This document shows, in pieces, positions 1 through 64,000 of a stretch of 64,000 bases of DNA; position 1 is the first letter of the stretch, and each line of letters starts with the position of its first letter. The translations under genes were made by a program, and so were the position numbers. The DNA is taken from positions 186,001 to 250,000 of the forward strand of contig NZ_JAHKPH010000008.1 in the NCBI RefSeq assembly GCF_018860385.1, given 5' to 3'. The notes under the pieces are model-generated. The model had not been told where the DNA came from, ran no database searches, and worked only from the letters and a program-made list of their open reading frames with translations. Source of the stretch: Reinekea forsetii (GTDB lineage: Bacteria; Pseudomonadota; Gammaproteobacteria; Pseudomonadales; Natronospirillaceae).

Positions 1-1131
1 AATAAAAGGGCGCTCCATAGGCGCGTCTAAAAATTGCTCTCCCGCCGACATGATATTTTTAGCAAACATTTCCACGGCCTTTTCTTCTTGATGAATATCA
101 AGTGTGAGCCCATTCATAATGGCATCATTGTGGTAGGTTTCGACAAAGTCTAAAGCAATACGGTAGTAGGTTGCTTTTAACGAGCGAAAGGTTTCTGAGT
201 TAAATGTTTCCCCTTGCGTGGCCAACTTTCTGAATATTGATTTAGTGATGTCTATCGACATTTTTGAAAGACCCGCGTTTGCATCTTCTAGGCTAAGATC
301 TTGGTGTTTATGATCATAGTTTTTTGCAATATCGGCTTGGCACAATCGGTTGTTAGCATAGTTTCGATGCATTTCAGATAAAACACCGATTTCGAGACCC
401 CAATCTGAAGGAATGCGAATGTCCTTTAAAACATCCTGACGAAAAGAAAATTCACCGGCAAGCGGGTAGCGAAAGCTGTCTATAAAATCTAAATATTCGT
501 TGGTACCAACTACCCTTTTCAGCGCGCGTAGTAATGGCGTAACCAGTAAGCGAGAAACCCGACCGTTTATTTTTCCATTGGCTACTCGCGCATAATAGCC
601 TTTGCAAAATTCGTAATTAAATTGGGGGTGTGCAACAGGGTAAAGCAGCCTTGCAAGCAATCCACGATCGTAAGTGAGAATGTCGCAATCGTGTAGGGCA
701 ATAGATTCAGATTTTCCCGTTGCCAACATATAGCCCATGCAGTACCAAACATTGCGACCTTTACCCAGCTCTTTTGGTGCTACTTCTAGCTTTTGAAGTT
801 TTTCATCGAGGGCTTTTAACCGAGGGCCATCATTCCATAACACACGGTGGTGTTGGGGCAGGGCAGCAAAAAACTCCATGGCTTTATGGTATTCATCTTT
901 ATCGGCTCGATCTAACCCGATGACAATTTGCGATAAGTAAGGAACTTGTTTGAGTTCTTTAATAATGGCCGGTAGTGCACTGCCTTCTAATTCAGAATAT
1001 AAGGATGGCAATATTAGCCCTAACGGTCGGAATCTAGAAAAGTGCAATAGATCGTATTCTAAATCTTCTATAGACCGCTCAGATAAATTGTGAAGTGTGG
1101 TTACAATGCCATTTTGATGGAAATCAGCCAT
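1..1131 (-). CDS. GpgS-like glycosyltransferase (glucosyl-3-phosphoglycerate synthase type), 3' end cut by window
   Basis: The frame is open from an ATG at 1131 to the window edge, giving 377 codons without the C-terminus. The protein begins MADFHQNGIVTTLHNL, resembling the GT81-type glucosyl-3-phosphoglycerate synthases of marine bacteria (recognised from memory). A DCD motif at residues 148-150 fits the metal-binding DxD of nucleotide-sugar glycosyltransferases. The expected reaction is transfer of glucose from an NDP-glucose to 3-phosphoglycerate, making the phosphorylated precursor of the osmolyte glucosylglycerate. It lies 11 bases after the HAD phosphatase gene, so the two are almost surely co-transcribed and act in sequence. 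A mannosyl donor cannot be excluded. Confidence 0.65.
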   Translation of the reverse strand, partial: MADFHQNGIVTTLHNLSERSIEDLEYDLLHFSRFRPLGLILPSLYSELEGSALPAIIKELKQVPYLSQIVIGLDRADKDEYHKAMEFFAALPQHHRVLWNDGPRLKALDEKLQKLEVAPKELGKGRNVWYCMGYMLATGKSESIALHDCDILTYDRGLLARLLYPVAHPQFNYEFCKGYYARVANGKINGRVSRLLVTPLLRALKRVVGTNEYLDFIDSFRYPLAGEFSFRQDVLKDIRIPSDWGLEIGVLSEMHRNYANNRLCQADIAKNYDHKHQDLSLEDANAGLSKMSIDITKSIFRKLATQGETFNSETFRSLKATYYRIALDFVETYHNDAIMNGLTLDIHQEEKAVEMFAKNIMSAGEQFLDAPMERPFI

Positions 1132-1142
1132 AGGTTTTTCCT

Positions 1143-2018
1143 TTAAAGTGAAGAGTTAAGTGCTGGAATAAGTTTGAACATTGCTTCATTCCAACCAGCG
1201 GGACCTACATTTTCAGTTCGTAAGCAAAGAGGGTGATCAAAAATTGGAAAATTGTGAGTTGGGGATTTAATTTGTACGGGCCAATCAACCACCTTCAACA
1301 TGGCAATATCATTTTCGCCGTCACCTAAGCCAATACTGCATAAGGTGGCGTTCTCTTGGGCTTGCAGTTGTTGATGCAACCAAGCTACAGATTCACCTTT
1401 ATTAGAGCCTTTCAGTAAATGAACAAAGCGGCCACCTTGTACAATTTCGATGTGCTTGTTCTGGCAAAACCTGGTGAGTTGAGCAAACTGTGCATCATTG
1501 CCGAACCAATATAGTGGGTCTGAAAATTCTCTTTGTTTGGCTAATTCAGCTTGCTTTGCATTCAAGCCCGTAATCTTTACCAATTCAGCCGTGCTCAACT
1601 GGCTAAACGGAGTAAAGGCGTTTGGTAAAACGTTAGACAATTCTTTAAATACAATGGCCCAGTAATGAATGCTAGGAGCAAAAGCCTTTACATAGTGGTG
1701 TTCTTGTTGAGTTAACTTCAACGTATCGAAATAAGCATAATCAGCCGTTTTAGGAATAAATACAGCCGCACCGTTTTCAACAATGAAGGGGGTATTTAAG
1801 CGAAGAGACTCCGAAAGTGGCTCTATTTCAGCGCGGGTTTTTGAACTAACCGGAATGACGGGAATATCGTGCGTTCTTAAAGCAGCAAGGGCAGGCACCG
1901 CTAAAGAGAAATCGTAACTGTGATGGTCTATTAAAGAGCCATCTAGATCGGTGTAGACAATATATCGAGTTGCATTCAATTTTATTACCTGAGACGAGGT
2001 TAACTTAGGTAATTGCAA
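1143..2018 (-). CDS. HAD-IIB phosphatase, mannosyl-/glucosyl-3-phosphoglycerate phosphatase family
   Basis: A 291-residue HAD-superfamily phosphatase. Motif I is YTDLDGSLID near residue 22 (Asp24 nucleophile, Asp26). VSSKTRAE follows at about 58, and the metal-binding GLGDGENDIAML lies near 230. This set matches the mannosyl-3-phosphoglycerate phosphatase (MPGP/YedP) family. It should dephosphorylate the product of the downstream glycosyltransferase. The longest frame opens with TTG at 2018 directly after a TAG. A second TTG at 1979, with AGG eight bases before it, would remove 13 residues and leave all motifs intact. It is the first gene of a two-gene operon. Confidence 0.75.
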   Translation of the reverse strand: MQLPKLTSSQVIKLNATRYIVYTDLDGSLIDHHSYDFSLAVPALAALRTHDIPVIPVSSKTRAEIEPLSESLRLNTPFIVENGAAVFIPKTADYAYFDTLKLTQQEHHYVKAFAPSIHYWAIVFKELSNVLPNAFTPFSQLSTAELVKITGLNAKQAELAKQREFSDPLYWFGNDAQFAQLTRFCQNKHIEIVQGGRFVHLLKGSNKGESVAWLHQQLQAQENATLCSIGLGDGENDIAMLKVVDWPVQIKSPTHNFPIFDHPLCLRTENVGPAGWNEAMFKLIPALNSSL

Positions 2019-2223
2019 CTAACATACCAAGCGCAAAACAGTGGAAATTGCGCATAATGGGTGAAAAACGCACTATAATGGCGCACTTAAAACACCATAA
2101 GAACAAAATAGTGCGCAGAGCTGTTTATTTATGGCGCACCCGACATATCGGTGAAATGCACCTAAAAAAATAAGCCTTTTCAAGGCTAAGCTACTGAAAA
2201 ACAAGATTTTTTTAACAAAATCC

Positions 2224-2251
2224 TTGCGCAAGAACAAAAGATCGGTATCAT
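2224..2251 (+). promoter_or_regulatory. Promoter of tRNA-Val
   Basis: TTGCGC at 2224-2229, a 16-base spacer and TATCAT at 2246-2251 end 13 bases before the mature tRNA. The stretch after the -10 is GC-rich (ACGCCCAC), as in stringently controlled stable-RNA promoters. Confidence 0.6.
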
Positions 2252-2264
2252 ACGCCCACAATTC

Positions 2265-2323
<59 letters not shown>

Positions 2324-2341
<18 letters not shown>

Positions 2342-2490
2342 GATTTATATACAAAAAAAGCTACCCAACGGGTGGCTTTTTTTGTATGTGGGTATTGCAA
2401 AGCAATGCCCAGAACTGGACAGTTCACGCCAACGGCCGCGACCGAAGGGAGCGCATCTGGATAGTCCTACCAGATTTTAGTGTGGGTATT
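2324..2490 (+). repeat. Duplicated 3' end of tRNA-Val
   Basis: The 23 bases at 2324-2346, spanning the 3' T-arm strand, acceptor, CCA and first trailer bases, recur exactly at 2455-2477, 131 bases downstream. TGTGGGTATT at 2387-2396 also recurs after the second copy at 2481-2490, so the repeat unit is longer but lacks the terminator in copy two. A hairpin (GGGTATTGC/GCAATGCCC) lies between at 2389-2411. The second copy has no anticodon arm and is not a tRNA. The arrangement resembles the repeats carrying tRNA 3' ends in the E. coli tyrT operon (rtT). Confidence 0.85.
2351..2385 (+). terminator. Rho-independent terminator of tRNA-Val
   Basis: An eight-pair stem AGCTACCC/GGGTGGCT (one G-U) with a 3-base loop, extended by paired A and T runs to ACAAAAAAA/TTTTTTTGT. 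The T run follows the stem on the + strand. Confidence 0.9.
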
Positions 2491-2544
2491 AAGGATTAGA
2501 GTGCCTTTCTTTTTAAACTCAGCGAAAGTGAGAGTTTAATTATT

Positions 2545-2838
2545 TTAGACTGGCTTATTTCGCCAGTCTTCATGTTTATGTAGGATTCTGACGATGAATA
2601 TTTCATCATGGGTTGTCACAATATAAGCAATTAAATGCGATTGAAAAGGGTGGATTCTGACTGGTGGCTCAAGCTCTTTTTGTTCTCGATTCACCAATGG
2701 GTTTTCCGCTAAAAACAAAAATGTTGCTTCAAGCTCAACATGATATTTTTCAGCTTGTTTAGCTCCAAAAGAGCGTGTGCCATCCACAAAAATACGAATA
2801 ATATCAATTTCTGCTTTGTTACTTAGAGCGTAATTCAC
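2545..2838 (-). CDS. ParE/RelE-type toxin of a type II toxin-antitoxin pair
   Basis: A 97-residue protein of the RelE/ParE superfamily. It has the early helical segment NKAEIDIIRIFVDGT, GAKQAEKYHVELEATF in the middle, and a C-terminal RIHPFQSHLIAYIVTTHDE then IFIVRILHKHEDW, the usual beta-strand ending of ParE toxins. Its ATG overlaps the end of the antitoxin gene by four bases (ATGA), so translation is coupled. ParE proteins of this kind usually poison DNA gyrase, whereas RelE relatives cut mRNA; sequence alone does not settle which applies. The pair sits just downstream of a tRNA gene with a repeated 3' end, a common landing spot for mobile DNA. Confidence 0.85.
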   Translation of the reverse strand: MNYALSNKAEIDIIRIFVDGTRSFGAKQAEKYHVELEATFLFLAENPLVNREQKELEPPVRIHPFQSHLIAYIVTTHDEIFIVRILHKHEDWRNKPV

Positions 2839-3068
2839 GAACGCAAAATGCCTTTAGCTGCTTCTTGAAGTTCTTTCATCGTTCTATTCCCTTTGCCGCT
2901 ATCAACACCTTCAGCAATCAGAGATTGAAAATGGGCTAAACGACCTTGTTGATCACGGCGTATCAGATCTCGAATATAGTCACTTGAGTTACTGTAATAA
3001 GCTGATTGCGCTTGCTCTTCAACCCAATTTTTCATCCCTTCAGGGAGAGAAACATTCATTGTTGCCAT
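2835..3068 (-). CDS. ParD/CopG-type ribbon-helix-helix antitoxin
   Basis: A 77-residue antitoxin. The N-terminus TMNVSLPEGMKNWVEEQ followed by SNSSDYIRDLIRRD is the classic ParD ribbon-helix-helix: one DNA-contacting beta-strand, then two helices. The C-terminal part, ending TMKELQEAAKGILRS, should wrap the toxin. It is the first gene of the toxin-antitoxin operon. The start codon is preceded by palindromes that are natural operators for autorepression by the antitoxin or the complex. Confidence 0.87.
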   Translation of the reverse strand: MATMNVSLPEGMKNWVEEQAQSAYYSNSSDYIRDLIRRDQQGRLAHFQSLIAEGVDSGKGNRTMKELQEAAKGILRS

Positions 3069-3134
3069 TTATAAGCTCGCTTATAAGGATATGTGGTATC
3101 ATGGATTATGGCAATAATTGGCAATAATTGCCAA
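3069..3134 (-). promoter_or_regulatory. Probable operator/promoter region of the toxin-antitoxin operon
   Basis: Two perfect palindromes lie just upstream of the antitoxin ATG: TTATAAGC-TC-GCTTATAA at 3069-3086, and TTGGCAAT-A-ATTGCCAA at 3118-3134 within a tandem GGCAATAATT duplication (3110-3129). Ribbon-helix-helix antitoxins typically bind such sites; which palindrome is used is inferred. Confidence 0.55.
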
Positions 3135-3233
3135 TACATTCTTATAATGAAATACCTTGATTATGGTTAATAGCGTCAGAAAGATATTTTAATCCACGCA
3201 AAACTCCCTATTTCTCCAAACGGCCACCAATCG

Positions 3234-3322
3234 GCAGCAAACTTAATAGGGCAGACACTTTATAACTAAAAGCCAGCAACTTAAAAGGACAGACACTCAA
3301 TAGCCAAAAGCCAGCAGTTCAA
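3234..3322. repeat. Imperfect 38-bp tandem repeat in a long intergenic stretch
   Basis: Unit one (3234-3271) and unit two (3272-3309) agree at roughly three quarters of positions, sharing ACTTAA, CAGACACT and a terminal AAAA. A third partial unit starts GCCAGCAG at 3310. The surrounding 3135-3519 holds no convincing gene; nothing else was recognised there. This may be debris between the toxin-antitoxin pair and the stress operon. Confidence 0.6.
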
Positions 3323-3519
3323 CGGCAATCTTAAGTGCGATGAAGTGACCCTGTATCTTTTTTATTCTTGATTGACCAAGCCGATAAAAACCAGAAAAAT
3401 AGGAAGCACAAAGCCATTAGCCTCCTGAAATAATACATTCTGAATATGAAGTTGGTGATAGGTATGAATTGAGTCAGTAACACCTGAACAACCATTATGA
3501 CTTTAGTCACAATATTTCA

Positions 3520-3557
3520 CCTTACATGTAATAAGCGTTGACTCATTACAGGTAAGG
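3520..3557. promoter_or_regulatory. Inverted repeat upstream of the PspA-flotillin operon, candidate operator
   Basis: CCTTACATGTAAT (3520-3532) pairs with ATTACAGGTAAGG (3545-3557) at 12 of 13 positions around a 12-base centre that contains TTGACT (3538-3543), a possible -35. It ends 15 bases before the first start codon. An operator reading is favoured over a terminator because no T run follows. The ribbon-helix-helix-like head of the next gene product is a candidate binder (inference). Confidence 0.45.
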
Positions 3558-3572
3558 CTATAGCTTGGCTTT

Positions 3573-4208
3573 ATGACAACAAAAACATCAGCTCATTATC
3601 AACGCGAATATCGCCGCCGCTTACGCGAGCAGGGGCTGATAAAAAAGGAAGTGTGGGTATTGCCCGAGCACACTGCACAGCTACTGGCTATCGAAAAACA
3701 GTTACGTGTTACTTCAGATGCGCCAATGAATATAACTGAGGTAACCATGAATCAACATCAACCTGTGTGGACCGCGCAGAGTTTATTCCAAGCTTTGCTA
3801 ACGTCCGATCAAGTAAAAAATGCCAGCATTGAAATAGAGCTGGTTGATGGTGTTGAGCCAGTATTATTGTTGGTGATGAAAGAATTTGGCGATTTGCCCT
3901 TATATCTTTCGGTGTGTGGTGAGCAAATAATAGTGGAATGTTTGCTGTGGCCTGTTAGTCGCGTATTAAACCCTGCCGCTTTCAATAGCGTTGTTCTTAA
4001 AACCCATAAATATTACCCGCTATCGACAATTTGCCTTGAAGCTACCGAAGGTTTTGGCGACTGTTATTTTATGTTTGGCGCACTGAGTAGTGTCTCTGTT
4101 TTAAATAGCGTGCTTATTGAAATAGAAACATTAGCAAGCAACGTTATTCAAGCAACTGAAGCTTATAGCGAGTACCTAATTGATTCTTCTTTGAATGAGG
4201 GTGCATAA
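3573..4208 (+). CDS. DUF2170 (YjfI-like) protein with a putative ribbon-helix-helix N-terminus
   Basis: A 211-residue protein. Residues from about 60 onward match the DUF2170/YjfI family, which in E. coli sits beside the PspA paralogue yjfJ. The first 45 residues (HYQREYRRRLREQGLIKKEV, then WVLPEHTAQLL) are extra and resemble the short ribbon-helix-helix heads of some MazE-type antitoxins. I infer that this head binds DNA and that the protein regulates its own operon through the inverted repeat just upstream. The molecular role of DUF2170 is unknown. The stop codon is immediately followed by the ATG of the PspA gene, so the two are coupled. Confidence 0.7.
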   Translation: MTTKTSAHYQREYRRRLREQGLIKKEVWVLPEHTAQLLAIEKQLRVTSDAPMNITEVTMNQHQPVWTAQSLFQALLTSDQVKNASIEIELVDGVEPVLLLVMKEFGDLPLYLSVCGEQIIVECLLWPVSRVLNPAAFNSVVLKTHKYYPLSTICLEATEGFGDCYFMFGALSSVSVLNSVLIEIETLASNVIQATEAYSEYLIDSSLNEGA

Positions 4209-4892
4209 ATGAATATTTGGGCACAACTGGTTCGCGCATTAAAGGGCGATACAAACGAAGGGATAGAATCGCTGCTAGATACTCAAGCTATTAGTCTGTT
4301 AGATAAAGAAGTCAGAGTAGCCTCTGCAGAGCTTAAACAGTCTAGAGGCGCGTTAACGGAGCTCATGGCAAAGCGGGTGGTCGCAAACGAGCAGGTTGAC
4401 TCAATTGTTAAATTAGTATCAGAACATGAGCAATATGCGCTAAAAGCCCTCGAAAAAGGCGACGAAACGTTGGCATTAGAAGTGGCTGAAAAAATAGCCA
4501 GTTTGGAAGCCGATAAAGCGCAAGAAGTTGAAATTCGAGATGCCTACCAACATGCCATAAAAGACTTACAGCGAATTATTAAGCAAGCTGAGCTGAATTT
4601 AAAAAGATTAAAACAGCAGATAGATACCATTAAAGCTATGGCAAGTGTACAACGAGCTCAGGCAGCAGTAGCAGGTCAGCATTCAAGTTCTAAAACTCGC
4701 CTCCAAACCGCACAAGATTCACTAAAACGATTGAAAGAACGTCAGTCAATAAAAGCCGCACAGTTTGATGCTGTCGCCGATTCAGACCCTAGCTCCCGAA
4801 AAAGTGCATTGGTTGAAAAGCTAGAAGAGGCGGGAATAAAAACACGCTCTAGTGGGGCAAATGAAGTATTAAATAGATTAAAAAATAGATAA
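4209..4892 (+). CDS. PspA/IM30 family protein (YjfJ-like)
   Basis: A 227-residue, almost wholly helical protein with the heptad pattern of PspA/IM30/Vipp1. It starts MNIWAQLVRALKGDTNEG, has long coiled-coil segments at about 30-185 (for example LAEVAEKIASLEADKAQEV-type helices) and ends in a short C-terminal helix EVLNRLKNR. The family belongs to the ESCRT-III superfamily and polymerises on the inner membrane to stabilise or remodel it. No pspF, pspB or pspC lies nearby. Its partners here are DUF2170, a YqiJ-like protein, flotillin and an AAA+ ATPase, so this is the YjfJ branch rather than the classic phage-shock operon. Confidence 0.85.
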   Translation: MNIWAQLVRALKGDTNEGIESLLDTQAISLLDKEVRVASAELKQSRGALTELMAKRVVANEQVDSIVKLVSEHEQYALKALEKGDETLALEVAEKIASLEADKAQEVEIRDAYQHAIKDLQRIIKQAELNLKRLKQQIDTIKAMASVQRAQAAVAGQHSSSKTRLQTAQDSLKRLKERQSIKAAQFDAVADSDPSSRKSALVEKLEEAGIKTRSSGANEVLNRLKNR

Positions 4893-4901
4893 GGAATCCC
4901 T

Positions 4902-5573
4902 ATGTTTGCCGTACTGTTTATGAAAGAGATGGACCCTTTCTACCAAAATATATCGTCTTTCCCTACGGTTATATTCACTATTATCTTTGTATTGATGCTT
5001 CTGTACTGGGCTATTGCTGTATTGGGCTTGGTTGACATTGGCTTTTTAGATTTTGGTTTGCCTGAAGTAGAAGGAAGCACTGAAACTGTCAATGTATTGG
5101 CTGGCCTATTCCTAAAGTTTGGTCTAAATGGCGTGCCTGTCACAGTCGTTTTAACATTAGTATCGATGTTTGGTTGGCTCATTAGTTATTATGCCGATCA
5201 CTATTTACTAATGCCATATACGTCGGGTGTTGTTGAGTTCCTACTCGGTGGTGTGGTGTTTTTTGTATCTTTGCTACTGTCTACGCTCATTTCCGCGCAA
5301 ATTATTAAACCATTGAGAAAATTATTCAATGAGGCTACTACTACGAACAGCACTAAAATAATCGGGCAAACGTTGGTCGTAAAAACGCTACGAGTTGATG
5401 CTGGTTTTGGCGAAGCGCATTTAAACGACGGTGGTGCTGGCCTTGTACTCAAGGTTCGCGCTAACGGAGAAGAAAAATTCAAAAAGGGTGACCGAGTTGT
5501 CGCTTATGAATACCTAAAAGATAAAAATGTATACAGAGTTATCTCGGAAGACGAATTTCTTGGCAACTCATAA
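4902..5573 (+). CDS. yqiJ: YqiJ-like membrane protein with C-terminal OB-fold
   Basis: A 223-residue membrane protein. Hydrophobic segments lie at about 22-44, 75-95 and 105-130, followed from about 145 by a soluble beta-rich region (IIGQTLVVKTLRVDAGFGEA to KGDRVVAYEYLKDKNVYRV) with the look of the NfeD/YqiJ OB-fold. In E. coli and many other bacteria yqiJ precedes the flotillin gene yqiK, and NfeD-type proteins are thought to assist flotillin assemblies. The ATG at 4902 follows AAGGAA with a short spacer and lies 9 bases after the pspA-like gene. Confidence 0.75.
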   Translation: MFAVLFMKEMDPFYQNISSFPTVIFTIIFVLMLLYWAIAVLGLVDIGFLDFGLPEVEGSTETVNVLAGLFLKFGLNGVPVTVVLTLVSMFGWLISYYADHYLLMPYTSGVVEFLLGGVVFFVSLLLSTLISAQIIKPLRKLFNEATTTNSTKIIGQTLVVKTLRVDAGFGEAHLNDGGAGLVLKVRANGEEKFKKGDRVVAYEYLKDKNVYRVISEDEFLGNS

Positions 5574-5602
5574 ATAAGGATTATTAAAATGGAGAAACTT
5601 TT

Positions 5603-7501
5603 ATGGATTTAGCAAACTTAGCTCAAAATGCCCCTTGGGTTGTTATTGTAGGCGCGCTGTTTATAGGTATTGTTGGGCTGGCGGCGTTTTTTAAAGCGTT
5701 TTATGTCAAGGTAGAGCAAGGCGTGGCTTTGATTGTCAACGACCTGTCGGCAACGCCAAAGGTTAAGTTTACGGGTGGCTTTGTGATACCTGTCATCTAC
5801 AAGAAAGAGTTAATGCGCATTTCATTGATCACCATGGAAGTAGATCGACGTGGTAAAGATGGTCTAATTTGTGCCGATAATATGCGTGCCGACATTACAG
5901 TAGCGTTTTATTTGCGGGTGAATGAAACGGCTGAAGATGTATTGAAAGTTGCAAAATCTATTGGTGCCGACCGCGCTTCCGATAAAACGTCGGTTAACTT
6001 ACTGTTTAATGCTAAGTTTTCAGAAGCATTGAAAACAGTCGGTAAACAAATTGAATTTGTGAATCTTTTTGAAAACCGACAAGAATTCCGAGAAAAAATT
6101 ATTGAAGTAATTGGTGATGATCTAAATGGCTATGTGTTAGAAGATGTTGCTATTGACTATTTAGAGCAAACACCAAAATCTTCGCTTGACCCTTCTAATA
6201 TTTTAGATGCCGAAGGTATCCGTAAAATCACGGAACTAACCGCAAGCCAAAACATACAGACCAATAACTTCGAGCGTGACGAAGAACTGGCGATTAAGAA
6301 AAAGAATGTTGAAACCGTTGAAGCTATGCTAGAGCTAGAGCGGCAACAATCTGATGCAGAAGCAAAGCAAAAGCGTGAAATAGAAACCATAATTGCACGT
6401 GAAGAAGCAGAAACGAAAAAGGTACAAGAAGAAGAACGCTTAAAAGCCGAGCAGTCGACTATTATTACAGACCAAGACTTAGCGGTTCAAACTGAAAATC
6501 AAAAGCGCGAAATGGAAGTAGCTGAACAGAACCGACTGCGCGCCGTAGCTATCGAACAAGAAAAGGTAACACGTGCGCGAGATTTAGAAGTGGTTTCACG
6601 TGAGCGTGAAGTAGAACTGCAGCGTATTGAAGCAGAAAAAGCCATAGAAGTAGAAAAGAAAGAAATTGCCAATGTGATACGCGAACGCGTTGCAGTTGAT
6701 AAAACTGTGGCAATAGAAGAAGAGCGTATCAAGGAAGTGCGTGAAGTTTCAGAAGCCGATCGTGCCAAGCAAACTCAAGTACTTGCAGCTGAAGCAATTG
6801 CTGAAGAAGAGAAGGTTAAACAAGTTAAAGCCGCTGAAGCAGAAGAACTCGCAGCGAAACATAAGGCGGTAGAAATAACCGTACTCGCACAAGCCGATTT
6901 AGAAGCCGCAGCTAAAGAAGCCGATGGCAAGAAGAAGTTAGCTGAAGGTGTTCAGGCCGAGCAAGCCGCACCTGGTTTAGCTGAAGCCAAAGTGCAAGAA
7001 GCGAAAGCTATGTCACTTGAAAAAGAGGGCATCGCAGAAGCGAACGTTATTAAAGCCAAAGGCGATGCCGAAGCCGATGCCTTACTGGGTACCGGTACAG
7101 CGGGTGCCGATGTGACTCGATTGCAGTTTAAAGCCGAAGCCGATGGCCTAGTTGATAAATTTGAAGCGATGAACTCAATGAGTGAGCAAGCACGTGACCA
7201 CGAAGAGTTCCGCATGGGGCTTGAAACAGCCCTTAAAGAAGCCTTGGCCTCTATGGAAGCTGGCAAGGAAATCGCTAAAGAAAATGCTGAAGTATTGGCC
7301 GTTGCGCTGCAGAAAGCGAAGATCGATATTGTGGGCGGCGAAGATCATTTCTTTGATAATTTTGCTAAGTCACTCTCTATTGGTAAAGCGGTCGACGGCT
7401 TAGCTGGTAAGAGTAATGTGATTCAAGGGCTTGTCAGTAAAATGATGCAGCCAAATAATGCTCAATCGAGCTCCTCAACTAAAGAGAAATCTGAAGCCTA
7501 G
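5603..7501 (+). CDS. yqiK: Flotillin family inner-membrane protein YqiK
   Basis: A 632-residue SPFH/flotillin protein. An N-terminal membrane segment covers about 12-34. The SPFH/band-7 domain spans about 35-210 (FYVKVEQGVALIVNDL at its start). A very long charged coiled coil runs from about 215 to 480, rich in Glu, Lys and Ala (for example AEEEKVKQVKAAEAEELAAK). A C-terminal oligomerisation region follows. Flotillins form large cages on the membrane and affect fluidity and protein clustering. The ATG at 5603 has GGAG eight bases upstream. It is the fourth gene of the operon. Confidence 0.88.
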   Translation: MDLANLAQNAPWVVIVGALFIGIVGLAAFFKAFYVKVEQGVALIVNDLSATPKVKFTGGFVIPVIYKKELMRISLITMEVDRRGKDGLICADNMRADITVAFYLRVNETAEDVLKVAKSIGADRASDKTSVNLLFNAKFSEALKTVGKQIEFVNLFENRQEFREKIIEVIGDDLNGYVLEDVAIDYLEQTPKSSLDPSNILDAEGIRKITELTASQNIQTNNFERDEELAIKKKNVETVEAMLELERQQSDAEAKQKREIETIIAREEAETKKVQEEERLKAEQSTIITDQDLAVQTENQKREMEVAEQNRLRAVAIEQEKVTRARDLEVVSREREVELQRIEAEKAIEVEKKEIANVIRERVAVDKTVAIEEERIKEVREVSEADRAKQTQVLAAEAIAEEEKVKQVKAAEAEELAAKHKAVEITVLAQADLEAAAKEADGKKKLAEGVQAEQAAPGLAEAKVQEAKAMSLEKEGIAEANVIKAKGDAEADALLGTGTAGADVTRLQFKAEADGLVDKFEAMNSMSEQARDHEEFRMGLETALKEALASMEAGKEIAKENAEVLAVALQKAKIDIVGGEDHFFDNFAKSLSIGKAVDGLAGKSNVIQGLVSKMMQPNNAQSSSSTKEKSEA

Positions 7502-7509
7502 TACGTTTT

Positions 7510-7523
7510 GGGGGGGAACCCCC
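7510..7523 (+). other. G/C-rich hairpin between yqiK and the ATPase gene
   Basis: A run of seven G, two A and five C can fold into a tight five-pair hairpin just after yqiK. No T run follows, so it looks like an mRNA processing or stability element rather than a full terminator. The remainder of the 95-base gap shows a weak ribosome site (AAGGAT) before the ATPase ATG. Confidence 0.3.
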
Positions 7524-7596
7524 ATTCGCTAACTACCAGGCTGTTTTACCTGCCTTGCCTCTGCTAAGTAAGCCATAGAATTTTAAGGATAAAATA

Positions 7597-10500
7597 ATGA
7601 CCGAACTAAACAACACGCAACTTAACGCTGCGGATCAAGCTGTTGACAGTGCTGTTGCCGAAGGGGGTGCCTATGAAGTCATCAGTAAACGTTTAGCAGA
7701 GCAAGGTAAGCAGCTGTTTGAACAGGCGCAAGAGCTGAATACTGCGCGTCTCGTAGAGTTTGGTAGTGCAGACATGGCCGTTATTGGCCGTACCCGTGTA
7801 AGAACAGAGCATAACTGCATTGCGCGAGACATTGTTCAAGTGGGTGAGCATCTTCTGTTTGGTTATAATGTTTTCATTGGTTTAAAGAAAGAAACGAAAG
7901 TTGAAGATGTTTTCGCTTTATTTGATATAGAGCAAACAGAAAACGGCGTAGAGCTAAAAGCCGTAGAACACGATAATCATTTTCTTAAAGAAACCAGCTT
8001 TGTAAATGATTTTAGTGAGCTCTACCGATACTACAAAAACACCAAACTCATACAATTAGCCGTAAAAGACGGTAAGTTGCTTGCGGCATTTCAAATTGGT
8101 GAAAAATTATCCGATGTTCGAGTGTTTCGTTGGTCTATATCTTCCGATGGTAAGGCGATTAAGTATATCGATAACCGTGGCGAACGAGATATACAGCCAC
8201 CACCCGATTACGATTTTGAATGGATAGAGGCCACCCGTGACGATATTGTAAACGGTCGTCACCCCCATATTAGTATTTTAGACACTGTATTTGTAGAAAC
8301 GATTGGCGGTGACTTAACCGTTAAAATCGAAAACAATACCGACAATGGCTTAGGGATATACAGTGAGCCGGTAGAGGATGAAACCCAATCGTTAGACGAT
8401 TGTAAAATCGCTTATGCGAGTGTTGGTAATCTCATTCTATTAAAAGTGTTACCTTATAAAGAAAGTACAACACGCTATTTGGTTTATAACAAACTCAACG
8501 AAGAAGTGATGCGCATTGACGCCATAGGGGAATCTTGCGTACAGCTTCCTGAAGACCATGGTTTGATTTTCCCTGGTGGGTTGTATTTGCAAAACGGCGA
8601 GTATAAGCGCTTTGATGAAAACGTATCCGGTTTAAAATTCCAGCGTGCGATACGTTCCCCGAATGGCGAAGATGTTCTCTACGCTTTTTATGAGCCGGAT
8701 GAAGGTGTAGTCGGGCTATTTGGCTATAACCTGATTAATAAGCAATTGCAAAACCCAATTTTTTGTCACGGCTACGCCTTAGCCGAAAGCGGACAATTGG
8801 TGGTTTTTTCGGCCGTAAATGAAGCGACTCGCGTACACCCAATGCAAGTGTGGCAAACGCCCTATGTCAGTGCTGAATTTGCCAGTGCCCAGCCGCAGAG
8901 CCAAACTTTTTACGGAAAAATTGGCAACGCAGAATTAGTTCGAGGTATATCAGATATTTACAGTATCTGCCGGAATATAGAAAGCCAGTCAGTGTCATCT
9001 CGCTTATATGAGGCACTGGCGAAAGCCTCTAAACGAGTATTTGATGATCACTACTGGCTAAGTTCACCAGAAACAGAAACACTTGCTCAGCTGCTCCAGC
9101 AAGTAGCCCATACCTCAGAGTTGGTAATTGATGAGTTTGAAAAAGTCCAATCGATACAGCAGCAATCTAAAGCGTCCATGCGCGAAGCCGAGCAAGACCA
9201 AAAAGATTTGCTTCAAAAAATACGCCCAGATTCCTGGCAAAGCGCCGAAGATTATGTAAATGCGCTCAGTCAATTGCGTCATCAGCGCGGTCACCTGATA
9301 ACCATTCGTGATTATCGTTATATAGATATTGCTCGCCTCGATGCTCTAGATGAAGAGCTACAGCAAGTAAACGCAAGTCTATCGGAAAAAACCGTCGAAT
9401 TTTTATCGAGTGAGCAAGCGCTAGACCCATACTTTGAAAAAATTACTATGCTAAACAGCTCGGTCGAAAATGCGGAAACAATTGCCGAGCTAACCCCCAT
9501 AATTGAAGACATTGAATCAACTACCGCCGGTTTAGATTTGCTCACCGAGTTAATGAATACTCTAAAAGTAGCCGACGCAACGGTACGTACCCAAATCATT
9601 GATGCTATATCAAATGTCTATTCAAAGCTAAATCAGAGTAAAGCGAATGCGAACCATAAGAAGAAAGGGCTGGGCTCTTCAGAGGCCATTGCTCAGTTTG
9701 GTGCTCAGTTTAAGTTGTTTTCGCAGAGTATTGTAAATGCTTTGGGGTTAGCAACATCACCCGAAAAATGTGACGAGCAACTTTCTAGATTATTAGTTCA
9801 GCTAGAGGAGCTGGAAAGCCAGTTTTCAGAGTACGATCAGTTTCTGAGCGACATCATGGATAAACGCGAAGAAATATATGAGTCGTTTGAAAGCCATAAG
9901 CAACAACTACTCGATGCGCAACAACGTAAAGCACAAAGCCTAACCGATGCCGCTGGACGCATGCTGACCTCAATTGAAAAGCGCTCGCTCAAGTTTACCA
10001 GTGATGATGAGCTTAATACCTATTTCGCAACTGACGCCTTAGTCATGAAAATACGTGATCTGGTGCAAAGTTTGCGAGAGTTAGACGCCGCAGTAAAAGC
10101 GGATGATATTGAATCACGTGCTAAGTCTCTCAAAGAGCAGGCATTACGTTCGCTGCGCGATAAAACCGATATCTTTGAAGAGGGCGGTAATGTAATTAAG
10201 CTGGGTCCTCGCCATAAGTTCTCAGTAAACACACAAGAGTTAGATTTAACCATTATTCCTCGCGATGGTGATTTAAACATTCATTTAACCGGTACAGATT
10301 TTTTTGAACCGATCAATAATGAAAAGCTCCACGATCTAAAAGACTATTGGGATTTATCGATAGAATCTGAAACCAATGATATATACCGAGCTGAGTATTT
10401 AGCCTCCATAGTACTGGCTGCATGTGAGCAAGGTAGAGAAGGTTTAACCTCTCAAACGCTGAGAACGGCGATAAAAAACGAAGATGAGCTGATTGCTATT

Positions 10501-12912
10501 GTAAAAAGCATAGCCAGCCCTCGTTACAAAGAAGGCTACCAAAAAGGTGTTCATGATTTTGATGCCGCAAAAATATTAGCTGCGCTGGTACCCGTGTTAG
10601 ACCAAGCTGATTTGCTACGTTTTGATCCATTGAGCCGAGGGATGGCGCAAGTCTTTTGGGCTAGTCAACAGGGTTCGTCTTCATCAATCGATACCAAAAG
10701 CTGGGCCGCGCGCGCACAATCGGCGTTCCAATTAGCGCAAGCATTGGGCAGTAACGATGCTAGCTTACTACTGTGTGCGGAAGTGTTCGAGGCTATGCAG
10801 CAGTTTAACGAAAACGAGTTGATAACTGAGAATACTCAAGTTCTAAAGCGTGCCGCCAATTACTTAGTAGAAGAGCTTGCGAACGACCAACTTGCGTTTA
10901 TTACCAGCCAATATGCAACCGAGCTAGTAGAGGCGCTGCAACGCTCCGTAAACTTCGAAAGTTGGACAAAGTTTCAGCAAGCATTGAATAATTTAGAAAC
11001 TCAACCTGCCAGTCAGTGGCAGTTAGCCCAAGCTTGGTTAGAAGCGCTTGTTCAAACTAAACAGTTAACATATTTAAGCCACTACATACCAGAAGCCATT
11101 GCGTTGCTTATTGTGCCCGTGAATATTGAACGAAGATCGATAGAAGCAAATACCGAAATCAACGTCGATGGGTTAATGGGCGAGCACGAGCGCATTAAAG
11201 ATCGATCACTTCGGTTTAGTTTAGATAGCTTTATTCTACGAACAGAGCATCATCGTGATGTTGTTGTTCCTACATACCATCATTATCTTGATCTAAGGCA
11301 AGAGATAATATCAACCGAACGAAACAAGCTAAGGCTCCATGAGTTTAAAGCCCGTCCATTAAGCTCATTTGTACGAAACCGTCTTATTAATGAATCTTAC
11401 TTACCCTTAATTGGCGACAACCTTGCTAAGCAAATGGGGACGGTTGGCGATTCCAAGCGAACTGACTTAATGGGTTTGTTAATGATGATTTCACCGCCGG
11501 GCTACGGTAAAACAACCTTAATGGAATACGTTGCCAACCGCTTGGGTTTGATATTCATGAAGATCAATTGCCCAAGCTTAGGGCACGATGTTATGTCTCT
11601 AGACCCGCAGCAAGCTCCAAACGCTACGGCTAAGCAAGAGCTCCAGAAACTAAACTTGGGTTTAGAAATGGGCAATAACGTTATGCTGTATTTAGATGAT
11701 ATTCAGCATACGCACCCCGAGTTTTTGCAAAAATTTATATCTTTATGTGATGGCTCAAGACGTATAGAAGGGGTGTGGAAAGAGCAAACTAAAACCTATG
11801 ATATGCGCGGCAAAAAATTCTGTGTCGTGATGGCTGGTAACCCTTATACAGAGTCGGGCGAAGCATTTAAAATTCCGGACATGCTGGCTAACCGCGCGGA
11901 TATTTATAACTTAGGTGATATTTTAGGTGGTATGGATGAGCAATTTGCATTGAGCTATATCGAAAATGCGTTAACGTCTAACCCAGCTCTAGCGCCACTA
12001 GCTGTCCGAGAAATGGATGATATTTATAACCTCATTAAAATGGCTCAAGGGAAGAACATAGCCGCCACCGATTTGTCACACCAATATAGCGGTGCCGAAA
12101 TACAAGAAATTACCGGCATATTTAAGAAGATGTTTGTAGTTCAAGATGTGGTTCTAAAAATAAACAAGCAATACATTGCCTCAGCCGCACAAGACGACAA
12201 ATACCGTAACGAACCCTCGTTTAAACTGCAGGGCAGTTATCGAAATATGAATAAGATGACTGAAAAAATATCAGCGGTTATGAATGATGATGAAATGATG
12301 CAAATGATTGCAGACCACTATATAGGCGAAGCTCAGTTACTCACCACCGGTGCCGAAGCAAACCTACTTAAATTGGCGGAATTACGTGGCAATATGACAG
12401 AAGCACAGTCGCAGCGTTGGGCCCAAATTAAGAAAGACTTCTTGCGTAACAAAGCCATAGGCGGTGATGAAGGCGATGTCGGTGGTAAGGTAGTAGCACA
12501 ACTCGCTGATATGGCGGATGGGCTAGGGGAGCTATCTAAAGTAGGACTTGAACAAAAAGACTTTGAAAAATCAGCCATCAATGATCTCATAGCGGCCATT
12601 AAAGACAATAAACCTAAGCAAGAAAATGATTCTGAACCTAATGTAGAGCTGGTGAACAGTTTTGAAAAGTTAGCTTCGGCTATTCAAAGCAATGCGCCCA
12701 AGGTAGAGGTAATTAACGAGCCTGTTCAAGGGTTAGGTAAAATACTTGAAGTACTGGCGACCAGCATAGAAGAAAGTATTTTTCCCATTATGCATACTAT
12801 GGATAAAAAGCTAGATATTGATATGAGAACCCACGATCGAATTAAAGACCTAGCCGATCAAATTAGGGGCTTAGAAAAAACAGTGAATGAAAGGACTCGT
12901 ACAAATGGCTAA
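7597..12912 (+). CDS. Giant AAA+ ATPase (often named DNA repair ATPase) of the PspA-flotillin operon
   Basis: A 1771-residue protein. Residues about 60-430 are beta-rich with repeated short strands and could form a propeller-like domain (inference). Helical and coiled-coil segments follow at about 470-880. The single AAA+ module lies in the C-terminal third: Walker A SPPGYGKTT at 1299-1307, Walker B MLYLDD at 1363-1368, sensor-1 asparagine in VVMAGNP (Asn1415), and the Arg of MLANRADIYNL as a possible arginine finger. The Walker B has Asp-Asp rather than Asp-Glu. The P-loop plus the IPDMLANRAD segment recalls the MoxR/CbbQ branch. The name DNA repair ATPase in databases rests on weak similarity; the gene context points instead to membrane maintenance with PspA and flotillin. 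Confidence 0.8.
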   Translation: MTELNNTQLNAADQAVDSAVAEGGAYEVISKRLAEQGKQLFEQAQELNTARLVEFGSADMAVIGRTRVRTEHNCIARDIVQVGEHLLFGYNVFIGLKKETKVEDVFALFDIEQTENGVELKAVEHDNHFLKETSFVNDFSELYRYYKNTKLIQLAVKDGKLLAAFQIGEKLSDVRVFRWSISSDGKAIKYIDNRGERDIQPPPDYDFEWIEATRDDIVNGRHPHISILDTVFVETIGGDLTVKIENNTDNGLGIYSEPVEDETQSLDDCKIAYASVGNLILLKVLPYKESTTRYLVYNKLNEEVMRIDAIGESCVQLPEDHGLIFPGGLYLQNGEYKRFDENVSGLKFQRAIRSPNGEDVLYAFYEPDEGVVGLFGYNLINKQLQNPIFCHGYALAESGQLVVFSAVNEATRVHPMQVWQTPYVSAEFASAQPQSQTFYGKIGNAELVRGISDIYSICRNIESQSVSSRLYEALAKASKRVFDDHYWLSSPETETLAQLLQQVAHTSELVIDEFEKVQSIQQQSKASMREAEQDQKDLLQKIRPDSWQSAEDYVNALSQLRHQRGHLITIRDYRYIDIARLDALDEELQQVNASLSEKTVEFLSSEQALDPYFEKITMLNSSVENAETIAELTPIIEDIESTTAGLDLLTELMNTLKVADATVRTQIIDAISNVYSKLNQSKANANHKKKGLGSSEAIAQFGAQFKLFSQSIVNALGLATSPEKCDEQLSRLLVQLEELESQFSEYDQFLSDIMDKREEIYESFESHKQQLLDAQQRKAQSLTDAAGRMLTSIEKRSLKFTSDDELNTYFATDALVMKIRDLVQSLRELDAAVKADDIESRAKSLKEQALRSLRDKTDIFEEGGNVIKLGPRHKFSVNTQELDLTIIPRDGDLNIHLTGTDFFEPINNEKLHDLKDYWDLSIESETNDIYRAEYLASIVLAACEQGREGLTSQTLRTAIKNEDELIAIVKSIASPRYKEGYQKGVHDFDAAKILAALVPVLDQADLLRFDPLSRGMAQVFWASQQGSSSSIDTKSWAARAQSAFQLAQALGSNDASLLLCAEVFEAMQQFNENELITENTQVLKRAANYLVEELANDQLAFITSQYATELVEALQRSVNFESWTKFQQALNNLETQPASQWQLAQAWLEALVQTKQLTYLSHYIPEAIALLIVPVNIERRSIEANTEINVDGLMGEHERIKDRSLRFSLDSFILRTEHHRDVVVPTYHHYLDLRQEIISTERNKLRLHEFKARPLSSFVRNRLINESYLPLIGDNLAKQMGTVGDSKRTDLMGLLMMISPPGYGKTTLMEYVANRLGLIFMKINCPSLGHDVMSLDPQQAPNATAKQELQKLNLGLEMGNNVMLYLDDIQHTHPEFLQKFISLCDGSRRIEGVWKEQTKTYDMRGKKFCVVMAGNPYTESGEAFKIPDMLANRADIYNLGDILGGMDEQFALSYIENALTSNPALAPLAVREMDDIYNLIKMAQGKNIAATDLSHQYSGAEIQEITGIFKKMFVVQDVVLKINKQYIASAAQDDKYRNEPSFKLQGSYRNMNKMTEKISAVMNDDEMMQMIADHYIGEAQLLTTGAEANLLKLAELRGNMTEAQSQRWAQIKKDFLRNKAIGGDEGDVGGKVVAQLADMADGLGELSKVGLEQKDFEKSAINDLIAAIKDNKPKQENDSEPNVELVNSFEKLASAIQSNAPKVEVINEPVQGLGKILEVLATSIEESIFPIMHTMDKKLDIDMRTHDRIKDLADQIRGLEKTVNERTRTNG

Positions 12913-12985
12913 GTCCATCTTGTATTGTTTGTACATTAGGAAGTGATTGCCACATTCCCAAATTCAACGAAAGGAATTAGTTGTT

Positions 12986-14296
12986 ATGACACGAATAAAT
13001 TTTCTAATGCTCAGCATTATAGTATTTACTATTGGTTGCAGTCCTGAAGAAGGTGAAGTAAGGAATCCAAATAAGTGGTTATCGTCCTCCAATATTAACC
13101 AAGCAGAATCCTTATATATGCGGGATAATACGCTGCGGATGCTAACTAAAACGGGGGTTGTTGAATTTGTTGAAATTAAAGACAGTGATGGAGCTGTTTT
13201 ATCTGATGTTTCTCTTCAAGGCGGTTGTGCAAGAGGGGATGAGTTTTTTGGACAATTATATTCTTATGTGGCCGGTGGTAATTACCTTGTGTGGGTTGAT
13301 CCTACCTCTGGAAAAATAATATCAATGGCATCAAATAATTTACCAAGCTCACCTTGTCATTCTAGCATTGGAACCTATCAAGTTCACCGATGGGACGATA
13401 GAATCTATTTCGAATACAGTGAGCAGCCTTATGGGTCATTAAGTCTAGTTGAGGCAAAAATTAGTGACAAGAATATAAGCGTGAAGAAGGTGTTTGACTT
13501 TCCTACTACAATGGACGAAGTGAGAGTTCTAGATGAGCGCTGGTTTTACCAAACTTATTCGAGCTCGGATAATATACTAGGTAATATCGACCGTATTCGA
13601 ATAACTGATTTTAAGGGTGAAATACACTACGATGGCGTATCGACTCTAGCCTTTATTGTCGACGCTTATAACCCAAAAATCTTGTTAGAGCGGGAGGGGG
13701 TATTTGAAATGTTGGAATACAGTAAACTTGTTTGGCAGGCGAGAAAAATCACGACAACCCCTCAACTAGAAAAATTATCTGAATACAATTTACAGCCTTC
13801 TACAACTATTTTGACATTTGCTAATGATCGAACACTTTTCGGTGTTGAAAAGAACGGATCCGTAGACCTGTTTGAATGGACTGGTGAAAATATTCAATTA
13901 GAAAAAGAAGTATTTTTAGACAATGTCTATAGTTATCAAGCATATGGAAATGAAATAGTTTTCCTATCGAAGAGCAATAGTTCCGATCAATATTTATTAA
14001 CAAGTTATAATATAGAATCGAAAATTTTATCCGATCTAACAGTAGATATTGAATATACAAATCATTGGCTGAAGTATCAGTTTACAGAGTCAAGTATTTT
14101 GTTTTCACAGAAGTTATATGAAGATGACGGAATAACAGTTAAAAGCTACGATCTTTATCAAGTAAAGAATCTAGACTTAGGTTTATCAAATACCACCCCA
14201 ATCAAAATAGACAGTTTCACACCTAACGACAATCTAAATTATGTTGGGGGCGTATATAATAATTTCTTTCATATAGAAGGGGCTAGTGCACTTTAA
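12986..14296 (+). CDS. Hypothetical lipoprotein
   Basis: Not recognised. The protein starts MTRINFLMLSIIVFTIGC, a signal peptide with a lipobox cysteine at residue 18, so it should be a lipoprotein of the envelope. The ATG at 12986 is preferred over a TTG at 12947 because AAGGAA lies nine bases upstream and the signal sequence then begins correctly. The remaining roughly 415 residues are rich in short beta-strands and aromatic residues, compatible with a propeller-like fold, though this is only a guess. Base composition is more AT-rich than its neighbours. It begins 73 bases after the ATPase gene and could be co-transcribed, but a later insertion is equally possible. Confidence 0.7.
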   Translation: MTRINFLMLSIIVFTIGCSPEEGEVRNPNKWLSSSNINQAESLYMRDNTLRMLTKTGVVEFVEIKDSDGAVLSDVSLQGGCARGDEFFGQLYSYVAGGNYLVWVDPTSGKIISMASNNLPSSPCHSSIGTYQVHRWDDRIYFEYSEQPYGSLSLVEAKISDKNISVKKVFDFPTTMDEVRVLDERWFYQTYSSSDNILGNIDRIRITDFKGEIHYDGVSTLAFIVDAYNPKILLEREGVFEMLEYSKLVWQARKITTTPQLEKLSEYNLQPSTTILTFANDRTLFGVEKNGSVDLFEWTGENIQLEKEVFLDNVYSYQAYGNEIVFLSKSNSSDQYLLTSYNIESKILSDLTVDIEYTNHWLKYQFTESSILFSQKLYEDDGITVKSYDLYQVKNLDLGLSNTTPIKIDSFTPNDNLNYVGGVYNNFFHIEGASAL

Positions 14297-14304
14297 CTTA
14301 TAGG

Positions 14305-14814
14305 TTATGCTTGGCTCGAAATTTGGGGCCATTGCCTTCGAATCTCATCGGCCAACCACGCTATTTTTTTATCCGATAGTGCGCGGTAATCGAAATAGGG
14401 CACTACTAAAGAATTTTTAATGCTGGGTCGATAAATGCCAGGGTGTATTTCCTGTGCGTTTGTTAATAGCCCAAGGTTTTCGGCAAATTGTTTGCCTGCT
14501 ATTAAGGTGAAAGATTTCAAGGGTTGTTCTAAATTTGGGGTGCCTAACGTTAAAGCATGTTGGTGACCGGCTTGCAGTAGCTTGTGGTCCCTAACTTGGC
14601 GCCAATCGTCGGCATTGTTAGGGTTTATGGCGTGTAATAATTTTGCGTACACGTTAAAAATTTTTCGCCAGTGGTTTGAATTAACGGCAATCAGTTGTGA
14701 GAGCTCATTGCCAGACAGTGTTGTTGTGTTTGCAGGAAAAGGGTGGCTCGGCCATTCGGGAACGTTGTTGATGCAAACGTTTAATACGGCCGTGGCTTCA
14801 CCTAATACTTTCAT
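14305..14814 (-). CDS. Conserved hypothetical protein (possibly DUF6942)
   Basis: A 169-residue soluble protein without signal peptide or membrane segment. It contains NHWRKIFNVYAKLLHAINP and ends with VPYFDYRALSDKKIAWLADE. I associate this pattern with an uncharacterised family of marine gammaproteobacteria (DUF6942), with limited confidence. Its ATG shares one base with the stop codon of the metallo-hydrolase gene (TAATG), so translation is coupled and a related function is plausible. A frame on the opposite strand overlapping both genes is a shadow. Confidence 0.65.
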   Translation of the reverse strand: MKVLGEATAVLNVCINNVPEWPSHPFPANTTTLSGNELSQLIAVNSNHWRKIFNVYAKLLHAINPNNADDWRQVRDHKLLQAGHQHALTLGTPNLEQPLKSFTLIAGKQFAENLGLLTNAQEIHPGIYRPSIKNSLVVPYFDYRALSDKKIAWLADEIRRQWPQISSQA

Positions 14815-15668
14815 TAATAAACGCCTAGATCTTGCCCGACATGAACGTCACCTTGAAAGTTTTGACGCACTTCGCCAATTAAATCTTCTTCAGAAGCTCC
14901 CCATAACAACAAATGCGTCATCACCAATTTTTTTGGATTCACTTGCGCGGCAATTTCGCCGAGTTGAATGCCCGATGTATGCATGGCGCTGTGGTAGCGC
15001 TGCCAATCGGGGTTGCGTCGGTCGAACCCTTTTTGCGAATACACTTCATGTACTAGCACATCGCAATTTTGCCAAAGGTCGTAAACGTCTGGGCAGGGTG
15101 AGGTATCTCCAGAAACTACAATGGTTTTATCGTCGGTGGTTATCTTAAACCCGAATGGCTCCCAACCTTTGCCATGGTTTACTCCAAAAGCTTCTATGCG
15201 AACGGCGCTATCTTCATAGCAAACACCGGCCGAAAATTCCGTGGCTTCGGCTTTGCCTCCGGTTGAGTTGATGGGCTCTAGGCCGCAAGTTCGCGCTTGA
15301 ATGTCGGCGCCATAGGCTTTATTTACATGATCAACTAAGTGGGCGGTGCCTTTTGGACCAAATACTTGCAGTGGCTCTTTTCGGCCCATCACCCAAGGCG
15401 TTAATATAATATCTGGCAGGCCAATGGTATGGTCAGAGTGAAGGTGTGTTAAAAATAAATGAGTTAAGTTCGGTACTTTTAAGGCTGCAATTCCTTGTTC
15501 GTATGCGGCCTGTGCGCGGCGTACTAAACCTGGTCCGCAATCAATAATATAGGCGCGTTCTCCAACGGTAATTGCAGTGCAGGGTCCCATTCGAAGCGGG
15601 TCGGGGTTAGGTGTGCCGGTACCCAGCAAAACAACTTGAGTGTTATTATTTTGAGCGCTTGTTTGCAT
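14814..15668 (-). CDS. Metallo-beta-lactamase-fold hydrolase, RNase Z/arylsulfatase-like
   Basis: A 284-residue enzyme. The metal-binding motif THLHSDH lies at residues 74-80, preceded by LLGTGTPNPDP and IIDCGPG, and followed by FGVNHGKGWEPFGF, VVSGDTSPCP and LVMTHLL. This order matches the RNase Z-like branch of the superfamily, many members of which act on small-molecule esters rather than tRNA precursors. The ATG at 15668 is chosen because AAAGG lies eight bases upstream; a TTG at 15689 would add seven residues. It lies 76 bases after the ArsR-rhodanese gene on the same strand and is coupled to the downstream hypothetical gene. Confidence 0.75.
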   Translation of the reverse strand: MQTSAQNNNTQVVLLGTGTPNPDPLRMGPCTAITVGERAYIIDCGPGLVRRAQAAYEQGIAALKVPNLTHLFLTHLHSDHTIGLPDIILTPWVMGRKEPLQVFGPKGTAHLVDHVNKAYGADIQARTCGLEPINSTGGKAEATEFSAGVCYEDSAVRIEAFGVNHGKGWEPFGFKITTDDKTIVVSGDTSPCPDVYDLWQNCDVLVHEVYSQKGFDRRNPDWQRYHSAMHTSGIQLGEIAAQVNPKKLVMTHLLLWGASEEDLIGEVRQNFQGDVHVGQDLGVY

Positions 15669-15744
15669 GAAAGACCTTTTCTCGTGCAATAGAGTTTGCC
15701 GATATACTAAAGAGAGTTGTAAAAATTATCAAAACTGCACAAGC

Positions 15745-16407
15745 TCATTCAACCTCAACCGGTAACCCATAGGCGCGCCACTGGGGTAGCCCTTCATCAT
15801 ACCGCCTTATGGAATACCCTAATTTAGTAAGCATTAACACAGCTTGGTGTGAAAATGTGCAATAAGGACCGCGACAATATGCAACTATTTCAGCACTCCT
15901 CGGTAATTTGGTGATTATCGATTCTAATTCGTCAATGGGCGCGTTAATGGCCCCTGGTATGTGGCCAAATTTAAATTCGTTTAACGGGCGTACATCGATC
16001 AAGGTTAAAGTGTTATTTGCAATGCCGGCTAATAATTCTTCTTTATTTATAGTATCGAGTTGTTGGCTCGCTTCATCTTGGCTAAAGAGCCCTTTCGCCA
16101 TTTTTTCAACATCGCTTATGTGTTCTTCGGCTAGCTGTCTTAACGTATTAATGGCTATCAAGGTTTTATCATCTGTAAGTTGGTAGATCATCTGCTTGCC
16201 AGAGCGAGTGGCATGAACAAGACCCGCGCGTCGTAAGGCTTGTAAGTGCTGCGATACGTTGGCAATGGGTAGCGGTATCGCCTTAGCAAGGCTATCTACA
16301 GGTGAGGGCGCTTGCGCTAACCGCTCTATAATGTCTAATCTTTGCCTGTTCCCTAATGCTTTGGCCACCTGTGCCACAGCGTTAAGAATGCCTGATTTAT
16401 TATTCAT
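15745..16407 (-). CDS. ArsR-family regulator fused to a rhodanese domain
   Basis: A 220-residue two-domain protein. Residues about 8-90 form an ArsR winged helix (ALGNRQRLDIIERLAQ, then IANVSQHLQALRRAGLV). Residues about 120-215 form a rhodanese domain (TLIDVRPLNEFKFGHIPGA) whose active-site loop CRGPYC starts at Cys178. The rhodanese cysteine suggests sensing of persulfide or another reactive sulfur species; this is inferred from the domain, not shown. The gene diverges from an MFS transporter across 99 bases containing a perfect palindrome, which makes it the likely regulator of both. Confidence 0.88.
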   Translation of the reverse strand: MNNKSGILNAVAQVAKALGNRQRLDIIERLAQAPSPVDSLAKAIPLPIANVSQHLQALRRAGLVHATRSGKQMIYQLTDDKTLIAINTLRQLAEEHISDVEKMAKGLFSQDEASQQLDTINKEELLAGIANNTLTLIDVRPLNEFKFGHIPGAINAPIDELESIITKLPRSAEIVAYCRGPYCTFSHQAVLMLTKLGYSIRRYDEGLPQWRAYGLPVEVE

Positions 16408-16457
16408 TTTTGCCTTCGTTTACGTATATTACAAAAAACTAATTGACGGGTTTCGCC

Positions 16458-16485
16458 ATACATTCAATAATTATATTGAATGTAT
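16458..16485. promoter_or_regulatory. ArsR-type operator between the regulator and MFS genes
   Basis: Perfect inverted repeat: ATACATTCAATA (16458-16469), four-base centre ATTA, TATTGAATGTAT (16474-16485). It lies in the divergent promoter region, 21 bases before the MFS start and about 50 before the regulator start. The 12-4-12 symmetry is typical of ArsR operators. Confidence 0.75.
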
Positions 16486-16506
16486 GTATTGAAAGCGATT
16501 TTTTAG

Positions 16507-17751
16507 ATGAATAATCCCGGCAAAGTGTTAGGCATACGTGCGAACGCATCACAAATTATGCTGCAATTAGTGCAAATCTTTTTGGTTGGCTTAACCGTCG
16601 GTATGACGAGGGTTGTTGTGCCTGGCATGGCTGAATCGGATTTTGGTTTGGCTGCTAATTCGTTTGTATTACTGACTTCCTTCGTGGTGGTATTTGGGGT
16701 TATCAAAGCCTTAATGAATCTTATGGCCGGGGGATTAAGTGAGCGTTACGGTCGTAAAAAAGTGCTGGTAGCGGGTTGGCTGGTGGCATTGCCTATTCCG
16801 TTCATGTTGTATTGGGCGCCTTCATGGAACTGGGTGGTAGCGGCAACAATATTGTTGGGTTTAAACCAAGGGTTGGCTTGGTCTATGGCTCTTAACAGCA
16901 AGTTAGACTTAGCAAAAACCTCACAAAAAGGGCTGATTAACGGGCTGAATGAATTTGCAGGTTATGCTGCCGTGGGGCTAGCAGGCTTTATTACCGCGGT
17001 ATTGGTTGAACCGTTAGGCGCTCGCTTAGGATTGTTTGTTTTTAGTACCGTGGTTATTGGCTCAGGTTTGTTATTGGCATTGCTGACCGTTAAAGAAACA
17101 CGACCATGGGCAGAATTGCACGATAACGATGCCGCTCAGCCAGCGGAGCAAACCAAAAAGCTCACTTTTTTGCAGTTGTTCAAGTTCGCCAGTGTACAGC
17201 ATAGGCCGCTGATGGCGCTTAACCAAGCCGGGTTGGTAGAGAAGTTCATCGATGCGTTAATTTGGGTGTTTTTGCCAGTGTTTTTTGTGCAGCAGGGCCT
17301 TACCTTATTACAAGCGGGCGCAATTATTGCTATCTATGGGTTAACCTGGGGGTCGTTACAGTTAGTAACGGGACCATTATCCGATTACATCGGCCGTAAA
17401 GGGCTCATCTTTTGGGGCATGGTGATGAGTGGTGCCAGCGTATTGGCCATTCCACTAACAACATCGATTGGGCTATGGTCACTCGAATTGGCATTAGCTG
17501 GGGTGGGTATGGCCATGTTGTACCCAAACTTAGGAGCCGCCGTTGGCGATTTTTCACCCACTATTGCTCGGGCCAGTTTAGTGGGTATTTATCGGTTTTG
17601 GCGTGATTCGGGTTATGCCATAGGGGCGCTGGCAATGGGCTTGGTTGCGCAGTGGTCAAACAACATGGATGTACCGTTTTTGTTTGTTGGCGTTTCAATG
17701 CTCCTTTCAGCTGTTTGTCTGCATTTTTGGTTGCCGTCCACTAAAAAGTAG
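16507..17751 (+). CDS. MFS transporter
   Basis: A 414-residue major facilitator with about 12 membrane helices. The loop motif between helices 2 and 3 reads GGLSERYGRKKVLVAG and its repeat in the second half reads GPLSDYIGRKGLIFWG, both typical of MFS transporters. The substrate is not evident; the divergent ArsR-rhodanese gene suggests a sulfur compound or a thiol-reactive toxicant. The ATG at 16507 follows closely on the operator, so transcription probably starts inside or just after it. A terminator follows the gene. Confidence 0.85.
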   Translation: MNNPGKVLGIRANASQIMLQLVQIFLVGLTVGMTRVVVPGMAESDFGLAANSFVLLTSFVVVFGVIKALMNLMAGGLSERYGRKKVLVAGWLVALPIPFMLYWAPSWNWVVAATILLGLNQGLAWSMALNSKLDLAKTSQKGLINGLNEFAGYAAVGLAGFITAVLVEPLGARLGLFVFSTVVIGSGLLLALLTVKETRPWAELHDNDAAQPAEQTKKLTFLQLFKFASVQHRPLMALNQAGLVEKFIDALIWVFLPVFFVQQGLTLLQAGAIIAIYGLTWGSLQLVTGPLSDYIGRKGLIFWGMVMSGASVLAIPLTTSIGLWSLELALAGVGMAMLYPNLGAAVGDFSPTIARASLVGIYRFWRDSGYAIGALAMGLVAQWSNNMDVPFLFVGVSMLLSAVCLHFWLPSTKK

Positions 17752-17798
17752 TTGGAGTTGTCTGTTTAATAGTCAGCCTAAGCTTGAAGAGACTCTCT

Positions 17799-17826
17799 AA
17801 CCTATTCATTTTGCTAGGTTTTTTCC
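17799..17826 (+). terminator. Terminator after the MFS gene
   Basis: Stem AACCTA/TAGGTT with a 10-base loop, directly followed by TTTTCCC. The stem is short, so strength is uncertain. Confidence 0.6.
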
Positions 17827-18175
17827 CTTTATTACATCGTAAAAGTACAAAGCGCTTGCGAAAAACTGGCCAAGTGGGCAATGTATTCACAAATTGCATT
17901 GAAATTGTTTGCGCCAAACCAATGAGGCCTTAAAGTAATGGCTATTAAGACTTTGTTGTTAATCTGCGATTACAATAGTCAGTCGAATATTCAAACGCTG
18001 GTAGTTTTTACACATTTGTAAAAAAATCGAGACAGATCAAGTATTTGCTAATTAAAGGCTATATGTTTGATTAATCACAATAGTTCTTTTAACTTGGCGT
18101 TAAAATAAAAATAAATAGCACCTCCAATGCTGTTCATAATAATTATAAGTAATATTGTATTTAGGAGTTTTTACT
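17827..18175. other. Intergenic leader before the peptide-transporter operon
   Basis: About 350 AT-rich bases with no convincing gene. The promoter for the downstream operon should lie here, but no -35/-10 pair stands out. The only firm element is TTAGGAG at 18160-18166, the ribosome site for the TTG start at 18176. Confidence 0.5.
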
Positions 18176-19195
18176 TTGCGTTCATATTTTTTACGACGCT
18201 TGCTGCTTATCATCCCTACCTTTATCGGGGCGACCCTTATTGTTTTTTCGATGACACGTTTTGTTCCAGGTGGACCCGTGGAACGAATCATCATGGAAAG
18301 TTCAGCCATGGCAATGGATGGGGCGAGCGGTAATCGACAGTCAATGATGTTGTCTGAACGGCAAATCGAGAAATTAAAAGAGTTCTATGGACTCGATAAA
18401 CCCATCCCAGAAGCCTATGTCGACTGGATAGGCAACGTACTGACTGGCGAGCTGGGTAAATCTACCCGTTACTACATGCCTGTGTGGGATATGATAATCG
18501 AGCGTTTGCCTATAGCGCTGTATTTTGGCGTGCTGACATTTATTATCAGTACCGTGGTGTCTATCCCCTTAGGGGTTGCTAAAGCCCTAAAGCACGGTGG
18601 GCTCATGGATAACGTATCGTCGGGGCTTATATTCTTAGGCTTTGCGGTACCGGCTTATGTTGTGGGCGTGTTACTGCTCACTTGGTTTTCGTTTAGCTGG
18701 GAGCTTTTCCCAATGGGCGGCTTTGTACACGAAGACTTTGAAGACTTCTCTCGCGGCAAACAATTCTTAGATTTACTCTGGCACACCGCGTTACCGCTCA
18801 TTTGTTACCTTATCGCCGATTTTGCCGTGCTTACCGTCACCATGAAAAATAACTTAATGGAAAACCTCTCGGCCGATTATGTGCGTACCGCCGTAGCGAA
18901 AGGCATGCCGTTCAAGCAAGCGGTAAAAAACCACGCCTTCCGTAATAGCCTTATTCCTTTGGCTTCTCACTTTGGTAACTTTTTAACGGCCTTTTTAGGG
19001 GGCAGCTTCTTAATTGAAGTTATCTTTAATATTGATGGTATTGGCTTGTTAGGCTTTGAAGCGTTAGTAGAAAACGATTACCCCGTGGTTATGGGCTTAC
19101 TGGCTATCACGACAGGCTTATTTTTAGTGGGCAATATTTTATCCGATATTTTGGTGGCCTTGGTCGACCCTCGTGTTAAGTATGGAGCGAAGTAA
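18176..19195 (+). CDS. ABC peptide transporter permease, YejB/OppB type
   Basis: A 339-residue inner-membrane permease with about six helices. It has the N-terminal hallmark of the OppB/DppB/YejB family (RSYFLRRLLLIIPTFIGATL) and the permease EAA-like loop near the C-terminus (YVRTAVAKGMPFKQAVKNHA, then FRNSLIPLASHFG). The start is the TTG at 18176, with GGAG ten bases upstream; a TTG at 18155 would add seven residues. It overlaps the next permease gene by one base (TAATG). The family imports peptides; the Yej version in E. coli also carries microcin C. Confidence 0.87.
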   Translation: MRSYFLRRLLLIIPTFIGATLIVFSMTRFVPGGPVERIIMESSAMAMDGASGNRQSMMLSERQIEKLKEFYGLDKPIPEAYVDWIGNVLTGELGKSTRYYMPVWDMIIERLPIALYFGVLTFIISTVVSIPLGVAKALKHGGLMDNVSSGLIFLGFAVPAYVVGVLLLTWFSFSWELFPMGGFVHEDFEDFSRGKQFLDLLWHTALPLICYLIADFAVLTVTMKNNLMENLSADYVRTAVAKGMPFKQAVKNHAFRNSLIPLASHFGNFLTAFLGGSFLIEVIFNIDGIGLLGFEALVENDYPVVMGLLAITTGLFLVGNILSDILVALVDPRVKYGAK

Positions 19196-20283
19196 TGACA
19201 GAAGTAACAGCGCCACCGGTAGTAGAAAAAGAAAAACGTGAGTGGTTTAGCCCGCTGACGCGCAAAAAAATACACCGTTTTACGCAAATAAAACGTGGCT
19301 ATTATGCCTTTTGGGTGTTCATGCTTTTAATCGTGTTGTCGGCTGCAGCCGAACTGATCGTCAACAACAAGGCATTGATCGTAAAATATGAAGGCAGCTT
19401 GTATTTCCCCACCTATAGCGATGTTATTGGTGGCGATTTCTTCGGGCTCGATTACCCATATGAAACCAATTATCGTGAACTCAGCGAAAAATTCTCAAAC
19501 GATGGGTCTAACAATTGGGTGTTGTTACCGCTGGTGCCTTGGAATGCATTTGAGCAAGACTTTTTAGACGGTGAATACCCTCCATATGCGCCATCGGCCG
19601 AACGAAAGCATTATTTAGGCACCGATAGTATCGGACGAGACATTGTTGCGCGCTTAGTTTACGGTTTTCGAATCGCCATTATTTTTGCCATGTTCTCGTT
19701 ATTTATTTGCATGGGCATTGGTGTCTCTGTGGGTTGTGCCATGGGTTACTTTGGCCGTTGGATTGATCTAGTCGGGCAGCGTGTGATTGAAATTCTTTCC
19801 GTAGTGCCTTTTTTGTACGTCATTATGGTATTTGCTTCCATCGTAAAGCCAGGCTTATTTTGGTTAACGGTGGTTTACGTCATGTTTGGATGGATGGGCA
19901 TTACCTGGTATATGCGCTCGATGACATATAAAGAAAAGGCACGTGATTACGTAATGTCGGCTCGTGCCATTGGCGCTTCCCACGCTCGTATTATTTTTCA
20001 TCATATTTTGCCAAACACCATCGTAATGGTGATCACCATCGCACCCTTTTTTATGGTGGCAGGTATTTCCGTGCTCACAGCACTCGATTACTTAGGATTT
20101 GGCTTAAGACCGCCAACGCCGAGTATTGGTGAGCTGCTGCAGCAGGGTAAAGCAAATTTAGACAGCCCTTGGATTGTGTGGTCGGCTATTTTGTCGGTCT
20201 CTACAATTTTAGTGCTTATTCAGTTTATCGGTGAAGCCGTGCGTGAAGCGTTTGATCCTAAACGCTACACGCGGTATGAGTGA
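19195..20283 (+). CDS. ABC peptide transporter permease, YejE/OppC type
   Basis: A 362-residue permease, partner of the preceding gene product. The large extracytoplasmic segment at about 45-145 includes the YejE/OppC-typical HYLGTDSIGRDIVARLVYGF. The EAA-like loop reads YVMSARAIGASHARIIFHHI, LPNTIVMVITIAP. Its ATG overlaps the stop of the first permease. The binding-protein gene starts 70 bases downstream. Confidence 0.87.
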   Translation: MTEVTAPPVVEKEKREWFSPLTRKKIHRFTQIKRGYYAFWVFMLLIVLSAAAELIVNNKALIVKYEGSLYFPTYSDVIGGDFFGLDYPYETNYRELSEKFSNDGSNNWVLLPLVPWNAFEQDFLDGEYPPYAPSAERKHYLGTDSIGRDIVARLVYGFRIAIIFAMFSLFICMGIGVSVGCAMGYFGRWIDLVGQRVIEILSVVPFLYVIMVFASIVKPGLFWLTVVYVMFGWMGITWYMRSMTYKEKARDYVMSARAIGASHARIIFHHILPNTIVMVITIAPFFMVAGISVLTALDYLGFGLRPPTPSIGELLQQGKANLDSPWIVWSAILSVSTILVLIQFIGEAVREAFDPKRYTRYE

Positions 20284-20352
20284 GACCCACTTATGCCAAT
20301 GAAAAACGTTGTCAATAATGAACAACGAAACTATAACAAAGGAACGAAAACT

Positions 20353-22164
20353 ATGAGTCATCTAAGAAAGCCTGTTGTTGGCATTGTTGCCGCAGCGTCG
20401 CTGATGCTCTCGGCCCATGGCTGGAGCGAGTCGCTACCTGCAAACCTCACTTGGATTTCAAACATGGATCAACCTGTGTTTGCAAACCAAGAAGCACCGA
20501 AAGGCGGAACGGTAAACTACCGTATCAGCTCTTTCCCATTAACCTTACGTACTGAAGGCCCTGATTCAAACGGTGCTTTTGCCGCTTGGACGCGTGGTTT
20601 GTTTGGTTCTTTAATGGAACGTCACCCAAATACGCGTGAATTTATTCCTTATCTTGCAGAATCATGGGCATTTGCTGGCGATGACCGCACCATGTACTTT
20701 AAGCTTGATGAAGATGCGCGCTGGTCTGATGGTGAAAAAGTTACCGCAGACGATTTCGTGTTTACACGTGAATTCATGACTTCAGAAGATATTCAAGCGC
20801 CGTGGTATAACGATTACTACTCAAACGAAATTTCTGAAGTAACAAAAATTGATGAGTACACTTTAAAAGTTGTTTCTGGTCCGGCTAAGCCAGTCGATGA
20901 ACTTTATGAGCAGGTTAACCTTCGCCCATTGCCAGAGCATGCTATTCGTCCAGCACTTAATGAAGACTGGGTAGAAGAGCAAAACTGGACTATTTTCCCA
21001 ACAGTTGCTGCATATCAGATTGATGATGTAGACATGGGTAAATCTATTACCTTAAAACGCGTTAAAGATTGGTGGGCTGCTGACAAGAAATACATGGTCG
21101 GCCGTTACAACGTTGATAAGTTCCGTATCAAAGTAATACGCGATACAGACGTTACTTTGCAAGCTTTAAATAAAGGCGAGCTAGACGCGCACATGATGAT
21201 TTTCCCTGCGCAATGGCATTCGTTTAACGAAGATTTCTCAGCCTATGCGAAAGGCTATATTCAAAAAACTTGGGCGTTTAATGCAACACCACAGGGCTTA
21301 GCCGGTGTTTGGTTGAACAAGCAAGATCCTATGCTTTCTAACCATGATATTCGTTTAGGTATTGCTCATGCGATGAACGTACCTAAAATGCTAGAAGCCG
21401 CTTTGTATGGCGATTACCAGCATTTACAGAACCTAGGTTCTGGTTACGGTAAGTATGAAAACAAAGATGTTAAAGCTTTCCCATTTAACCCAGATAAAGC
21501 GCGTGAGTACTTTGCAAAAGCAGGCTACAGCAAAATGGGTCCTAATGGTTTCTTAGTTAACGATGCCGGTGAAGAACTTAAAGTAGAGCTACTTTACTTA
21601 AGCCCAGCACACACGCCGCGTACTTCTGTATTACAAGAAGAAGCGAAGAAAGCGGGTCTTAACTTAGAATTAAACCTATTAGCGGGTGCGCAAGGCTTTA
21701 AAGCTATGCTAGAGAAAAACCATAAAGCAGGTTTTGTAGGCATGGGTGCCGGCATGTTGCCAGCTTACTGGCAGTACTTCCACTCAGACAATGCTAAAGA
21801 GCAAACCAACAACTTCACAATGACTGCGGACCCTGAGCTAGATAAGTTGATCATGACTTATAAAGAAGAGTTCGATACAGACGTTCGAATTAAAGCCGCT
21901 CACGCAATCCAAGAATGGGTTATTGCTGATGCCGCTTATATTCCAACGTACTCAGTACCATTTACTCGTGCGGCGCACTGGAAGTGGTTGAAGGTTCCAG
22001 CTGAAGCTGCGGGTCTTGAAGATTCTCTATTCTGTTCAGGTGGTTTATCGGATTGTTATGGTCGCTTCTGGGTAGATGCAGAAGAGAAGAAAGCTGTTGA
22101 AGCAGCCATGAAGAGTGGAAAAACATTTGAGTCTGTGACTCGAATCGACACCACTTGGAAATAA
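20353..22164 (+). CDS. Periplasmic peptide-binding protein, YejA-like (SBP family 5)
   Basis: A 603-residue solute-binding protein with a signal peptide (MSHLRKPVVGIVAAASLMLS, cleavage expected near residue 28). The mature part carries the SBP-5 landmarks: APKGGTVNYR near the start, LAESWAFAGDDRTMYFKLDE, and WSDGEKVTADDFVFT. Overall it is closest in style to YejA, which binds peptides and peptide antibiotics. The ATG at 20353 is chosen over one at 20293 because AAAGGAA is ten bases upstream and the signal sequence begins there. A 24-base palindrome separates it from the two ATPase genes, which probably raises its level relative to them. Confidence 0.85.
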   Translation: MSHLRKPVVGIVAAASLMLSAHGWSESLPANLTWISNMDQPVFANQEAPKGGTVNYRISSFPLTLRTEGPDSNGAFAAWTRGLFGSLMERHPNTREFIPYLAESWAFAGDDRTMYFKLDEDARWSDGEKVTADDFVFTREFMTSEDIQAPWYNDYYSNEISEVTKIDEYTLKVVSGPAKPVDELYEQVNLRPLPEHAIRPALNEDWVEEQNWTIFPTVAAYQIDDVDMGKSITLKRVKDWWAADKKYMVGRYNVDKFRIKVIRDTDVTLQALNKGELDAHMMIFPAQWHSFNEDFSAYAKGYIQKTWAFNATPQGLAGVWLNKQDPMLSNHDIRLGIAHAMNVPKMLEAALYGDYQHLQNLGSGYGKYENKDVKAFPFNPDKAREYFAKAGYSKMGPNGFLVNDAGEELKVELLYLSPAHTPRTSVLQEEAKKAGLNLELNLLAGAQGFKAMLEKNHKAGFVGMGAGMLPAYWQYFHSDNAKEQTNNFTMTADPELDKLIMTYKEEFDTDVRIKAAHAIQEWVIADAAYIPTYSVPFTRAAHWKWLKVPAEAAGLEDSLFCSGGLSDCYGRFWVDAEEKKAVEAAMKSGKTFESVTRIDTTWK

Positions 22165-22188
22165 TAAAAACTAAAAAATGACTGTTCA

Positions 22189-22212
22189 AAGGCTGCGCAA
22201 TTGCGCAGCCTT
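22189..22212 (+). terminator. Intercistronic hairpin after the binding-protein gene
   Basis: A perfect 24-base palindrome, AAGGCTGCGCAA followed by its reverse complement, then only TTTT including the stem end. It lies inside the operon, so it is more likely a partial terminator or mRNA 3'-end stabiliser than a full stop. Confidence 0.7.
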
Positions 22213-22246
22213 TTCATAAGAAATCATAGAAATGTTGGAGTAAGGC

Positions 22247-23260
22247 ATGACAAGTGAACCGATCCTGTCCGTTCGAAACTTAAAAACTGAATTTGAAGTT
22301 GAAAGCGGAGTTGTTCAGGTGCTCGACGGTGTAAGCTTTGATGTTCCTAAAGGGAAAACATTGGGCATTGTGGGCGAATCGGGTTGTGGAAAAAGCGTCA
22401 CCGCTTCTTCCATTATGGGGCTGTTACCGCGCCCATATGGTCGTGTGAATGGCGGTGAAATTCTTTACGATGGGCAAGATTTAGCAAAAATCCCAAAGGA
22501 AGAGTTTTACAAAGTTCGCGGAAACCGCATTTCTATGATTTTTCAGGAGCCGATGACCGCACTGAACCCAGTGCAACCTGTCGGCAAACAAATTGCCGAA
22601 GTCTTCAAGCTGCATAAGCCAAACATTGCCAAAGAAGACTATCGAACGCTCAGCATTGAAATGTTGGCGAAGGTAGGTATTCCAGAACCAGAACGTCGCT
22701 ACGATGAGTTCCCTCATCAGCTGTCTGGTGGAATGCGTCAGCGTGTCATGATCGCCATTGCACTGGCGTGCGAACCCGATGTACTGATTGCCGATGAGCC
22801 GACGACCGCGCTAGATGTGACCATTCAAGCGCAAATTTTAGAGCTCATGCAAAAGCTACAAGATGAAAACGGCATGTCGATTATTTTTATTACACATGAT
22901 TTAGGTGTTGTTGCTGAAATGTGTGATGAAGTAGTGGTCATGTACGCCGGACGTGTTGCAGAGCAAGCCAGCGTGTTCGATATTTTTGAAAAATCTCAAC
23001 ACCCTTACACGCAAGGCTTACTGGCATCTATTCCTAGGTTAGACGGTACGCCTAAAACGGTTTTACCAACCATTGCGGGGCAGGTACCTAGTTTAATGGA
23101 TATGCCTCCTGGCTGCCGTTACGCAAGCCGATGCCCAAATGTTACCGAGCAATGCAAAGCAACCCCTGAATTACAGTTTTATGGAAAAGAACACCAAGTA
23201 GCCTGCTGGCTGGTGGAATCAAATCCCGTGCAAGTTGCAGCGGTAGGAGAAGCACAATGA
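22247..23260 (+). CDS. ABC peptide transporter ATP-binding protein, OppD/DppD type
   Basis: A 337-residue ATPase. Walker A is GESGCGKS near residue 43, the signature is [16 protein letters not shown] near 160, Walker B is [14 protein letters not shown], and the switch histidine is in [12 protein letters not shown]. The C-terminus has the oligopeptide-transporter extension with a cysteine cluster ([17 protein letters not shown]), which in relatives binds an iron-sulfur cluster. It overlaps the second ATPase gene by four bases (ATGA). In E. coli yejF the two ATPases are one fused protein; here they are separate. Confidence 0.9.
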
Positions 23261-24222
23261 GTGATGCAATTTTATCGGTAAACGAACTCACCCAGCATTT
23301 TAAATTGAAAAGCGGATTATTGTCGCCCGCGCATTTTGTACATGCCGTGGATGGCGTGAGTTTTAATTTGCAGCCTGGTGAAACCTTAGGGTTAGTCGGG
23401 GAGTCTGGCTGCGGTAAGAGTACGCTTGGCCGTACTTTGTTAAAGTTGTACGAACCGACTTCAGGTTCTATTTTTTATGACCAGCAAGACATTACCGATA
23501 CCAGTGGCAAAGAACTACGTAACCTGCGTAAAAGCATGCAAATGGTGTTTCAAGACCCAATGGAATCACTTAATGCCCGGCATACAGTGGGGGATATTAT
23601 TGCGGAGCCATTGTTGGTGCATAACGTCGGTAACCGTGCCAGCCGCTTAGCTAAAGTACATGAGTTACTCGAAAAAGTAGGTTTGCCAAAAGACGCGGCT
23701 AATCGATATCCGCATGAGTTTTCAGGTGGCCAACGTCAACGTATCGGTATTGCCCGCGCCATTGCTTTAGAGCCCAAGGTGCTGGTGTGTGATGAAGCGG
23801 TTTCGGCGTTAGACGTGTCTGTTCAATCGCAAATTTTAAATTTGTTAATGGACATTCAAAAGGAAATGAACCTAGCGCTCATATTTATTGCGCATGATTT
23901 ATCAGTAGTTAAACATATTTCAGATCGCATCGCGGTCATGTACCTCGGTCGTATTGTTGAGTTAGCCGATGCACAAACGCTTTATGAATCGCCCAAGCAT
24001 CCGTATACGCAATCGTTGATTGCGGCGATTCCTGTGCCCGACCCACGCAAACGCAAGAAGCGTGAAATATTACACGGTGATGTGCCTTCACCCATTAATC
24101 CGCCTTCTGGGTGTCATTTTCATACCCGTTGCCCAGTAGCTACTCAGCAATGCAAAGAAGTGGACCCAAAACTGAAAGACTTAACAGACTCGCACAAAGT
24201 GGCGTGTTTGTTAGTGGAATAA
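23257..24222 (+). CDS. ABC peptide transporter ATP-binding protein, OppF/DppF type
   Basis: A 321-residue ATPase forming the heterodimer with the preceding gene product. It shows GESGCGKST (Walker A), [18 protein letters not shown] (signature) and [16 protein letters not shown], in which Walker B ends Asp-Glu-Ala rather than Asp-Glu-Pro, as is common in OppF. The C-terminal extension again has cysteines ([18 protein letters not shown]). It is the last gene of the operon; a strong hairpin terminator follows. Confidence 0.9.
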
Positions 24223-24240
24223 CGGTTTTATTATAGAGTG

Positions 24241-24279
24241 AGCTGTTGCACCACAACATCGTCGGTGCAACAGCTTTTA
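24241..24279 (+). terminator. Terminator of the peptide transporter operon
   Basis: A perfect 12-pair stem AGCTGTTGCACC/GGTGCAACAGCT with an 11-base loop, followed by TTTTAT. It also lies just downstream of the convergent alr gene and may serve both strands. Confidence 0.8.
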
Positions 24280-24290
24280 TGCTTAGCCGT

Positions 24291-25373
24291 TTACTCGTTT
24301 ATGTAACGCTTATGCACTCGACGAGTGACCCCTGTAAATAGGGTATAGGGAATAGTATCGCAATAGGTGGCTACTTCAGCCGCCGCCAAAGATTCGCCCC
24401 ACAATTCTACCTTTGAACCCACCTGAGCATCGGTTACCTGAGTTAAATCGACCGTCAGCATGTCCATAGACACTCGGCCAATTAAGGCTGTACGTTGACC
24501 ATTGACCATCACAGGTGTGCCATCTTTAGCATGGCGTGGGTAGCCATCGGCGTAACCCATGGCCACTGTGCCTACTAGGGTTGGTTGGTTACACACGTAA
24601 CGGTGACTGTAGCCGACACCTTCACCGGCGGGTACTTCTCGTATCGCAATAATTTCTGAAGTAAGCGACATCACGGGCTGTAATTGATCGGCTATTGGAT
24701 GCGGATTGCTAAAAGGTGTTGCGCCGTACAACATAATACCTGGGCGTTGAAACTGCCGGCGAGCGTTCTCGTAGCCTAAAGTGGCGGCACTGTTGGCGAT
24801 GCTGATGGGAGCATTAAGATCGTGCGTGACTTCATCAAAACATTGCATTTGTTGCGCGGTTATAGGGCAGCCAATATTGTCGGCGTTGGCAAAGTGGGTC
24901 ATGAGTACCACTTCAGCCACTTGCTCTAATTGGTTTAATCTAGCAAAGGCCGAACGGTATTCTTTAGGCATAACGCCTAACCTGTGCATGCCGCTGTCCA
25001 TTTTTAACCAAACATGAATGGGGTTTATTAATTTAGTGTTGGCAAGGGCATCTATCTGTTCAAGGCTGTGTACGGCGCACCATAAATTTAATTCGCTGAT
25101 GGTTTGAAGTTCATCGGCACTGAAAAAACCTTCGAGTAATAAAATAGGTTTTTGTATTCCGGCTTCTCGTAGTTCAACGGCTTCTTCTATACAAGCCACA
25201 CCGAACGCATCGGCTTCATTTTCTAATGTGTACGCCATTTTAATTGCCCCATGACCGTAGGCATCCGCTTTAATGATGGCAACCGCTTTGGCAGAACGAG
25301 CCAGAGATTTGGCTAGGCGGTAATTGTGGCGAAATGCCTCTATATTTATGGTGGCAGTGGCGGCTCTGGCCAT
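24291..25373 (-). CDS. alr: Alanine racemase (DadX/Alr)
   Basis: A 360-residue PLP enzyme that interconverts L- and D-alanine. The PLP lysine is Lys35 in AIIKADAYGHGA. The second-subunit catalytic tyrosine lies in EGVGYSHRY near residue 255, and the C-terminal beta-domain has GRVSMDMLTVDL. Length and motifs are complete. It is the last gene of a dadA-ridA-alr operon, so the catabolic DadX role (feeding D-alanine to DadA) is likely. It could also provide D-alanine for the cell wall if no second racemase exists elsewhere. Confidence 0.93.
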   Translation of the reverse strand: MARAATATINIEAFRHNYRLAKSLARSAKAVAIIKADAYGHGAIKMAYTLENEADAFGVACIEEAVELREAGIQKPILLLEGFFSADELQTISELNLWCAVHSLEQIDALANTKLINPIHVWLKMDSGMHRLGVMPKEYRSAFARLNQLEQVAEVVLMTHFANADNIGCPITAQQMQCFDEVTHDLNAPISIANSAATLGYENARRQFQRPGIMLYGATPFSNPHPIADQLQPVMSLTSEIIAIREVPAGEGVGYSHRYVCNQPTLVGTVAMGYADGYPRHAKDGTPVMVNGQRTALIGRVSMDMLTVDLTQVTDAQVGSKVELWGESLAAAEVATYCDTIPYTLFTGVTRRVHKRYINE

Positions 25374-25413
25374 GAAGTTACTCTCGTTTTTGTTGTGTTA
25401 ATTTTGAAGTTGT

Positions 25414-25445
25414 AACAACGGCAACGGCTCACGTTGCCATTGTTA
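25414..25445 (-). other. Intercistronic hairpin between ridA and alr
   Basis: GGCAACG/CGTTGCC with a 5-base loop, extended by near-complementary AACAAC and ATTGTT. It has no clear T run on the minus strand and may tune mRNA stability between the two genes. Confidence 0.4.
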
Positions 25446-25455
25446 AATGACGTTG

Positions 25456-25839
25456 TTAAAGCGCCATGATGGCTTCAATTTCAATGTCGGCATCTTTTGG
25501 CAGTGCTTTTACAGCATAAGCGGCACGCGCGGGGTAAGGCTCTGAAAAGTACTGGCTCATTAACTCATTTACCTGGTTAAAGTATTTCAAATCGGATAAT
25601 AAAATGGTCATTTTCACAAAATTTGAAAGATCACCGCCGGCCGCCTCTGCAACGGCTTTGAGGTTCTCAAACACTTGAACGGCTTGCGCTTCAAAAGAGT
25701 CAGTCACCATTTCCATGGTTTCAGGGTTTAATGGAATTTGGCCTGATAAATATACCGTATCACCCACTTTTACCGCTTGTGAATAAGGACCAATGGCAGC
25801 AGGAGCCTTATTTGTACTGATGATCGTTTTGTTCGACAT
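25456..25839 (-). CDS. ridA: RidA family reactive intermediate deaminase
   Basis: A 127-residue Rid protein that hydrolyses enamine/imine intermediates released by PLP and flavin amino-acid enzymes. It shows the family pattern: [20 protein letters not shown] at the start, [14 protein letters not shown], and the conserved arginine in [12 protein letters not shown] followed by EIEAIMAL at the end. It lies between the D-amino-acid dehydrogenase and the racemase, both producers of 2-aminoacrylate-like or imino acid species, so its job fits the operon. Confidence 0.92.
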
Positions 25840-25883
25840 TTTATTTCCTTAATAAGTTTGTGAATTGAGAGTCGAGGCGTTAA

Positions 25884-27140
25884 TTATAAATACCGCTCTA
25901 TCGAGAGCCCTTCCGGGTCTATGTCGGGTTGTTTGTTGTTAATAATATCACTGACAAACTTCGCCGAACCTAAAGACATAGTCCAACCCAGCGTACCGTG
26001 GCCTGTATTGAGATACAAATTAGAATATTGTGTGCCGCCTAAAACAGGAGTGCTGTCGGGCGTCATCGGGCGCAAGCCCGTCCAAAATTCTGCTTTGCTT
26101 ACATCGGTTGAGCCTGGGAACATGTCTTGAATGACAAAGTCGACACTGGCACGGCGTTTTTCAGGGCATTCTAAGTTGTAGGAAGCTATTTCGGCGGTTC
26201 CGCCAACGCGAATACGATCTTCAAAACGCGTAACCGCAACCTTGTAAGTTTCGTCCATGATGGTCGATTGCGGAGCACGGCTTTCATCTTCTATAGGTAA
26301 AGTCAGTGAATAGCCTTTGATAGGGTAAATAGGTACTTTAATGCCAACGGTTTTTAAAATTTGTGGCGAGTAACTGCCCAACGCACACAAAAATGCGTCG
26401 GCTTTTACGGTTCCATTGCTTGTGGAAACGCTTGTGATGCGGCCTGAACTTTCATTTAATCGTTCAATTGAGGTATCCATCATAAAGTTTACCCCTAGTT
26501 TTTCGCATTCTTTGGCAAGCTCGGTCGTGAATTTAAAGCAATCGCCAGTTTCATCACCAGGTAATCGTAAGCCGCCAACGAATTTTTCTTTCACATTGGC
26601 TAAAGCGGGTTCGTATTCAATGCAGCCATCCATGTCGAGTGCCTGGTGATTAATGCCGAGCTCTTTCAAAACCTTAATGTCTTTTTGTAAGGCATCTATC
26701 TGCTTTTGTTTGCGAAACAGTTGCAGCGTGCCTTGTTGGCGAGCGTCATACTCAATGTTGAGTTCTTTGCGTAAATCAACAAAACAATCGCGGCTGTATT
26801 CAGCAATGCGAAGCATTCGCGCTTTGTTGATTTCGTAAGATTTCGAATTGCAGTTGGCGAGCATTTTCATCATCCAAGACAGGGTATAGCCATCGAGCTC
26901 CTTAACATTAATCATGAACGGAGCTAAATCTTGCATCATCCAACCAATTGCTTTTAGCGGTACGCCAGGACCTGCCCAAGGCATACTGTATCCAGGCGAG
27001 ATCATGCCGGCATTTGCATGGCTGGTTTCTTGTGCCACGCTGCTTTGTCGATCGATCACCGTAACCTGGTGACCAGACTTCGCTAAATACCAAGCACTGG
27101 CGACACCTAAAACACCACCGCCCAAAATAGAAATATGCAT
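25884..27140 (-). CDS. dadA: D-amino acid dehydrogenase (DadA)
   Basis: A 418-residue FAD enzyme of the inner membrane that oxidises D-alanine and other D-amino acids to 2-oxo acids and passes electrons to the quinone pool. The Rossmann motif MHISILGGGVLGVASAWYLA is N-terminal, and the C-terminus has FWTGLRPMTPDSTPVLGG and LYLNTGHGTLGWTMS, typical of DadA. The ATG at 27140 has GAGG seven bases upstream; a TTG at 27152 would add four residues. The gene diverges from the Lrp-type regulator dadR and heads the operon dadA-ridA-alr. Confidence 0.92.
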   Translation of the reverse strand: MHISILGGGVLGVASAWYLAKSGHQVTVIDRQSSVAQETSHANAGMISPGYSMPWAGPGVPLKAIGWMMQDLAPFMINVKELDGYTLSWMMKMLANCNSKSYEINKARMLRIAEYSRDCFVDLRKELNIEYDARQQGTLQLFRKQKQIDALQKDIKVLKELGINHQALDMDGCIEYEPALANVKEKFVGGLRLPGDETGDCFKFTTELAKECEKLGVNFMMDTSIERLNESSGRITSVSTSNGTVKADAFLCALGSYSPQILKTVGIKVPIYPIKGYSLTLPIEDESRAPQSTIMDETYKVAVTRFEDRIRVGGTAEIASYNLECPEKRRASVDFVIQDMFPGSTDVSKAEFWTGLRPMTPDSTPVLGGTQYSNLYLNTGHGTLGWTMSLGSAKFVSDIINNKQPDIDPEGLSIERYL

Positions 27141-27274
27141 GAGTACCCTCAAGGATGTTGTTATGTTAGAAAACGGCTAGTCTATGTGAAAATAACAAGT
27201 TTATTACTTTGATTTTTGCTAAAATTCAGGCTTTATAACTAAAATAACAAATTAATCTAGGGAAATAATCTAAA

Positions 27275-27763
27275 ATGTCGGCAACAAAGAAAAAAGAGCT
27301 CGATAAGCTCGATATCAGCATCCTTCGAGTGTTACAACGAGATGCAAGGGTAAGTTATGTTGATTTAGCCGAGGCCGTAGGCTTGAGTTCTACACCCTGT
27401 ATTGAACGGGTTAAAAGGCTCGAAAAAGAGGGCTATATAGAAGGCTATTACACCAAGTTGAATGCAAAAAAGCTGGGCTTTGGCATGTTGGTGTTTGTTG
27501 AAATATCTTTGTCGTATCAATCACCCGATGCGTTTCAAAGCTTTAATAAAGCGGTTAAGCAGTTACCTTATATTATGGAGTGTCACCTCGTTTCAGGTGA
27601 TGCCGATTACTTGTTAAAAGCACGTATTGAAGATATGTCGGAATATAGAGCATTACTTGGCGATATGTTATTAACCTTGCCAGGCGTTAAGCACTCTAAA
27701 AGTTATATTGTGATGGAGGAAGTTACTGAATCTTCAGCCTTGCCAGTGGAAACCCCACGGTAA
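27275..27763 (+). CDS. dadR: Lrp/AsnC family regulator (DadR-like)
   Basis: A 162-residue regulator. The N-terminal winged helix (LDISILRVLQRDARVSYVDL, then STPCIERVKRLEKEGYI) is followed by the RAM ligand domain (GFGMLVFVEISLSYQ to MECHLVSGDADYLLKA). By position, divergent from dadA with a 134-base AT-rich gap, it is the alanine-responsive activator of the dad operon, as in Pseudomonas. The gap contains several A/T-rich half-sites but no single clear operator. Confidence 0.9.
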   Translation: MSATKKKELDKLDISILRVLQRDARVSYVDLAEAVGLSSTPCIERVKRLEKEGYIEGYYTKLNAKKLGFGMLVFVEISLSYQSPDAFQSFNKAVKQLPYIMECHLVSGDADYLLKARIEDMSEYRALLGDMLLTLPGVKHSKSYIVMEEVTESSALPVETPR

Positions 27764-27836
27764 CTGGCGGCTCTTTTAAAGACAAAGCGACGCTCTCAAC
27801 GTACAATTAACATTATCTTTAACATTGCCAGTGGTT

Positions 27837-28538
27837 ATGAATCAAACACAAATCAGCTTAGAAAATGTCACCCTTACACGAGGCGGGCAAACGATTCTCA
27901 AAAATATGTCGCTTGCCATTACAGAACAAAGAGTGGGCATTATCGGCTATAACGGTTCTGGTAAGAGCACATTATTGCGTTTGCTGTGCGGTCTACTCGC
28001 GCCAGATTCCGGCACTATACGAGTTCACAATCAAACCGTTCATGAACACCAAAAAGATTTATTCAAAACAGCGGGGCTGATTTTTCAAAACCCGGACCAT
28101 CAACTGATATTTCCAACGGTCATAGAAGAGCTTTGTTTTGGGCTCAGAAATATTGGGTACGCAAAAGCAGAAGCGATATCTAAAGCAGAACAACTGCTTT
28201 TGCAATATGAGCGTTCACACTGGCGTGATTTCCCTGTGGCATCGTTGTCGGAAGGTCAAAAACAATTACTTTGTATCTTATCCATTTTGCTCATGGAGCC
28301 TTCAGTACTTTTATTTGACGAGCCATACTCGGCTTTAGATTACCCAACTCGTTTACAGCTCGCTCAGGTGATCCAAGCATTGCCACAACAAGCTATTATG
28401 GTCAGTCATGAACCAAACAGCTTTGCCGACTTTGATCGTATAATTTGGATTGATCATGGCCAAGTACGAATGGATGGCTCGCCCGAAACCATTCTGCCTG
28501 CATATGAGCGTGCCGCTCAGGATCGCAACACACTATGA
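27837..28538 (+). CDS. bioM: Biotin ECF transporter ATPase BioM
   Basis: A 233-residue ABC ATPase of an energy-coupling-factor transporter. Walker A is GYNGSGKST near residue 35, the signature LSEGQKQLLCILSILLMEP near 137, and Walker B VLLFDEPYSALDY. The ATG at 27837 gives the expected N-terminus; an upstream TTG at 27825 would add four residues. Its stop overlaps the bioN start by four bases (ATGA), and bioY follows, giving the order bioM-bioN-bioY. Confidence 0.9.
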   Translation: MNQTQISLENVTLTRGGQTILKNMSLAITEQRVGIIGYNGSGKSTLLRLLCGLLAPDSGTIRVHNQTVHEHQKDLFKTAGLIFQNPDHQLIFPTVIEELCFGLRNIGYAKAEAISKAEQLLLQYERSHWRDFPVASLSEGQKQLLCILSILLMEPSVLLFDEPYSALDYPTRLQLAQVIQALPQQAIMVSHEPNSFADFDRIIWIDHGQVRMDGSPETILPAYERAAQDRNTL

Positions 28539-29140
28539 TCAGCCTATACCTTCACGAACGCACTTGGCTGCACCGATTAAAAGCCAGCCATAAACTGGCC
28601 ACACTTGCCTTGCTCACGATTGTGCTGGTTCCGATTAGTCAGCTGGTCATATGGGTCGCCGCAATATTGGCCGTACTGATACTTTATTTATCACTAGGCC
28701 GCAGTGCTTTGCGTCAGCTCAAAGCATATCGACCCATGTTGTGGATGTTTATGCTGATATTTGCCATGCAATGGTGGGTGGCCAGCTGGGAGTTAGGCTT
28801 ATTGGTGGTGCTAAGAATGAGTACGCTGATCCTTCTTGCCAATGCCGTCACATTAACGTCGACACTAGATGACATAACCGATGTGTTTCTATGGCTAATG
28901 ACGCCTTTAAGCAAATTAGGCATAGCAACCGAGAAAATCGCCTTTGCGATGTCGTTATGCATTCGGTTTATCCCAGTGTTAGTTAACCTACTCAATGCGT
29001 TGCTCGAAGCTTGGCGTTTACGTGGCGGAGGCAAGCACTATTGGCGCATCATAGCTCCGATGGTGATACAATCGCTGGTTTATTCTCAACACGTTGCCGA
29101 TGCCGTAAACGCACGCGGTGGCATACCTAAAACTAAATAA
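28535..29140 (+). CDS. bioN: Biotin ECF transporter transmembrane component BioN
   Basis: A 201-residue T-component with about four to five membrane helices. The coupling region near the C-terminus contains LLEAWRLRGGGKH, the Ala/Gly-Arg-Gly type motif that contacts the ATPase, and a second copy as ADAVNARGGIPK. It couples BioM hydrolysis to movement of the S-component BioY. Confidence 0.9.
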   Translation: MISLYLHERTWLHRLKASHKLATLALLTIVLVPISQLVIWVAAILAVLILYLSLGRSALRQLKAYRPMLWMFMLIFAMQWWVASWELGLLVVLRMSTLILLANAVTLTSTLDDITDVFLWLMTPLSKLGIATEKIAFAMSLCIRFIPVLVNLLNALLEAWRLRGGGKHYWRIIAPMVIQSLVYSQHVADAVNARGGIPKTK

Positions 29141-29153
29141 TATTGGTCTAAAT

Positions 29154-29723
29154 ATGAGTACAAAAGCTTTTCAGTTTAAAACAATAGACATTGTCCAAAT
29201 AGCATTGTTTGCGGCAATTATGGCTGCCTTAGGTTTGATTCCTAAAATTGATATCACGGCTAACTTACCCATTACAGCACAATCTATGGGCGTCATGCTT
29301 GCGGGTATTATCATCGGTAAGCGCAATGGCTTCTTCGCGATTGTTGTCTTCACATTGCTCGTGCTTGCAGGCTTACCGTTATTGGCGGGCGGTAGAGGCG
29401 GCTTAGGGATGCTAGGTACAGGCACCGCTGGTTTTATAATCGGTTACTCAATTGCAGCGTTTTCAACAGGATTGATCTTTGAAAAGCTCTCTCAGCTTTC
29501 GCTGCCCGTAGCGGCATTTATTGCATCAGCGGTCGGTGGCATTGTAGTACTTTATGCGATCGGCGTGCCTGGATTAGCGCTAAACACCAGTTTAACCCTG
29601 CCAAAAGCTGCAACATTGATGCTGCCTTTTATTCCTGGCGATATCATTAAAGCCGTTTTGACTACCGTTATAGCCGTGTCTATTGCGCGAGGCTTGCCTG
29701 AGCATTTTGCACGTAATCACTAA
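29154..29723 (+). CDS. bioY: Biotin transporter substrate-binding component BioY
   Basis: A 189-residue integral membrane S-component that binds biotin. It has the family segments QIALFAAIMAALGLIPKI near the N-terminus, the GGRGGLGMLGTGTAGFIIGY stretch in the middle, and FIPGDIIKAVLTTVIA near the end. The ATG at 29154 is preferred because the family starts near this point; the ribosome site is weak, and a GTG at 29118 inside bioN would add 12 residues. A hairpin terminator follows. Confidence 0.9.
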   Translation: MSTKAFQFKTIDIVQIALFAAIMAALGLIPKIDITANLPITAQSMGVMLAGIIIGKRNGFFAIVVFTLLVLAGLPLLAGGRGGLGMLGTGTAGFIIGYSIAAFSTGLIFEKLSQLSLPVAAFIASAVGGIVVLYAIGVPGLALNTSLTLPKAATLMLPFIPGDIIKAVLTTVIAVSIARGLPEHFARNH

Positions 29724-29740
29724 TTGATAACCTGTTTTTT

Positions 29741-29784
29741 AAAATGCAGCCATCGGTAAAAGTGTTGGCTGCATTTTGCGTTTG
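29741..29784 (+). terminator. Terminator of the bioMNY operon
   Basis: A perfect 12-pair stem AAAATGCAGCCA/TGGCTGCATTTT (29741-29752, 29766-29777) with a 13-base loop. The T run is short and interrupted (TTTTGCGTTTG). Together with the operators listed next it accounts for the features seen in the gap to phnD. Confidence 0.7.
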
Positions 29785-29886
29785 AATAATAGCGAATAAT
29801 CCTTTCTTTCTATGCCTCTCTACATGGCTATCAAAGCAACGCCTCTGTTTATTTCACTGCAGTACTTAGCTAAATATCACGGTCTG

Positions 29887-30063
29887 AATGTTCAATCGAA
29901 CATTTCTGTTAGATTTCCAGCCCCTTTTTAACCATTGATGGGCTCAATTTGGTTGAATGTTGATCGTTTTTTGAGGTGTTGTGATTAAAAATCAGCAAAT
30001 ATCCCTAAAAACCACTGTTTTTTGATATTCACTTGGTGATAGGATGTATGTTCGATAGAACAT
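29887..30063. promoter_or_regulatory. Pair of operator palindromes upstream of phnD
   Basis: AATGTTC-AATC-GAACATT at 29887-29904 and ATGTTC-GATA-GAACAT at 30048-30063 share arms and spacing; their centres are 160 bases apart. A degenerate half-site AATGTTGATCG lies between at 29956. The arms resemble operators of the DeoR/GlpR family (ATGTTC...GAACAT, with a different spacer), and a DeoR-family gene ends the cluster. The second site overlaps a possible promoter (TTGGTG 30033-30038, TAGAAC 30056-30061), suggesting repression, perhaps by looping. Confidence 0.6.
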
Positions 30064-30158
30064 CGAATACAAAAAAAACAACAATCTACGCTGTTCATTA
30101 GCTTTATGCCCTTGCTTGCTCTGCGGCTTCGCTTGTCAGCGTTTTAAGGAGAGAAATA

Positions 30159-31157
30159 ATGCAAAAACTTTCGTTTTCGATTCCTACTGTGCGTATAAAT
30201 CTAGCTAAACCCGCTATTTTAATGGCGGCGATGTTAGGTTTTGGCGGTACAGCTTTAGCCGATTGTGAGCGCGGTGATTTGGATAAAATGTACTGCGATG
30301 CGAATGGTGACCTAGTCGCCGATCTACCAACGTCTTCTTCTGAGTGGCAAAACCCAAAGACGTTGATCTTCGCTTATACGCCTGTTGAAGACCCAGCTAT
30401 TTACGCAGACATTTGGCAGCCGTTCATTGATCACTTAGAAGAAGTAACCGATAAAAAAGTTCGATTCTTTGCTGTTCAATCTAATGCCGCACAAGTTGAA
30501 GCGATGCGCAGTGGTCGTCTACACATTGCAGGTTTCTCAACCGGACCAACACCTTTTGCTGTGAACTTAGCTGGTGCAGTGCCATTTGCATTGATGGGCG
30601 GTTCTGAAGGCCAGTTTGGTTATACCTTGCAAGTCTTCACACACAAAGACAGCGATATTTATAAAGTTACCGATCTCAAAGGTAAGCGTATTGCACATAC
30701 TTCACCTACGTCTAACTCGGGTAACTTAGCGCCTAAAGCGTTGTTCCCTGAAATGGGTGTTACACCGGGTGAAGATTATGAAATTGTATACTCAGGTAGC
30801 CACGATCAATCTATGTTAGGTGTTGTCGCTAAAGATTACGATGCCGCTCCGGTTGCTTCGGAAGTTGTAGAGCGTATGGCTGCACGTGGTTTATACAATG
30901 AAGAAGATGTTCGTTTGGTTTGGGAATCGGATCGTTTCCCTACAACGTCGTACAACTATGCACATAACCTACACCCAGATTTAGTTGAAAAAATCCGTGA
31001 AGCTTTTTATACCTTTGAATTTAAAGGTACGGCTTTAGGAGAAGAGTTTGCCGGTGTTGAAACATTTATCCCAATTACTTACAAAGAAAACTGGAAAGTT
31101 ATTCGCACTATTCAGCGTTCAAACGGTGTGACTTACACTCAAGAGAACCTTAAGTAA
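30159..31157 (+). CDS. phnD: Phosphonate/phosphite-type ABC transporter binding protein PhnD
   Basis: A 332-residue periplasmic binding protein. Residues 1-35 form a signal peptide ending GTALA before DCERGD. The mature part has the PhnD family hallmarks: TLIFAYTPVEDPAIYADIWQ, SNAAQVEAMRSGRLHIAGFS, and the loop HTSPTSNSGNLAPKALF that in relatives binds the phosphonate or phosphite group. It is the first gene of the cluster and is separated from phnC by a hairpin, which should give the usual excess of binding protein. Whether the ligand is a phosphonate, phosphite or phosphate ester cannot be told from sequence. Confidence 0.88.
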   Translation: MQKLSFSIPTVRINLAKPAILMAAMLGFGGTALADCERGDLDKMYCDANGDLVADLPTSSSEWQNPKTLIFAYTPVEDPAIYADIWQPFIDHLEEVTDKKVRFFAVQSNAAQVEAMRSGRLHIAGFSTGPTPFAVNLAGAVPFALMGGSEGQFGYTLQVFTHKDSDIYKVTDLKGKRIAHTSPTSNSGNLAPKALFPEMGVTPGEDYEIVYSGSHDQSMLGVVAKDYDAAPVASEVVERMAARGLYNEEDVRLVWESDRFPTTSYNYAHNLHPDLVEKIREAFYTFEFKGTALGEEFAGVETFIPITYKENWKVIRTIQRSNGVTYTQENLK

Positions 31158-31178
31158 TTTTTCTAAGTTTACGCGTTA

Positions 31179-31209
31179 AAACTGGCCCAGACACTGGGCT
31201 GGTTTTTTG
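31179..31209 (+). terminator. Partial terminator between phnD and phnC
   Basis: GCCCAG-ACA-CTGGGC flanked by near-complementary AACTG and TGGTT, followed by TTTTTT. It probably reduces transcription of the downstream transporter genes relative to phnD. Confidence 0.75.
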
Positions 31210-31239
31210 TGTAAGAAGTCGTTAGATGGAGTGTCAGTC

Positions 31240-32037
31240 ATGTTAGAAATTTCAAATTTAGTAAAAAGTTATGGCAGTAATGAGCCAGTATTAAAAAACC
31301 TCGATTTAACGGTAGATGGCAGCAGTGTTGTTTCTATCGTCGGTGCATCGGGTGCTGGTAAAAGTACGATGCTGCGCTGCATTAACCGCTTGGTAGAACC
31401 TACCTCTGGCTCTATCAAATTAAATGGCTTAGAGCTTGTTAACCTACGAGGTGCCGAGTTACGACACGCACGCCGTAAAATTGGCATGGTGTTTCAAGGC
31501 TTTAACCTAATAGACCGCTTAACCGTAATGGAAAACGTGCTATCAGGCCGATTAGGCTACGTATCATTGTTTCAGGCTGTGACTCGTCGTTTTCCTCAAT
31601 CCGATATTGATCGCGCGTTTCAGTTAATGGAACGGGTAGGCATTGCGCATTACGCTAACAAGAGAGCCGATGAACTCTCTGGTGGTGAACGTCAACGCGT
31701 TGCTGTCGTACGAGCATTAATGCAAGAGCCAGAAATTTTATTGGCCGATGAACCGACCGCTTCTTTAGACCCAAAAACTTCTCAACAAATTATGACGCTG
31801 CTGCAAAGTTTGGCACAAGAGATGTCATTGCCGGTGCTTATTAATATTCATAATGTGACTCAAGCACGAATGTATACCGACCGAATTGTTGGGATGCGCC
31901 ATGGCAATATGATTTTTGATGGCGGTCCTAAAGATTTTAATCAAGATGCACTGGATGCCGTGTATGGCGGAATTGAATCACCTGATGAAGAAGGTGTAGA
32001 CAATGAAGACGCTGCAGTAACAGGAGCGGCGGTATGA
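31240..32037 (+). CDS. phnC: Phosphonate-type ABC transporter ATP-binding protein PhnC
   Basis: A 265-residue ATPase with GASGAGKST (Walker A, about 36), LSGGERQRVAVVRALMQEP (signature), ILLADEPTASLDP (Walker B) and INIHNVTQARMYTDR, the histidine-switch region with the asparagine typical of PhnC. The ATG at 31240 has GGAG nine bases upstream. The last four bases overlap the first permease gene. Confidence 0.9.
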   Translation: MLEISNLVKSYGSNEPVLKNLDLTVDGSSVVSIVGASGAGKSTMLRCINRLVEPTSGSIKLNGLELVNLRGAELRHARRKIGMVFQGFNLIDRLTVMENVLSGRLGYVSLFQAVTRRFPQSDIDRAFQLMERVGIAHYANKRADELSGGERQRVAVVRALMQEPEILLADEPTASLDPKTSQQIMTLLQSLAQEMSLPVLINIHNVTQARMYTDRIVGMRHGNMIFDGGPKDFNQDALDAVYGGIESPDEEGVDNEDAAVTGAAV

Positions 32038-32843
32038 CAGAACCCGTGAACTATGCGCCAGGCCGCGCATGGAAAAAGCCGCATTTTATTCCCAACCCGA
32101 TTCTGCGATACGGATTGTTGTTAGGGGTGTTTATTTATTTGTTCTGGGCTTTTGCTACGTTGCCATTTGATTGGGCGCGTATTGCTGAGGGTATTCCTCG
32201 AGCCGGTCAAATTTTTGGTGGTGCTTTTCCCCCTAGCTTCCAACGTTCCAGTTTATTGATTACGGGTTTTGTTGAAAGTTTTCAAATTGCATTTCTGGCT
32301 ACCTTGCTGGGGCTATTTTTATCCGTTCCTATTGCGGTCATGGCGGCCAAAAATATTGCGCCAAAGCCCGTTTATTATTTAGGGCGAGCGATAATCATTT
32401 TATCGCGTAGTTTCCACCCTGTTATTGTGGCTATTTTGTTTGTTGCGGCCGTAGGGTTTGGTCCATTTGCCGGTGTATTAACCCTAACGCTTTATTCGAT
32501 TGGCTTTGTGGCTAAATTATTAGCCGAAGAAATCGAGGAAATTGATTGGGGCCAAGTAGAAGCCATGCGCTCTGTTGGCGCAGGATATTTTAAGACCTTG
32601 TGGTTTGGTGTATTCCCGCAAATATTACCACGCCAAATTGGCCTATCTATGTATCAACTTGACAGTAACTTACGCGCTTCTGCCGTAGTAGGGATTGTCG
32701 GTGCCGGCGGAATTGGCGGTACATTAATGAATGCTTTTGGTCGATACGACTATGATTTTGCCTTTGCAATATTACTGTTGATAATTGGATTAATTCTCAT
32801 CAGTGAAGGTGTCAGTGGTTGGGTGAGGAAAAAAATATGGTAA
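32034..32843 (+). CDS. phnE: Phosphonate-type ABC transporter permease PhnE (first)
   Basis: A 269-residue permease with about six helices. The coupling loop EEIDWGQVEAMRSVGAGYFK, then RQIGLSMYQLDSNLRASAVV, is characteristic of PhnE. It overlaps phnC by four and the second permease by seven bases (ATGGTAA), so all three are translationally coupled. Confidence 0.9.
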   Translation: MTEPVNYAPGRAWKKPHFIPNPILRYGLLLGVFIYLFWAFATLPFDWARIAEGIPRAGQIFGGAFPPSFQRSSLLITGFVESFQIAFLATLLGLFLSVPIAVMAAKNIAPKPVYYLGRAIIILSRSFHPVIVAILFVAAVGFGPFAGVLTLTLYSIGFVAKLLAEEIEEIDWGQVEAMRSVGAGYFKTLWFGVFPQILPRQIGLSMYQLDSNLRASAVVGIVGAGGIGGTLMNAFGRYDYDFAFAILLLIIGLILISEGVSGWVRKKIW

Positions 32844-33646
32844 ATCAACAATCCACCGCGGTTGAGCGCGTTTGGTCACGATACAACCCTAAACAACAAC
32901 TCATTCGTTATTGTGTCATGTTTGCCACCTTACTGGCTGTCATTTGGGCAATCAGCGATATTGATATTTTTTGGCCTTGGGTTTGGGATGCGCCTAACCA
33001 GATTCAAAGTTTGGCCGTGCGCATGTGGCCACCTAATATGAGCAGTGGGGAAGCCATTTTTTATGCCATGGTTGAAACCGTACACATCGCAACACTTTCG
33101 ACAATGTTAACGGTATTTATCGCATTGCCAGTTTCTTATATTGCGGCACAGAATACTACCCCTAATAAAGCCACCTTGTGGATAGGGCGGTTCATTTTAG
33201 TATCGAGCCGTTCAGTTAATACCATAATTTGGGCGCTTTTGTTTGTGGCGATTTTTGGCCCAGGAGTATTGGCGGGTATTTTGGCCGTTATGTTCCGCTC
33301 GATAGGCTTTATTGGCAAATTGATGGGCGAAGCGATTGAAGAAATTGATAAGAAACCGGTTGAAGCCATGCAAGCAACGGGCGCGTCTAAGTTAAAAGTA
33401 GTCGCTTATGCGATCGTACCGCAAGTCATGCCTGCTTTTTTCGCCATCATCATTTTGCGCTGGGATATTAATATTCGAGAATCAACCGTGTTAGGTTTGG
33501 TCGGTGCTGGTGGTATTGGTGTTCTGCTGCAAGGGTCGATTGATACCTTTGCTTGGCAGACGGTTGCCACAATATTACTTGGGATTATTTTCTTAGTTAT
33601 TGTGGGCGAAGCGATAACGAGCAGCCTTCGTAAAAAGGTTATTTAA
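32837..33646 (+). CDS. phnE: Phosphonate-type ABC transporter permease PhnE (second)
   Basis: A 269-residue permease, paralogue of the preceding one. The coupling loop reads EEIDKKPVEAMQATGASKLK and the following segment RWDINIRESTVLGLVGAGG. The ATG at 32837 (GAGG about 12 bases upstream) gives the same length as its partner; a longer frame from 32819 would add six residues. The two permeases should form a heterodimer, as in PhnE1/PhnE2 systems. A strong terminator follows. Confidence 0.88.
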   Translation: MVNQQSTAVERVWSRYNPKQQLIRYCVMFATLLAVIWAISDIDIFWPWVWDAPNQIQSLAVRMWPPNMSSGEAIFYAMVETVHIATLSTMLTVFIALPVSYIAAQNTTPNKATLWIGRFILVSSRSVNTIIWALLFVAIFGPGVLAGILAVMFRSIGFIGKLMGEAIEEIDKKPVEAMQATGASKLKVVAYAIVPQVMPAFFAIIILRWDINIRESTVLGLVGAGGIGVLLQGSIDTFAWQTVATILLGIIFLVIVGEAITSSLRKKVI

Positions 33647-33652
33647 GGTTTG

Positions 33653-33693
33653 AACGTGGTTTGGGGGCGTTGACTCACAAACCACGTTTTTTT
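33653..33693 (+). terminator. Terminator of the phn transporter operon
   Basis: A perfect 11-pair stem AACGTGGTTTG/CAAACCACGTT with a 14-base loop followed by TTTTT. It separates the transporter genes from the DeoR-family gene. Confidence 0.88.
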
Positions 33694-33782
33694 ATTTCAA
33701 TGAGCCTGACTTGTGGTTTAATAGCGGCTTGGAAATTATGCGTATTATGTTAGGAAGTCCACTTACCGATGTGTAACCGGTT

Positions 33783-34550
33783 ATGAGCGCACAAAAGCGA
33801 CAGAGTATTATTTTAGATTGGGTTCGTGAAGAGCATCATGTTGATGTCGACGCTATTTCCAATCGATTTGGGGTAACGCCTCAAACCATTCGTCGTGACA
33901 TCAATCACTTGTGCGAACAAGGTTTGTTGCGCAGGCGATATGGTGGTGTTTCTTTACCATCGGCTGCTCTTAATTCGGCTGCAAATGCTTCTTCAGTTAA
34001 TTTAGATCTTACTCATCAAAAAATAGCCAGTGAAATTGCTAAGCAAATACCTAATGGTGCCTCGGTGAGTTTAGGCGGTGGCGCTGGTTTAGTTCAGGTC
34101 GCTACGGCGTTGCTAAACCATACATCGTTGAAAGTTTTAACGAACAGTTTGTCGGTGGCCTCGGCTTTAGCCAGTAACTCAGAAATAGAAGTGATCGTTT
34201 CAGGTGGCCAATTTAGACATGCCAACAATGATGTTGTAGGACCGGAAGTCACGAACTTTTTTAGTTCGTTTTTTTCAGATTTTGGGGTGATCAGTTGTGG
34301 CAGTATAGATGCGCAACATGGCCTAATGGATTTTGATATTCGCGAGGCCGAAGCAAATAGGGCGATCATCAGTAACACCCGCACTAAAATCTTATTAGCT
34401 GATCAAGAAAAATGGCACGCTAAGGCTATGTGTAAAGTTGCCACCTTCAAATATGTTGATCTTTTCTTCACAGATCAAATGACACAGGAAGAGGTTGATA
34501 GCCTTCCAGATTGTGTGAAATCCTTTCAAGTAAACCCCATCCGGCTTTAA
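33783..34550 (+). CDS. DeoR/GlpR-family transcriptional regulator
   Basis: A 255-residue regulator. Its N-terminal DeoR helix-turn-helix (QSIILDWVREEHHVDVDAIS, then GVTPQTIRRDINHLCEQGLL) is followed by the DeoR C-terminal sensor domain (SLGGGAGLVQVATALL, TNSLSVASAL, DIREAEANRAII). Such domains bind phosphorylated sugars or polyols. Its place after the phn transporter, together with GlpR-like palindromes upstream of phnD, makes it the candidate repressor of that operon. It has its own promoter region after the terminator. Confidence 0.87.
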   Translation: MSAQKRQSIILDWVREEHHVDVDAISNRFGVTPQTIRRDINHLCEQGLLRRRYGGVSLPSAALNSAANASSVNLDLTHQKIASEIAKQIPNGASVSLGGGAGLVQVATALLNHTSLKVLTNSLSVASALASNSEIEVIVSGGQFRHANNDVVGPEVTNFFSSFFSDFGVISCGSIDAQHGLMDFDIREAEANRAIISNTRTKILLADQEKWHAKAMCKVATFKYVDLFFTDQMTQEEVDSLPDCVKSFQVNPIRL

Positions 34551-34651
34551 TTCTAATCATTTTTGTAATCATTCCTGTGATTTACTGAAAATAGTCTATA
34601 GTAAAGTAATGTAATCGCTATTTATCTTAGTTATTCATTTTGGTGATCTAA

Positions 34652-34714
34652 ATGGCTTTGCTAGGCGGCGTTGTAGGGCGATTGGTAGAGAAAGTAATCA
34701 AAAGGGTTGGATGA
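34652..34714 (+). CDS. Possible 20-residue amphipathic peptide
   Basis: ATG to TGA encodes 20 residues, MALLGGVVGRLVEKVIKRVG. GGTGA lies five bases before the ATG. Hydrophobic residues (L3, L4, V7, V8, L11, V12, V15, I16, V19) repeat every three to four positions, with Arg, Glu and Lys on the other face, so the peptide would form a cationic amphipathic helix. Whether it is translated is unknown; an ORF this short can arise by chance. Confidence 0.3.
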   Translation: MALLGGVVGRLVEKVIKRVG

Positions 34715-34792
34715 AATTAAGATTTCACTTAAAAAGGTTTTCATTCTGGGAAGTGTCCGAATTTAGCGGCTACCCGCTCTGTTGAAAGGTGT

Positions 34793-34812
34793 TTGACAGA
34801 GAACTGGGTCAA
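34793..34812. promoter_or_regulatory. Inverted repeat upstream of the WYL regulator
   Basis: TTGAC (34793-34797) and GTCAA (34808-34812) are separated by 10 bases, 42 bases before the regulator ATG. WYL repressors of the BrxR/CapW group bind inverted repeats upstream of their own genes, so this is a candidate operator; the arms are short and the call is weak. Confidence 0.3.
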
Positions 34813-34853
34813 CTTTAAAGTGTAACTCATTGAAAATAGGGTGAGAAAATAAG

Positions 34854-35687
34854 ATGAATCAAAAAGCTGAACTTCGGCTGGAAGATCAAAGCCAACCTCA
34901 GCAGGAACGACTCTTTTATTTGGAGTTTCGTTTATACTTTCTAGGTCATGCAAACCGCAGTGATTTACAACTTCGATTTGGCCTAAAAGAGTCTTCTGCG
35001 TCCAGAGATATTGCACTTTATAAAAAACTGGTTCCAGATAACATCATTTATGATTACGGCATTAAATCATATGTTCCTCAGCCGAGCTTTGAGCCGATTT
35101 TTTCATATACTGGCACACAAGTTTTAACGGCACTGACGCATGGTTTTGGTGATGATTACGCAGGCCCTAAATTTCCTGAAATCTCATCAGAAGCGCCTAC
35201 TCAAGCGCCTCTGCCATTTATTCCAACATTAGCGGCATTAACCCGTGCTATTCATAAAGAAAAAGCCGTTTCTATCAACTATTTCAGTGAAGATATTGGT
35301 GAAAGCACTTTAGAAGTAGCACCACATTCTTTGATAGACTCTGGAAATCGTTGGAGTATCCGTGCCTTTAACAGAAGCACTGGCCGGTTCGAAGACTTTG
35401 TTATAAACCGAATCACAAACGTCTTGGATATATCAAGCAGTCCAGAAGCAAATGAGCACAAAGACGCTGATTTATTGTGGAATCAGATCAGTGAGCTGAA
35501 GCTTAAGCCACATCCTTCGTTAGCGCATCCAAAAGCGGTGGAGCGAGAGTATGGTATGCACAATGGTGTTTTAAAAATGACGTGCCGTACAGCGCTTAAA
35601 TCGTACTTGTTAAGGCAGTGGCGAGTAGATACTTCAAGTACGCCAGCAAACAGCGGGCAAGGGTATCAGCTCTGGTTAGACCAATAG
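34854..35687 (+). CDS. WYL-domain regulator resembling BrxR/CapW
   Basis: A 277-residue regulator. The N-terminal winged helix has the segment FRLYFLGHANRSDLQLRFGL followed by ESSASRDIALYKKLVPDN, very like the BrxR/CapW repressors of BREX and CBASS loci. The WYL core lies at about 130-200 (AVSINYFSEDIGESTLEVAP, then NRWSIRAFNR) and a C-terminal WCX-like part ends LLRQWRVDTSS. Members of this group repress phage-defence operons and are released by a nucleic-acid or nucleotide signal. No BREX or CBASS gene is in the window; its neighbours are a DeoR gene and a diguanylate cyclase. It may have been left behind by a defence island or have a different target. Confidence 0.75.
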   Translation: MNQKAELRLEDQSQPQQERLFYLEFRLYFLGHANRSDLQLRFGLKESSASRDIALYKKLVPDNIIYDYGIKSYVPQPSFEPIFSYTGTQVLTALTHGFGDDYAGPKFPEISSEAPTQAPLPFIPTLAALTRAIHKEKAVSINYFSEDIGESTLEVAPHSLIDSGNRWSIRAFNRSTGRFEDFVINRITNVLDISSSPEANEHKDADLLWNQISELKLKPHPSLAHPKAVEREYGMHNGVLKMTCRTALKSYLLRQWRVDTSSTPANSGQGYQLWLDQ

Positions 35688-35695
35688 TTTGATTG

Positions 35696-35725
35696 AAAAA
35701 AAAGAGCCGAAAGGCTCTTTTTTTT
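35696..35725. terminator. Bidirectional terminator
   Basis: GAGCC-GAAA-GGCTC flanked by eight A and eight T. The GNRA loop and both runs make it a good terminator for the WYL gene on + and the diguanylate cyclase gene on -. Confidence 0.92.
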
Positions 35726-35747
35726 GCTTACTAATAAGTTGCGTAGG

Positions 35748-36707
35748 TTACTCTGCAAAGGTGCTTTGAGGCTTTTTAACTAATGAAGTTACAACACAGT
35801 TACGGCCTTGCTGCTTTGCGCTGTATAGGGCTTTATCGGCGCGGTTCAATAATTCTGGCCAGTCAGATTCCCCATTATAATGCGCTAGCCCCAAGCTAGC
35901 GGTAACTTTTAAATCTTTATCCGGAAGCTTAACTTGCTCCTCGATCGCAATTCGAATGCGCTCAGAAACAGTACGCGAATGTGCTAAATGCGTGTTGGTA
36001 ACAAGAATAACAAACTCTTCACCTCCAAACCGAAAGCAAGCATCCGAAGCGCGAATCGATTGTTGAATCACTCGAGCTACCTGTCTTAAAACGTCATCTC
36101 CAGATAAGTGCCCGTATCGATCGTTTATGGTTTTAAAGTGATCAATATCGATCATCATTAAACTCATATCTTGATCTTCATGGCGACGAGTTCGTTCCAA
36201 TTCACGCGTTAAGGCAATAGACATTGCGCCTCGGTTATTAAGACCCGTTAACGGATCAATCATGGCTGTTGAGAGGGCATCTCGATATTTTAGTGCGTTA
36301 CGCAACGGAAAAATTATGACATCCATAATGGATTCGATCGTGCTTAGCTCTTTTTCAGAGAAACGCTTGCTTCGTGTGAAGGCAATATCGCCAAAATGTT
36401 GTTGGCTCATGTTGAGTTGGTAGTTGCACCGGTGCTTGTTGATGCGTCCAACATGCATGTCTATCATCTTATCTGCATGATTATATTCAATGCCAGATAC
36501 AGGAATGAGCTGTTTGAGGTGACGATAAAAAATGTCTATGAGCTGCTCAATTTCAAGCGTCGTTTGTAAGTGGCTGAACAAATGTAAACGAAAGTCTTTT
36601 AATCGATCTGGTGTTAAAGAATCAATTGAAATAGAAGAAACATCCATTGGAAATGGATGGTTCTTTGCTTGCGTTCCAAAATCATGCTGTGTAAAGCTGC
36701 TAGCCAT
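35748..36707 (-). CDS. Diguanylate cyclase (GGDEF)
   Basis: A 319-residue protein counted from the ATG at 36707 (GGTGA about seven bases upstream; a longer frame from 36776 adds 23 unlikely residues). The first roughly 150 residues are a soluble helical sensor-like region with no recognisable domain. The GGDEF domain follows (DPLTGLNNRGAMSIALTREL, active site GGEEF at 228-232). An inhibitory site RASD at 219-222 is intact, so product feedback is expected. It should make cyclic di-GMP in the cytoplasm. No membrane segment is present. Confidence 0.9.
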   Translation of the reverse strand: MASSFTQHDFGTQAKNHPFPMDVSSISIDSLTPDRLKDFRLHLFSHLQTTLEIEQLIDIFYRHLKQLIPVSGIEYNHADKMIDMHVGRINKHRCNYQLNMSQQHFGDIAFTRSKRFSEKELSTIESIMDVIIFPLRNALKYRDALSTAMIDPLTGLNNRGAMSIALTRELERTRRHEDQDMSLMMIDIDHFKTINDRYGHLSGDDVLRQVARVIQQSIRASDACFRFGGEEFVILVTNTHLAHSRTVSERIRIAIEEQVKLPDKDLKVTASLGLAHYNGESDWPELLNRADKALYSAKQQGRNCVVTSLVKKPQSTFAE

Positions 36708-36939
36708 GTAGTTCACCAGAAGGCAGTTATTCGTATGATGTTTTATAGCGAATACTGTGCCAGAAGGATAAAACATAGTTATATCAAGGGGTTAGCGCAT
36801 TTTTCGATGGTTGCGGAGCAAAAATACGGAAGCGATTGACCGTTTTTCTTGATTGAACTGGCAGGAAAATGTCGTTTCAAATGAGAGAGTGACAAAAAAA
36901 TAACGCCAGCTACTTCATTAACTGGCGCATGTTTGACTG

Positions 36940-37716
36940 CTATTTGCTCAAGTAATCGGCTGCATCAATTGAAAGCCCATTGTGCACTTGTGAATGGACT
37001 GAAAACAAATATCTATACAGCGGCATGTGTGCTTCAGGGGCGGGAACCGATTCAGGATGTTCTCCAGGGTAGGCACTTGCTCGCATGTTGGTGCGTGTGC
37101 CGCCTGGGTTAATAGCAAAGGTTCTAATATTGGTTTGGTTGCCCAATTCAGCGGCCAATGTTTGCATTAAACCTTCTGTTGCAAATTTAGAGACGCCGTA
37201 TGCACCCCAGAAAGCTCTCCCTTGCCGACCCACACTTGACGTTGTAAACACAATACGGCCTGAATTCGATGCTTCGATCAGCGGCAGCATGGCTTGGGTC
37301 AATAGAAACGCACTGTTTAAATTGACGTTGATGACTTCATTCCACTCATTTTCAGGGTATTGGCTGATCGACATTTTACTGCCTAATAATGAGGCGTTGT
37401 GCAAAATACCGTCCAGACTGCCGAATTCTTGTTCAATGGCGTAAGTCATTTCTTTAGCAACTTCCAACGAAAGTACATTAAGGTCGTAGGGGAAGATGAT
37501 TGGCTGGGTATTGGTTTCAGATTCTATTTGGTCATAAACTTGCTCAAGCTTATCTTGGTTGCGAGCGAGTAAAATAATATTGGCACCGTGACGAGCAAAA
37601 TCTAAGGCTGCAGCTTTGCCAATACCGTCACTGGCTCCAGTAATTAAAAGAGTTTTACCCTTGAGTGAATCGGGTTTATTGGCCTGCTCGATTGATTGTT
37701 GGGTTGGTTGAGTCAT
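36940..37716 (-). CDS. yciK: YciK-type short-chain oxidoreductase
   Basis: A 258-residue SDR with the NAD(P) motif TGASDGIGKA near residue 27, the NASLLG segment, catalytic Ser in TTSSVGRQG and YxxxK as YGVSK, then NPGGTRTNMRASAYPGE, a stretch typical of YciK. The physiological substrate of YciK is unknown. It lies 13 bases after ubiG on the same strand. In Pseudomonas the phosphatase gene mupP normally sits between these two; here it is absent. Confidence 0.88.
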   Translation of the reverse strand: MTQPTQQSIEQANKPDSLKGKTLLITGASDGIGKAAALDFARHGANIILLARNQDKLEQVYDQIESETNTQPIIFPYDLNVLSLEVAKEMTYAIEQEFGSLDGILHNASLLGSKMSISQYPENEWNEVINVNLNSAFLLTQAMLPLIEASNSGRIVFTTSSVGRQGRAFWGAYGVSKFATEGLMQTLAAELGNQTNIRTFAINPGGTRTNMRASAYPGEHPESVPAPEAHMPLYRYLFSVHSQVHNGLSIDAADYLSK

Positions 37717-37729
37717 GTAATACCTATGT

Positions 37730-38437
37730 TTAATTCGACGGCTTTTGAGTGGTCATCATGTAATTGACGGAGACATCTTCGGTCAGCTTAAAATCTTTTG
37801 TTATCGGGTTGTAGCTTGTGCCTTTAAAACCTTTTACTTGCAATTGCGCTTGCCGAGCACCATTGGCAAGCTCAGAAGGTTTGAGCAGCTTCTTGTATTC
37901 ATGAGTGCCTTTAGGAACTAAATTTAAAACGTATTCAGCCCCGACAATTGCCATAACCCAAGCTTTAGGGTTGCGATTAATGGTTGAAAATATAGCTGTG
38001 CCGCCAGGCTTTAACAGTGTCGAAATGGCTTTAATAACCGACAATGGGTCAGGTACATGCTCAAGCATTTCCATACAGGTAATGACATCAAACTGACCTG
38101 CGCGCTCAATGGCTAAATCTTCGGCCGTTATTTGTTTGTATTGTAAGTTGGTTATGCCACTTTCTAAGGCATGCAATTGAGCCACCTTCAGAGGCGCGTC
38201 TGTCATATCAATACCCAGTACATTGCCACCACGCTTAGCGAGTGTTTCCGATAAAATTCCGCCTCCGCACCCAATATCTAAGACATTGAGTCCAGCAACG
38301 TTTATTTGCTGGTCGATATAGTTCATTCGAATAGGGTTGAGATCGTGAAGGGGTTTAAACTCTGAATCGCGATCCCACCAACGGCTGGCAAGCGCTTCAA
38401 ACTTGGCTAATTCAGACGGATCAACATTCGCAGCCAC
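37730..38437 (-). CDS. ubiG: UbiG, ubiquinone biosynthesis O-methyltransferase
   Basis: A 235-residue SAM methyltransferase that carries out both O-methylations of the ubiquinone ring. The N-terminus (DPSELAKFEALASRWWDRDS) and motif I LDIGCGGGILSE, then EMLEHVPDP, and the later GTHEYKKLLKPSEL are typical of UbiG. The GTG at 38437 is chosen because AAGGAG lies eight bases upstream and the resulting length matches the family; a longer frame exists from 38536. Confidence 0.92.
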   Translation of the reverse strand: MAANVDPSELAKFEALASRWWDRDSEFKPLHDLNPIRMNYIDQQINVAGLNVLDIGCGGGILSETLAKRGGNVLGIDMTDAPLKVAQLHALESGITNLQYKQITAEDLAIERAGQFDVITCMEMLEHVPDPLSVIKAISTLLKPGGTAIFSTINRNPKAWVMAIVGAEYVLNLVPKGTHEYKKLLKPSELANGARQAQLQVKGFKGTSYNPITKDFKLTEDVSVNYMMTTQKPSN

Positions 38438-38563
38438 ACAGTACTCCTTGCGAGTATAAAATTTTAAAGTGGCGACTATTATGACGTGAAAAGAAGGGAG
38501 ATCACAGTATTTGTTCGCCGTTACCTGATTTAGCAACGACGAACAACTCTAAAGAACTGGCTA

Positions 38564-39877
38564 TTAACCTCTGATTTTGGCCTGCCATTGCTTGGCGTTC
38601 GCAACAATAGCGGCTTTATCTAGCGTCGTTAGCTCGCGATCTTTAAGAAGCTGCTTACCATCTACCCAAACGTTTTTGATCTGATCACGAGAGCTGGCAT
38701 AGACGATGTGAGACATTGGCTCAAAGATTGGTTGAGACTCAAGATCGTCTAAAGCGATGGAGGTGATGTCGGCACGTTTGCCAACTTCTAAGCTGCCTAT
38801 CTGGTCATCCCAGCCTAATGCTTTTGCACCGTTAATGGTGGCCATTGCGATGGCTTCAGCGGCGGGTAGGGCCACAGCATTAGAGCTGACGGCTTTCGCG
38901 AGCATTGCAGCGGTACGCATTTCACTGAGCATATCTAAATCGTTGTTACTCGCAGCGCCATCGGTTCCCAGTGCTACGTTTACGCCTGCTTTTTGCAATT
39001 TGTCGACCGGGCAAAATCCGCTTGCCAGCTTGAGGTTAGATTCTGGGCAATGCATCACGTGTGCGCCAGTTTCTACGATGTCTTGAATGTCTTCATCGCT
39101 TAAAGCCGTCATGTGAACGGCTTGGAATTTAGGGCTTAACAAACCTAATTCCTTTAAGCGACGCACAGGGCGTTGGCCGCGGCGAGTCGTTTCATCGTCA
39201 ACTTCACCTTGAGTTTCATGAACATGCATTTGAATGCCAACGTCGTATTTTTCGGCTAATTCTTTGATGCGAATGAGCGGCTCATCCGAACACGAGTAGG
39301 GAGCATGCGGACCAAAGTTCACCTTAATGTGGCTGTGACCTTTGTACTGTTCCATGACAGCGACGCCTTGGTCGATGTGTTCATCGGGTGTTTTAGCCCA
39401 AGCTGTTGGGAAATCGATGGTTGGAAAACACAGTTGTGCGCGCATACCTGCTTTGACCACCCGCTCGGCAGCGGCATCAGGGAAAAAGTAGTTATCAGAG
39501 AAGGTAGTGGTACCGCAGCGAATCATTTCGGCTGCCGCTAATTCTGTACCATCGCCAACCATTTCATGGCTTACCCAAGTACCTTCAGCTGGCCAAATGT
39601 GATCGTTTAACCAAGTTTGCAGGGCTAAATCATCGGCCATTCCGCGAAACAGAACCATAGCCGCATGGCCATGCGTATTTACCATGCCAGGCATGATAGC
39701 TTGGCCGTTTAGATCAACAGTTTCATTGGCTTGAAACGAGCTGGATGCTTCAGATTGAGGCACTATCGCCACAATTGCGCCATCTTTGATGGCAAGGCTG
39801 TGATCGGTCAGTACGTCACGTTCTGCGTTAACGGTAATAATCCAGCTAGCGTGAATCAGGGTGTCTACGGTTTGCAT
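38564..39877 (-). CDS. mtaD: TRZ/ATZ amidohydrolase, MTA/SAH deaminase-like (MtaD)
   Basis: A 437-residue metal-dependent amidohydrolase. The metal site begins with NTHGHAAMVLFRG near residue 65, then GPHAPYSCSDE, MHVHETQGEVDDE, and ALGTDGAASNNDLDML. It matches the enzymes that deaminate S-adenosylhomocysteine and 5'-methylthioadenosine. In Pseudomonas the homologue sits next to ubiG as here, fitting removal of the SAH made by methyltransferases. The ATG at 39877 has AGGA seven bases upstream; a start at 39901 would add eight residues. mtnA, its usual neighbour near gyrA in Pseudomonas, is missing. Confidence 0.85.
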   Translation of the reverse strand: MQTVDTLIHASWIITVNAERDVLTDHSLAIKDGAIVAIVPQSEASSSFQANETVDLNGQAIMPGMVNTHGHAAMVLFRGMADDLALQTWLNDHIWPAEGTWVSHEMVGDGTELAAAEMIRCGTTTFSDNYFFPDAAAERVVKAGMRAQLCFPTIDFPTAWAKTPDEHIDQGVAVMEQYKGHSHIKVNFGPHAPYSCSDEPLIRIKELAEKYDVGIQMHVHETQGEVDDETTRRGQRPVRRLKELGLLSPKFQAVHMTALSDEDIQDIVETGAHVMHCPESNLKLASGFCPVDKLQKAGVNVALGTDGAASNNDLDMLSEMRTAAMLAKAVSSNAVALPAAEAIAMATINGAKALGWDDQIGSLEVGKRADITSIALDDLESQPIFEPMSHIVYASSRDQIKNVWVDGKQLLKDRELTTLDKAAIVANAKQWQAKIRG

Positions 39878-39929
39878 GGGTAATCCTGTCTGTTGAGTCA
39901 ATAGCGGTATGATAAAAAAAATGGCTCAA

Positions 39930-41975
39930 TTAAGCGAATGAATCTTTTTTTGGGGTAAAGGCGATAGCAAAGCCTTTTTTGGGTTGGTTCTTTATATGAA
40001 TATCCCAATTTAACTTTTGATTAGCGATGTTATAAACGATGTACATGCCTAAGCCACTGCCGCCCTGTGCGCGTGCAGTTGTGTAGAAAGGTTCGAACAT
40101 GTTCTCTAGTGCATCTTCATTTACACCTTTGCCATTATCTGTAATTGATAGCTTAAAGCCTTCGGGGGCTTTTTTAAGTGAAACGTGAATTGTTCCTTCG
40201 TCTTGACCCATAGCAAAGCCGTGTTGTTTTGCATTGAGAAGTACGTTGGTTAATAGTTGAGCAACAATTCCAGGGAAAGTGATGGTTTCGATACTGGCGT
40301 CTAGATCGGTAATGATGTTGATTTTTGTGTGCTTAAACTCGTGCTTTAAGCTACTGATAATAAGCGTGATGTATTCTCCAAGTGCTAATTGTCTAGTTTC
40401 TTCAACCGATTGATCAACCGATACCAGTTTAAAATTACTGATGAGCTCGGCGGCTCTGTCTAAGCTATTAAAAATTAAACTTGCGTGCTCTTCCATTTCT
40501 ATTAAAAAGCGGTCGAACTCACTTCGTGTCATCGTATTATTGTGAAGCTTGGAAGAGATTTGCCTGATGTCGTCTAATAAAGAAGACGCCGCAAGCTTAC
40601 CCGACCCAACAGGCGTATTAACTTCATGTGCAACCCCTGCGACAAGCCGACCAAGAGAAGCCATGCGTTCAGATAACTCATTCTGCGTTCTCAATTGATC
40701 GTTTTTAGATTGCATAAAATGACGATGTTGAATTTCTGAAATTTGCGGGCTAAAAAATTCAACCAATTCAACGGCATGTTTATTACACCGCGTTAAGGTG
40801 TATCCATAATTTAGGTGCTGAGTAACAAGAGGGCAGAACACCCAATAGTGTTCGGATAAATCTTTTTCGCCAAAAGTCAGATCGGGGTTTTTTTCAAATA
40901 CTACAAAATCGCTGGCATTGTGGCTCGGACGCTTAAAAATAAACATTTCATCGATAGCGATAGCGTCGAGATCACTTTGAATGTTTGGGAGGATATCTTC
41001 GACACGATCCGTCGCGTGAATTTGCTGAACAATTGAAAATTTTCTTGAGGTTAAGTCTCGTTCTTGTATAAATTGCCAAAGGTCAACAAGGCGCTCACGC
41101 ATATGTTTTTGATTGCTACTTACGTGGCCGGTTGACCCTCTTAACTTGGGTCGAGTTTTTAATAGTATATCTTGTGGTCTTTTACCTTCTAACATTTCTA
41201 TCGCTAATCGACCTGCTTTTAAGCCAAGTTCGTGAGCTGGATAAAGCACAGTACTTAGGCCAGGCGTCATGTATTGAGCATATTCAAAATCGTCAAAACC
41301 TGTCACCCAGCAATCATCAGGGCAATTAATACCTAGTAGCCGAAAAGCATCTAGGATGCCCTTCGCCATGAGATCGTTGGCACAGACTATGATGTTTGGC
41401 TTTTCGGTTTGTGCCTTCCAATATTCGGAAAAGGTGTGTTTTGCGTGTAAAGAGGTGAAGTCCCCCTCGAGAATATCGATACTGGTTGGGTCAACACCGT
41501 GCGCATTACATTCATCAAAAAGCGCCTGTTGGCGGAGTTGACTCTCGGTATTGGAAAATGGGCCGCTCAAAAAAGCAATTTTGGGCTGTGGTTTCTTTAA
41601 TAGCACAGCATGAATCAAGTCTCTCATGCCTTGGTAATTGTCTATCAGTACAGCAGGCTGTTGATCTATTTTTTGCCCCATGTGAATACTAGGGATCCCT
41701 TTATAGACGTCTAAAATTCGCTGTATCGTTTCTATATTAGTTAGGTAGGTTAATCCGCCCGTATAAAAAATAACCAAGCTAGGCTTGAGGTCGACAATAT
41801 CTTTGTGGCATTGCAAATCACTTTCTTGCCAAGCTTCGGGCGCTGAGATATAGCCCACAGGCGCAAAGAGCACTTCTATTTCGGTGTGCTGAAAAGCTTC
41901 AGATAACCCTAAGCAGATTCGCTGCTCGATCGTTTGGGAAAATGTTGGAATAATGACCGCCACGAGTGGCCGCAT
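39930..41975 (-). CDS. Soluble histidine kinase with N-terminal LacI-type ligand-binding domain
   Basis: A 681-residue fusion. Residues about 1-270 are a periplasmic-binding-protein-like sensor of the LacI type (VAVIIPTFSQTIEQRICLGL, IVCANDLMAKGILDAFRLLG, and CWVTGFDDFEYAQYMTPGLS), but there is no helix-turn-helix in front and no signal peptide or membrane segment. A linker of about 160 residues follows. The kinase part has the phospho-acceptor His450 in VAGVAHEVNTPVG, the N-box LLTNVLLNAKQHG and the G-boxes TDNGKGV and GGSGLGMYIVYN. It should sense a cytoplasmic sugar or similar ligand and pass phosphate to a response regulator, none of which is in this window. It diverges from gyrA. Confidence 0.85.
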   Translation of the reverse strand: MRPLVAVIIPTFSQTIEQRICLGLSEAFQHTEIEVLFAPVGYISAPEAWQESDLQCHKDIVDLKPSLVIFYTGGLTYLTNIETIQRILDVYKGIPSIHMGQKIDQQPAVLIDNYQGMRDLIHAVLLKKPQPKIAFLSGPFSNTESQLRQQALFDECNAHGVDPTSIDILEGDFTSLHAKHTFSEYWKAQTEKPNIIVCANDLMAKGILDAFRLLGINCPDDCWVTGFDDFEYAQYMTPGLSTVLYPAHELGLKAGRLAIEMLEGKRPQDILLKTRPKLRGSTGHVSSNQKHMRERLVDLWQFIQERDLTSRKFSIVQQIHATDRVEDILPNIQSDLDAIAIDEMFIFKRPSHNASDFVVFEKNPDLTFGEKDLSEHYWVFCPLVTQHLNYGYTLTRCNKHAVELVEFFSPQISEIQHRHFMQSKNDQLRTQNELSERMASLGRLVAGVAHEVNTPVGSGKLAASSLLDDIRQISSKLHNNTMTRSEFDRFLIEMEEHASLIFNSLDRAAELISNFKLVSVDQSVEETRQLALGEYITLIISSLKHEFKHTKINIITDLDASIETITFPGIVAQLLTNVLLNAKQHGFAMGQDEGTIHVSLKKAPEGFKLSITDNGKGVNEDALENMFEPFYTTARAQGGSGLGMYIVYNIANQKLNWDIHIKNQPKKGFAIAFTPKKDSFA

Positions 41976-42078
41976 AGGGTTGTGCCTCGGTAAAATTACT
42001 GCTGTTGAACGGAGTATAGCTAAGCTTTCAGGCCTTGCTATTTATATGTCGGCTGAAACTGTCTATCTCATTGATTTG

Positions 42079-42087
42079 TGGTATGAT
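42079..42087 (+). promoter_or_regulatory. Possible extended -10 promoter of gyrA
   Basis: TGGTATGAT, a TGN-extended -10, lies 85 bases before the gyrA ATG with no good -35. It is the best candidate in the 196-base gap. Confidence 0.4.
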
Positions 42088-42171
42088 TTCTCCTTTCGTG
42101 AGTAGTCAGCGACATCAGAAAGTAGCCAGTGGAACAACCGCTAAGGCTCGATAAGAAGGATAGCGAATTAG

Positions 42172-44802
42172 ATGGGTGAACTAGCCAAAGAAATTCTTCA
42201 CATCAATATTGAAGAAGAATTAAAACAATCATACTTAGATTACGCCATGAGCGTTATTGTTGGGCGTGCATTGCCCGATGTACGAGACGGTCTTAAGCCC
42301 GTACATAGGCGTGTGTTGTTCGCCATGAATGTATTAAACAACGATTGGAATAAGCCGTATAAAAAATCGGCGCGTGTTGTTGGTGATGTAATCGGTAAGT
42401 ATCACCCACATGGTGATTCAGCTGTTTACGACACTATCGTACGTATGGCACAGCCTTTCTCTATGCGCTATACCCTGGTCGATGGTCAAGGTAACTTCGG
42501 TTCGATCGATGGTGACTCTGCCGCCGCCATGCGTTATACCGAAATTCGTATGGAAAAACTGTCTCATTCGCTCTTAGCCGATCTTGAAAAAGAAACGGTC
42601 GACTATGTCGAAAACTATGACGGCACTGAATTAATCCCCGAAGTACTGCCTACACGAATCCCTAATTTATTGGTAAATGGTTCTTCAGGTATTGCAGTAG
42701 GCATGGCCACCAACATTCCCCCACACAATCTGAATGAAGTCGTCGATGGCGCATTAGCCCTTATAGATAACCCTGAGATAGATATCGACGGTTTAATGGA
42801 ATACATCCCTGGCCCCGATTTCCCAACAGGTGCTTATATTAATGGTCGAAAAGGTATTGTCGAAGCCTATCGCACCGGCCGTGGCCGCATATACATGCGA
42901 GCTAAGGCTGATGTAGTAGTCGATGAAAAGTCTGGTCGTGAAAGCATTATCGTTCATGAAATTCCGTATCAGGTGAACAAAGCGCGTTTGGTTGAAAAAA
43001 TTGCCGAACTCGTGAAAGAAAAGAAAATTGAAGGCATTGCCGAGCTGCGCGATGAATCCGATAAAGACGGTTTACGCATCGCGATAGACCTAAAGCGTGG
43101 CGAATCGGGCGATGTACTATTAAATAACTTATACGCTCAAACGCAGCTTGAAACGGTATTTGGTATCAATACCGTTGCGCTAGTTGATGGCCAGCCTAAG
43201 GTCCTAAACCTTAAGCAATTGCTTGAAGCATTTGTTCGCCATCGTCGTGAAGTTGTTACGCGTCGTACGATTTTTGACCTTCGAAAAGCTCGTCAGCGTG
43301 GTCATATTTTAGAAGGCTTGGCTATTTCATTGGCTAACATTGATGAAATGATCGAGCTTATTCGTACCTCTGCTACCGGTGCTGAAGCGAAAGAACGCAT
43401 GTTGGCGCGATCTTGGGCATTAGGTGATGTATCGGCTATGTTAGAGCGTGCAGGGGCCGATGTTTGTCGCCCTGAGGAGCTCGAAGAACAGTATGGCGTG
43501 CACGATGAGCGTTACCACCTGTCTCCTGAGCAGGCCCAGCAAATTCTCGACATGCGTCTGCAGAAGTTAACGGGCTTGGAACATGACAAGCTGATCGGTG
43601 AATATAAGGCCATTATCGACGATATTGGTGAATATTTGCGTATTTTGAACAGCTATGAGCGACTCATGGAGATTATTCGTGAAGAGCTTGAGCAAGTTAA
43701 AGCCGATTTTGGTGACGAGCGTAAAACTGAAATTCTTACCTCGCGTTTAGATTTGTCGATGGAAGATTTAATCACCGAAGAAGATATGGTGGTGACAATC
43801 TCTCATGCCGGTTATGCGAAAACTCAGCGGTTAACCGAATATGAAGCCCAAAAGCGCGGTGGTAAAGGGCGCTCTGCATCCGCGTTGAAAGATGAAGACT
43901 TTATTGAGCACCTATTGGTTACCAGCACCCACGCCACCATTTTATGCTTCTCTAACTTTGGTAAGGTTTACTGGTTGCGAGTATTTGAGATTCCGCAAGC
44001 CAGCCGTGCCGCGAAAGGCCGGCCAATGGTGAACTTGCTGCCTCTAGACGCGGAAGAGCGTGTAACAGCCATTTTGCCGATTCGTGAATACGATGCGGAT
44101 CACTTTATTTTTATGGCGACAGCAAGCGGTACAGTTAAGAAAACTTCATTAGATGCCTTCTCTCGCCCTCGTAGCAGCGGTTTAATTGCGCTTTCTCTGG
44201 ATGAAGGTGATCACTTAGTAGGCGTTGCACTGACCGACGGTGAGCGTGAAGTTATGTTGCTTTCTGATGCCGGTAAAGTTGTTCGCTTTAAAGAAGAAAA
44301 CGTACGAGCCATGGGGCGAACAGCCCGAGGTGTTCGGGGTATTTCACTAGAAAAAGATCAGCAAGTAATTTCGTTAATCGTACCTGAAGAAAACGGAACA
44401 GTATTAACAGCCTCTATGCGTGGCTACGGTAAGCGAACCAGTGTTGAGGAGTTTCCAACTAAAGGTCGTGGCACTAAAGGCGTCATTGCAATGGTCACTA
44501 GTGAGCGTAACGGTGCATTAGTAGGCGCGAAGCAAGTGTTCGATGGCGACGAAGTGATGTTGATAAGTAATAAGGGCACTCTGGTACGTACCGGTGTGGA
44601 CCAAATCTCTGTGTTAGGACGAAATACGCAAGGCGTTCGTTTGATCAGAGTAGCTGAAGATGAAGCACTTGTGAGTATTGAGCGCATTGAAGAGCCCGAA
44701 GAAATTGAAACCCTAGTTTCTGATGGCGATTCAGGTGAAGCGGCCGACGCTGCTCCTTCGCAAGAAGGTTCAGACGAGTCTAGTGATTCAGACGAAAGCT
44801 AA
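42172..44802 (+). CDS. gyrA: DNA gyrase subunit A
   Basis: An 876-residue type II topoisomerase subunit. The catalytic tyrosine is Tyr122 ([11 protein letters not shown]). The quinolone-resistance region [18 protein letters not shown] keeps Ser83 and Asp87, so no target-site resistance is visible. The C-terminal beta-pinwheel includes the GyrA-box-like [10 protein letters not shown]. The protein ends in an acidic tail of about 35 residues, rich in Glu, Asp and Ser, as in many gammaproteobacteria. A terminator follows. Confidence 0.98.
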
Positions 44803-44815
44803 GTTCGTATAACAT

Positions 44816-44857
44816 TCAGCGGGCAATGTCGTTTACATATGCCCGCTGAGTGCGTTT
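44816..44857 (+). terminator. Terminator of gyrA
   Basis: A ten-pair stem TCAGCGGGCA/TGCCCGCTGA with a 14-base loop. The TTTTT run starts a few bases after the stem (GTGCG between). Confidence 0.75.
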
Positions 44858-44984
44858 TTCGACCCAGCCAATGATTATGCAGCCAGTGCAATGCTAAGTT
44901 GCAAACAATGGGCATTGATCAATACTCCAGTTTCACCAACAATGCTGTTAGATACCCCATTTATACCATTTATCGAGAATGCTT

Positions 44985-46106
44985 ATGTCTGACAAACCTG
45001 AATCCTTAACTCAAGCCGATGAATCTGCATTAATGCAGCTTAGAGAAGAAATTGATCAGCTAGATACTGAAATATTAGCCCTAATATCAAAGCGCGCCAA
45101 TTGTGCTATGAAAGTCGCCGAAGTGAAGATGAAGGCCTCTGGCAATGCTGGAGCTGTGTTTTATCGCCCTGAGCGAGAGGCGCAGGTATTAACCAGTGTA
45201 ATGGATCGAAACCCTGGGCCACTTGGTAATGAAGACATGGCTAAGTTATTTCGAGAGATTATGTCGGCCTGTTTGGCACTCGAAAAGCCTATGGAGGTTG
45301 CTTATTTGGGGCCAGAAGGCACCTTTACTCAGCAAGCTGCGTTGAAGCATTTTGGGCAATGGGTAAAAACCAAGCCGATGCCCGCTATTGATGAAGTTTT
45401 CCGTGAAGTTGAAGCCGGCGCTTGCAACTATGGCGTAGTGCCGGTTGAGAATTCTAGCGAAGGTATTGTGAATCATACTCTTGATACCTTCATTACATCG
45501 AACATTAAAATATGCGGCGAAGTTGAGTTACGAATTCACCATCACCTGTTAGCGGGTCCTAATACGAAGCACGATAAAATTTCACGTATATACAGTCACC
45601 AGCAAAGTTTGGCTCAATGTCGTAAGTGGCTAGACGCTCATATGCCACATGCTGAGCGTATTGCTGTTAGCAGTAATGCCGAAGCGGCAAAGCGCGTGCA
45701 AGGTGAGTGGAATTCTGCGGCCATTGCTGGCGAGCTGGCGGCCAGTTTATATGATTTGGAGATTGTGGAATCAAAAATTGAAGACTCGCCCGATAACTCA
45801 ACCCGATTCTTAATTATTGGCACCGAGCAAGTTGGACCTTCGAGCGAAGATAAGACCTCGCTGGTGGTTTCTATGCGTAACGAGCCAGGAGCTCTGTACC
45901 ACTTATTGAAGCCTTTCAATGAATTCGGTGTTGATATGACGCGATTAGAAACACGTCCTTCAATGACTGGAAATTGGACCTACGTATTCTTCATCGATTT
46001 CGCAGGCCATTGCGAAGATGAATCGGCCATTAAGGTTATTAATGCTATTCGGGAAACGGCTGTCGATGTCAAAGTACTTGGCTCTTATCCTAAGGGCGTG
46101 TTGTAA
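44985..46106 (+). CDS. pheA: Bifunctional chorismate mutase/prephenate dehydratase
   Basis: A 373-residue fusion enzyme for phenylalanine synthesis. Residues about 15-100 form the AroQ chorismate mutase (LREEIDQLDTEILALISKRA, then FYRPEREAQVL). The prephenate dehydratase domain starts at VAYLGPEGTFTQQAALKHFG and contains the catalytic NSTRFLIIG. The ACT regulatory domain (LVVSMRNEPGALYHLLKPF, then LTRLETRPS-type segment) follows. Two ATGs six bases apart (44979 and 44985) are possible; the second is slightly better spaced from GAG. serC, usual between gyrA and pheA in relatives, is absent. Confidence 0.95.
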   Translation: MSDKPESLTQADESALMQLREEIDQLDTEILALISKRANCAMKVAEVKMKASGNAGAVFYRPEREAQVLTSVMDRNPGPLGNEDMAKLFREIMSACLALEKPMEVAYLGPEGTFTQQAALKHFGQWVKTKPMPAIDEVFREVEAGACNYGVVPVENSSEGIVNHTLDTFITSNIKICGEVELRIHHHLLAGPNTKHDKISRIYSHQQSLAQCRKWLDAHMPHAERIAVSSNAEAAKRVQGEWNSAAIAGELAASLYDLEIVESKIEDSPDNSTRFLIIGTEQVGPSSEDKTSLVVSMRNEPGALYHLLKPFNEFGVDMTRLETRPSMTGNWTYVFFIDFAGHCEDESAIKVINAIRETAVDVKVLGSYPKGVL

Positions 46107-47024
46107 GTGAGTACTTCTAAACCGTCTGTATTGATTATTGGCTTGGGTCTAATAGGCGCTTCTTTTGGGAAAGCGTTAAAAGCGACCGGGTCGGCCAGAG
46201 TTTTGGGGGCGGATCAACAAGCCGAAGTGCCTAAAATTGCGTTGGCTTCGGGGGTGATAGATGAGGCGGTTGACCAGTTCTCAAATCTAGAGCAAGTGGA
46301 TGTCATTGTTTTGGCTGTCCCCGTTAAAGCCATTGGTGCGGTGTTAAAGCAAGTTAAGCATTTAATACCCCGCGCTAAAGTGCTTACCGATGTGGGCAGT
46401 GTGAAGGGCGCGGTTGTAAAGCAAGTCGAAGCTGAATTAGGCGCAATACCGAGTTGTTTTGTTCCTGGTCATCCAATAGCTGGTGCTGAGAAAAGTGGCG
46501 TTAAGGCGGCTAATCCGCATTTATTTGAAAAGCATTTGCATATTCTTACGCCGTTAGAGCAAAGCAGTGCTGACGCAATTGCGCTCATTTCACAATTGTG
46601 GACTGCGGTCGGTGCCGATGTCGTGACGATGCCTGTAGATAGACACGATGAAGTGTTGGCCGCCACAAGCCATTTGCCTCATTTGTTGGCTTTCTCTCTA
46701 GTAGATACTTTAGCGCGTGAATCGGATAATAGAGAAATTTTTCGCTATGCAGCCGGTGGTTTTCGTGACTTTACGCGCATTGCCGCCTCGGATCCCACCA
46801 TGTGGCACGATGTATTTTTGACCAATCAAGACGCAACGCTTAAAATCCTGCGCAAATTTCAATCCGACTTAGCCCTGTTAGAGCAGGCTATTGAATCATC
46901 GGATGGCGATGTTTTAAAAACCGTATTTCATCGCTCTAAATCAGCTCGAGATTACTTTACCCAAGTGCTTGAGCAACGCGAAAACGGGGTGGCGTTTTCT
47001 GCTATCACAGATTACACCCCATAA
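46107..47024 (+). CDS. tyrA: Prephenate dehydrogenase
   Basis: A 305-residue NAD-dependent enzyme for tyrosine synthesis, starting with GTG directly after the pheA stop. The Rossmann motif is IGLGLIGASFGKALK, followed by PVKAIGAVLKQ, DVGSVKGAVV and GHPIAGAEKSGV, all typical of TyrA. There is no chorismate mutase domain and no C-terminal AroA: in Pseudomonas tyrA is fused to aroA (EPSP synthase), whereas here the gene stops and cmk follows 15 bases later. Confidence 0.93.
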   Translation: MSTSKPSVLIIGLGLIGASFGKALKATGSARVLGADQQAEVPKIALASGVIDEAVDQFSNLEQVDVIVLAVPVKAIGAVLKQVKHLIPRAKVLTDVGSVKGAVVKQVEAELGAIPSCFVPGHPIAGAEKSGVKAANPHLFEKHLHILTPLEQSSADAIALISQLWTAVGADVVTMPVDRHDEVLAATSHLPHLLAFSLVDTLARESDNREIFRYAAGGFRDFTRIAASDPTMWHDVFLTNQDATLKILRKFQSDLALLEQAIESSDGDVLKTVFHRSKSARDYFTQVLEQRENGVAFSAITDYTP

Positions 47025-47039
47025 TTACGAGGAAGTACC

Positions 47040-47723
47040 ATGCAAGTAGATGCACCTGTCATTACCTTAGATGGCCCAGGAGGGGCGGGTAAGGGCACTG
47101 TAAGCACATTGTTGGCTGAACGACTAGGTTGGCATTTTTTAGACTCCGGTGCTTTGTATCGGCTAACCGCTTTAGCCGCCATGAATCATGGTATTGAGAT
47201 GACCAATGAAGCCGGTTTAGCCGTAGTTGCAGAGCATTTAGATGTAACGTTTGTGCAGCAAGATGGGGAAACCGTCATCATGTTAGAAAACGACAACGTC
47301 ACCGAAGCAATACGCACTGAAGAGGTGGGGACCAATGCCTCTAAAGTGGCCGCATTTAGCCGTGTACGCGATGCTTTGTTGAAGCGCCAGCGAGCATTTG
47401 CTGTGCAGCCCGGGTTGGTTGCTGATGGGCGCGATATGGGGACGGTGGTATTTACCAAGGCGGAATTAAAAATCTTCATGACAGCGACCTCTCATGAGCG
47501 TGCTCGGCGTCGAGTTGCACAATTAACCGCTAAAGGCATCGAGGCTGACTTCGATCAAGTGAAAGCAGACATCGAAGAACGTGATGAGCGTGATATGAAT
47601 CGAAAGACAGCACCGTTGGTGGCGGCCAGTGATGCTATTGAACTCGATACCACTGAAATGAGCATTGAAGCTGTGGTTCGGTTTATTGAGCAAGAGGCAA
47701 AAAACCGAGGCCTAGCTGATTAA
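47040..47723 (+). CDS. cmk: Cytidylate kinase
   Basis: A 227-residue nucleotide kinase that phosphorylates CMP and dCMP. P-loop GPGGAGKGTVS lies at the N-terminus, then the LDSGALYR motif, VADGRDMGTVVF, and the lid ERDERDMNRKTAPL. A ribosome site (GAGGAAG) lies 6 bases before the ATG. It lies at the usual place upstream of rpsA. Confidence 0.96.
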   Translation: MQVDAPVITLDGPGGAGKGTVSTLLAERLGWHFLDSGALYRLTALAAMNHGIEMTNEAGLAVVAEHLDVTFVQQDGETVIMLENDNVTEAIRTEEVGTNASKVAAFSRVRDALLKRQRAFAVQPGLVADGRDMGTVVFTKAELKIFMTATSHERARRRVAQLTAKGIEADFDQVKADIEERDERDMNRKTAPLVAASDAIELDTTEMSIEAVVRFIEQEAKNRGLAD

Positions 47724-47727
47724 CTGA

Positions 47728-47755
47728 AAAAATAGCCCATTTGGGCTTATTTTTC
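47728..47755 (+). terminator. Terminator after cmk
   Basis: GCCC/GGGC core with a 4-base loop, flanked by AAAAT on the left and TTATTTTT on the right with one bulge. Probably partial. Confidence 0.6.
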
Positions 47756-47825
47756 GATTATCGGCACGATTAAGTTTAAAAACCTTCAAAACCATGAAAA
47801 AACCCTTGAAATACCACTAAAAAGC

Positions 47826-47853
47826 TTGGGTTTTTGCATTTCTTCCGTATAAT
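47826..47853 (+). promoter_or_regulatory. Strong promoter of rpsA
   Basis: TTGGGT at 47826-47831, a 16-base spacer and a perfect TATAAT at 47848-47853, followed by a GC-rich discriminator (ACGCCCCCC) typical of growth-rate-controlled promoters. Confidence 0.75.
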
Positions 47854-47859
47854 ACGCCC

Positions 47860-48043
47860 CCCTGAAATCAGATGATTTGTCCGATTCGTACTGCGAAAAA
47901 AGACACTTTAACTGGCCTCGAACGGCGGTTAGACCAGCAATTTCGACCGTTTGAGTTTTATTAATAGACCCGTGTTAGCTGGAATACGGAAAGTGTCGCG
48001 AATGAATTTATTGGCGACGTTTATAGTTTAGGAACTTAAATTA
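47860..48043 (+). ncRNA. rpsA mRNA leader (autoregulatory region)
   Basis: About 180 untranslated bases between the promoter and the rpsA ATG. In gammaproteobacteria the rpsA leader folds into stem-loops that replace a strong ribosome site and allow repression by S1 itself. Here too the ribosome site is weak (GGAAC ten bases before ATG). The folding was not worked out; the call rests on position, length and precedent. The 320-base gap as a whole holds the cmk terminator, the promoter and this leader. Confidence 0.5.
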
Positions 48044-49726
48044 ATGACTGAATCTTTTGCTGACCTCTTTGAAGAAAGCTTATTAACGATCGAAATGGAG
48101 CCAGGCTCTATTGTTACCGGTGTTGTTGTAGACATCGATTCTGACTGGGTTACTGTTCACGCAGGCCTTAAGTCTGAAGGCGTTATCCCACGCGTTCAAT
48201 TTTTAAACGAAGCGGGCGAAATTGAAGTCGCTCTTGGCGACGAAGTTAAAGTTGCACTTGAAGCGGTTGAAGACGGCTTTGGTGATACTAAGCTTTCTCG
48301 TGAAAAAGCGAAGCGTGCTGAAGCTTGGTCTGAGCTTGAAGAAGCTTACGAAGCAAAAGAAGTAGTAACTGGTATCATTAACGGCAAGGTTAAGGGTGGT
48401 TTCACCGTTGACGTTAAGTCTGTTCGTGCATTCCTACCGGGTTCTTTGGTTGATATCCGTCCAGTGCGTGACACTTTGCACTTGGAAGGTAAAGAACTTG
48501 AATTTAAAGTTATTAAACTTGATCAACGTCGTAACAACGTAGTTGTTTCTCGTCGTGCTGTTCTTGAAGCAAGCAACAGTGCAGAACGTGAAGAATTACT
48601 AGAAAACCTACAAGAAGGTCAAGAAGTTAAGGGTATCGTTAAGAACCTAACCGATTACGGTGCTTTCGTTGACCTAGGCGGCGTGGACGGCCTATTGCAC
48701 ATCACTGACATGGCTTGGAAGCGCATTAAGCACCCAAGTGAAATTGTTCAGGTTGGCGATGAAATCGACGTTAAAGTATTGAAGTTCGATCGTGAGCGTA
48801 ACCGTGTTTCTCTAGGTCTTAAGCAGCTAGGTGAAGATCCATGGGTAGAAATCAAAGCTCGTTACCCAGAAGACGCTGTTGTAACAGCACGCGTAACAAA
48901 CTTAACTGATTACGGTTGTTTCGCAGAGCTAGAAGAAGGCGTTGAAGGTTTAGTCCACGTTTCTGAAATGGATTGGACTAACAAGAACATTCACCCATCT
49001 AAAGTTGTTCAAGTTGGCGACGAGATTGAAGTGATGGTTCTTGATATCGACGAAGAGCGTCGTCGTATCTCTCTAGGTATTAAGCAAACTGTTGTTAACC
49101 CTTGGGAAGATTTCGGTAACCGTTTCAACAAGAACGACAAAGTATCTGGTAAGATCAAGTCTATCACTGACTTCGGTATCTTCATCGGTCTTGAAGGCGG
49201 CATCGACGGTTTGGTTCACCTTTCTGACATCAGCTGGAACGAGTCTGGTGAAGAAGCGGTACGTAAGTACAAGAAAGGCGAAGAGTTGGAAACAACGATC
49301 CTTTCTATCGATCCAGAGCGTGAGCGTATCTCTCTAGGTATCAAGCAGTTAGATATGGACCCATTCGCAGCGTACGCAGCTGAAAATGACAAAGGCACCA
49401 TCGTTAAAGGTATCGTTAAAGAAGTAAGCGCTAAAGCAGCGATCATTACTTTAGAAGAAGATATCGAAGGTACTTTGAAAGCGTCTGAAATCTCTCGCGA
49501 TAAAGTTGAAGATGCAAGCAACGTATTAAAAGAAGGTGAAGAAGTTGAAGCTAAGATTGTTAGCATCGACCGTAAGAACCGCGTAATCAGTTTGTCTATC
49601 AAAGCGAAAGACGTTGAAGAAGAGAAGAGCGCTGTTAAAGAGTTGAAAGACAAAGCTGTTGAAGCTGCAGGTCCAACAACTATTGGTGATCTGATCAAAG
49701 CTAAACTAGAAGAAGGCAGCAACTAA
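48044..49726 (+). CDS. rpsA: 30S ribosomal protein S1
   Basis: A 560-residue protein with six S1 OB-fold repeats; copies are clear at [80 protein letters not shown] and [20 protein letters not shown]. It binds mRNA leaders and docks them on the small subunit. Codon use is strongly biased, as expected for a highly expressed gene. A textbook terminator follows. Confidence 0.98.
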
Positions 49727-49744
49727 GTTAGTTGTTCTTTCTTG

Positions 49745-49771
49745 AAAAAGCCGGCTTCTGCCGGCTTTTTT
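49745..49771 (+). terminator. Terminator of rpsA
   Basis: GCCGGC-TTCT-GCCGGC flanked by AAAAA and TTTTTT; a stable hairpin with a UUCU tetraloop directly followed by the T run. Confidence 0.95.
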
Positions 49772-49812
49772 GTGCTTCGGGCTTTCAAAAGTGCTGAAGT
49801 ATACTGCGCGAA

Positions 49813-49911
49813 GGCAGCGGATTTACCTTGAATGGTCGCTCAAGTGCATCCATGCACCGCTAAACTTCGCCATCCATGGCTCAGATTCCCATCCAAGGTA
49901 AATCCGCTACC
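49813..49911. repeat. Large imperfect extragenic palindrome
   Basis: Two 23-base arms (49813-49835 and 49889-49911) are reverse complements at 21 positions, including an exact 15-base core, AGCGGATTTACCTTG (49816-49830) against 49894-49908. The 53-base loop contains two smaller palindromes built on the word CATCCATG: GTGCATCCATGCAC and GCCATCCATGGC. No T run follows, so it is not a simple terminator. The rest of the 393-base gap before ihfB shows nothing else. It looks like one copy of a structured extragenic repeat family. Confidence 0.7.
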
Positions 49912-50119
49912 TTAGCTAACTCTTACGCTATTTTGATAATAAAGTAATCTCTGCCTAAAAGTTAACCAATTCAGGCCTTTAACCCGAAGCTCGTCGCCCG
50001 AAGCCCATAACCGCACTTCACCTAAAAAACCGTTTAAAAATAAATACTTGTGTTATTTTGCTAGCTGAATTAGGCTAAATATTAATCGCTTCGATATGAG
50101 GGTCGGGGAGGGTATGACA

Positions 50120-50410
50120 GTGACAAAATCAGAGCTGATTGAGCGTATTGTCGAACGCCAAAATCAGTTATCCGTTAGGGATGTTGAACTCGCCATTAAA
50201 ACAATGTTAGATCATATGGCTCAAAGCCTATCTGAAGGTGAGCGTATTGAAATACGTGGCTTTGGTAGCTTTTCATTGCATTATCGGTCTGCTCGTGTGG
50301 GTCGTAACCCGAAAACGGGAGAATCGGTTGAGTTAGAAGGTAAGTACGTGCCACACTTTAAACCGGGTAAAGAGTTGAGAGAGTCGGTTAACGATTGCCT
50401 CGAAGGTTAG
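50120..50410 (+). CDS. ihfB: Integration host factor subunit beta
   Basis: A 96-residue DNA-bending protein of the HU/IHF family with [20 protein letters not shown] and [20 protein letters not shown], clearly IhfB. The GTG at 50120 gives the exact E. coli-like start ([10 protein letters not shown]) and has GGAGG eight bases upstream, so it is preferred over ATG codons at 50114 and 50096, which crowd the ribosome site. Confidence 0.96.
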
Positions 50411-50440
50411 TTAACGTCACGCAACGTATAAGGATACTTT

Positions 50441-50635
50441 GTGCGTTTAGTTAAAATATTACTGGTTCTGGTGCTTCTAGTGCTGGGCTGGATAGTGGGT
50501 TGGTCAAATAATGCCGATACAACATTGGCGTTTCTCGATGCTCAAACTCCCAGTTTTCCTCTGTTTGTCTGGTTGTTCTTAAGTATATTTGTGGGCTTTA
50601 TAATCGGTCTGTTGGCTAGTCGGTTATTCCGATAA
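50441..50635 (+). CDS. lapA: LapA-like inner-membrane protein (DUF1049), short form
   Basis: A 64-residue protein with two membrane helices (VKILLVLVLLVLGWIVGW and FPLFVWLFLSIFVGFIIGLL) and little else. It is much shorter than E. coli LapA, lacking the cytoplasmic C-terminal tail. The GTG start has AAGGATA just upstream. LapA works with LapB in control of lipopolysaccharide synthesis through FtsH and LpxC. Its position between ihfB and lapB supports the call. Confidence 0.85.
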   Translation: MRLVKILLVLVLLVLGWIVGWSNNADTTLAFLDAQTPSFPLFVWLFLSIFVGFIIGLLASRLFR

Positions 50636-50649
50636 AAGGTCAGGTGGTG

Positions 50650-51762
50650 ATGAACCTCGTAACCTATATTTCTAAGTACCTTCCCGCTTCTTTGCGCTCG
50701 AAGCGCTTTCTGCTTGATCAAAAACATTTTGAATTAACATCCTTTAAAGGTGATGTTAGCGAGTGGATGCAAAAATACCCTGTTAGCGAAGAAAATGCTG
50801 AAATTCACTTGGCGTTAGCCGAGCTATTCCGCCGTCGAGGTGAGTTTGATAAAGCTGTTGCGGTTCACGAAGCAATAGCGAGTGCTAACTTAGCAGGTTT
50901 TAAAGAGGAAGAGATTCTGCTCGAAATGGCACAAGACTATTATGCCGCTGGTATCTTAGGTCACGCCGAAGTTTTGCTTGAAAAGGTACTTCAAACGGCC
51001 GGGGAAGAGCACTCAAAGGTGGCTTTCCGATTATGGCTCTCAATTTTAGAGCGAGAGCAAGAATGGGGTAAAGCCATTGCCTTGGTTGAGCAGTTTGGAC
51101 AACCCGGTTCGGGTGGCATCCGGTTAGTAAACCTGTACTGTGAATATGCGCTAGAGCTAAAAAGCCAAGGTGATGTTGCCCAGTTGGCAAAAGTTCTTAA
51201 AAAGGCCCGTAGATTGACACTGGGCATACGCGCTAGCCTTATGTCGGCTGAATTAGCTACCGCTCAGAATCGACTCAAAGAAAGCATAAAATTTTACCGT
51301 GATGTGTTGATCAGAGACCCGCTAAGAAGTGATATTGTTTTGCCGGCACTTAAGCATTTGTCACACATGACAAAATCTCAAGAAGCCTTGTCAGACTTTC
51401 TCAAGGGTTTGTATCAAACACAGCCATCTGTCCGAATTTTAGAAGCGTTGATTGAATTAAATATTGATATGTCGGCCCATTATTGGGCGGCTGAAATAGA
51501 GCACCATGCAAAACAAGGGCGCTCTAAAAAAGTTTTTGATCATTGGCTTGATGGCGTCGGGTCAATTGAGAATGAGGCCAAGTTCGTCATTGGTGAGTTA
51601 GTCCATTCCAGAAGCTTAGTACGATTTGATCGCCAGAAGTGCTATCAATGCGGCTTCCAAACGGACCAGTTAATTTGGCAATGTCCACAATGCGATGGCT
51701 GGGAAACACTGTACTCAAGGTATGAGCTAAAAATTTCAAGGCAAACTTCAAAACAACGGTAA
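50650..51762 (+). CDS. lapB: LapB-like TPR/rubredoxin-type protein without N-terminal membrane anchor
   Basis: A 370-residue protein. TPR-like helices fill about 35-310 (AEIHLALAELFRRRGEFDKA, then VAVHEAIASANL). A C-terminal rubredoxin-type zinc/iron module has CYQCGF and CPQCDGWETL. These features and the position after lapA identify LapB (YciM), which helps FtsH degrade LpxC. The usual N-terminal membrane helix of LapB is missing: the first 30 residues (MNLVTYISKYLPASLRSKRF onward) are short and charged. ATG 50650 is preferred over GTG at 50644. Confidence 0.85.
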   Translation: MNLVTYISKYLPASLRSKRFLLDQKHFELTSFKGDVSEWMQKYPVSEENAEIHLALAELFRRRGEFDKAVAVHEAIASANLAGFKEEEILLEMAQDYYAAGILGHAEVLLEKVLQTAGEEHSKVAFRLWLSILEREQEWGKAIALVEQFGQPGSGGIRLVNLYCEYALELKSQGDVAQLAKVLKKARRLTLGIRASLMSAELATAQNRLKESIKFYRDVLIRDPLRSDIVLPALKHLSHMTKSQEALSDFLKGLYQTQPSVRILEALIELNIDMSAHYWAAEIEHHAKQGRSKKVFDHWLDGVGSIENEAKFVIGELVHSRSLVRFDRQKCYQCGFQTDQLIWQCPQCDGWETLYSRYELKISRQTSKQR

Positions 51763-51787
51763 TTTGTTGATTTTTAACAAAAAAATG

Positions 51788-51815
51788 TTGCATTGACGAA
51801 ATTTCGATGTATTAT
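51788..51815 (+). promoter_or_regulatory. Promoter of tRNA-Glu (and tRNA-Gly)
   Basis: TTGCAT at 51788-51793, a 16-base spacer and TATTAT at 51810-51815, followed by a GC-rich AGCGCTCG, 25 bases before the tRNA. Confidence 0.55.
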
Positions 51816-51840
51816 AGCGCTCGTTCTTGAAGCACACAGT

Positions 51841-51916
51841 GTCCCGTTCGTCTAGTGGCCTAGGACACCGCCCTTTCACGGCGGTAACAGGGGTTCGAGT
51901 CCCCTACGGGATGCCA
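51841..51916 (+). tRNA. tRNA-Glu (anticodon TTC)
   Basis: A 76-base cloverleaf with acceptor GTCCCGT/ATGGGAC-type pairing (GTCCCGT at the 5' end, ACGGGAT at the 3'), anticodon arm CCGCC-CTTTCAC-GGCGG (anticodon TTC), T arm AGGGG-TTCGAGT-CCCCT, and an encoded CCA. Nearly identical to E. coli tRNA-Glu. Confidence 0.97.
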
Positions 51917-51988
51917 CTTAAGCTTAGTTTTCTAAGTTTAGAAATGTATAAAAGAACACGAGTCGTCAGTGAAAGTAGCGATTCAAAT

Positions 51989-52063
51989 GCGGGAATAGCT
52001 CAGTGGTAGAGCACAACCTTGCCAAGGTTGGGGTCGGGAGTTCGAGCCTCCTTTCCCGCTCCA
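51989..52063 (+). tRNA. tRNA-Gly (anticodon GCC)
   Basis: A 75-base cloverleaf with acceptor GCGGGAA/TTCCCGC, anticodon stem CAACC/GGTTG around TTGCCAA (anticodon GCC), T arm GGGAG/CTCCT-type with TTCGAGC loop, encoded CCA. It lies 72 bases after tRNA-Glu, probably in the same transcript. A terminator and then a repeated 3' end follow. Confidence 0.97.
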
Positions 52064-52207
52064 AATTCTTAAAAGAAGCTAACCAGAAATGGTTGGCTTT
52101 TTTTTCGTCCCGACCCCAAGAGGTCAGGATCGAGCGTCGACCGGTTGAGCCTCCTTTCCCGCTCCAAATTTTTAAAAGAAGCTGACCAGAAATGGTTGGC
52201 TTTTTTT
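52044..52207 (+). repeat. Duplicated tRNA-Gly 3' end plus terminator
   Basis: About 62 bases from 52044 (GAGCCTCCTTTCCCGCTCCA, then trailer and terminator hairpin) recur at 52147-52207 with only about three changes, at a 103-base period. Each copy ends in its own terminator (AGCTAACCA or AGCTGACCA paired with TGGTTGGCT). The 41-base spacer is unrelated to the tRNA body except for a short GACC/GGTC-rich part. Copy two lacks the anticodon arm and is not a tRNA. Confidence 0.9.
52077..52105 (+). terminator. Terminator of the tRNA-Glu/tRNA-Gly transcript
   Basis: AGCTAACCA-GAAA-TGGTTGGCT (one G-U) followed by seven T. A second copy at about 52180-52207 backs it up. Confidence 0.92.
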
Positions 52208-52282
52208 ATGCCTGTAACTTTAGGTTACCTTGTGCTGTTATAAATAAGGCTAGCGCGGTGATTTCCGGACTAGCCTTAATCT

Positions 52283-52612
52283 GTGCTCTTAGAATCGAGC
52301 CAGTCCTATTATTTCGGGTACTTATATTTAATTAGAGCCTTACACTTTAAGGCTCTAATCGAAAAGGAAAACAGCAATCACGATTGGATCGAAACAAGGG
52401 AGTTAATTGAAGAAATAACTAAGGTAATGTATCAGGAACAGCTTTTTAAAATGCAGCGACCAGATGTTGAATTTTTTCAACAATTAAATAAATACGAGTT
52501 AGCCATTGGCCGTGAAATCAATGTTGAAGAAAGAGCTAGCATTAAAATCGAATACAGTAATTTTCTTGAAAAAAACCGTGAATTCATCAATGATTACTTA
52601 AATAGACCTTAG
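52283..52612 (+). CDS. Small hypothetical protein
   Basis: Not recognised. A 109-residue frame starting GTG without a clear ribosome site, AT-rich, predicted mostly helical (ELIEEITKVMYQEQLF, then LEKNREFINDYLNRP) and charged, with no signal peptide. It could be real, since few other frames of this length survive in intergenic DNA here, but there is no family or operon support; it follows directly on the repeated tRNA-Gly tail, a place where foreign DNA may be inserted. Confidence 0.4.
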   Translation: MLLESSQSYYFGYLYLIRALHFKALIEKENSNHDWIETRELIEEITKVMYQEQLFKMQRPDVEFFQQLNKYELAIGREINVEERASIKIEYSNFLEKNREFINDYLNRP

Positions 52613-52768
52613 GTGTTTATAGGTGGTTAACCTACTTTTAACCATTAGGTCTTTTCTCAAAAATATTGATCAGTAGAGCAAAACTAAAGTGTTACAGTGA
52701 ATAATGTGATTTTATGTGGCTCGCCTTTTGCATTGAGCAGTCCTTTGCTAACAAGTATTTTTATGCAC

Positions 52769-53515
52769 TTAGTCTAAATTAATTTCTCCATTGCTTTGCA
52801 GTTTGCTGAACGAGTCTCGTAATTTCTGCAAAACAATGGGGTCTGAATTTGGATTCATGGCTAAGTACATGTCTACGGTTCGCACTGTAAATACTTTCTC
52901 AATGTCGGGGTAGCCAGCTTCTTCTGACAGTTGATAAGCTTTTTTAACGCCACTGACCCAAACATCGATCAAGTCTTCGTGTAAACGCCTAGGGTTTAAT
53001 GAGTCGTTGGTTAAAGTAGATACGGCAATGCCTTGTGCTTCCAATATATTCGTGGCTGCATCTCCTTGGTAACCGCCAACTCTTAGATTATTTAAGTCAC
53101 TAATTGAAGAGATGTTTATGTTGCTGCCTTTTTTGGCAAAGAGTGCAAGTTCATATCTGGCAACTGGGCCAATCCACTCGAAAAGCGGCTCACGAGCTTC
53201 TGTGCGAGAAGTTGAAAATACTCCGTAGTTTGGGCGATCTAAAGCACGTTCATAAGAGACCGTCCACTTCCTTAGCTTCATGCGATAAGGAATTCCGCTA
53301 TCGGCCATGATCTTCTTGACAATTTCGGTGGCTGTACCGCCGATGTCTTCCGCCCTGTGTTCATAGTCTCTATTGGTCAGACTGTAGTTAAACTCTCCAT
53401 AATTTTCGGTTAACAAGTTAACTAAAGGAAGGTCTCCATTTTCTGAAAAAGTGGTAGACGGCAAAGCGGCTATCCCGATAAACGTAAAAGCAATTAAAAG
53501 CAATTTTCTGGTCAT
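52769..53515 (-). CDS. Orphan periplasmic solute-binding protein, family 3
   Basis: A 248-residue protein with a signal peptide (MTRKLLLIAFTFIGIAALPS, cleavage near residue 24) and the SBP-3 pattern: GTATEIVKKIMADSGIPYRM, then SISDLNNLRVGGYQGDAATN. Such proteins bind amino acids or similar ligands. No permease or ATPase gene is adjacent, and the protein may act as a free-standing sensor or amino-acid binder, as many short orphan SBP-3 proteins in marine gammaproteobacteria seem to do. A long AT-rich gap (53516-53786) without recognised features precedes it. Confidence 0.78.
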   Translation of the reverse strand: MTRKLLLIAFTFIGIAALPSTTFSENGDLPLVNLLTENYGEFNYSLTNRDYEHRAEDIGGTATEIVKKIMADSGIPYRMKLRKWTVSYERALDRPNYGVFSTSRTEAREPLFEWIGPVARYELALFAKKGSNINISSISDLNNLRVGGYQGDAATNILEAQGIAVSTLTNDSLNPRRLHEDLIDVWVSGVKKAYQLSEEAGYPDIEKVFTVRTVDMYLAMNPNSDPIVLQKLRDSFSKLQSNGEINLD

Positions 53516-53786
53516 GGTAAAACCCTATATTGATGGCATTTATCATTCCACTAGGCTTGTTTTAATGATTAGAAGGCCAATAGAATTTAAAATGCAGATC
53601 TTAGTTTTAAATTAATATATAGGTTTTAGTAGCAAAGACCAATAAGACGGTAAGTAAATGTAGCGGATATTTTGTTGAATATTTGGTCAATCATTTAGTC
53701 TGTTAGACTATAAAATTACCGAAGTTGAGCACATAAAACGTTAAATCTTTAGAATTTCGACAAATAAAGCTATAAATATCTTTTAA

Positions 53787-54851
53787 CTACAGTTCAAATT
53801 TATAATCATTTTTCAGATTAGATCTATAAAAATGGCTCATATCGGGCGCTTTGGGCAGTCCGAATTTTTGCCATAACTTCAATTTTTTGGCTATTTCTTG
53901 CCCTTGTTGCTCAAAATTACCGTTCGATTCATATAAGTAATCGCTCGAATACATCTCTGGGTAGCTCAGTCTATTCGGGAGCAAGGGTACACATCCTGCG
54001 GCCACGGCTTCGAGCACCGCAATGCCTTGAAACTCATGAATGGCTGTCGATAACACTATGTCACAGCTCGACAAAAGTGCGTGATAGTCCGATTCATTTT
54101 CTACAAAAGCGCAATGGCTGACAATTGTGCTTTTCCGTTGTAAGCGTTCAAAGTTCTCAGGTTTTGTTCGAAACTCTTGCCCCGTAATGATGACTTCAAT
54201 AGATGCATCGGATGCTTCTAGAATATTTACAGTAGCCTCGAGTAGGTCAGGGCATTTATCCCATTCCCAGCGGTGGTTCCAAATAACACGTAAATGATTT
54301 GTTGCTCTTACCGTTCTCTGAGTCGGAAAGGGTTTAATTGGTACGGGTAGGATAATTGACTTTTTCTTTAATTCATCGGGCAGATTTTTAGGGGCTAAAT
54401 CGGGCATTTTTTTCATTAAGCGCTTCACGCCGTTTAAAAAGGAGTCCTGGTTGTATTGGCTGTTGAACAGTAGTTTGTTCGCTCTTATCGCGGAATAAAT
54501 ATGAGTAACTTGCCAATCTACGACACTTTGGGGGTTGTTAGCCGCGGGATAGTCGAATTGGTTATCGTGAAAATACAGTGTGCTCGAGGTATTTCGCAAT
54601 GCAGGATAAATACTTTGAATGGTGGCCAAATCGACCGATGCTGTTGCTAAAATAACATCGTATTCTCGGGTCACAAGTTCAGGGGCTAATTGGCCAATAG
54701 ATAATGGATTACCTCGCATGCGCCAGGAAAAATACCTCGGAGGTAAGGCTATCATCGACCAATCTATATGCGTCAACTCTTCAATTATAAAGTCAGCCCA
54801 GCTCGCTTGGCTTAACGAGTGGTATCCTGAAATAAGTAAACCTTTTCGCAC
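53787..54851 (-). CDS. tRNA-queuosine alpha-mannosyltransferase-like glycosyltransferase (DUF3524)
   Basis: A 354-residue GT-B-type glycosyltransferase. The N-terminal DUF3524 domain carries ISGYHSLSQASWADFIIEEL and RYFSWRMRGNP (residues 39-49), landmarks of the family named after the animal enzyme that adds mannose to queuosine in tRNA-Asp. The C-terminal half has the GT4-like VLEAVAAGCVPLLPNRLSYP. Start is GTG at 54851 with AAGG ten bases upstream. The sugar and acceptor in bacteria are not established; queuosine in tRNA is the natural guess. Confidence 0.78.
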   Translation of the reverse strand: MRKGLLISGYHSLSQASWADFIIEELTHIDWSMIALPPRYFSWRMRGNPLSIGQLAPELVTREYDVILATASVDLATIQSIYPALRNTSSTLYFHDNQFDYPAANNPQSVVDWQVTHIYSAIRANKLLFNSQYNQDSFLNGVKRLMKKMPDLAPKNLPDELKKKSIILPVPIKPFPTQRTVRATNHLRVIWNHRWEWDKCPDLLEATVNILEASDASIEVIITGQEFRTKPENFERLQRKSTIVSHCAFVENESDYHALLSSCDIVLSTAIHEFQGIAVLEAVAAGCVPLLPNRLSYPEMYSSDYLYESNGNFEQQGQEIAKKLKLWQKFGLPKAPDMSHFYRSNLKNDYKFEL

Positions 54852-55038
54852 AAACTGCCCTTAGAACGCGTATTGTTAATGGCTAGTGTAACCTGTAAAC
54901 GAACACTTCCCAACCTAGACCCTTTTGTGCAATAAGTGGTTTGTAATAGATGCAACTTTGTTACATTAAATTGTTATCTTGGTGCTTTTGATCAAGGTAT
55001 TCTGCAAGGGTCTTATAATATTTATGTAGGAGTAATGA

Positions 55039-56061
55039 ATGATTCGTACCCTAGTTATTGGGCATGGTTTTTCGGCTCAAACCTTTCATATCCCTTTTTT
55101 GTTGGCGTCTGAGTCTTTTGAATGGCGCGGTTCGGTAAGTTCAAAGCCAGATGTCATTCAAAAAAAACACCCATTGGTTAAAGTATATGATGCTATTGAC
55201 GCCATCCCCAGTGGCGAATATGACTTGGCCATTGTTACAACGCCAAATCATTTGCACTTTGAACAAGTAAAGCAATTACTCAAAATGGATTTGCACGTTG
55301 TTGTAGAAAAGCCAATGGTATTAAACCATCGTCATGCATCTTTGTTGTTTGATATTGCCAAAACAGAACAAAAGGTGCTCAGTGTATTTCAGAATAGACG
55401 ATGGGATGGTGACTTTTTAACCGTTAAGTCTCTGCTTCAAAACGGCACATTAGGTTCACTTGGGCGGTTTGTTTCTCGCTTCGATCGCTTTAGACCCGCT
55501 GTAAGAGAGCGTTGGCGTGAAAGTGCCATAGATGGTGCCGGTATCCTTTGGGATTTAGGGCCTCATTTGTTAGATCAAATGGTCGCTCTGTTTGGCAGGC
55601 CGTTGTCTATTACCGCAAATGTTTCAAAACTAAGAACGGGCGCTAAAAGTGATGATGTTTTTGAAATTTGGTGCCAATACCCTTCACATGAAGTGATCTT
55701 AGGTAGTAGCTGTTTTCAAGCAGGGCCTAATATGCGATTCAGTGTTGAGGGTACTGCAGGGAGTTACATTAAACATGGTTTGGATGTTCAAGAGAATGCA
55801 TTGAAGGCAGGGGCGTCGGTTTTAGGGGAACAGTGGGGAACGGAACATGACAGTCAGTGGGGGCAGTTGTATCAAGACAGCTCTCAATCAGGTGTAAAAA
55901 CCTTACCTGGAAATTACGGTGAGTTCTGGATGCAGCTTGCTTCTGCTATACAAAGTGGTGGCGCCAACCCTGTACCTCACGAAGATGTGCTTACTGTGAT
56001 TGAATTAATTGAAAAAGCGCATCTTTCTTCTGAGCAACGAAAAACTATTACGCTTAATTGA
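55039..56061 (+). CDS. Gfo/Idh/MocA-family oxidoreductase (YdgJ-like)
   Basis: A 340-residue NAD(P)-dependent dehydrogenase. The N-terminal Rossmann domain has VIGHGFSAQTFHIPFLLASE, then TTPNHLHFEQ and the conserved VVVEKPMVLNHRHA. The C-terminal domain contains GAGILWDLGPHLLDQMVALF with the family's catalytic histidine. It resembles E. coli YdgJ. The substrate is likely a sugar, polyol or their derivative. It converges on the alpha-galactoside genes with a bidirectional terminator between, so it may or may not belong to that pathway. GGAG precedes the ATG. Confidence 0.82.
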   Translation: MIRTLVIGHGFSAQTFHIPFLLASESFEWRGSVSSKPDVIQKKHPLVKVYDAIDAIPSGEYDLAIVTTPNHLHFEQVKQLLKMDLHVVVEKPMVLNHRHASLLFDIAKTEQKVLSVFQNRRWDGDFLTVKSLLQNGTLGSLGRFVSRFDRFRPAVRERWRESAIDGAGILWDLGPHLLDQMVALFGRPLSITANVSKLRTGAKSDDVFEIWCQYPSHEVILGSSCFQAGPNMRFSVEGTAGSYIKHGLDVQENALKAGASVLGEQWGTEHDSQWGQLYQDSSQSGVKTLPGNYGEFWMQLASAIQSGGANPVPHEDVLTVIELIEKAHLSSEQRKTITLN

Positions 56062-56066
56062 TGAGC

Positions 56067-56097
56067 AAAAAAAAGGCTGCGAAAGCAGCCTTTTTTT
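56067..56097. terminator. Bidirectional terminator
   Basis: GGCTGC-GAAA-GCAGCC flanked by eight A and seven T. It ends both the oxidoreductase gene on + and the binding-protein gene on -. Confidence 0.93.
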
Positions 56098-56109
56098 GTT
56101 CGAGCATTA

Positions 56110-57330
56110 TTAGTTGCGGAAAACGCGTTTACGTACTCGCTCTAAGTTATCCAAAATTTTATCCAAACGATCTGGGTTGATCATGAATTCTTGGAAGCCT
56201 TTCATGCCTTCAGAGGCCATGGCAGGGTCTGTATCGCGATCATAGAACTGTGCTGTTCCATCTGCGGCACCTAACATTGCACTGCCTTCCACTAAGAACT
56301 TGTTGTCTGCAGATTCTGAGTATTTGTTCGGTGGCAATTGGTTCAGTACTTCATTCAAAATCGTTTGATTCTCTGCTTTGGCAACATAAGCTAAGAACTT
56401 ACGTGCATCTTCTTTGTTCTTCGCACGTGCAGGGATGTGCACTGTATCAGTAGGCGCATCTTCAAACATGCCAACACCTGGATTGATTTCAGGGAACTGG
56501 AAGAAATCAAAGTTAGTGCCTTCAGGGAAGTTTGGCGTTAAAAAGTTACCCATTAGGTACATGGCGGCTTCACCGTTAAACATTGGCGCTTGCGCTTCTT
56601 GCCAGCTGTAAGATGCATGGTTCTCTAAGAAGTAACCTTTGTCGATAAGCTGCTTCCAGTTTGCAAATGTTTTGCGTACTCCCGCATCGGTATAAGGAAT
56701 TTTTCCATCCATTAAATCGATGTGATATTCCAGTCCATTGGTACGCATGTTGAGGTAGTCGAACCAACCTGCAGCAGTCCAAAGATACTTAGTACCAATG
56801 GTAATCGGCGCAATGCCATTGCTTTTGAGCGTTTCACAAACAGCTAAGAACTCTTCCCAAGTTTTTGGTTCTGAAAGTCCGTATTTGTCGAACATATCTT
56901 TGTTGTAGTACATGCCCCATTGGTAAAAAGAATAGGGAACGCCGTACTGGTTTCCATCAACCGACATGGATGCTTTTGTCGAAGACATAGAATCTGATAG
57001 TGCATTATCTGCCCAAACATCAGAAACATCTTCTAACAATCCACGTTCAACGAAATATTTCATTCGGTTACCAGCAAACCAAAAAACGACATCTGGTGGT
57101 GACGTAACTAACCAGTTACGGATGGCGCTTTTATAGCCTTCATGGTCGTATTCGTTAACTTTAACATCAATGTCTGGGTTTTCTGCTTGGAAACGTTGAA
57201 TGAGTTCTGCCCAAGCTTTTTTGGGAGCAGGGTCAGATTGGTTTGAGTTGATCACCAATGTACCTGCTAAAGCTTGAGTCATCATTGCAACGCTAATAGC
57301 GCTTGCGGTAAATATTTTCTTTAGAGACAT
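56110..57330 (-). CDS. Sugar ABC transporter binding protein (SBP family 1)
   Basis: A 406-residue periplasmic binding protein with signal peptide (MSLKKIFTASAISVAMMTQA, cleavage after ALA). The mature part has the family pattern: LIQRFQAENPDIDVKVNEYD, GVPYSFYQWGMYYNKDMFDK and GEAAMYLMGNFLTPNFPEG. Such proteins bind oligosaccharides or glycosides. It is the last gene of the minus-strand cluster permease-permease-alpha-galactosidase-SBP. An AAGGTC/GACCTT hairpin in the gap before it (57387-57404) may help set its expression. Confidence 0.87.
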   Translation of the reverse strand: MSLKKIFTASAISVAMMTQALAGTLVINSNQSDPAPKKAWAELIQRFQAENPDIDVKVNEYDHEGYKSAIRNWLVTSPPDVVFWFAGNRMKYFVERGLLEDVSDVWADNALSDSMSSTKASMSVDGNQYGVPYSFYQWGMYYNKDMFDKYGLSEPKTWEEFLAVCETLKSNGIAPITIGTKYLWTAAGWFDYLNMRTNGLEYHIDLMDGKIPYTDAGVRKTFANWKQLIDKGYFLENHASYSWQEAQAPMFNGEAAMYLMGNFLTPNFPEGTNFDFFQFPEINPGVGMFEDAPTDTVHIPARAKNKEDARKFLAYVAKAENQTILNEVLNQLPPNKYSESADNKFLVEGSAMLGAADGTAQFYDRDTDPAMASEGMKGFQEFMINPDRLDKILDNLERVRKRVFRN

Positions 57331-57412
57331 AGCCTAGTCCTTCTTTATTGTTTTTGACGACTTCATTTCTTGTAAAGGGTTATCTTAAGGTCCCTTTAGA
57401 CCTTTTTACTTT

Positions 57413-59524
57413 TTAATCACAAGCTTCAAGCTTGAGAATTAAAATAGATTCAGGGTCTAGCACCGGTAGTGGTATCCCTTTGTTTATTAGCCATTCACCT
57501 TGCACCTTTAAATTAGATTGTTCTAACCAATGCGGTTTTTTCTTCATGAGGTGTTGGGTGTGTTGCGGTTGAATCAGTACTTTTATTTGATATTGTTGAT
57601 CTGGAATTAAATAAGGAATTCGCAAATAACCCGGAACAGAAAACTCAGGCATGGTCTTCTGGAAGATACTGATATAACCGTTTGACGTTCCTTTCACGAA
57701 AAAGCCAATCTGGTTTTCGTCTGGGCATGTTAAAGGTACGCGAATACCCGAATGGATGTCCTCTCGAATATCTTTATACAGATTCAGATAGGTTGTTAAT
57801 TCAGCTTGATCGGCCTGGTTAAGCTGTCTTAAATCACACTCAATACCTAAGTGGCAAAACAGTGCCGTCGCAGCTCGTACTTGCATCGAATGAGTACGAC
57901 GGGTTGTATGGCTGGTATCGGGTCCAATATGTGACCCCAAAACTTCTGCAGGGAAAAACAAACTGGCCCATTGTTGCATGCGTTGACGTTCTAAAGCATC
58001 GTTGCAATCGCTTAACCAAAAACGATGAGTATGCTTTAAAATGCCGTAGTCCATTCGGCCACCGCCAGAGGAGCAAGATTCAATTTCTACGTTTGGAAAA
58101 GCGGCTCTAATGCGAGCTAATAAATTATAAAGCCCGTACACATAGTCTGCGTAGGCTGCTTTCCCCGTAAAATCCCCTGCTTGCAACAGGTCGCGGTTCA
58201 TATCCCATTTAATATATCGAATAGGGTGCGCCTTGAGAACATTACCAATGCTAGTAAATAAAAAATCCACAACGCTTGGGTTGGACATGTCTAAGACCCA
58301 TTGGTTTCGTCCGCTGGGTTGATGCCTATTAGTAATGCCTAACACCCAGTCGGGGTGAATACGAAACAGGTCCGATTCAGTACTGACCATTTCTGGTTCA
58401 AACCACAAACCAAACTCTAAATTGTTTTTTGAGAGTGTTTTGACCAACGGTGCAAAACCTTCTGGATAAACGTCTTGATCGATAACCCAATCACCCAATG
58501 CAGTTGTATCGTCTCTTCGCCCTTTAAACCAGCCATCGTCCAACACAAATCGTTCTGCACCTACTTGATGAGCCGCTTGAGCGAGAGCGTCTAATCCTTC
58601 TTGGTTATGATCAAAATATACGGCTTCCCAAGTATTAATATGTATAGGGCGGGGTGTCGATGTTGGGAAAGTCAGAATGTTTGTTCGCACAAATTGTTGA
58701 AAGTTTTCGCTAATGCCGGCCAATCCAGCCTGAGTTGTCGTTACATAGAGCGGAGCGTTATGAAATGATTGATCCATAGTCAGCAGCGCTTCACCTGGCA
58801 TTAAATAGATACCGGCTTGATACTGGGTAAGTCCAAGCTGGTTTCGTTCAATACGTTGAGTATGGTTACCGCTCCAACCAAGATGCATGCCGTAGCATTC
58901 ACCACTTTCATTTCCAAAAGCCTGTTCAGCAAACAATAAGCCAGGGAAGTGATCCTGTGAGGTGCGACCTTTCAGGTTGGTTAGTTCTAGTGTGCCTGTA
59001 GGAATTGTAGATTCAATGGGTTGAAACTCATTCACCCAACGACCAGAAAAATGCATCGACTTTTTAAAATGGGAAGGAACGGGCAACGACGTTAACAATT
59101 GCGTAAGCTCCAGAGTCTGCTGGCCGGTATTAGTTACGCTGGTTTCGAAACAAAAAGTGTCGGTTGCCTCATCAACAGTAATACGAAGGTTTAACCGAAT
59201 GTTGGCATGACAGTCATTAAAAGAAAGCGTCAGTTGTTTATCTTCACTGACGCAGTCAACATTTGTCCATTGAATAACCCAGTCTTGCCCAGCTCGATGG
59301 CACTTCAATGATGGATTTAAAAAGGTACCATCGGCGAATGTAGACGCTAAACTTAAGTGTTGAATTTCATCCAGCCCCGCTTGGGCGAGCGGAGGTAATA
59401 CCAGGTTTGACAGTTCACTTTCGGAGTAAGGTTGTTTTAGTTTTGGACCTAAATAAATTAGCCGAGCATCATTGTTTTCAAGGGAGATAACCAATGATGT
59501 ATTTTTCGAATTAAGAACCTTCAT
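57413..59524 (-). CDS. GH36 alpha-galactosidase
   Basis: A 703-residue retaining alpha-galactosidase of family GH36 (the RafA/AgaN/MelA type). The nucleophile is Asp441 in RYIKWDMNRDL and the acid/base Asp506 in LSDCNDALERQRMQ, 65 residues apart as usual. ESCSSGGGRMDYG lies between them. VLDDGWFKGRRDDTTALGDW is the substrate-binding tryptophan region. There is no signal peptide, so it acts in the cytoplasm on an imported alpha-galactoside. Four bases separate it from the upstream permease gene. Confidence 0.92.
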   Translation of the reverse strand: MKVLNSKNTSLVISLENNDARLIYLGPKLKQPYSESELSNLVLPPLAQAGLDEIQHLSLASTFADGTFLNPSLKCHRAGQDWVIQWTNVDCVSEDKQLTLSFNDCHANIRLNLRITVDEATDTFCFETSVTNTGQQTLELTQLLTSLPVPSHFKKSMHFSGRWVNEFQPIESTIPTGTLELTNLKGRTSQDHFPGLLFAEQAFGNESGECYGMHLGWSGNHTQRIERNQLGLTQYQAGIYLMPGEALLTMDQSFHNAPLYVTTTQAGLAGISENFQQFVRTNILTFPTSTPRPIHINTWEAVYFDHNQEGLDALAQAAHQVGAERFVLDDGWFKGRRDDTTALGDWVIDQDVYPEGFAPLVKTLSKNNLEFGLWFEPEMVSTESDLFRIHPDWVLGITNRHQPSGRNQWVLDMSNPSVVDFLFTSIGNVLKAHPIRYIKWDMNRDLLQAGDFTGKAAYADYVYGLYNLLARIRAAFPNVEIESCSSGGGRMDYGILKHTHRFWLSDCNDALERQRMQQWASLFFPAEVLGSHIGPDTSHTTRRTHSMQVRAATALFCHLGIECDLRQLNQADQAELTTYLNLYKDIREDIHSGIRVPLTCPDENQIGFFVKGTSNGYISIFQKTMPEFSVPGYLRIPYLIPDQQYQIKVLIQPQHTQHLMKKKPHWLEQSNLKVQGEWLINKGIPLPVLDPESILILKLEACD

Positions 59525-59528
59525 ATGA

Positions 59529-60380
59529 TTAACCCTTGGTAGCGCCTAACGTTAAGCCTGCAATAAAGTGCTTCTGCATTGCGAAAAATAAGATCACGGG
59601 TGGTAAGGCTGCGACTATTGAACCGGCTGAAATAAGATTCCACGAAGCCAACCATTGACCTCGAAGGGCACTGATACCAGCCGTAACTGGACGAACTTCA
59701 TCGCTTTGAACCAACACTAAAGCCCAAAAATAATCGTTCCATACAAAGGTGAAAATAAGGACAGCTAATGCCGCCAGAGCGGGTCGAACTAAAGGTAATA
59801 TAATTGAGTAAAAAATCTTCCATTCTGAGGCACCTTCTAAACGGCAACTCTCAAGTAATTCATCCGGGATGCCAACAATGAAATTCCGCATAAACATCGT
59901 GCAAAAACCCGTTTGAAAAGCAAGGTGAAACAAAATGAGCGCCCAAACCGTGTCGTACATGCCAAGGCTGATGGTTAAATCTCTTACGGGGATCATTAAA
60001 ATTTGAAAGGGTACAAAGTTGCCTCCAATAAATAGTGCAAATACGGCAAGTCGACCTTTAAATTTGAATTTCGCAAGGCCAAAACCGGCAAGCGTGGCTA
60101 ATAAAACAGAACCAAACATAACAGGCACAGTGACTAAAATGCTGTTCAATAAGTAGCGAGCCATATTGGTCGAGCCAAAAACGGCTGAGTAGTTTTCAAT
60201 TAAGTTGAAGGATTCTGGGATCCCCCAGTAATTACCCGCGTTAATATCAGCAATGGAGCGCACGGATGTCATTAAAACTGCGGCTAATGGGAGTAGCCAC
60301 AAAATTATCGCAATAGGTAAAGCAACCTTATAAGAGACTTGCGTAAATTTGCGGGTTTCGGCGATGGGAGTCGGGAACAT
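59529..60380 (-). CDS. Sugar ABC transporter permease (MalG/UgpE type)
   Basis: A 283-residue permease with six helices. The EAA loop is ELLESCRLEGASEWKIFYSI followed by LPLVRPALAALAVLIFTF, typical of the MalG/LacG/UgpE branch. It lies between the other permease (4 bases) and the alpha-galactosidase (4 bases), in a tight operon. Confidence 0.9.
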   Translation of the reverse strand: MFPTPIAETRKFTQVSYKVALPIAIILWLLPLAAVLMTSVRSIADINAGNYWGIPESFNLIENYSAVFGSTNMARYLLNSILVTVPVMFGSVLLATLAGFGLAKFKFKGRLAVFALFIGGNFVPFQILMIPVRDLTISLGMYDTVWALILFHLAFQTGFCTMFMRNFIVGIPDELLESCRLEGASEWKIFYSIILPLVRPALAALAVLIFTFVWNDYFWALVLVQSDEVRPVTAGISALRGQWLASWNLISAGSIVAALPPVILFFAMQKHFIAGLTLGATKG

Positions 60381-60384
60381 ACGG

Positions 60385-61266
60385 CTAGCCTCTCTCGTCT
60401 TTTAACATGCGCCACAAGAAGAAGGCGATGTAGATCAACATGATTAAAAATAATACGGTAGCAATGGCCGCGCCATAGCCCATGCGGTAATTAAAAATTG
60501 CTTGTTCGTACATGAAATAGGCTAGTACTGTAGAGCTGCCATAAGGTCCGCCGGCCGTCATTGATGCAACAAGGTCAAACGATCTCAAAGCTCCAATCAC
60601 AGTGACAACAATGGCGATAAAAGTGGCCGGCCTTAGTTGTGGCAAAATTACGTGCCTAAGCATGGTCCAGCCTTTTGCTCCGTCCATGCGTGCCGCTTCA
60701 ATTTGCTCAGGTTGCAGGTTGTTTAACCCCGTGAGAAATAAAATCATCGTGTAGGCTATTTGCGGCCAAAGTCCAGCAGCAATAATGCCGTAGGTGACCA
60801 GTGTTTCGTCGGCCAAAACGGGTATGGGATCAAACCCAAAAAAGCCGACAATAATCTTAAGTAGACCGTAGCCAGGGTCATAGAACCATGCGAACACAAT
60901 ACCGATGATGACTTGAGATATGACAAACGGAAAAAAGAAGAGCGACTTAACGGCCCTAATTCCAAGCACCTCTTGATTCAAAAATAAAGCAATGCCTAAT
61001 CCAATTGGCACAGCCAACATAAAAAAGACTAACCACAGTATATTGTTCCAAAGAGCGGTCCAAAATTGAGGATCGTAATACAGGTCAATGTAGTTCTGAA
61101 AGCCGATAAAATACTTAGGGCCGATGCCATCCCATTCATAGAAGCTGTAGGAAATACTTTGCACGATGGGGTAAATCACATAGACCACAAATAGGATTAA
61201 CGCTGGCAACATAAAGAGCCAAGGCGTAAGGCGCTCTAACAGTGGTTTTTGAGTGGATGAAGTCAA
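60385..61266 (-). CDS. Sugar ABC transporter permease (MalF/UgpA type)
   Basis: A 293-residue permease. The EAA loop is EQIEAARMDGAKGWTMLRHV, then LPQLRPATFIAIVVTVIGAL, of the MalF/UgpA branch. It is the first gene of the operon and starts with TTG at 61266 (AAGGG nine bases upstream). No ATPase gene is in the cluster, so a shared MsmX/UgpC-type ATPase encoded elsewhere must power the transporter. It diverges from glpK. Confidence 0.88.
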   Translation of the reverse strand: MTSSTQKPLLERLTPWLFMLPALILFVVYVIYPIVQSISYSFYEWDGIGPKYFIGFQNYIDLYYDPQFWTALWNNILWLVFFMLAVPIGLGIALFLNQEVLGIRAVKSLFFFPFVISQVIIGIVFAWFYDPGYGLLKIIVGFFGFDPIPVLADETLVTYGIIAAGLWPQIAYTMILFLTGLNNLQPEQIEAARMDGAKGWTMLRHVILPQLRPATFIAIVVTVIGALRSFDLVASMTAGGPYGSSTVLAYFMYEQAIFNYRMGYGAAIATVLFLIMLIYIAFFLWRMLKDERG

Positions 61267-61322
61267 AATATTAGCCCTTATATTTGTATTTTTTAACTTG
61301 GACGAAAATCATTATGTAATGC

Positions 61323-61340
61323 CTTGGTAACGTTTTCAAG
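61323..61340. promoter_or_regulatory. LacI-type operator in the transporter/glpK divergent region
   Basis: CTTGGTAAC-GTTTTCAAG is an 18-base near-palindrome with a central CG step, arms matching at 7 of 9 positions and the AAC/GTT core that LacI/GalR proteins favour. It lies 57 bases upstream of the transporter start and 111 before glpK, fitting joint control. No LacI-family regulator gene is in the window. Confidence 0.55.
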
Positions 61341-61450
61341 AACTTTTTGTTCTGGTTGATTATTGATCGAAATTAAAAGGGTTTTAAGGCTACAAAAAAT
61401 CACCGTTCGACTGTAAAGTATGTAAGGAAATAATAATAAGGACTCCTTTG

Positions 61451-62950
61451 ATGGCACGTTATATTCTATCGATCGACCAAGGCACAACGAGCTCAAGAGC
61501 CATTCTATTTGATGTAGCTGGTAAAATTGTGCATACCTCGGCGCAAGAGTTTGAACAGATTTTCCCCGAAAATGGTTGGGTAGAACACGACCCAAATGCC
61601 ATCTGGGATACCACCTTAACTGTGGCAAAAGACGTGTTGAGTAAGGTAGATACTAAAGACGTTGTAGGAATGGGCATTACCAACCAGCGTGAAACAACTC
61701 TGGTCTGGGATAAGCACACGGGTGAGCCGATATATAATGCCATTGTTTGGCAAGACAGGCGGACAGCCGATTATTGCCACCGTCTCAAAGCACAAGGCGT
61801 TGAAGAATCCGTTACTCAAAAAACAGGGTTAGTACTGGATCCATACTTCTCGGCTACTAAAGTCCGTTGGATTCTTGAAAACGTTCCCGATGCTCGGGAA
61901 AAAGCAACTAAAGGGGACCTTTTATTTGGCACGGTAGATAGCTTTTTGTTGTGGCGTTTAACCAATGGCGCTGTGCACGCTACCGATGCGACCAACGCCT
62001 CAAGAACACTATTATTTAATATACATACGCAGCAATGGGACTCAACTTTACTGTCGCTTTTTGATATTCCTGAGACCATGTTACCGGAAGTAAAAGATTG
62101 CGATTCTGTGTTTGGTGACGCCCACAAAGACCTACTGGGTGTATCGTTGCCAATTGCAGGCATTGCCGGTGATCAGCAAGCCGCGTTAATTGGGCAGGCA
62201 TGTTTCTCGTCAGGCATGGTTAAGAGTACTTATGGAACTGGGTGTTTTGTAATTGCGAACACAGGTGACAAAGCGATAGCGTCACACAATAAGCTACTAA
62301 CAACCGTAGGCTATCGTATCCAAGGGAAAACCACCTACGCCATCGAGGGGAGTATTTTTATGGCAGGAGCCACGATGCAGTGGTTGCGTGATGGCATAGG
62401 CTTAATCGACCATGCCAGTGAATCATTAGCGATGGCCGAATCGGTTGGCGCTCATCAATCCGTTTATCTTGTGCCTGCTTTCACAGGGCTTGGTGCGCCA
62501 TACTGGAACCCAGAGGCAAGAGGAGCGCTTGTTGGCATGACAAGGGATACCGGCCCAAAAGAAATTGTAACCGCCGGCCTGCAATCGGTGGCTTATCAGA
62601 CACGAGATTTGCTAGAAGCCATGGCTAAAGATGGTTTGGATGAAATAAAAAGGATTCGCGTTGATGGTGGTATGGTCGTCAATGATTGGGCTATGCAATT
62701 TTTATCTGATGTTTTACATGTCAAAGTAGATCGACCAGAAGTAACAGAAACAACGGCTTTAGGCGCGGCTATGTTAGTCGGTTTAGCTTTAGGCGTTTTT
62801 CATTCGTTGGATGAATTGTCTGAGCTTTGGGCGGAAGAACGTGAGTTTGAAATGGCCATGCCGCAAGCGCAATCAGAACAGCTCTACAAAGGCTGGGTTC
62901 GTGCCGTTAAAGGTGTAGAATTCATGGCGCAATTGGAAAGCGAACAGTGA
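61451..62950 (+). CDS. glpK: Glycerol kinase
   Basis: A 499-residue FGGY kinase with the start [40 protein letters not shown], and later [11 protein letters not shown] and [18 protein letters not shown], all glycerol-kinase signatures. It makes glycerol-3-phosphate from glycerol and ATP. The ATG at 61451 has AAGGA nine bases upstream. No glpF or glpD is adjacent; instead it diverges from the alpha-galactoside transporter operon. A hairpin follows. Confidence 0.94.
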
Positions 62951-62962
62951 TATTCTCTTTTA

Positions 62963-62999
62963 GCTCGGCACTTCATTATTCCAAGTGACAGTGCCGAGC
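62963..62999 (+). terminator. Terminator after glpK
   Basis: A perfect 10-pair stem GCTCGGCACT/AGTGCCGAGC with a 17-base loop. The T run after it is poor (AGTCTTATAA), so termination efficiency is uncertain. Confidence 0.65.
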
Positions 63000-63036
63000 A
63001 GTCTTATAAATCTAAAAATAAACTCAAAGGTTTTAA

Positions 63037-64000
63037 ATGATAAAAAATTTAACAGTAGTCGGCCGACTCATTACTGGGTTTGCTGTGTTAGCGGGTGGCA
63101 TCTTGTTGTCTACCTTAATGAGTGTCAGCGGCTTGGCTAATATTAAGTCTAATTTAGATGTTATTGTAAATTCGGCCAATCCAGCGGAAAGGGCGGCCAG
63201 TCAATTACAGCAAGCAGCGTTGAATCTTACATTACATCTGTCTGAAGGCTTTAATGCAAAATCACTGACTGAGCTGAATTTTGCTTCTCAAAGAATTCAG
63301 GCCGATATAAAACGTTTTGATGAACAATCGCAGGTGCTCACACAGGCTTTGCGTTCAATGCCGGAGCAAGAAAAGAACGTCAAACAAGTGGATACGCTGT
63401 CTCGCCGTATATCGGCACTTTCTGAACGTGTGAGCGGAGATATAAGGGACTACCAACTTAGCCTTAAATCCCTCGATGATATTGTGAATAAAAGGGCGGC
63501 GCTGGCTGACGTTCGAGAAGAGTTAGAGTTTTCATTGCCAATGCTCATTGAAGAAACCTTCGACCCTTCTGCGCAGAAGTTAGTTTATGAAGCAAAAGGC
63601 ATAATAGATCGAGGGACCAGTTTAGCGCTACAAATAAGCTACGCGAATAATTTAGAAGATTTTTCTCAATCACAACGCCAGTTTAGTCAATTCGCAGACG
63701 ATTACGGTCGCCTTGCCATGCGCCTTTTAGGGTTTGCCCGATCCGATAAATTTTTTGCCGATAACTTAAAAGTGATCACGACATCCGTGCAAGTAGTTAT
63801 AGGGCTTGTGCAAGAAACGGGTGGAATTGCACCCACTTTAAACAGTTACTTGCAGTTAAAAAGCACATTGAATCGTAATGTTGATGAGGTGGCTTCAGAG
63901 CTTAAAGATGTGGTTGCTGAATTAAGTGTGATTTCTTCAAAAATAACCATAGAAGCAAACAAAGTTGCCGCCCAGTCTTCTGATAAGGTAGCTGAAACTT
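63037..64000 (+). CDS. Membrane sensor, probably a methyl-accepting chemotaxis protein, cut by window
   Basis: The frame is open for 321 codons to the window edge. It starts MIKNLTVVGRLITGFAVLAG, with a membrane helix at about 9-30 as in chemoreceptors, then a long helical extracytoplasmic region (LSEGFNAKSLTELNFASQRI and similar) and coiled-coil-like segments near the end. The transmembrane helix 2, HAMP and signalling domain lie outside, so a sensor kinase or cyclase cannot be ruled out. AAAGG precedes the ATG. It lies 86 bases after glpK, downstream of a hairpin. Confidence 0.65.
   Translation, partial: MIKNLTVVGRLITGFAVLAGGILLSTLMSVSGLANIKSNLDVIVNSANPAERAASQLQQAALNLTLHLSEGFNAKSLTELNFASQRIQADIKRFDEQSQVLTQALRSMPEQEKNVKQVDTLSRRISALSERVSGDIRDYQLSLKSLDDIVNKRAALADVREELEFSLPMLIEETFDPSAQKLVYEAKGIIDRGTSLALQISYANNLEDFSQSQRQFSQFADDYGRLAMRLLGFARSDKFFADNLKVITTSVQVVIGLVQETGGIAPTLNSYLQLKSTLNRNVDEVASELKDVVAELSVISSKITIEANKVAAQSSDKVAET

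Follow-up and report, generated by a model that had tools for sequence, protein, structure and literature searches.

The window, a 64,000-nucleotide stretch of the Reinekea forsetii genome, contains two tRNA genes whose 3′ ends are repeated downstream. One of these is tRNA-Gly (GCC; 51989–52063, + strand), which stands in an operon whose first gene is tRNA-Glu (TTC; 51841–51916, +); both genes were called by ARAGORN and by Rfam RF00005. The sequence of the tRNA-Gly tail, GAGCCTCCTTTCCCGCTCCA (52044–52063, +), comprises the end of the T-loop, the 3′ strand of the T-stem, the 3′ strand of the acceptor stem, the discriminator base, and CCA. It is followed by a first terminator hairpin of 15 bp with U at its end (52071–52104, +; fold z −5.56). 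The repeated unit opens behind this hairpin with an antisense fold-back piece, TCCCGACCCCAA (52108–52119, +), an inverted repeat that is the exact 12-nt reverse complement of tRNA-Gly positions 52028–52039 and spans only the variable loop and the T-stem. Aligning the copies then reveals AGGA, a remnant of the 5′ T-stem strand (52126–52129, +). Comparison with relatives further identifies a mini-hairpin, TCGA-GCG-TCGA, inside the T-loop of the copy (52130–52140, +), the counterpart of which in relatives is CTGG-NRCG-CCAG and CCGG-NRCG-CCGG. Just behind the mini-hairpin, both the tail scan and the sequence itself place a copy of the tail that matches the tRNA at 20 of 20 positions and ends in CCA (52147–52166, +). 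A second terminator hairpin of 16 bp, again with U at its end, completes the unit (52173–52208, +; z −5.79).

Taken together, the 20-nt tail, trailer, and terminator of tRNA-Gly (52044–52104) reappear at 52147–52207 with 2 mismatches in 61 nt, and the repeat can be extended to 72 nt at 90% identity with a period of 103. These values bear out the first-pass annotation, which had described a duplicated tail, trailer, and terminator hairpin with a 103-base period, and both hairpins are indeed strong. A simple terminator scan reported no terminator at either hairpin of the Gly locus, probably because the U-run sits inside the stem, and folding was therefore used. The part of the unit behind the terminator, taken alone, folds no better than shuffled sequences (z −1.2). 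Here the trailer and terminator have been copied along with the tail, unlike in Halomonas-type genomes, and because the trailer is included the array looks recently amplified. The other gene is tRNA-Val (GAC; tRNA call at 2265–2341, +), in which the same annotation had seen the same pattern. Its 18-nt tail and 5 nt of its trailer reappear 131 bp downstream at 2455–2477, where the tail scan places the tail copy ATCTGGATAGTCCTACCA (2455–2472, +) behind GGCCGCGACCGAAGGGAGCGC.

Repeated tails follow several other tRNA genes of this genome as well. We scanned the flanks of the 45 tRNA genes that were identified, seeking tail copies outside tRNA genes, and detected extra tails behind Ala-GGC (two), the two Asp-GTC genes (two and one), Arg-TCG (two), Val-GAC (one), and Gly-GCC (one), while the initiator Met is followed by a degenerate array of three units. 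Tail copies thus occur at six tRNA species or loci, Met being the degenerate case, and every copy found by exact scan ends in CCA. The proposal of a recurrent process, which had been drawn from two genes in one window, is strengthened by these further loci and by the many other genera described below. Chance can be ruled out as the source of the Gly repeat, given 61 nt with 2 mismatches and tail copies behind six tRNA genes.

In G392, a second genome of the species, copies are present behind the Ala, Asp, Arg, Val, and Gly genes. The two genomes differ in copy number at Gly (one here, three in G392), Arg (two and one), and Val (one and two), and G392 has two copies at Ala. Arrays therefore change length within the species. 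The three extra copies of G392 lie at the same Gly locus, which rules out an assembly error as the source of the repeat. The Val-Asp tRNA array lies at the ends of two contigs, C5 and C21 (L073 and L078). Assembly thus seems to be interrupted by tail arrays, and the copy numbers at these ends may be wrong. The initiator-Met units follow a pair of initiator-Met tRNA genes (L079, 2389–3000; contig C21 near 326400–327000). There are about three of them, each of 134 nt, in which the tail is degenerate, the acceptor region holds the insert GCGAATCGTCGCACCG, and an antisense piece resembles the T-arm and anticodon arm of the tRNA.

Most copies share an architecture in which the tail is intact and the T-loop is not, being broken up by GC-rich mini-hairpins. 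Gly, Pro, and Asp copies carry an insert of 16 to 17 nt where the T-stem meets the T-loop, which reads CTGG-NRCG-CCAG or CCGG-NRCG-CCGG, then CCGG. Arg and Val copies of this genome, as well as E. coli tyrT, have larger GC-rich hairpins (..CCGAAGGG..GCGAAGCGC..) within the T-loop. Glu copies differ, since the T-loop is intact in four of seven. Pairing within the insert hairpin reaches 97% across 19 Gly copies, and two of the four base pairs show double compensatory changes, of which slid controls have none.

We find the same arrangement in many relatives. A search blind to the hairpin, covering 391 genomes of the order, returned double Gly tails in 21 genomes from 16 genera; four of the cases listed were discounted, each holding a whole second tRNA gene, and in most of the remainder the hairpin is present. 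Conversely, the hairpin in its T-stem context has at least 113 matches in the GTDB loci examined, and behind at least 94 of them the tail of the upstream tRNA is copied. Several of the matches that have no tail copy represent this element too, lying at a contig end or bearing a worn tail. Hosts among the matches listed are mainly Halomonadaceae, along with Saccharospirillum, Reinekea, Marinobacterium, Thalassolituus, and Aestuariibacter. Across the class, covariance model R1 is uninformative below about 36 bits, as any tRNA-Gly tail scores about 31 bits, and G738 is the only genome outside the order that stands clearly above this background; its units have the same architecture. Three side observations concern individual genomes. 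In G008 (L248, contig C1 36000–38000), tRNA-Pro(CGG) is followed by at least seven tail copies with an exact 99-bp period and the Gly-type hairpin module. In other families (L107, L109, L123, and L125), some Gly tail units retain a D-arm or anticodon arm, which gives them the appearance of tRNA genes that eroded from the 5′ side while the tail survived. Finally, a typical gammaproteobacterial Gly tail unit is present in SKHB01000098.1 (L273), a contig that bears the label of a Microbacteriaceae MAG and has probably been mis-binned.

To locate the limits of the copied segment, 91 Gly units among the matches listed, picked by their hairpin with the tail only loosely required, were compared base by base with their own tRNAs. 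This sample is Halomonas-heavy and phylogenetically non-independent, and the statistics ignore kinship. Identity between copy and tRNA is 84 to 100% from −17 to CCA (the last 18 bases). Past CCA it falls to 67%, 52%, and then about 40%, and it drops upstream of the tail too. Furthermore, tRNA position 64 varies among genomes, and the copy matches the variant of its own host (CTCGT, CTCCT, or CTCTT), exactly so in 119 of the 146 listed. About 30 copies follow the tRNA variant even though their own T-stem is broken (GTGAG opposite CTCCT). Identity that ends at CCA, and tracking that persists in broken-stem copies, argue that those genomes maintain the match to the tRNA tail rather than the stem of the copy or the trailer. 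In 61 of 83 such Gly copies listed, a gene for tRNA-Glu or tRNA-Cys follows within 250 nt on the same strand. Most of these copies thus lie inside operons, and so within the precursor, where they must presumably be handled by tRNA processing.

We propose to view the repeat as an rtT-like tRNA-tail element, in which a unit of spacer RNA forms part of the tRNA precursor transcript, and we give this reading a probability of roughly 0.6. The unit consists of the antisense fold-back piece, a T-arm with a hairpin-interrupted loop, and an exact 3′-end copy of the tRNA upstream. At the Gly locus it would be made only when RNA polymerase reads through the first terminator, and the second terminator would stop the transcript. 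By analogy with E. coli rttR, tRNA 3′-end enzymes may then trim the unit to a CCA 3′ end and free it as a small RNA. The annotated extent of rttR, from 8 nt past the tyrV CCA to precisely the CCA that closes the following tail copy, suggests that a copy of this kind can form a mature 3′ end. A tail-bearing RNA is plausible for the same reason; the decoy for RNases or CCA-processing enzymes put forward in the first-pass annotation would be one hypothetical role for it. Its likeliest form is a CCA-ended tail mimic, and our preferred guess for a function is that of an acceptor-arm mimic or a sponge. The other process put forward there is unequal recombination. It can account for altered copy number between this genome and G392, and recombination is the likeliest cause of the change in array length. 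Plain unequal recombination is nevertheless insufficient alone, because in relatives identity stops at CCA while trailers differ, and because a conserved hairpin breaks the T-loop of the copy. The tail itself would be held equal to the tRNA either by selection or by conversion confined to the tail. If this is correct, the extra tail equals the tRNA's own tail and nothing beyond, and an old puzzle, the reason for spare tRNA 3′ ends within tRNA precursors, becomes testable.

A rival that we consider rather unlikely, yet a serious one for the Gly locus, is neutral tandem duplication. Slippage or unequal crossing-over would have doubled tail, trailer, and terminator, leaving functionless copies that are young or homogenized, with mini-hairpins generated by template-switch repair of palindromes. 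A recent duplication alone would explain the Gly locus, as the units here include trailer and terminator, and copy number is unlike in the two genomes of the species. The exact 99-bp units behind tRNA-Pro in G008, seven at least, point the same way, as do those units of relatives that resemble decayed tRNA genes with the anticodon arm kept. Duplication of this kind does not predict the boundary at CCA with differing trailers in the 91 related Gly units listed, and homogenization by RecA is not expected across 17 to 20 bp. Nor does it predict a hairpin at the same T-loop site in many genera of at least two orders, behind Gly, Pro, Asp, and Leu tRNAs.

Two further alternatives invoke mobile elements. 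Integrases commonly target the 3′ ends of tRNA genes, and the tail copies might be attachment sites left by such integrases, or decoys against them. An identical tail followed by a different trailer is the trace expected of insertion. Units of about 60 to 180 bp are too short for cargo, however, the hairpin breaks the T-arm, and no integrase was recognized by eye among the translations beside the array in the window, all of which makes this origin improbable. Across 2.9 million viral contigs, 0 matches to the Gly element pattern were found, compared with at least 94 in genomes, which speaks against an origin from phage or islands. About equally improbable, in our estimation, are REP/BIME-like palindromes mobilized by a Y1 (RAYT) transposase that came to settle behind tRNA genes by chance. 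Members of one enterobacterial BIME cluster resemble rtT (PMC2965389), and some dispersed repeats of G018 contain mini-hairpins of a similar kind. Against this, REPs are without the tail of a neighboring gene, and matches with the T-stem context lie almost exclusively behind tRNA genes, where checked. No Y1 transposase (PF01797) was found in this genome, and the dispersed look-alikes of G018 are other repeats; an origin by RAYT or REP is thus largely ruled out for this genome. Those repeats, GTTGGATTACGC..CTACCGGAGCGCCGGCCGATCCAACCTAC and GAGGCATGGACTGGTGCGCCAGCCCGGTCCGA..CCATGG, lie away from tRNA genes and contain the mini-hairpin of the tail units (L399, L412, L415, L417, and L419–L422).

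Among known systems, REP/BIME elements share with the units behind these tRNA genes the character of short, GC-rich, repeated hairpins that are transcribed, as we infer the present units to be. They are unlike them in being dispersed, in being linked to Y1 transposases, and in not copying the end of the neighboring gene. A second point of comparison is 3′ETS-leuZ of E. coli, a by-product of a tRNA precursor that serves as a small-RNA sponge according to a passage in PMC6191717 (citing Lalaouna 2015). It and the units discussed here would be alike in coming from a tRNA precursor. To our knowledge, 3′ETS-leuZ has no tail copy, no CCA end, and no repeat.

The closest known system is rtT, a feature that has been known from a single E. 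coli locus since 1978. The rtT (RttR) RNA was reportedly described by Bosl and Kersten in 1991 from the 178-bp repeats of tyrTV (Rfam RF00391). Features that define rtT are found here as well: the unit comes directly behind a tRNA gene whose strand it shares, a tail copy including CCA forms its end (20/20 at 52147–52166), mini-hairpins break the T-loop, and an antisense T-arm piece lies upstream. E. coli rtT and these units thus have in common a same-strand position behind a tRNA gene (and, in E. coli, the same transcript), tandem units, an antisense T-arm piece, a sense T-loop, GC-rich mini-hairpins, and an exact tail up to CCA. The mini-hairpin of E. coli rtT, GACCCGAAGGGCGAAGCGC, is also close to those of the Arg unit (GACCCGAAGGGCCGCGAAGCGC) and the Val unit of this genome. 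The Gly unit differs in its length (103 versus 175 to 178 nt), in having a terminator per unit, and in its single mini-hairpin. The small protamine-like protein Tpr is annotated in E. coli rtT only. The Rfam RtT model gave no match at E ≤ 1 in the arrays of this genome, and none genome-wide, whereas E. coli units score 112 to 138 bits. By the membership rule, the arrays fall outside RtT, while their architecture is like that of rtT, and we read them as a probable variant of the rtT kind.

The RtT model does find members elsewhere in the order, with matches above the cut-off in 13 of 195 genomes. The six places inspected follow Lys(TTT), Ser(GGA) twice, Tyr(GTA) twice, and Arg(CCG). The tail of the associated tRNA is copied at 17 of 17 positions in the Lys match, one Ser match, and both Tyr matches, and at 15 of 17 in the other Ser match; no tail copy was detected in the Arg(CCG) match. 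These units, which occur in other families of the order, have a longer conserved core than those here, and no extra terminator copy was noted in them. Folding indicates that the Lys unit, one Ser unit, one Tyr unit, and the E. coli Tyr units could form a long, acceptor-arm-like helix between antisense piece and tail that leaves CCA free. Such a helix is also possible in the Arg unit of this genome (z about −2); duplex energies gave none for its Gly, Val, Ala, and Asp units. In Pasteurellaceae, RtT lies near Asn and Lys tRNA genes, Actinobacillus RtT RNAs are visible on Northern blots, and rtT has been tied to the stringent response (PMC4986893). Our literature search found no description of a general tail-copy pattern behind tRNA genes.

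We advance a broader view only tentatively, at clearly less than even odds. RtT RNAs and these arrays might form one widespread class of tRNA 3′-end mimics, in which a portable hairpin core has its ends re-tailored to, and kept equal with, the tRNA upstream (Gly, Ala, Asp, Arg, Val, Leu, Pro, Lys, Ser, or Tyr), and which would act either on the maturation of tRNAs or on RNAs able to base-pair with the tail of the tRNA. If so, the feature known from one locus in E. coli would be the conspicuous member of a class that extends across many gammaproteobacterial tRNA operons.
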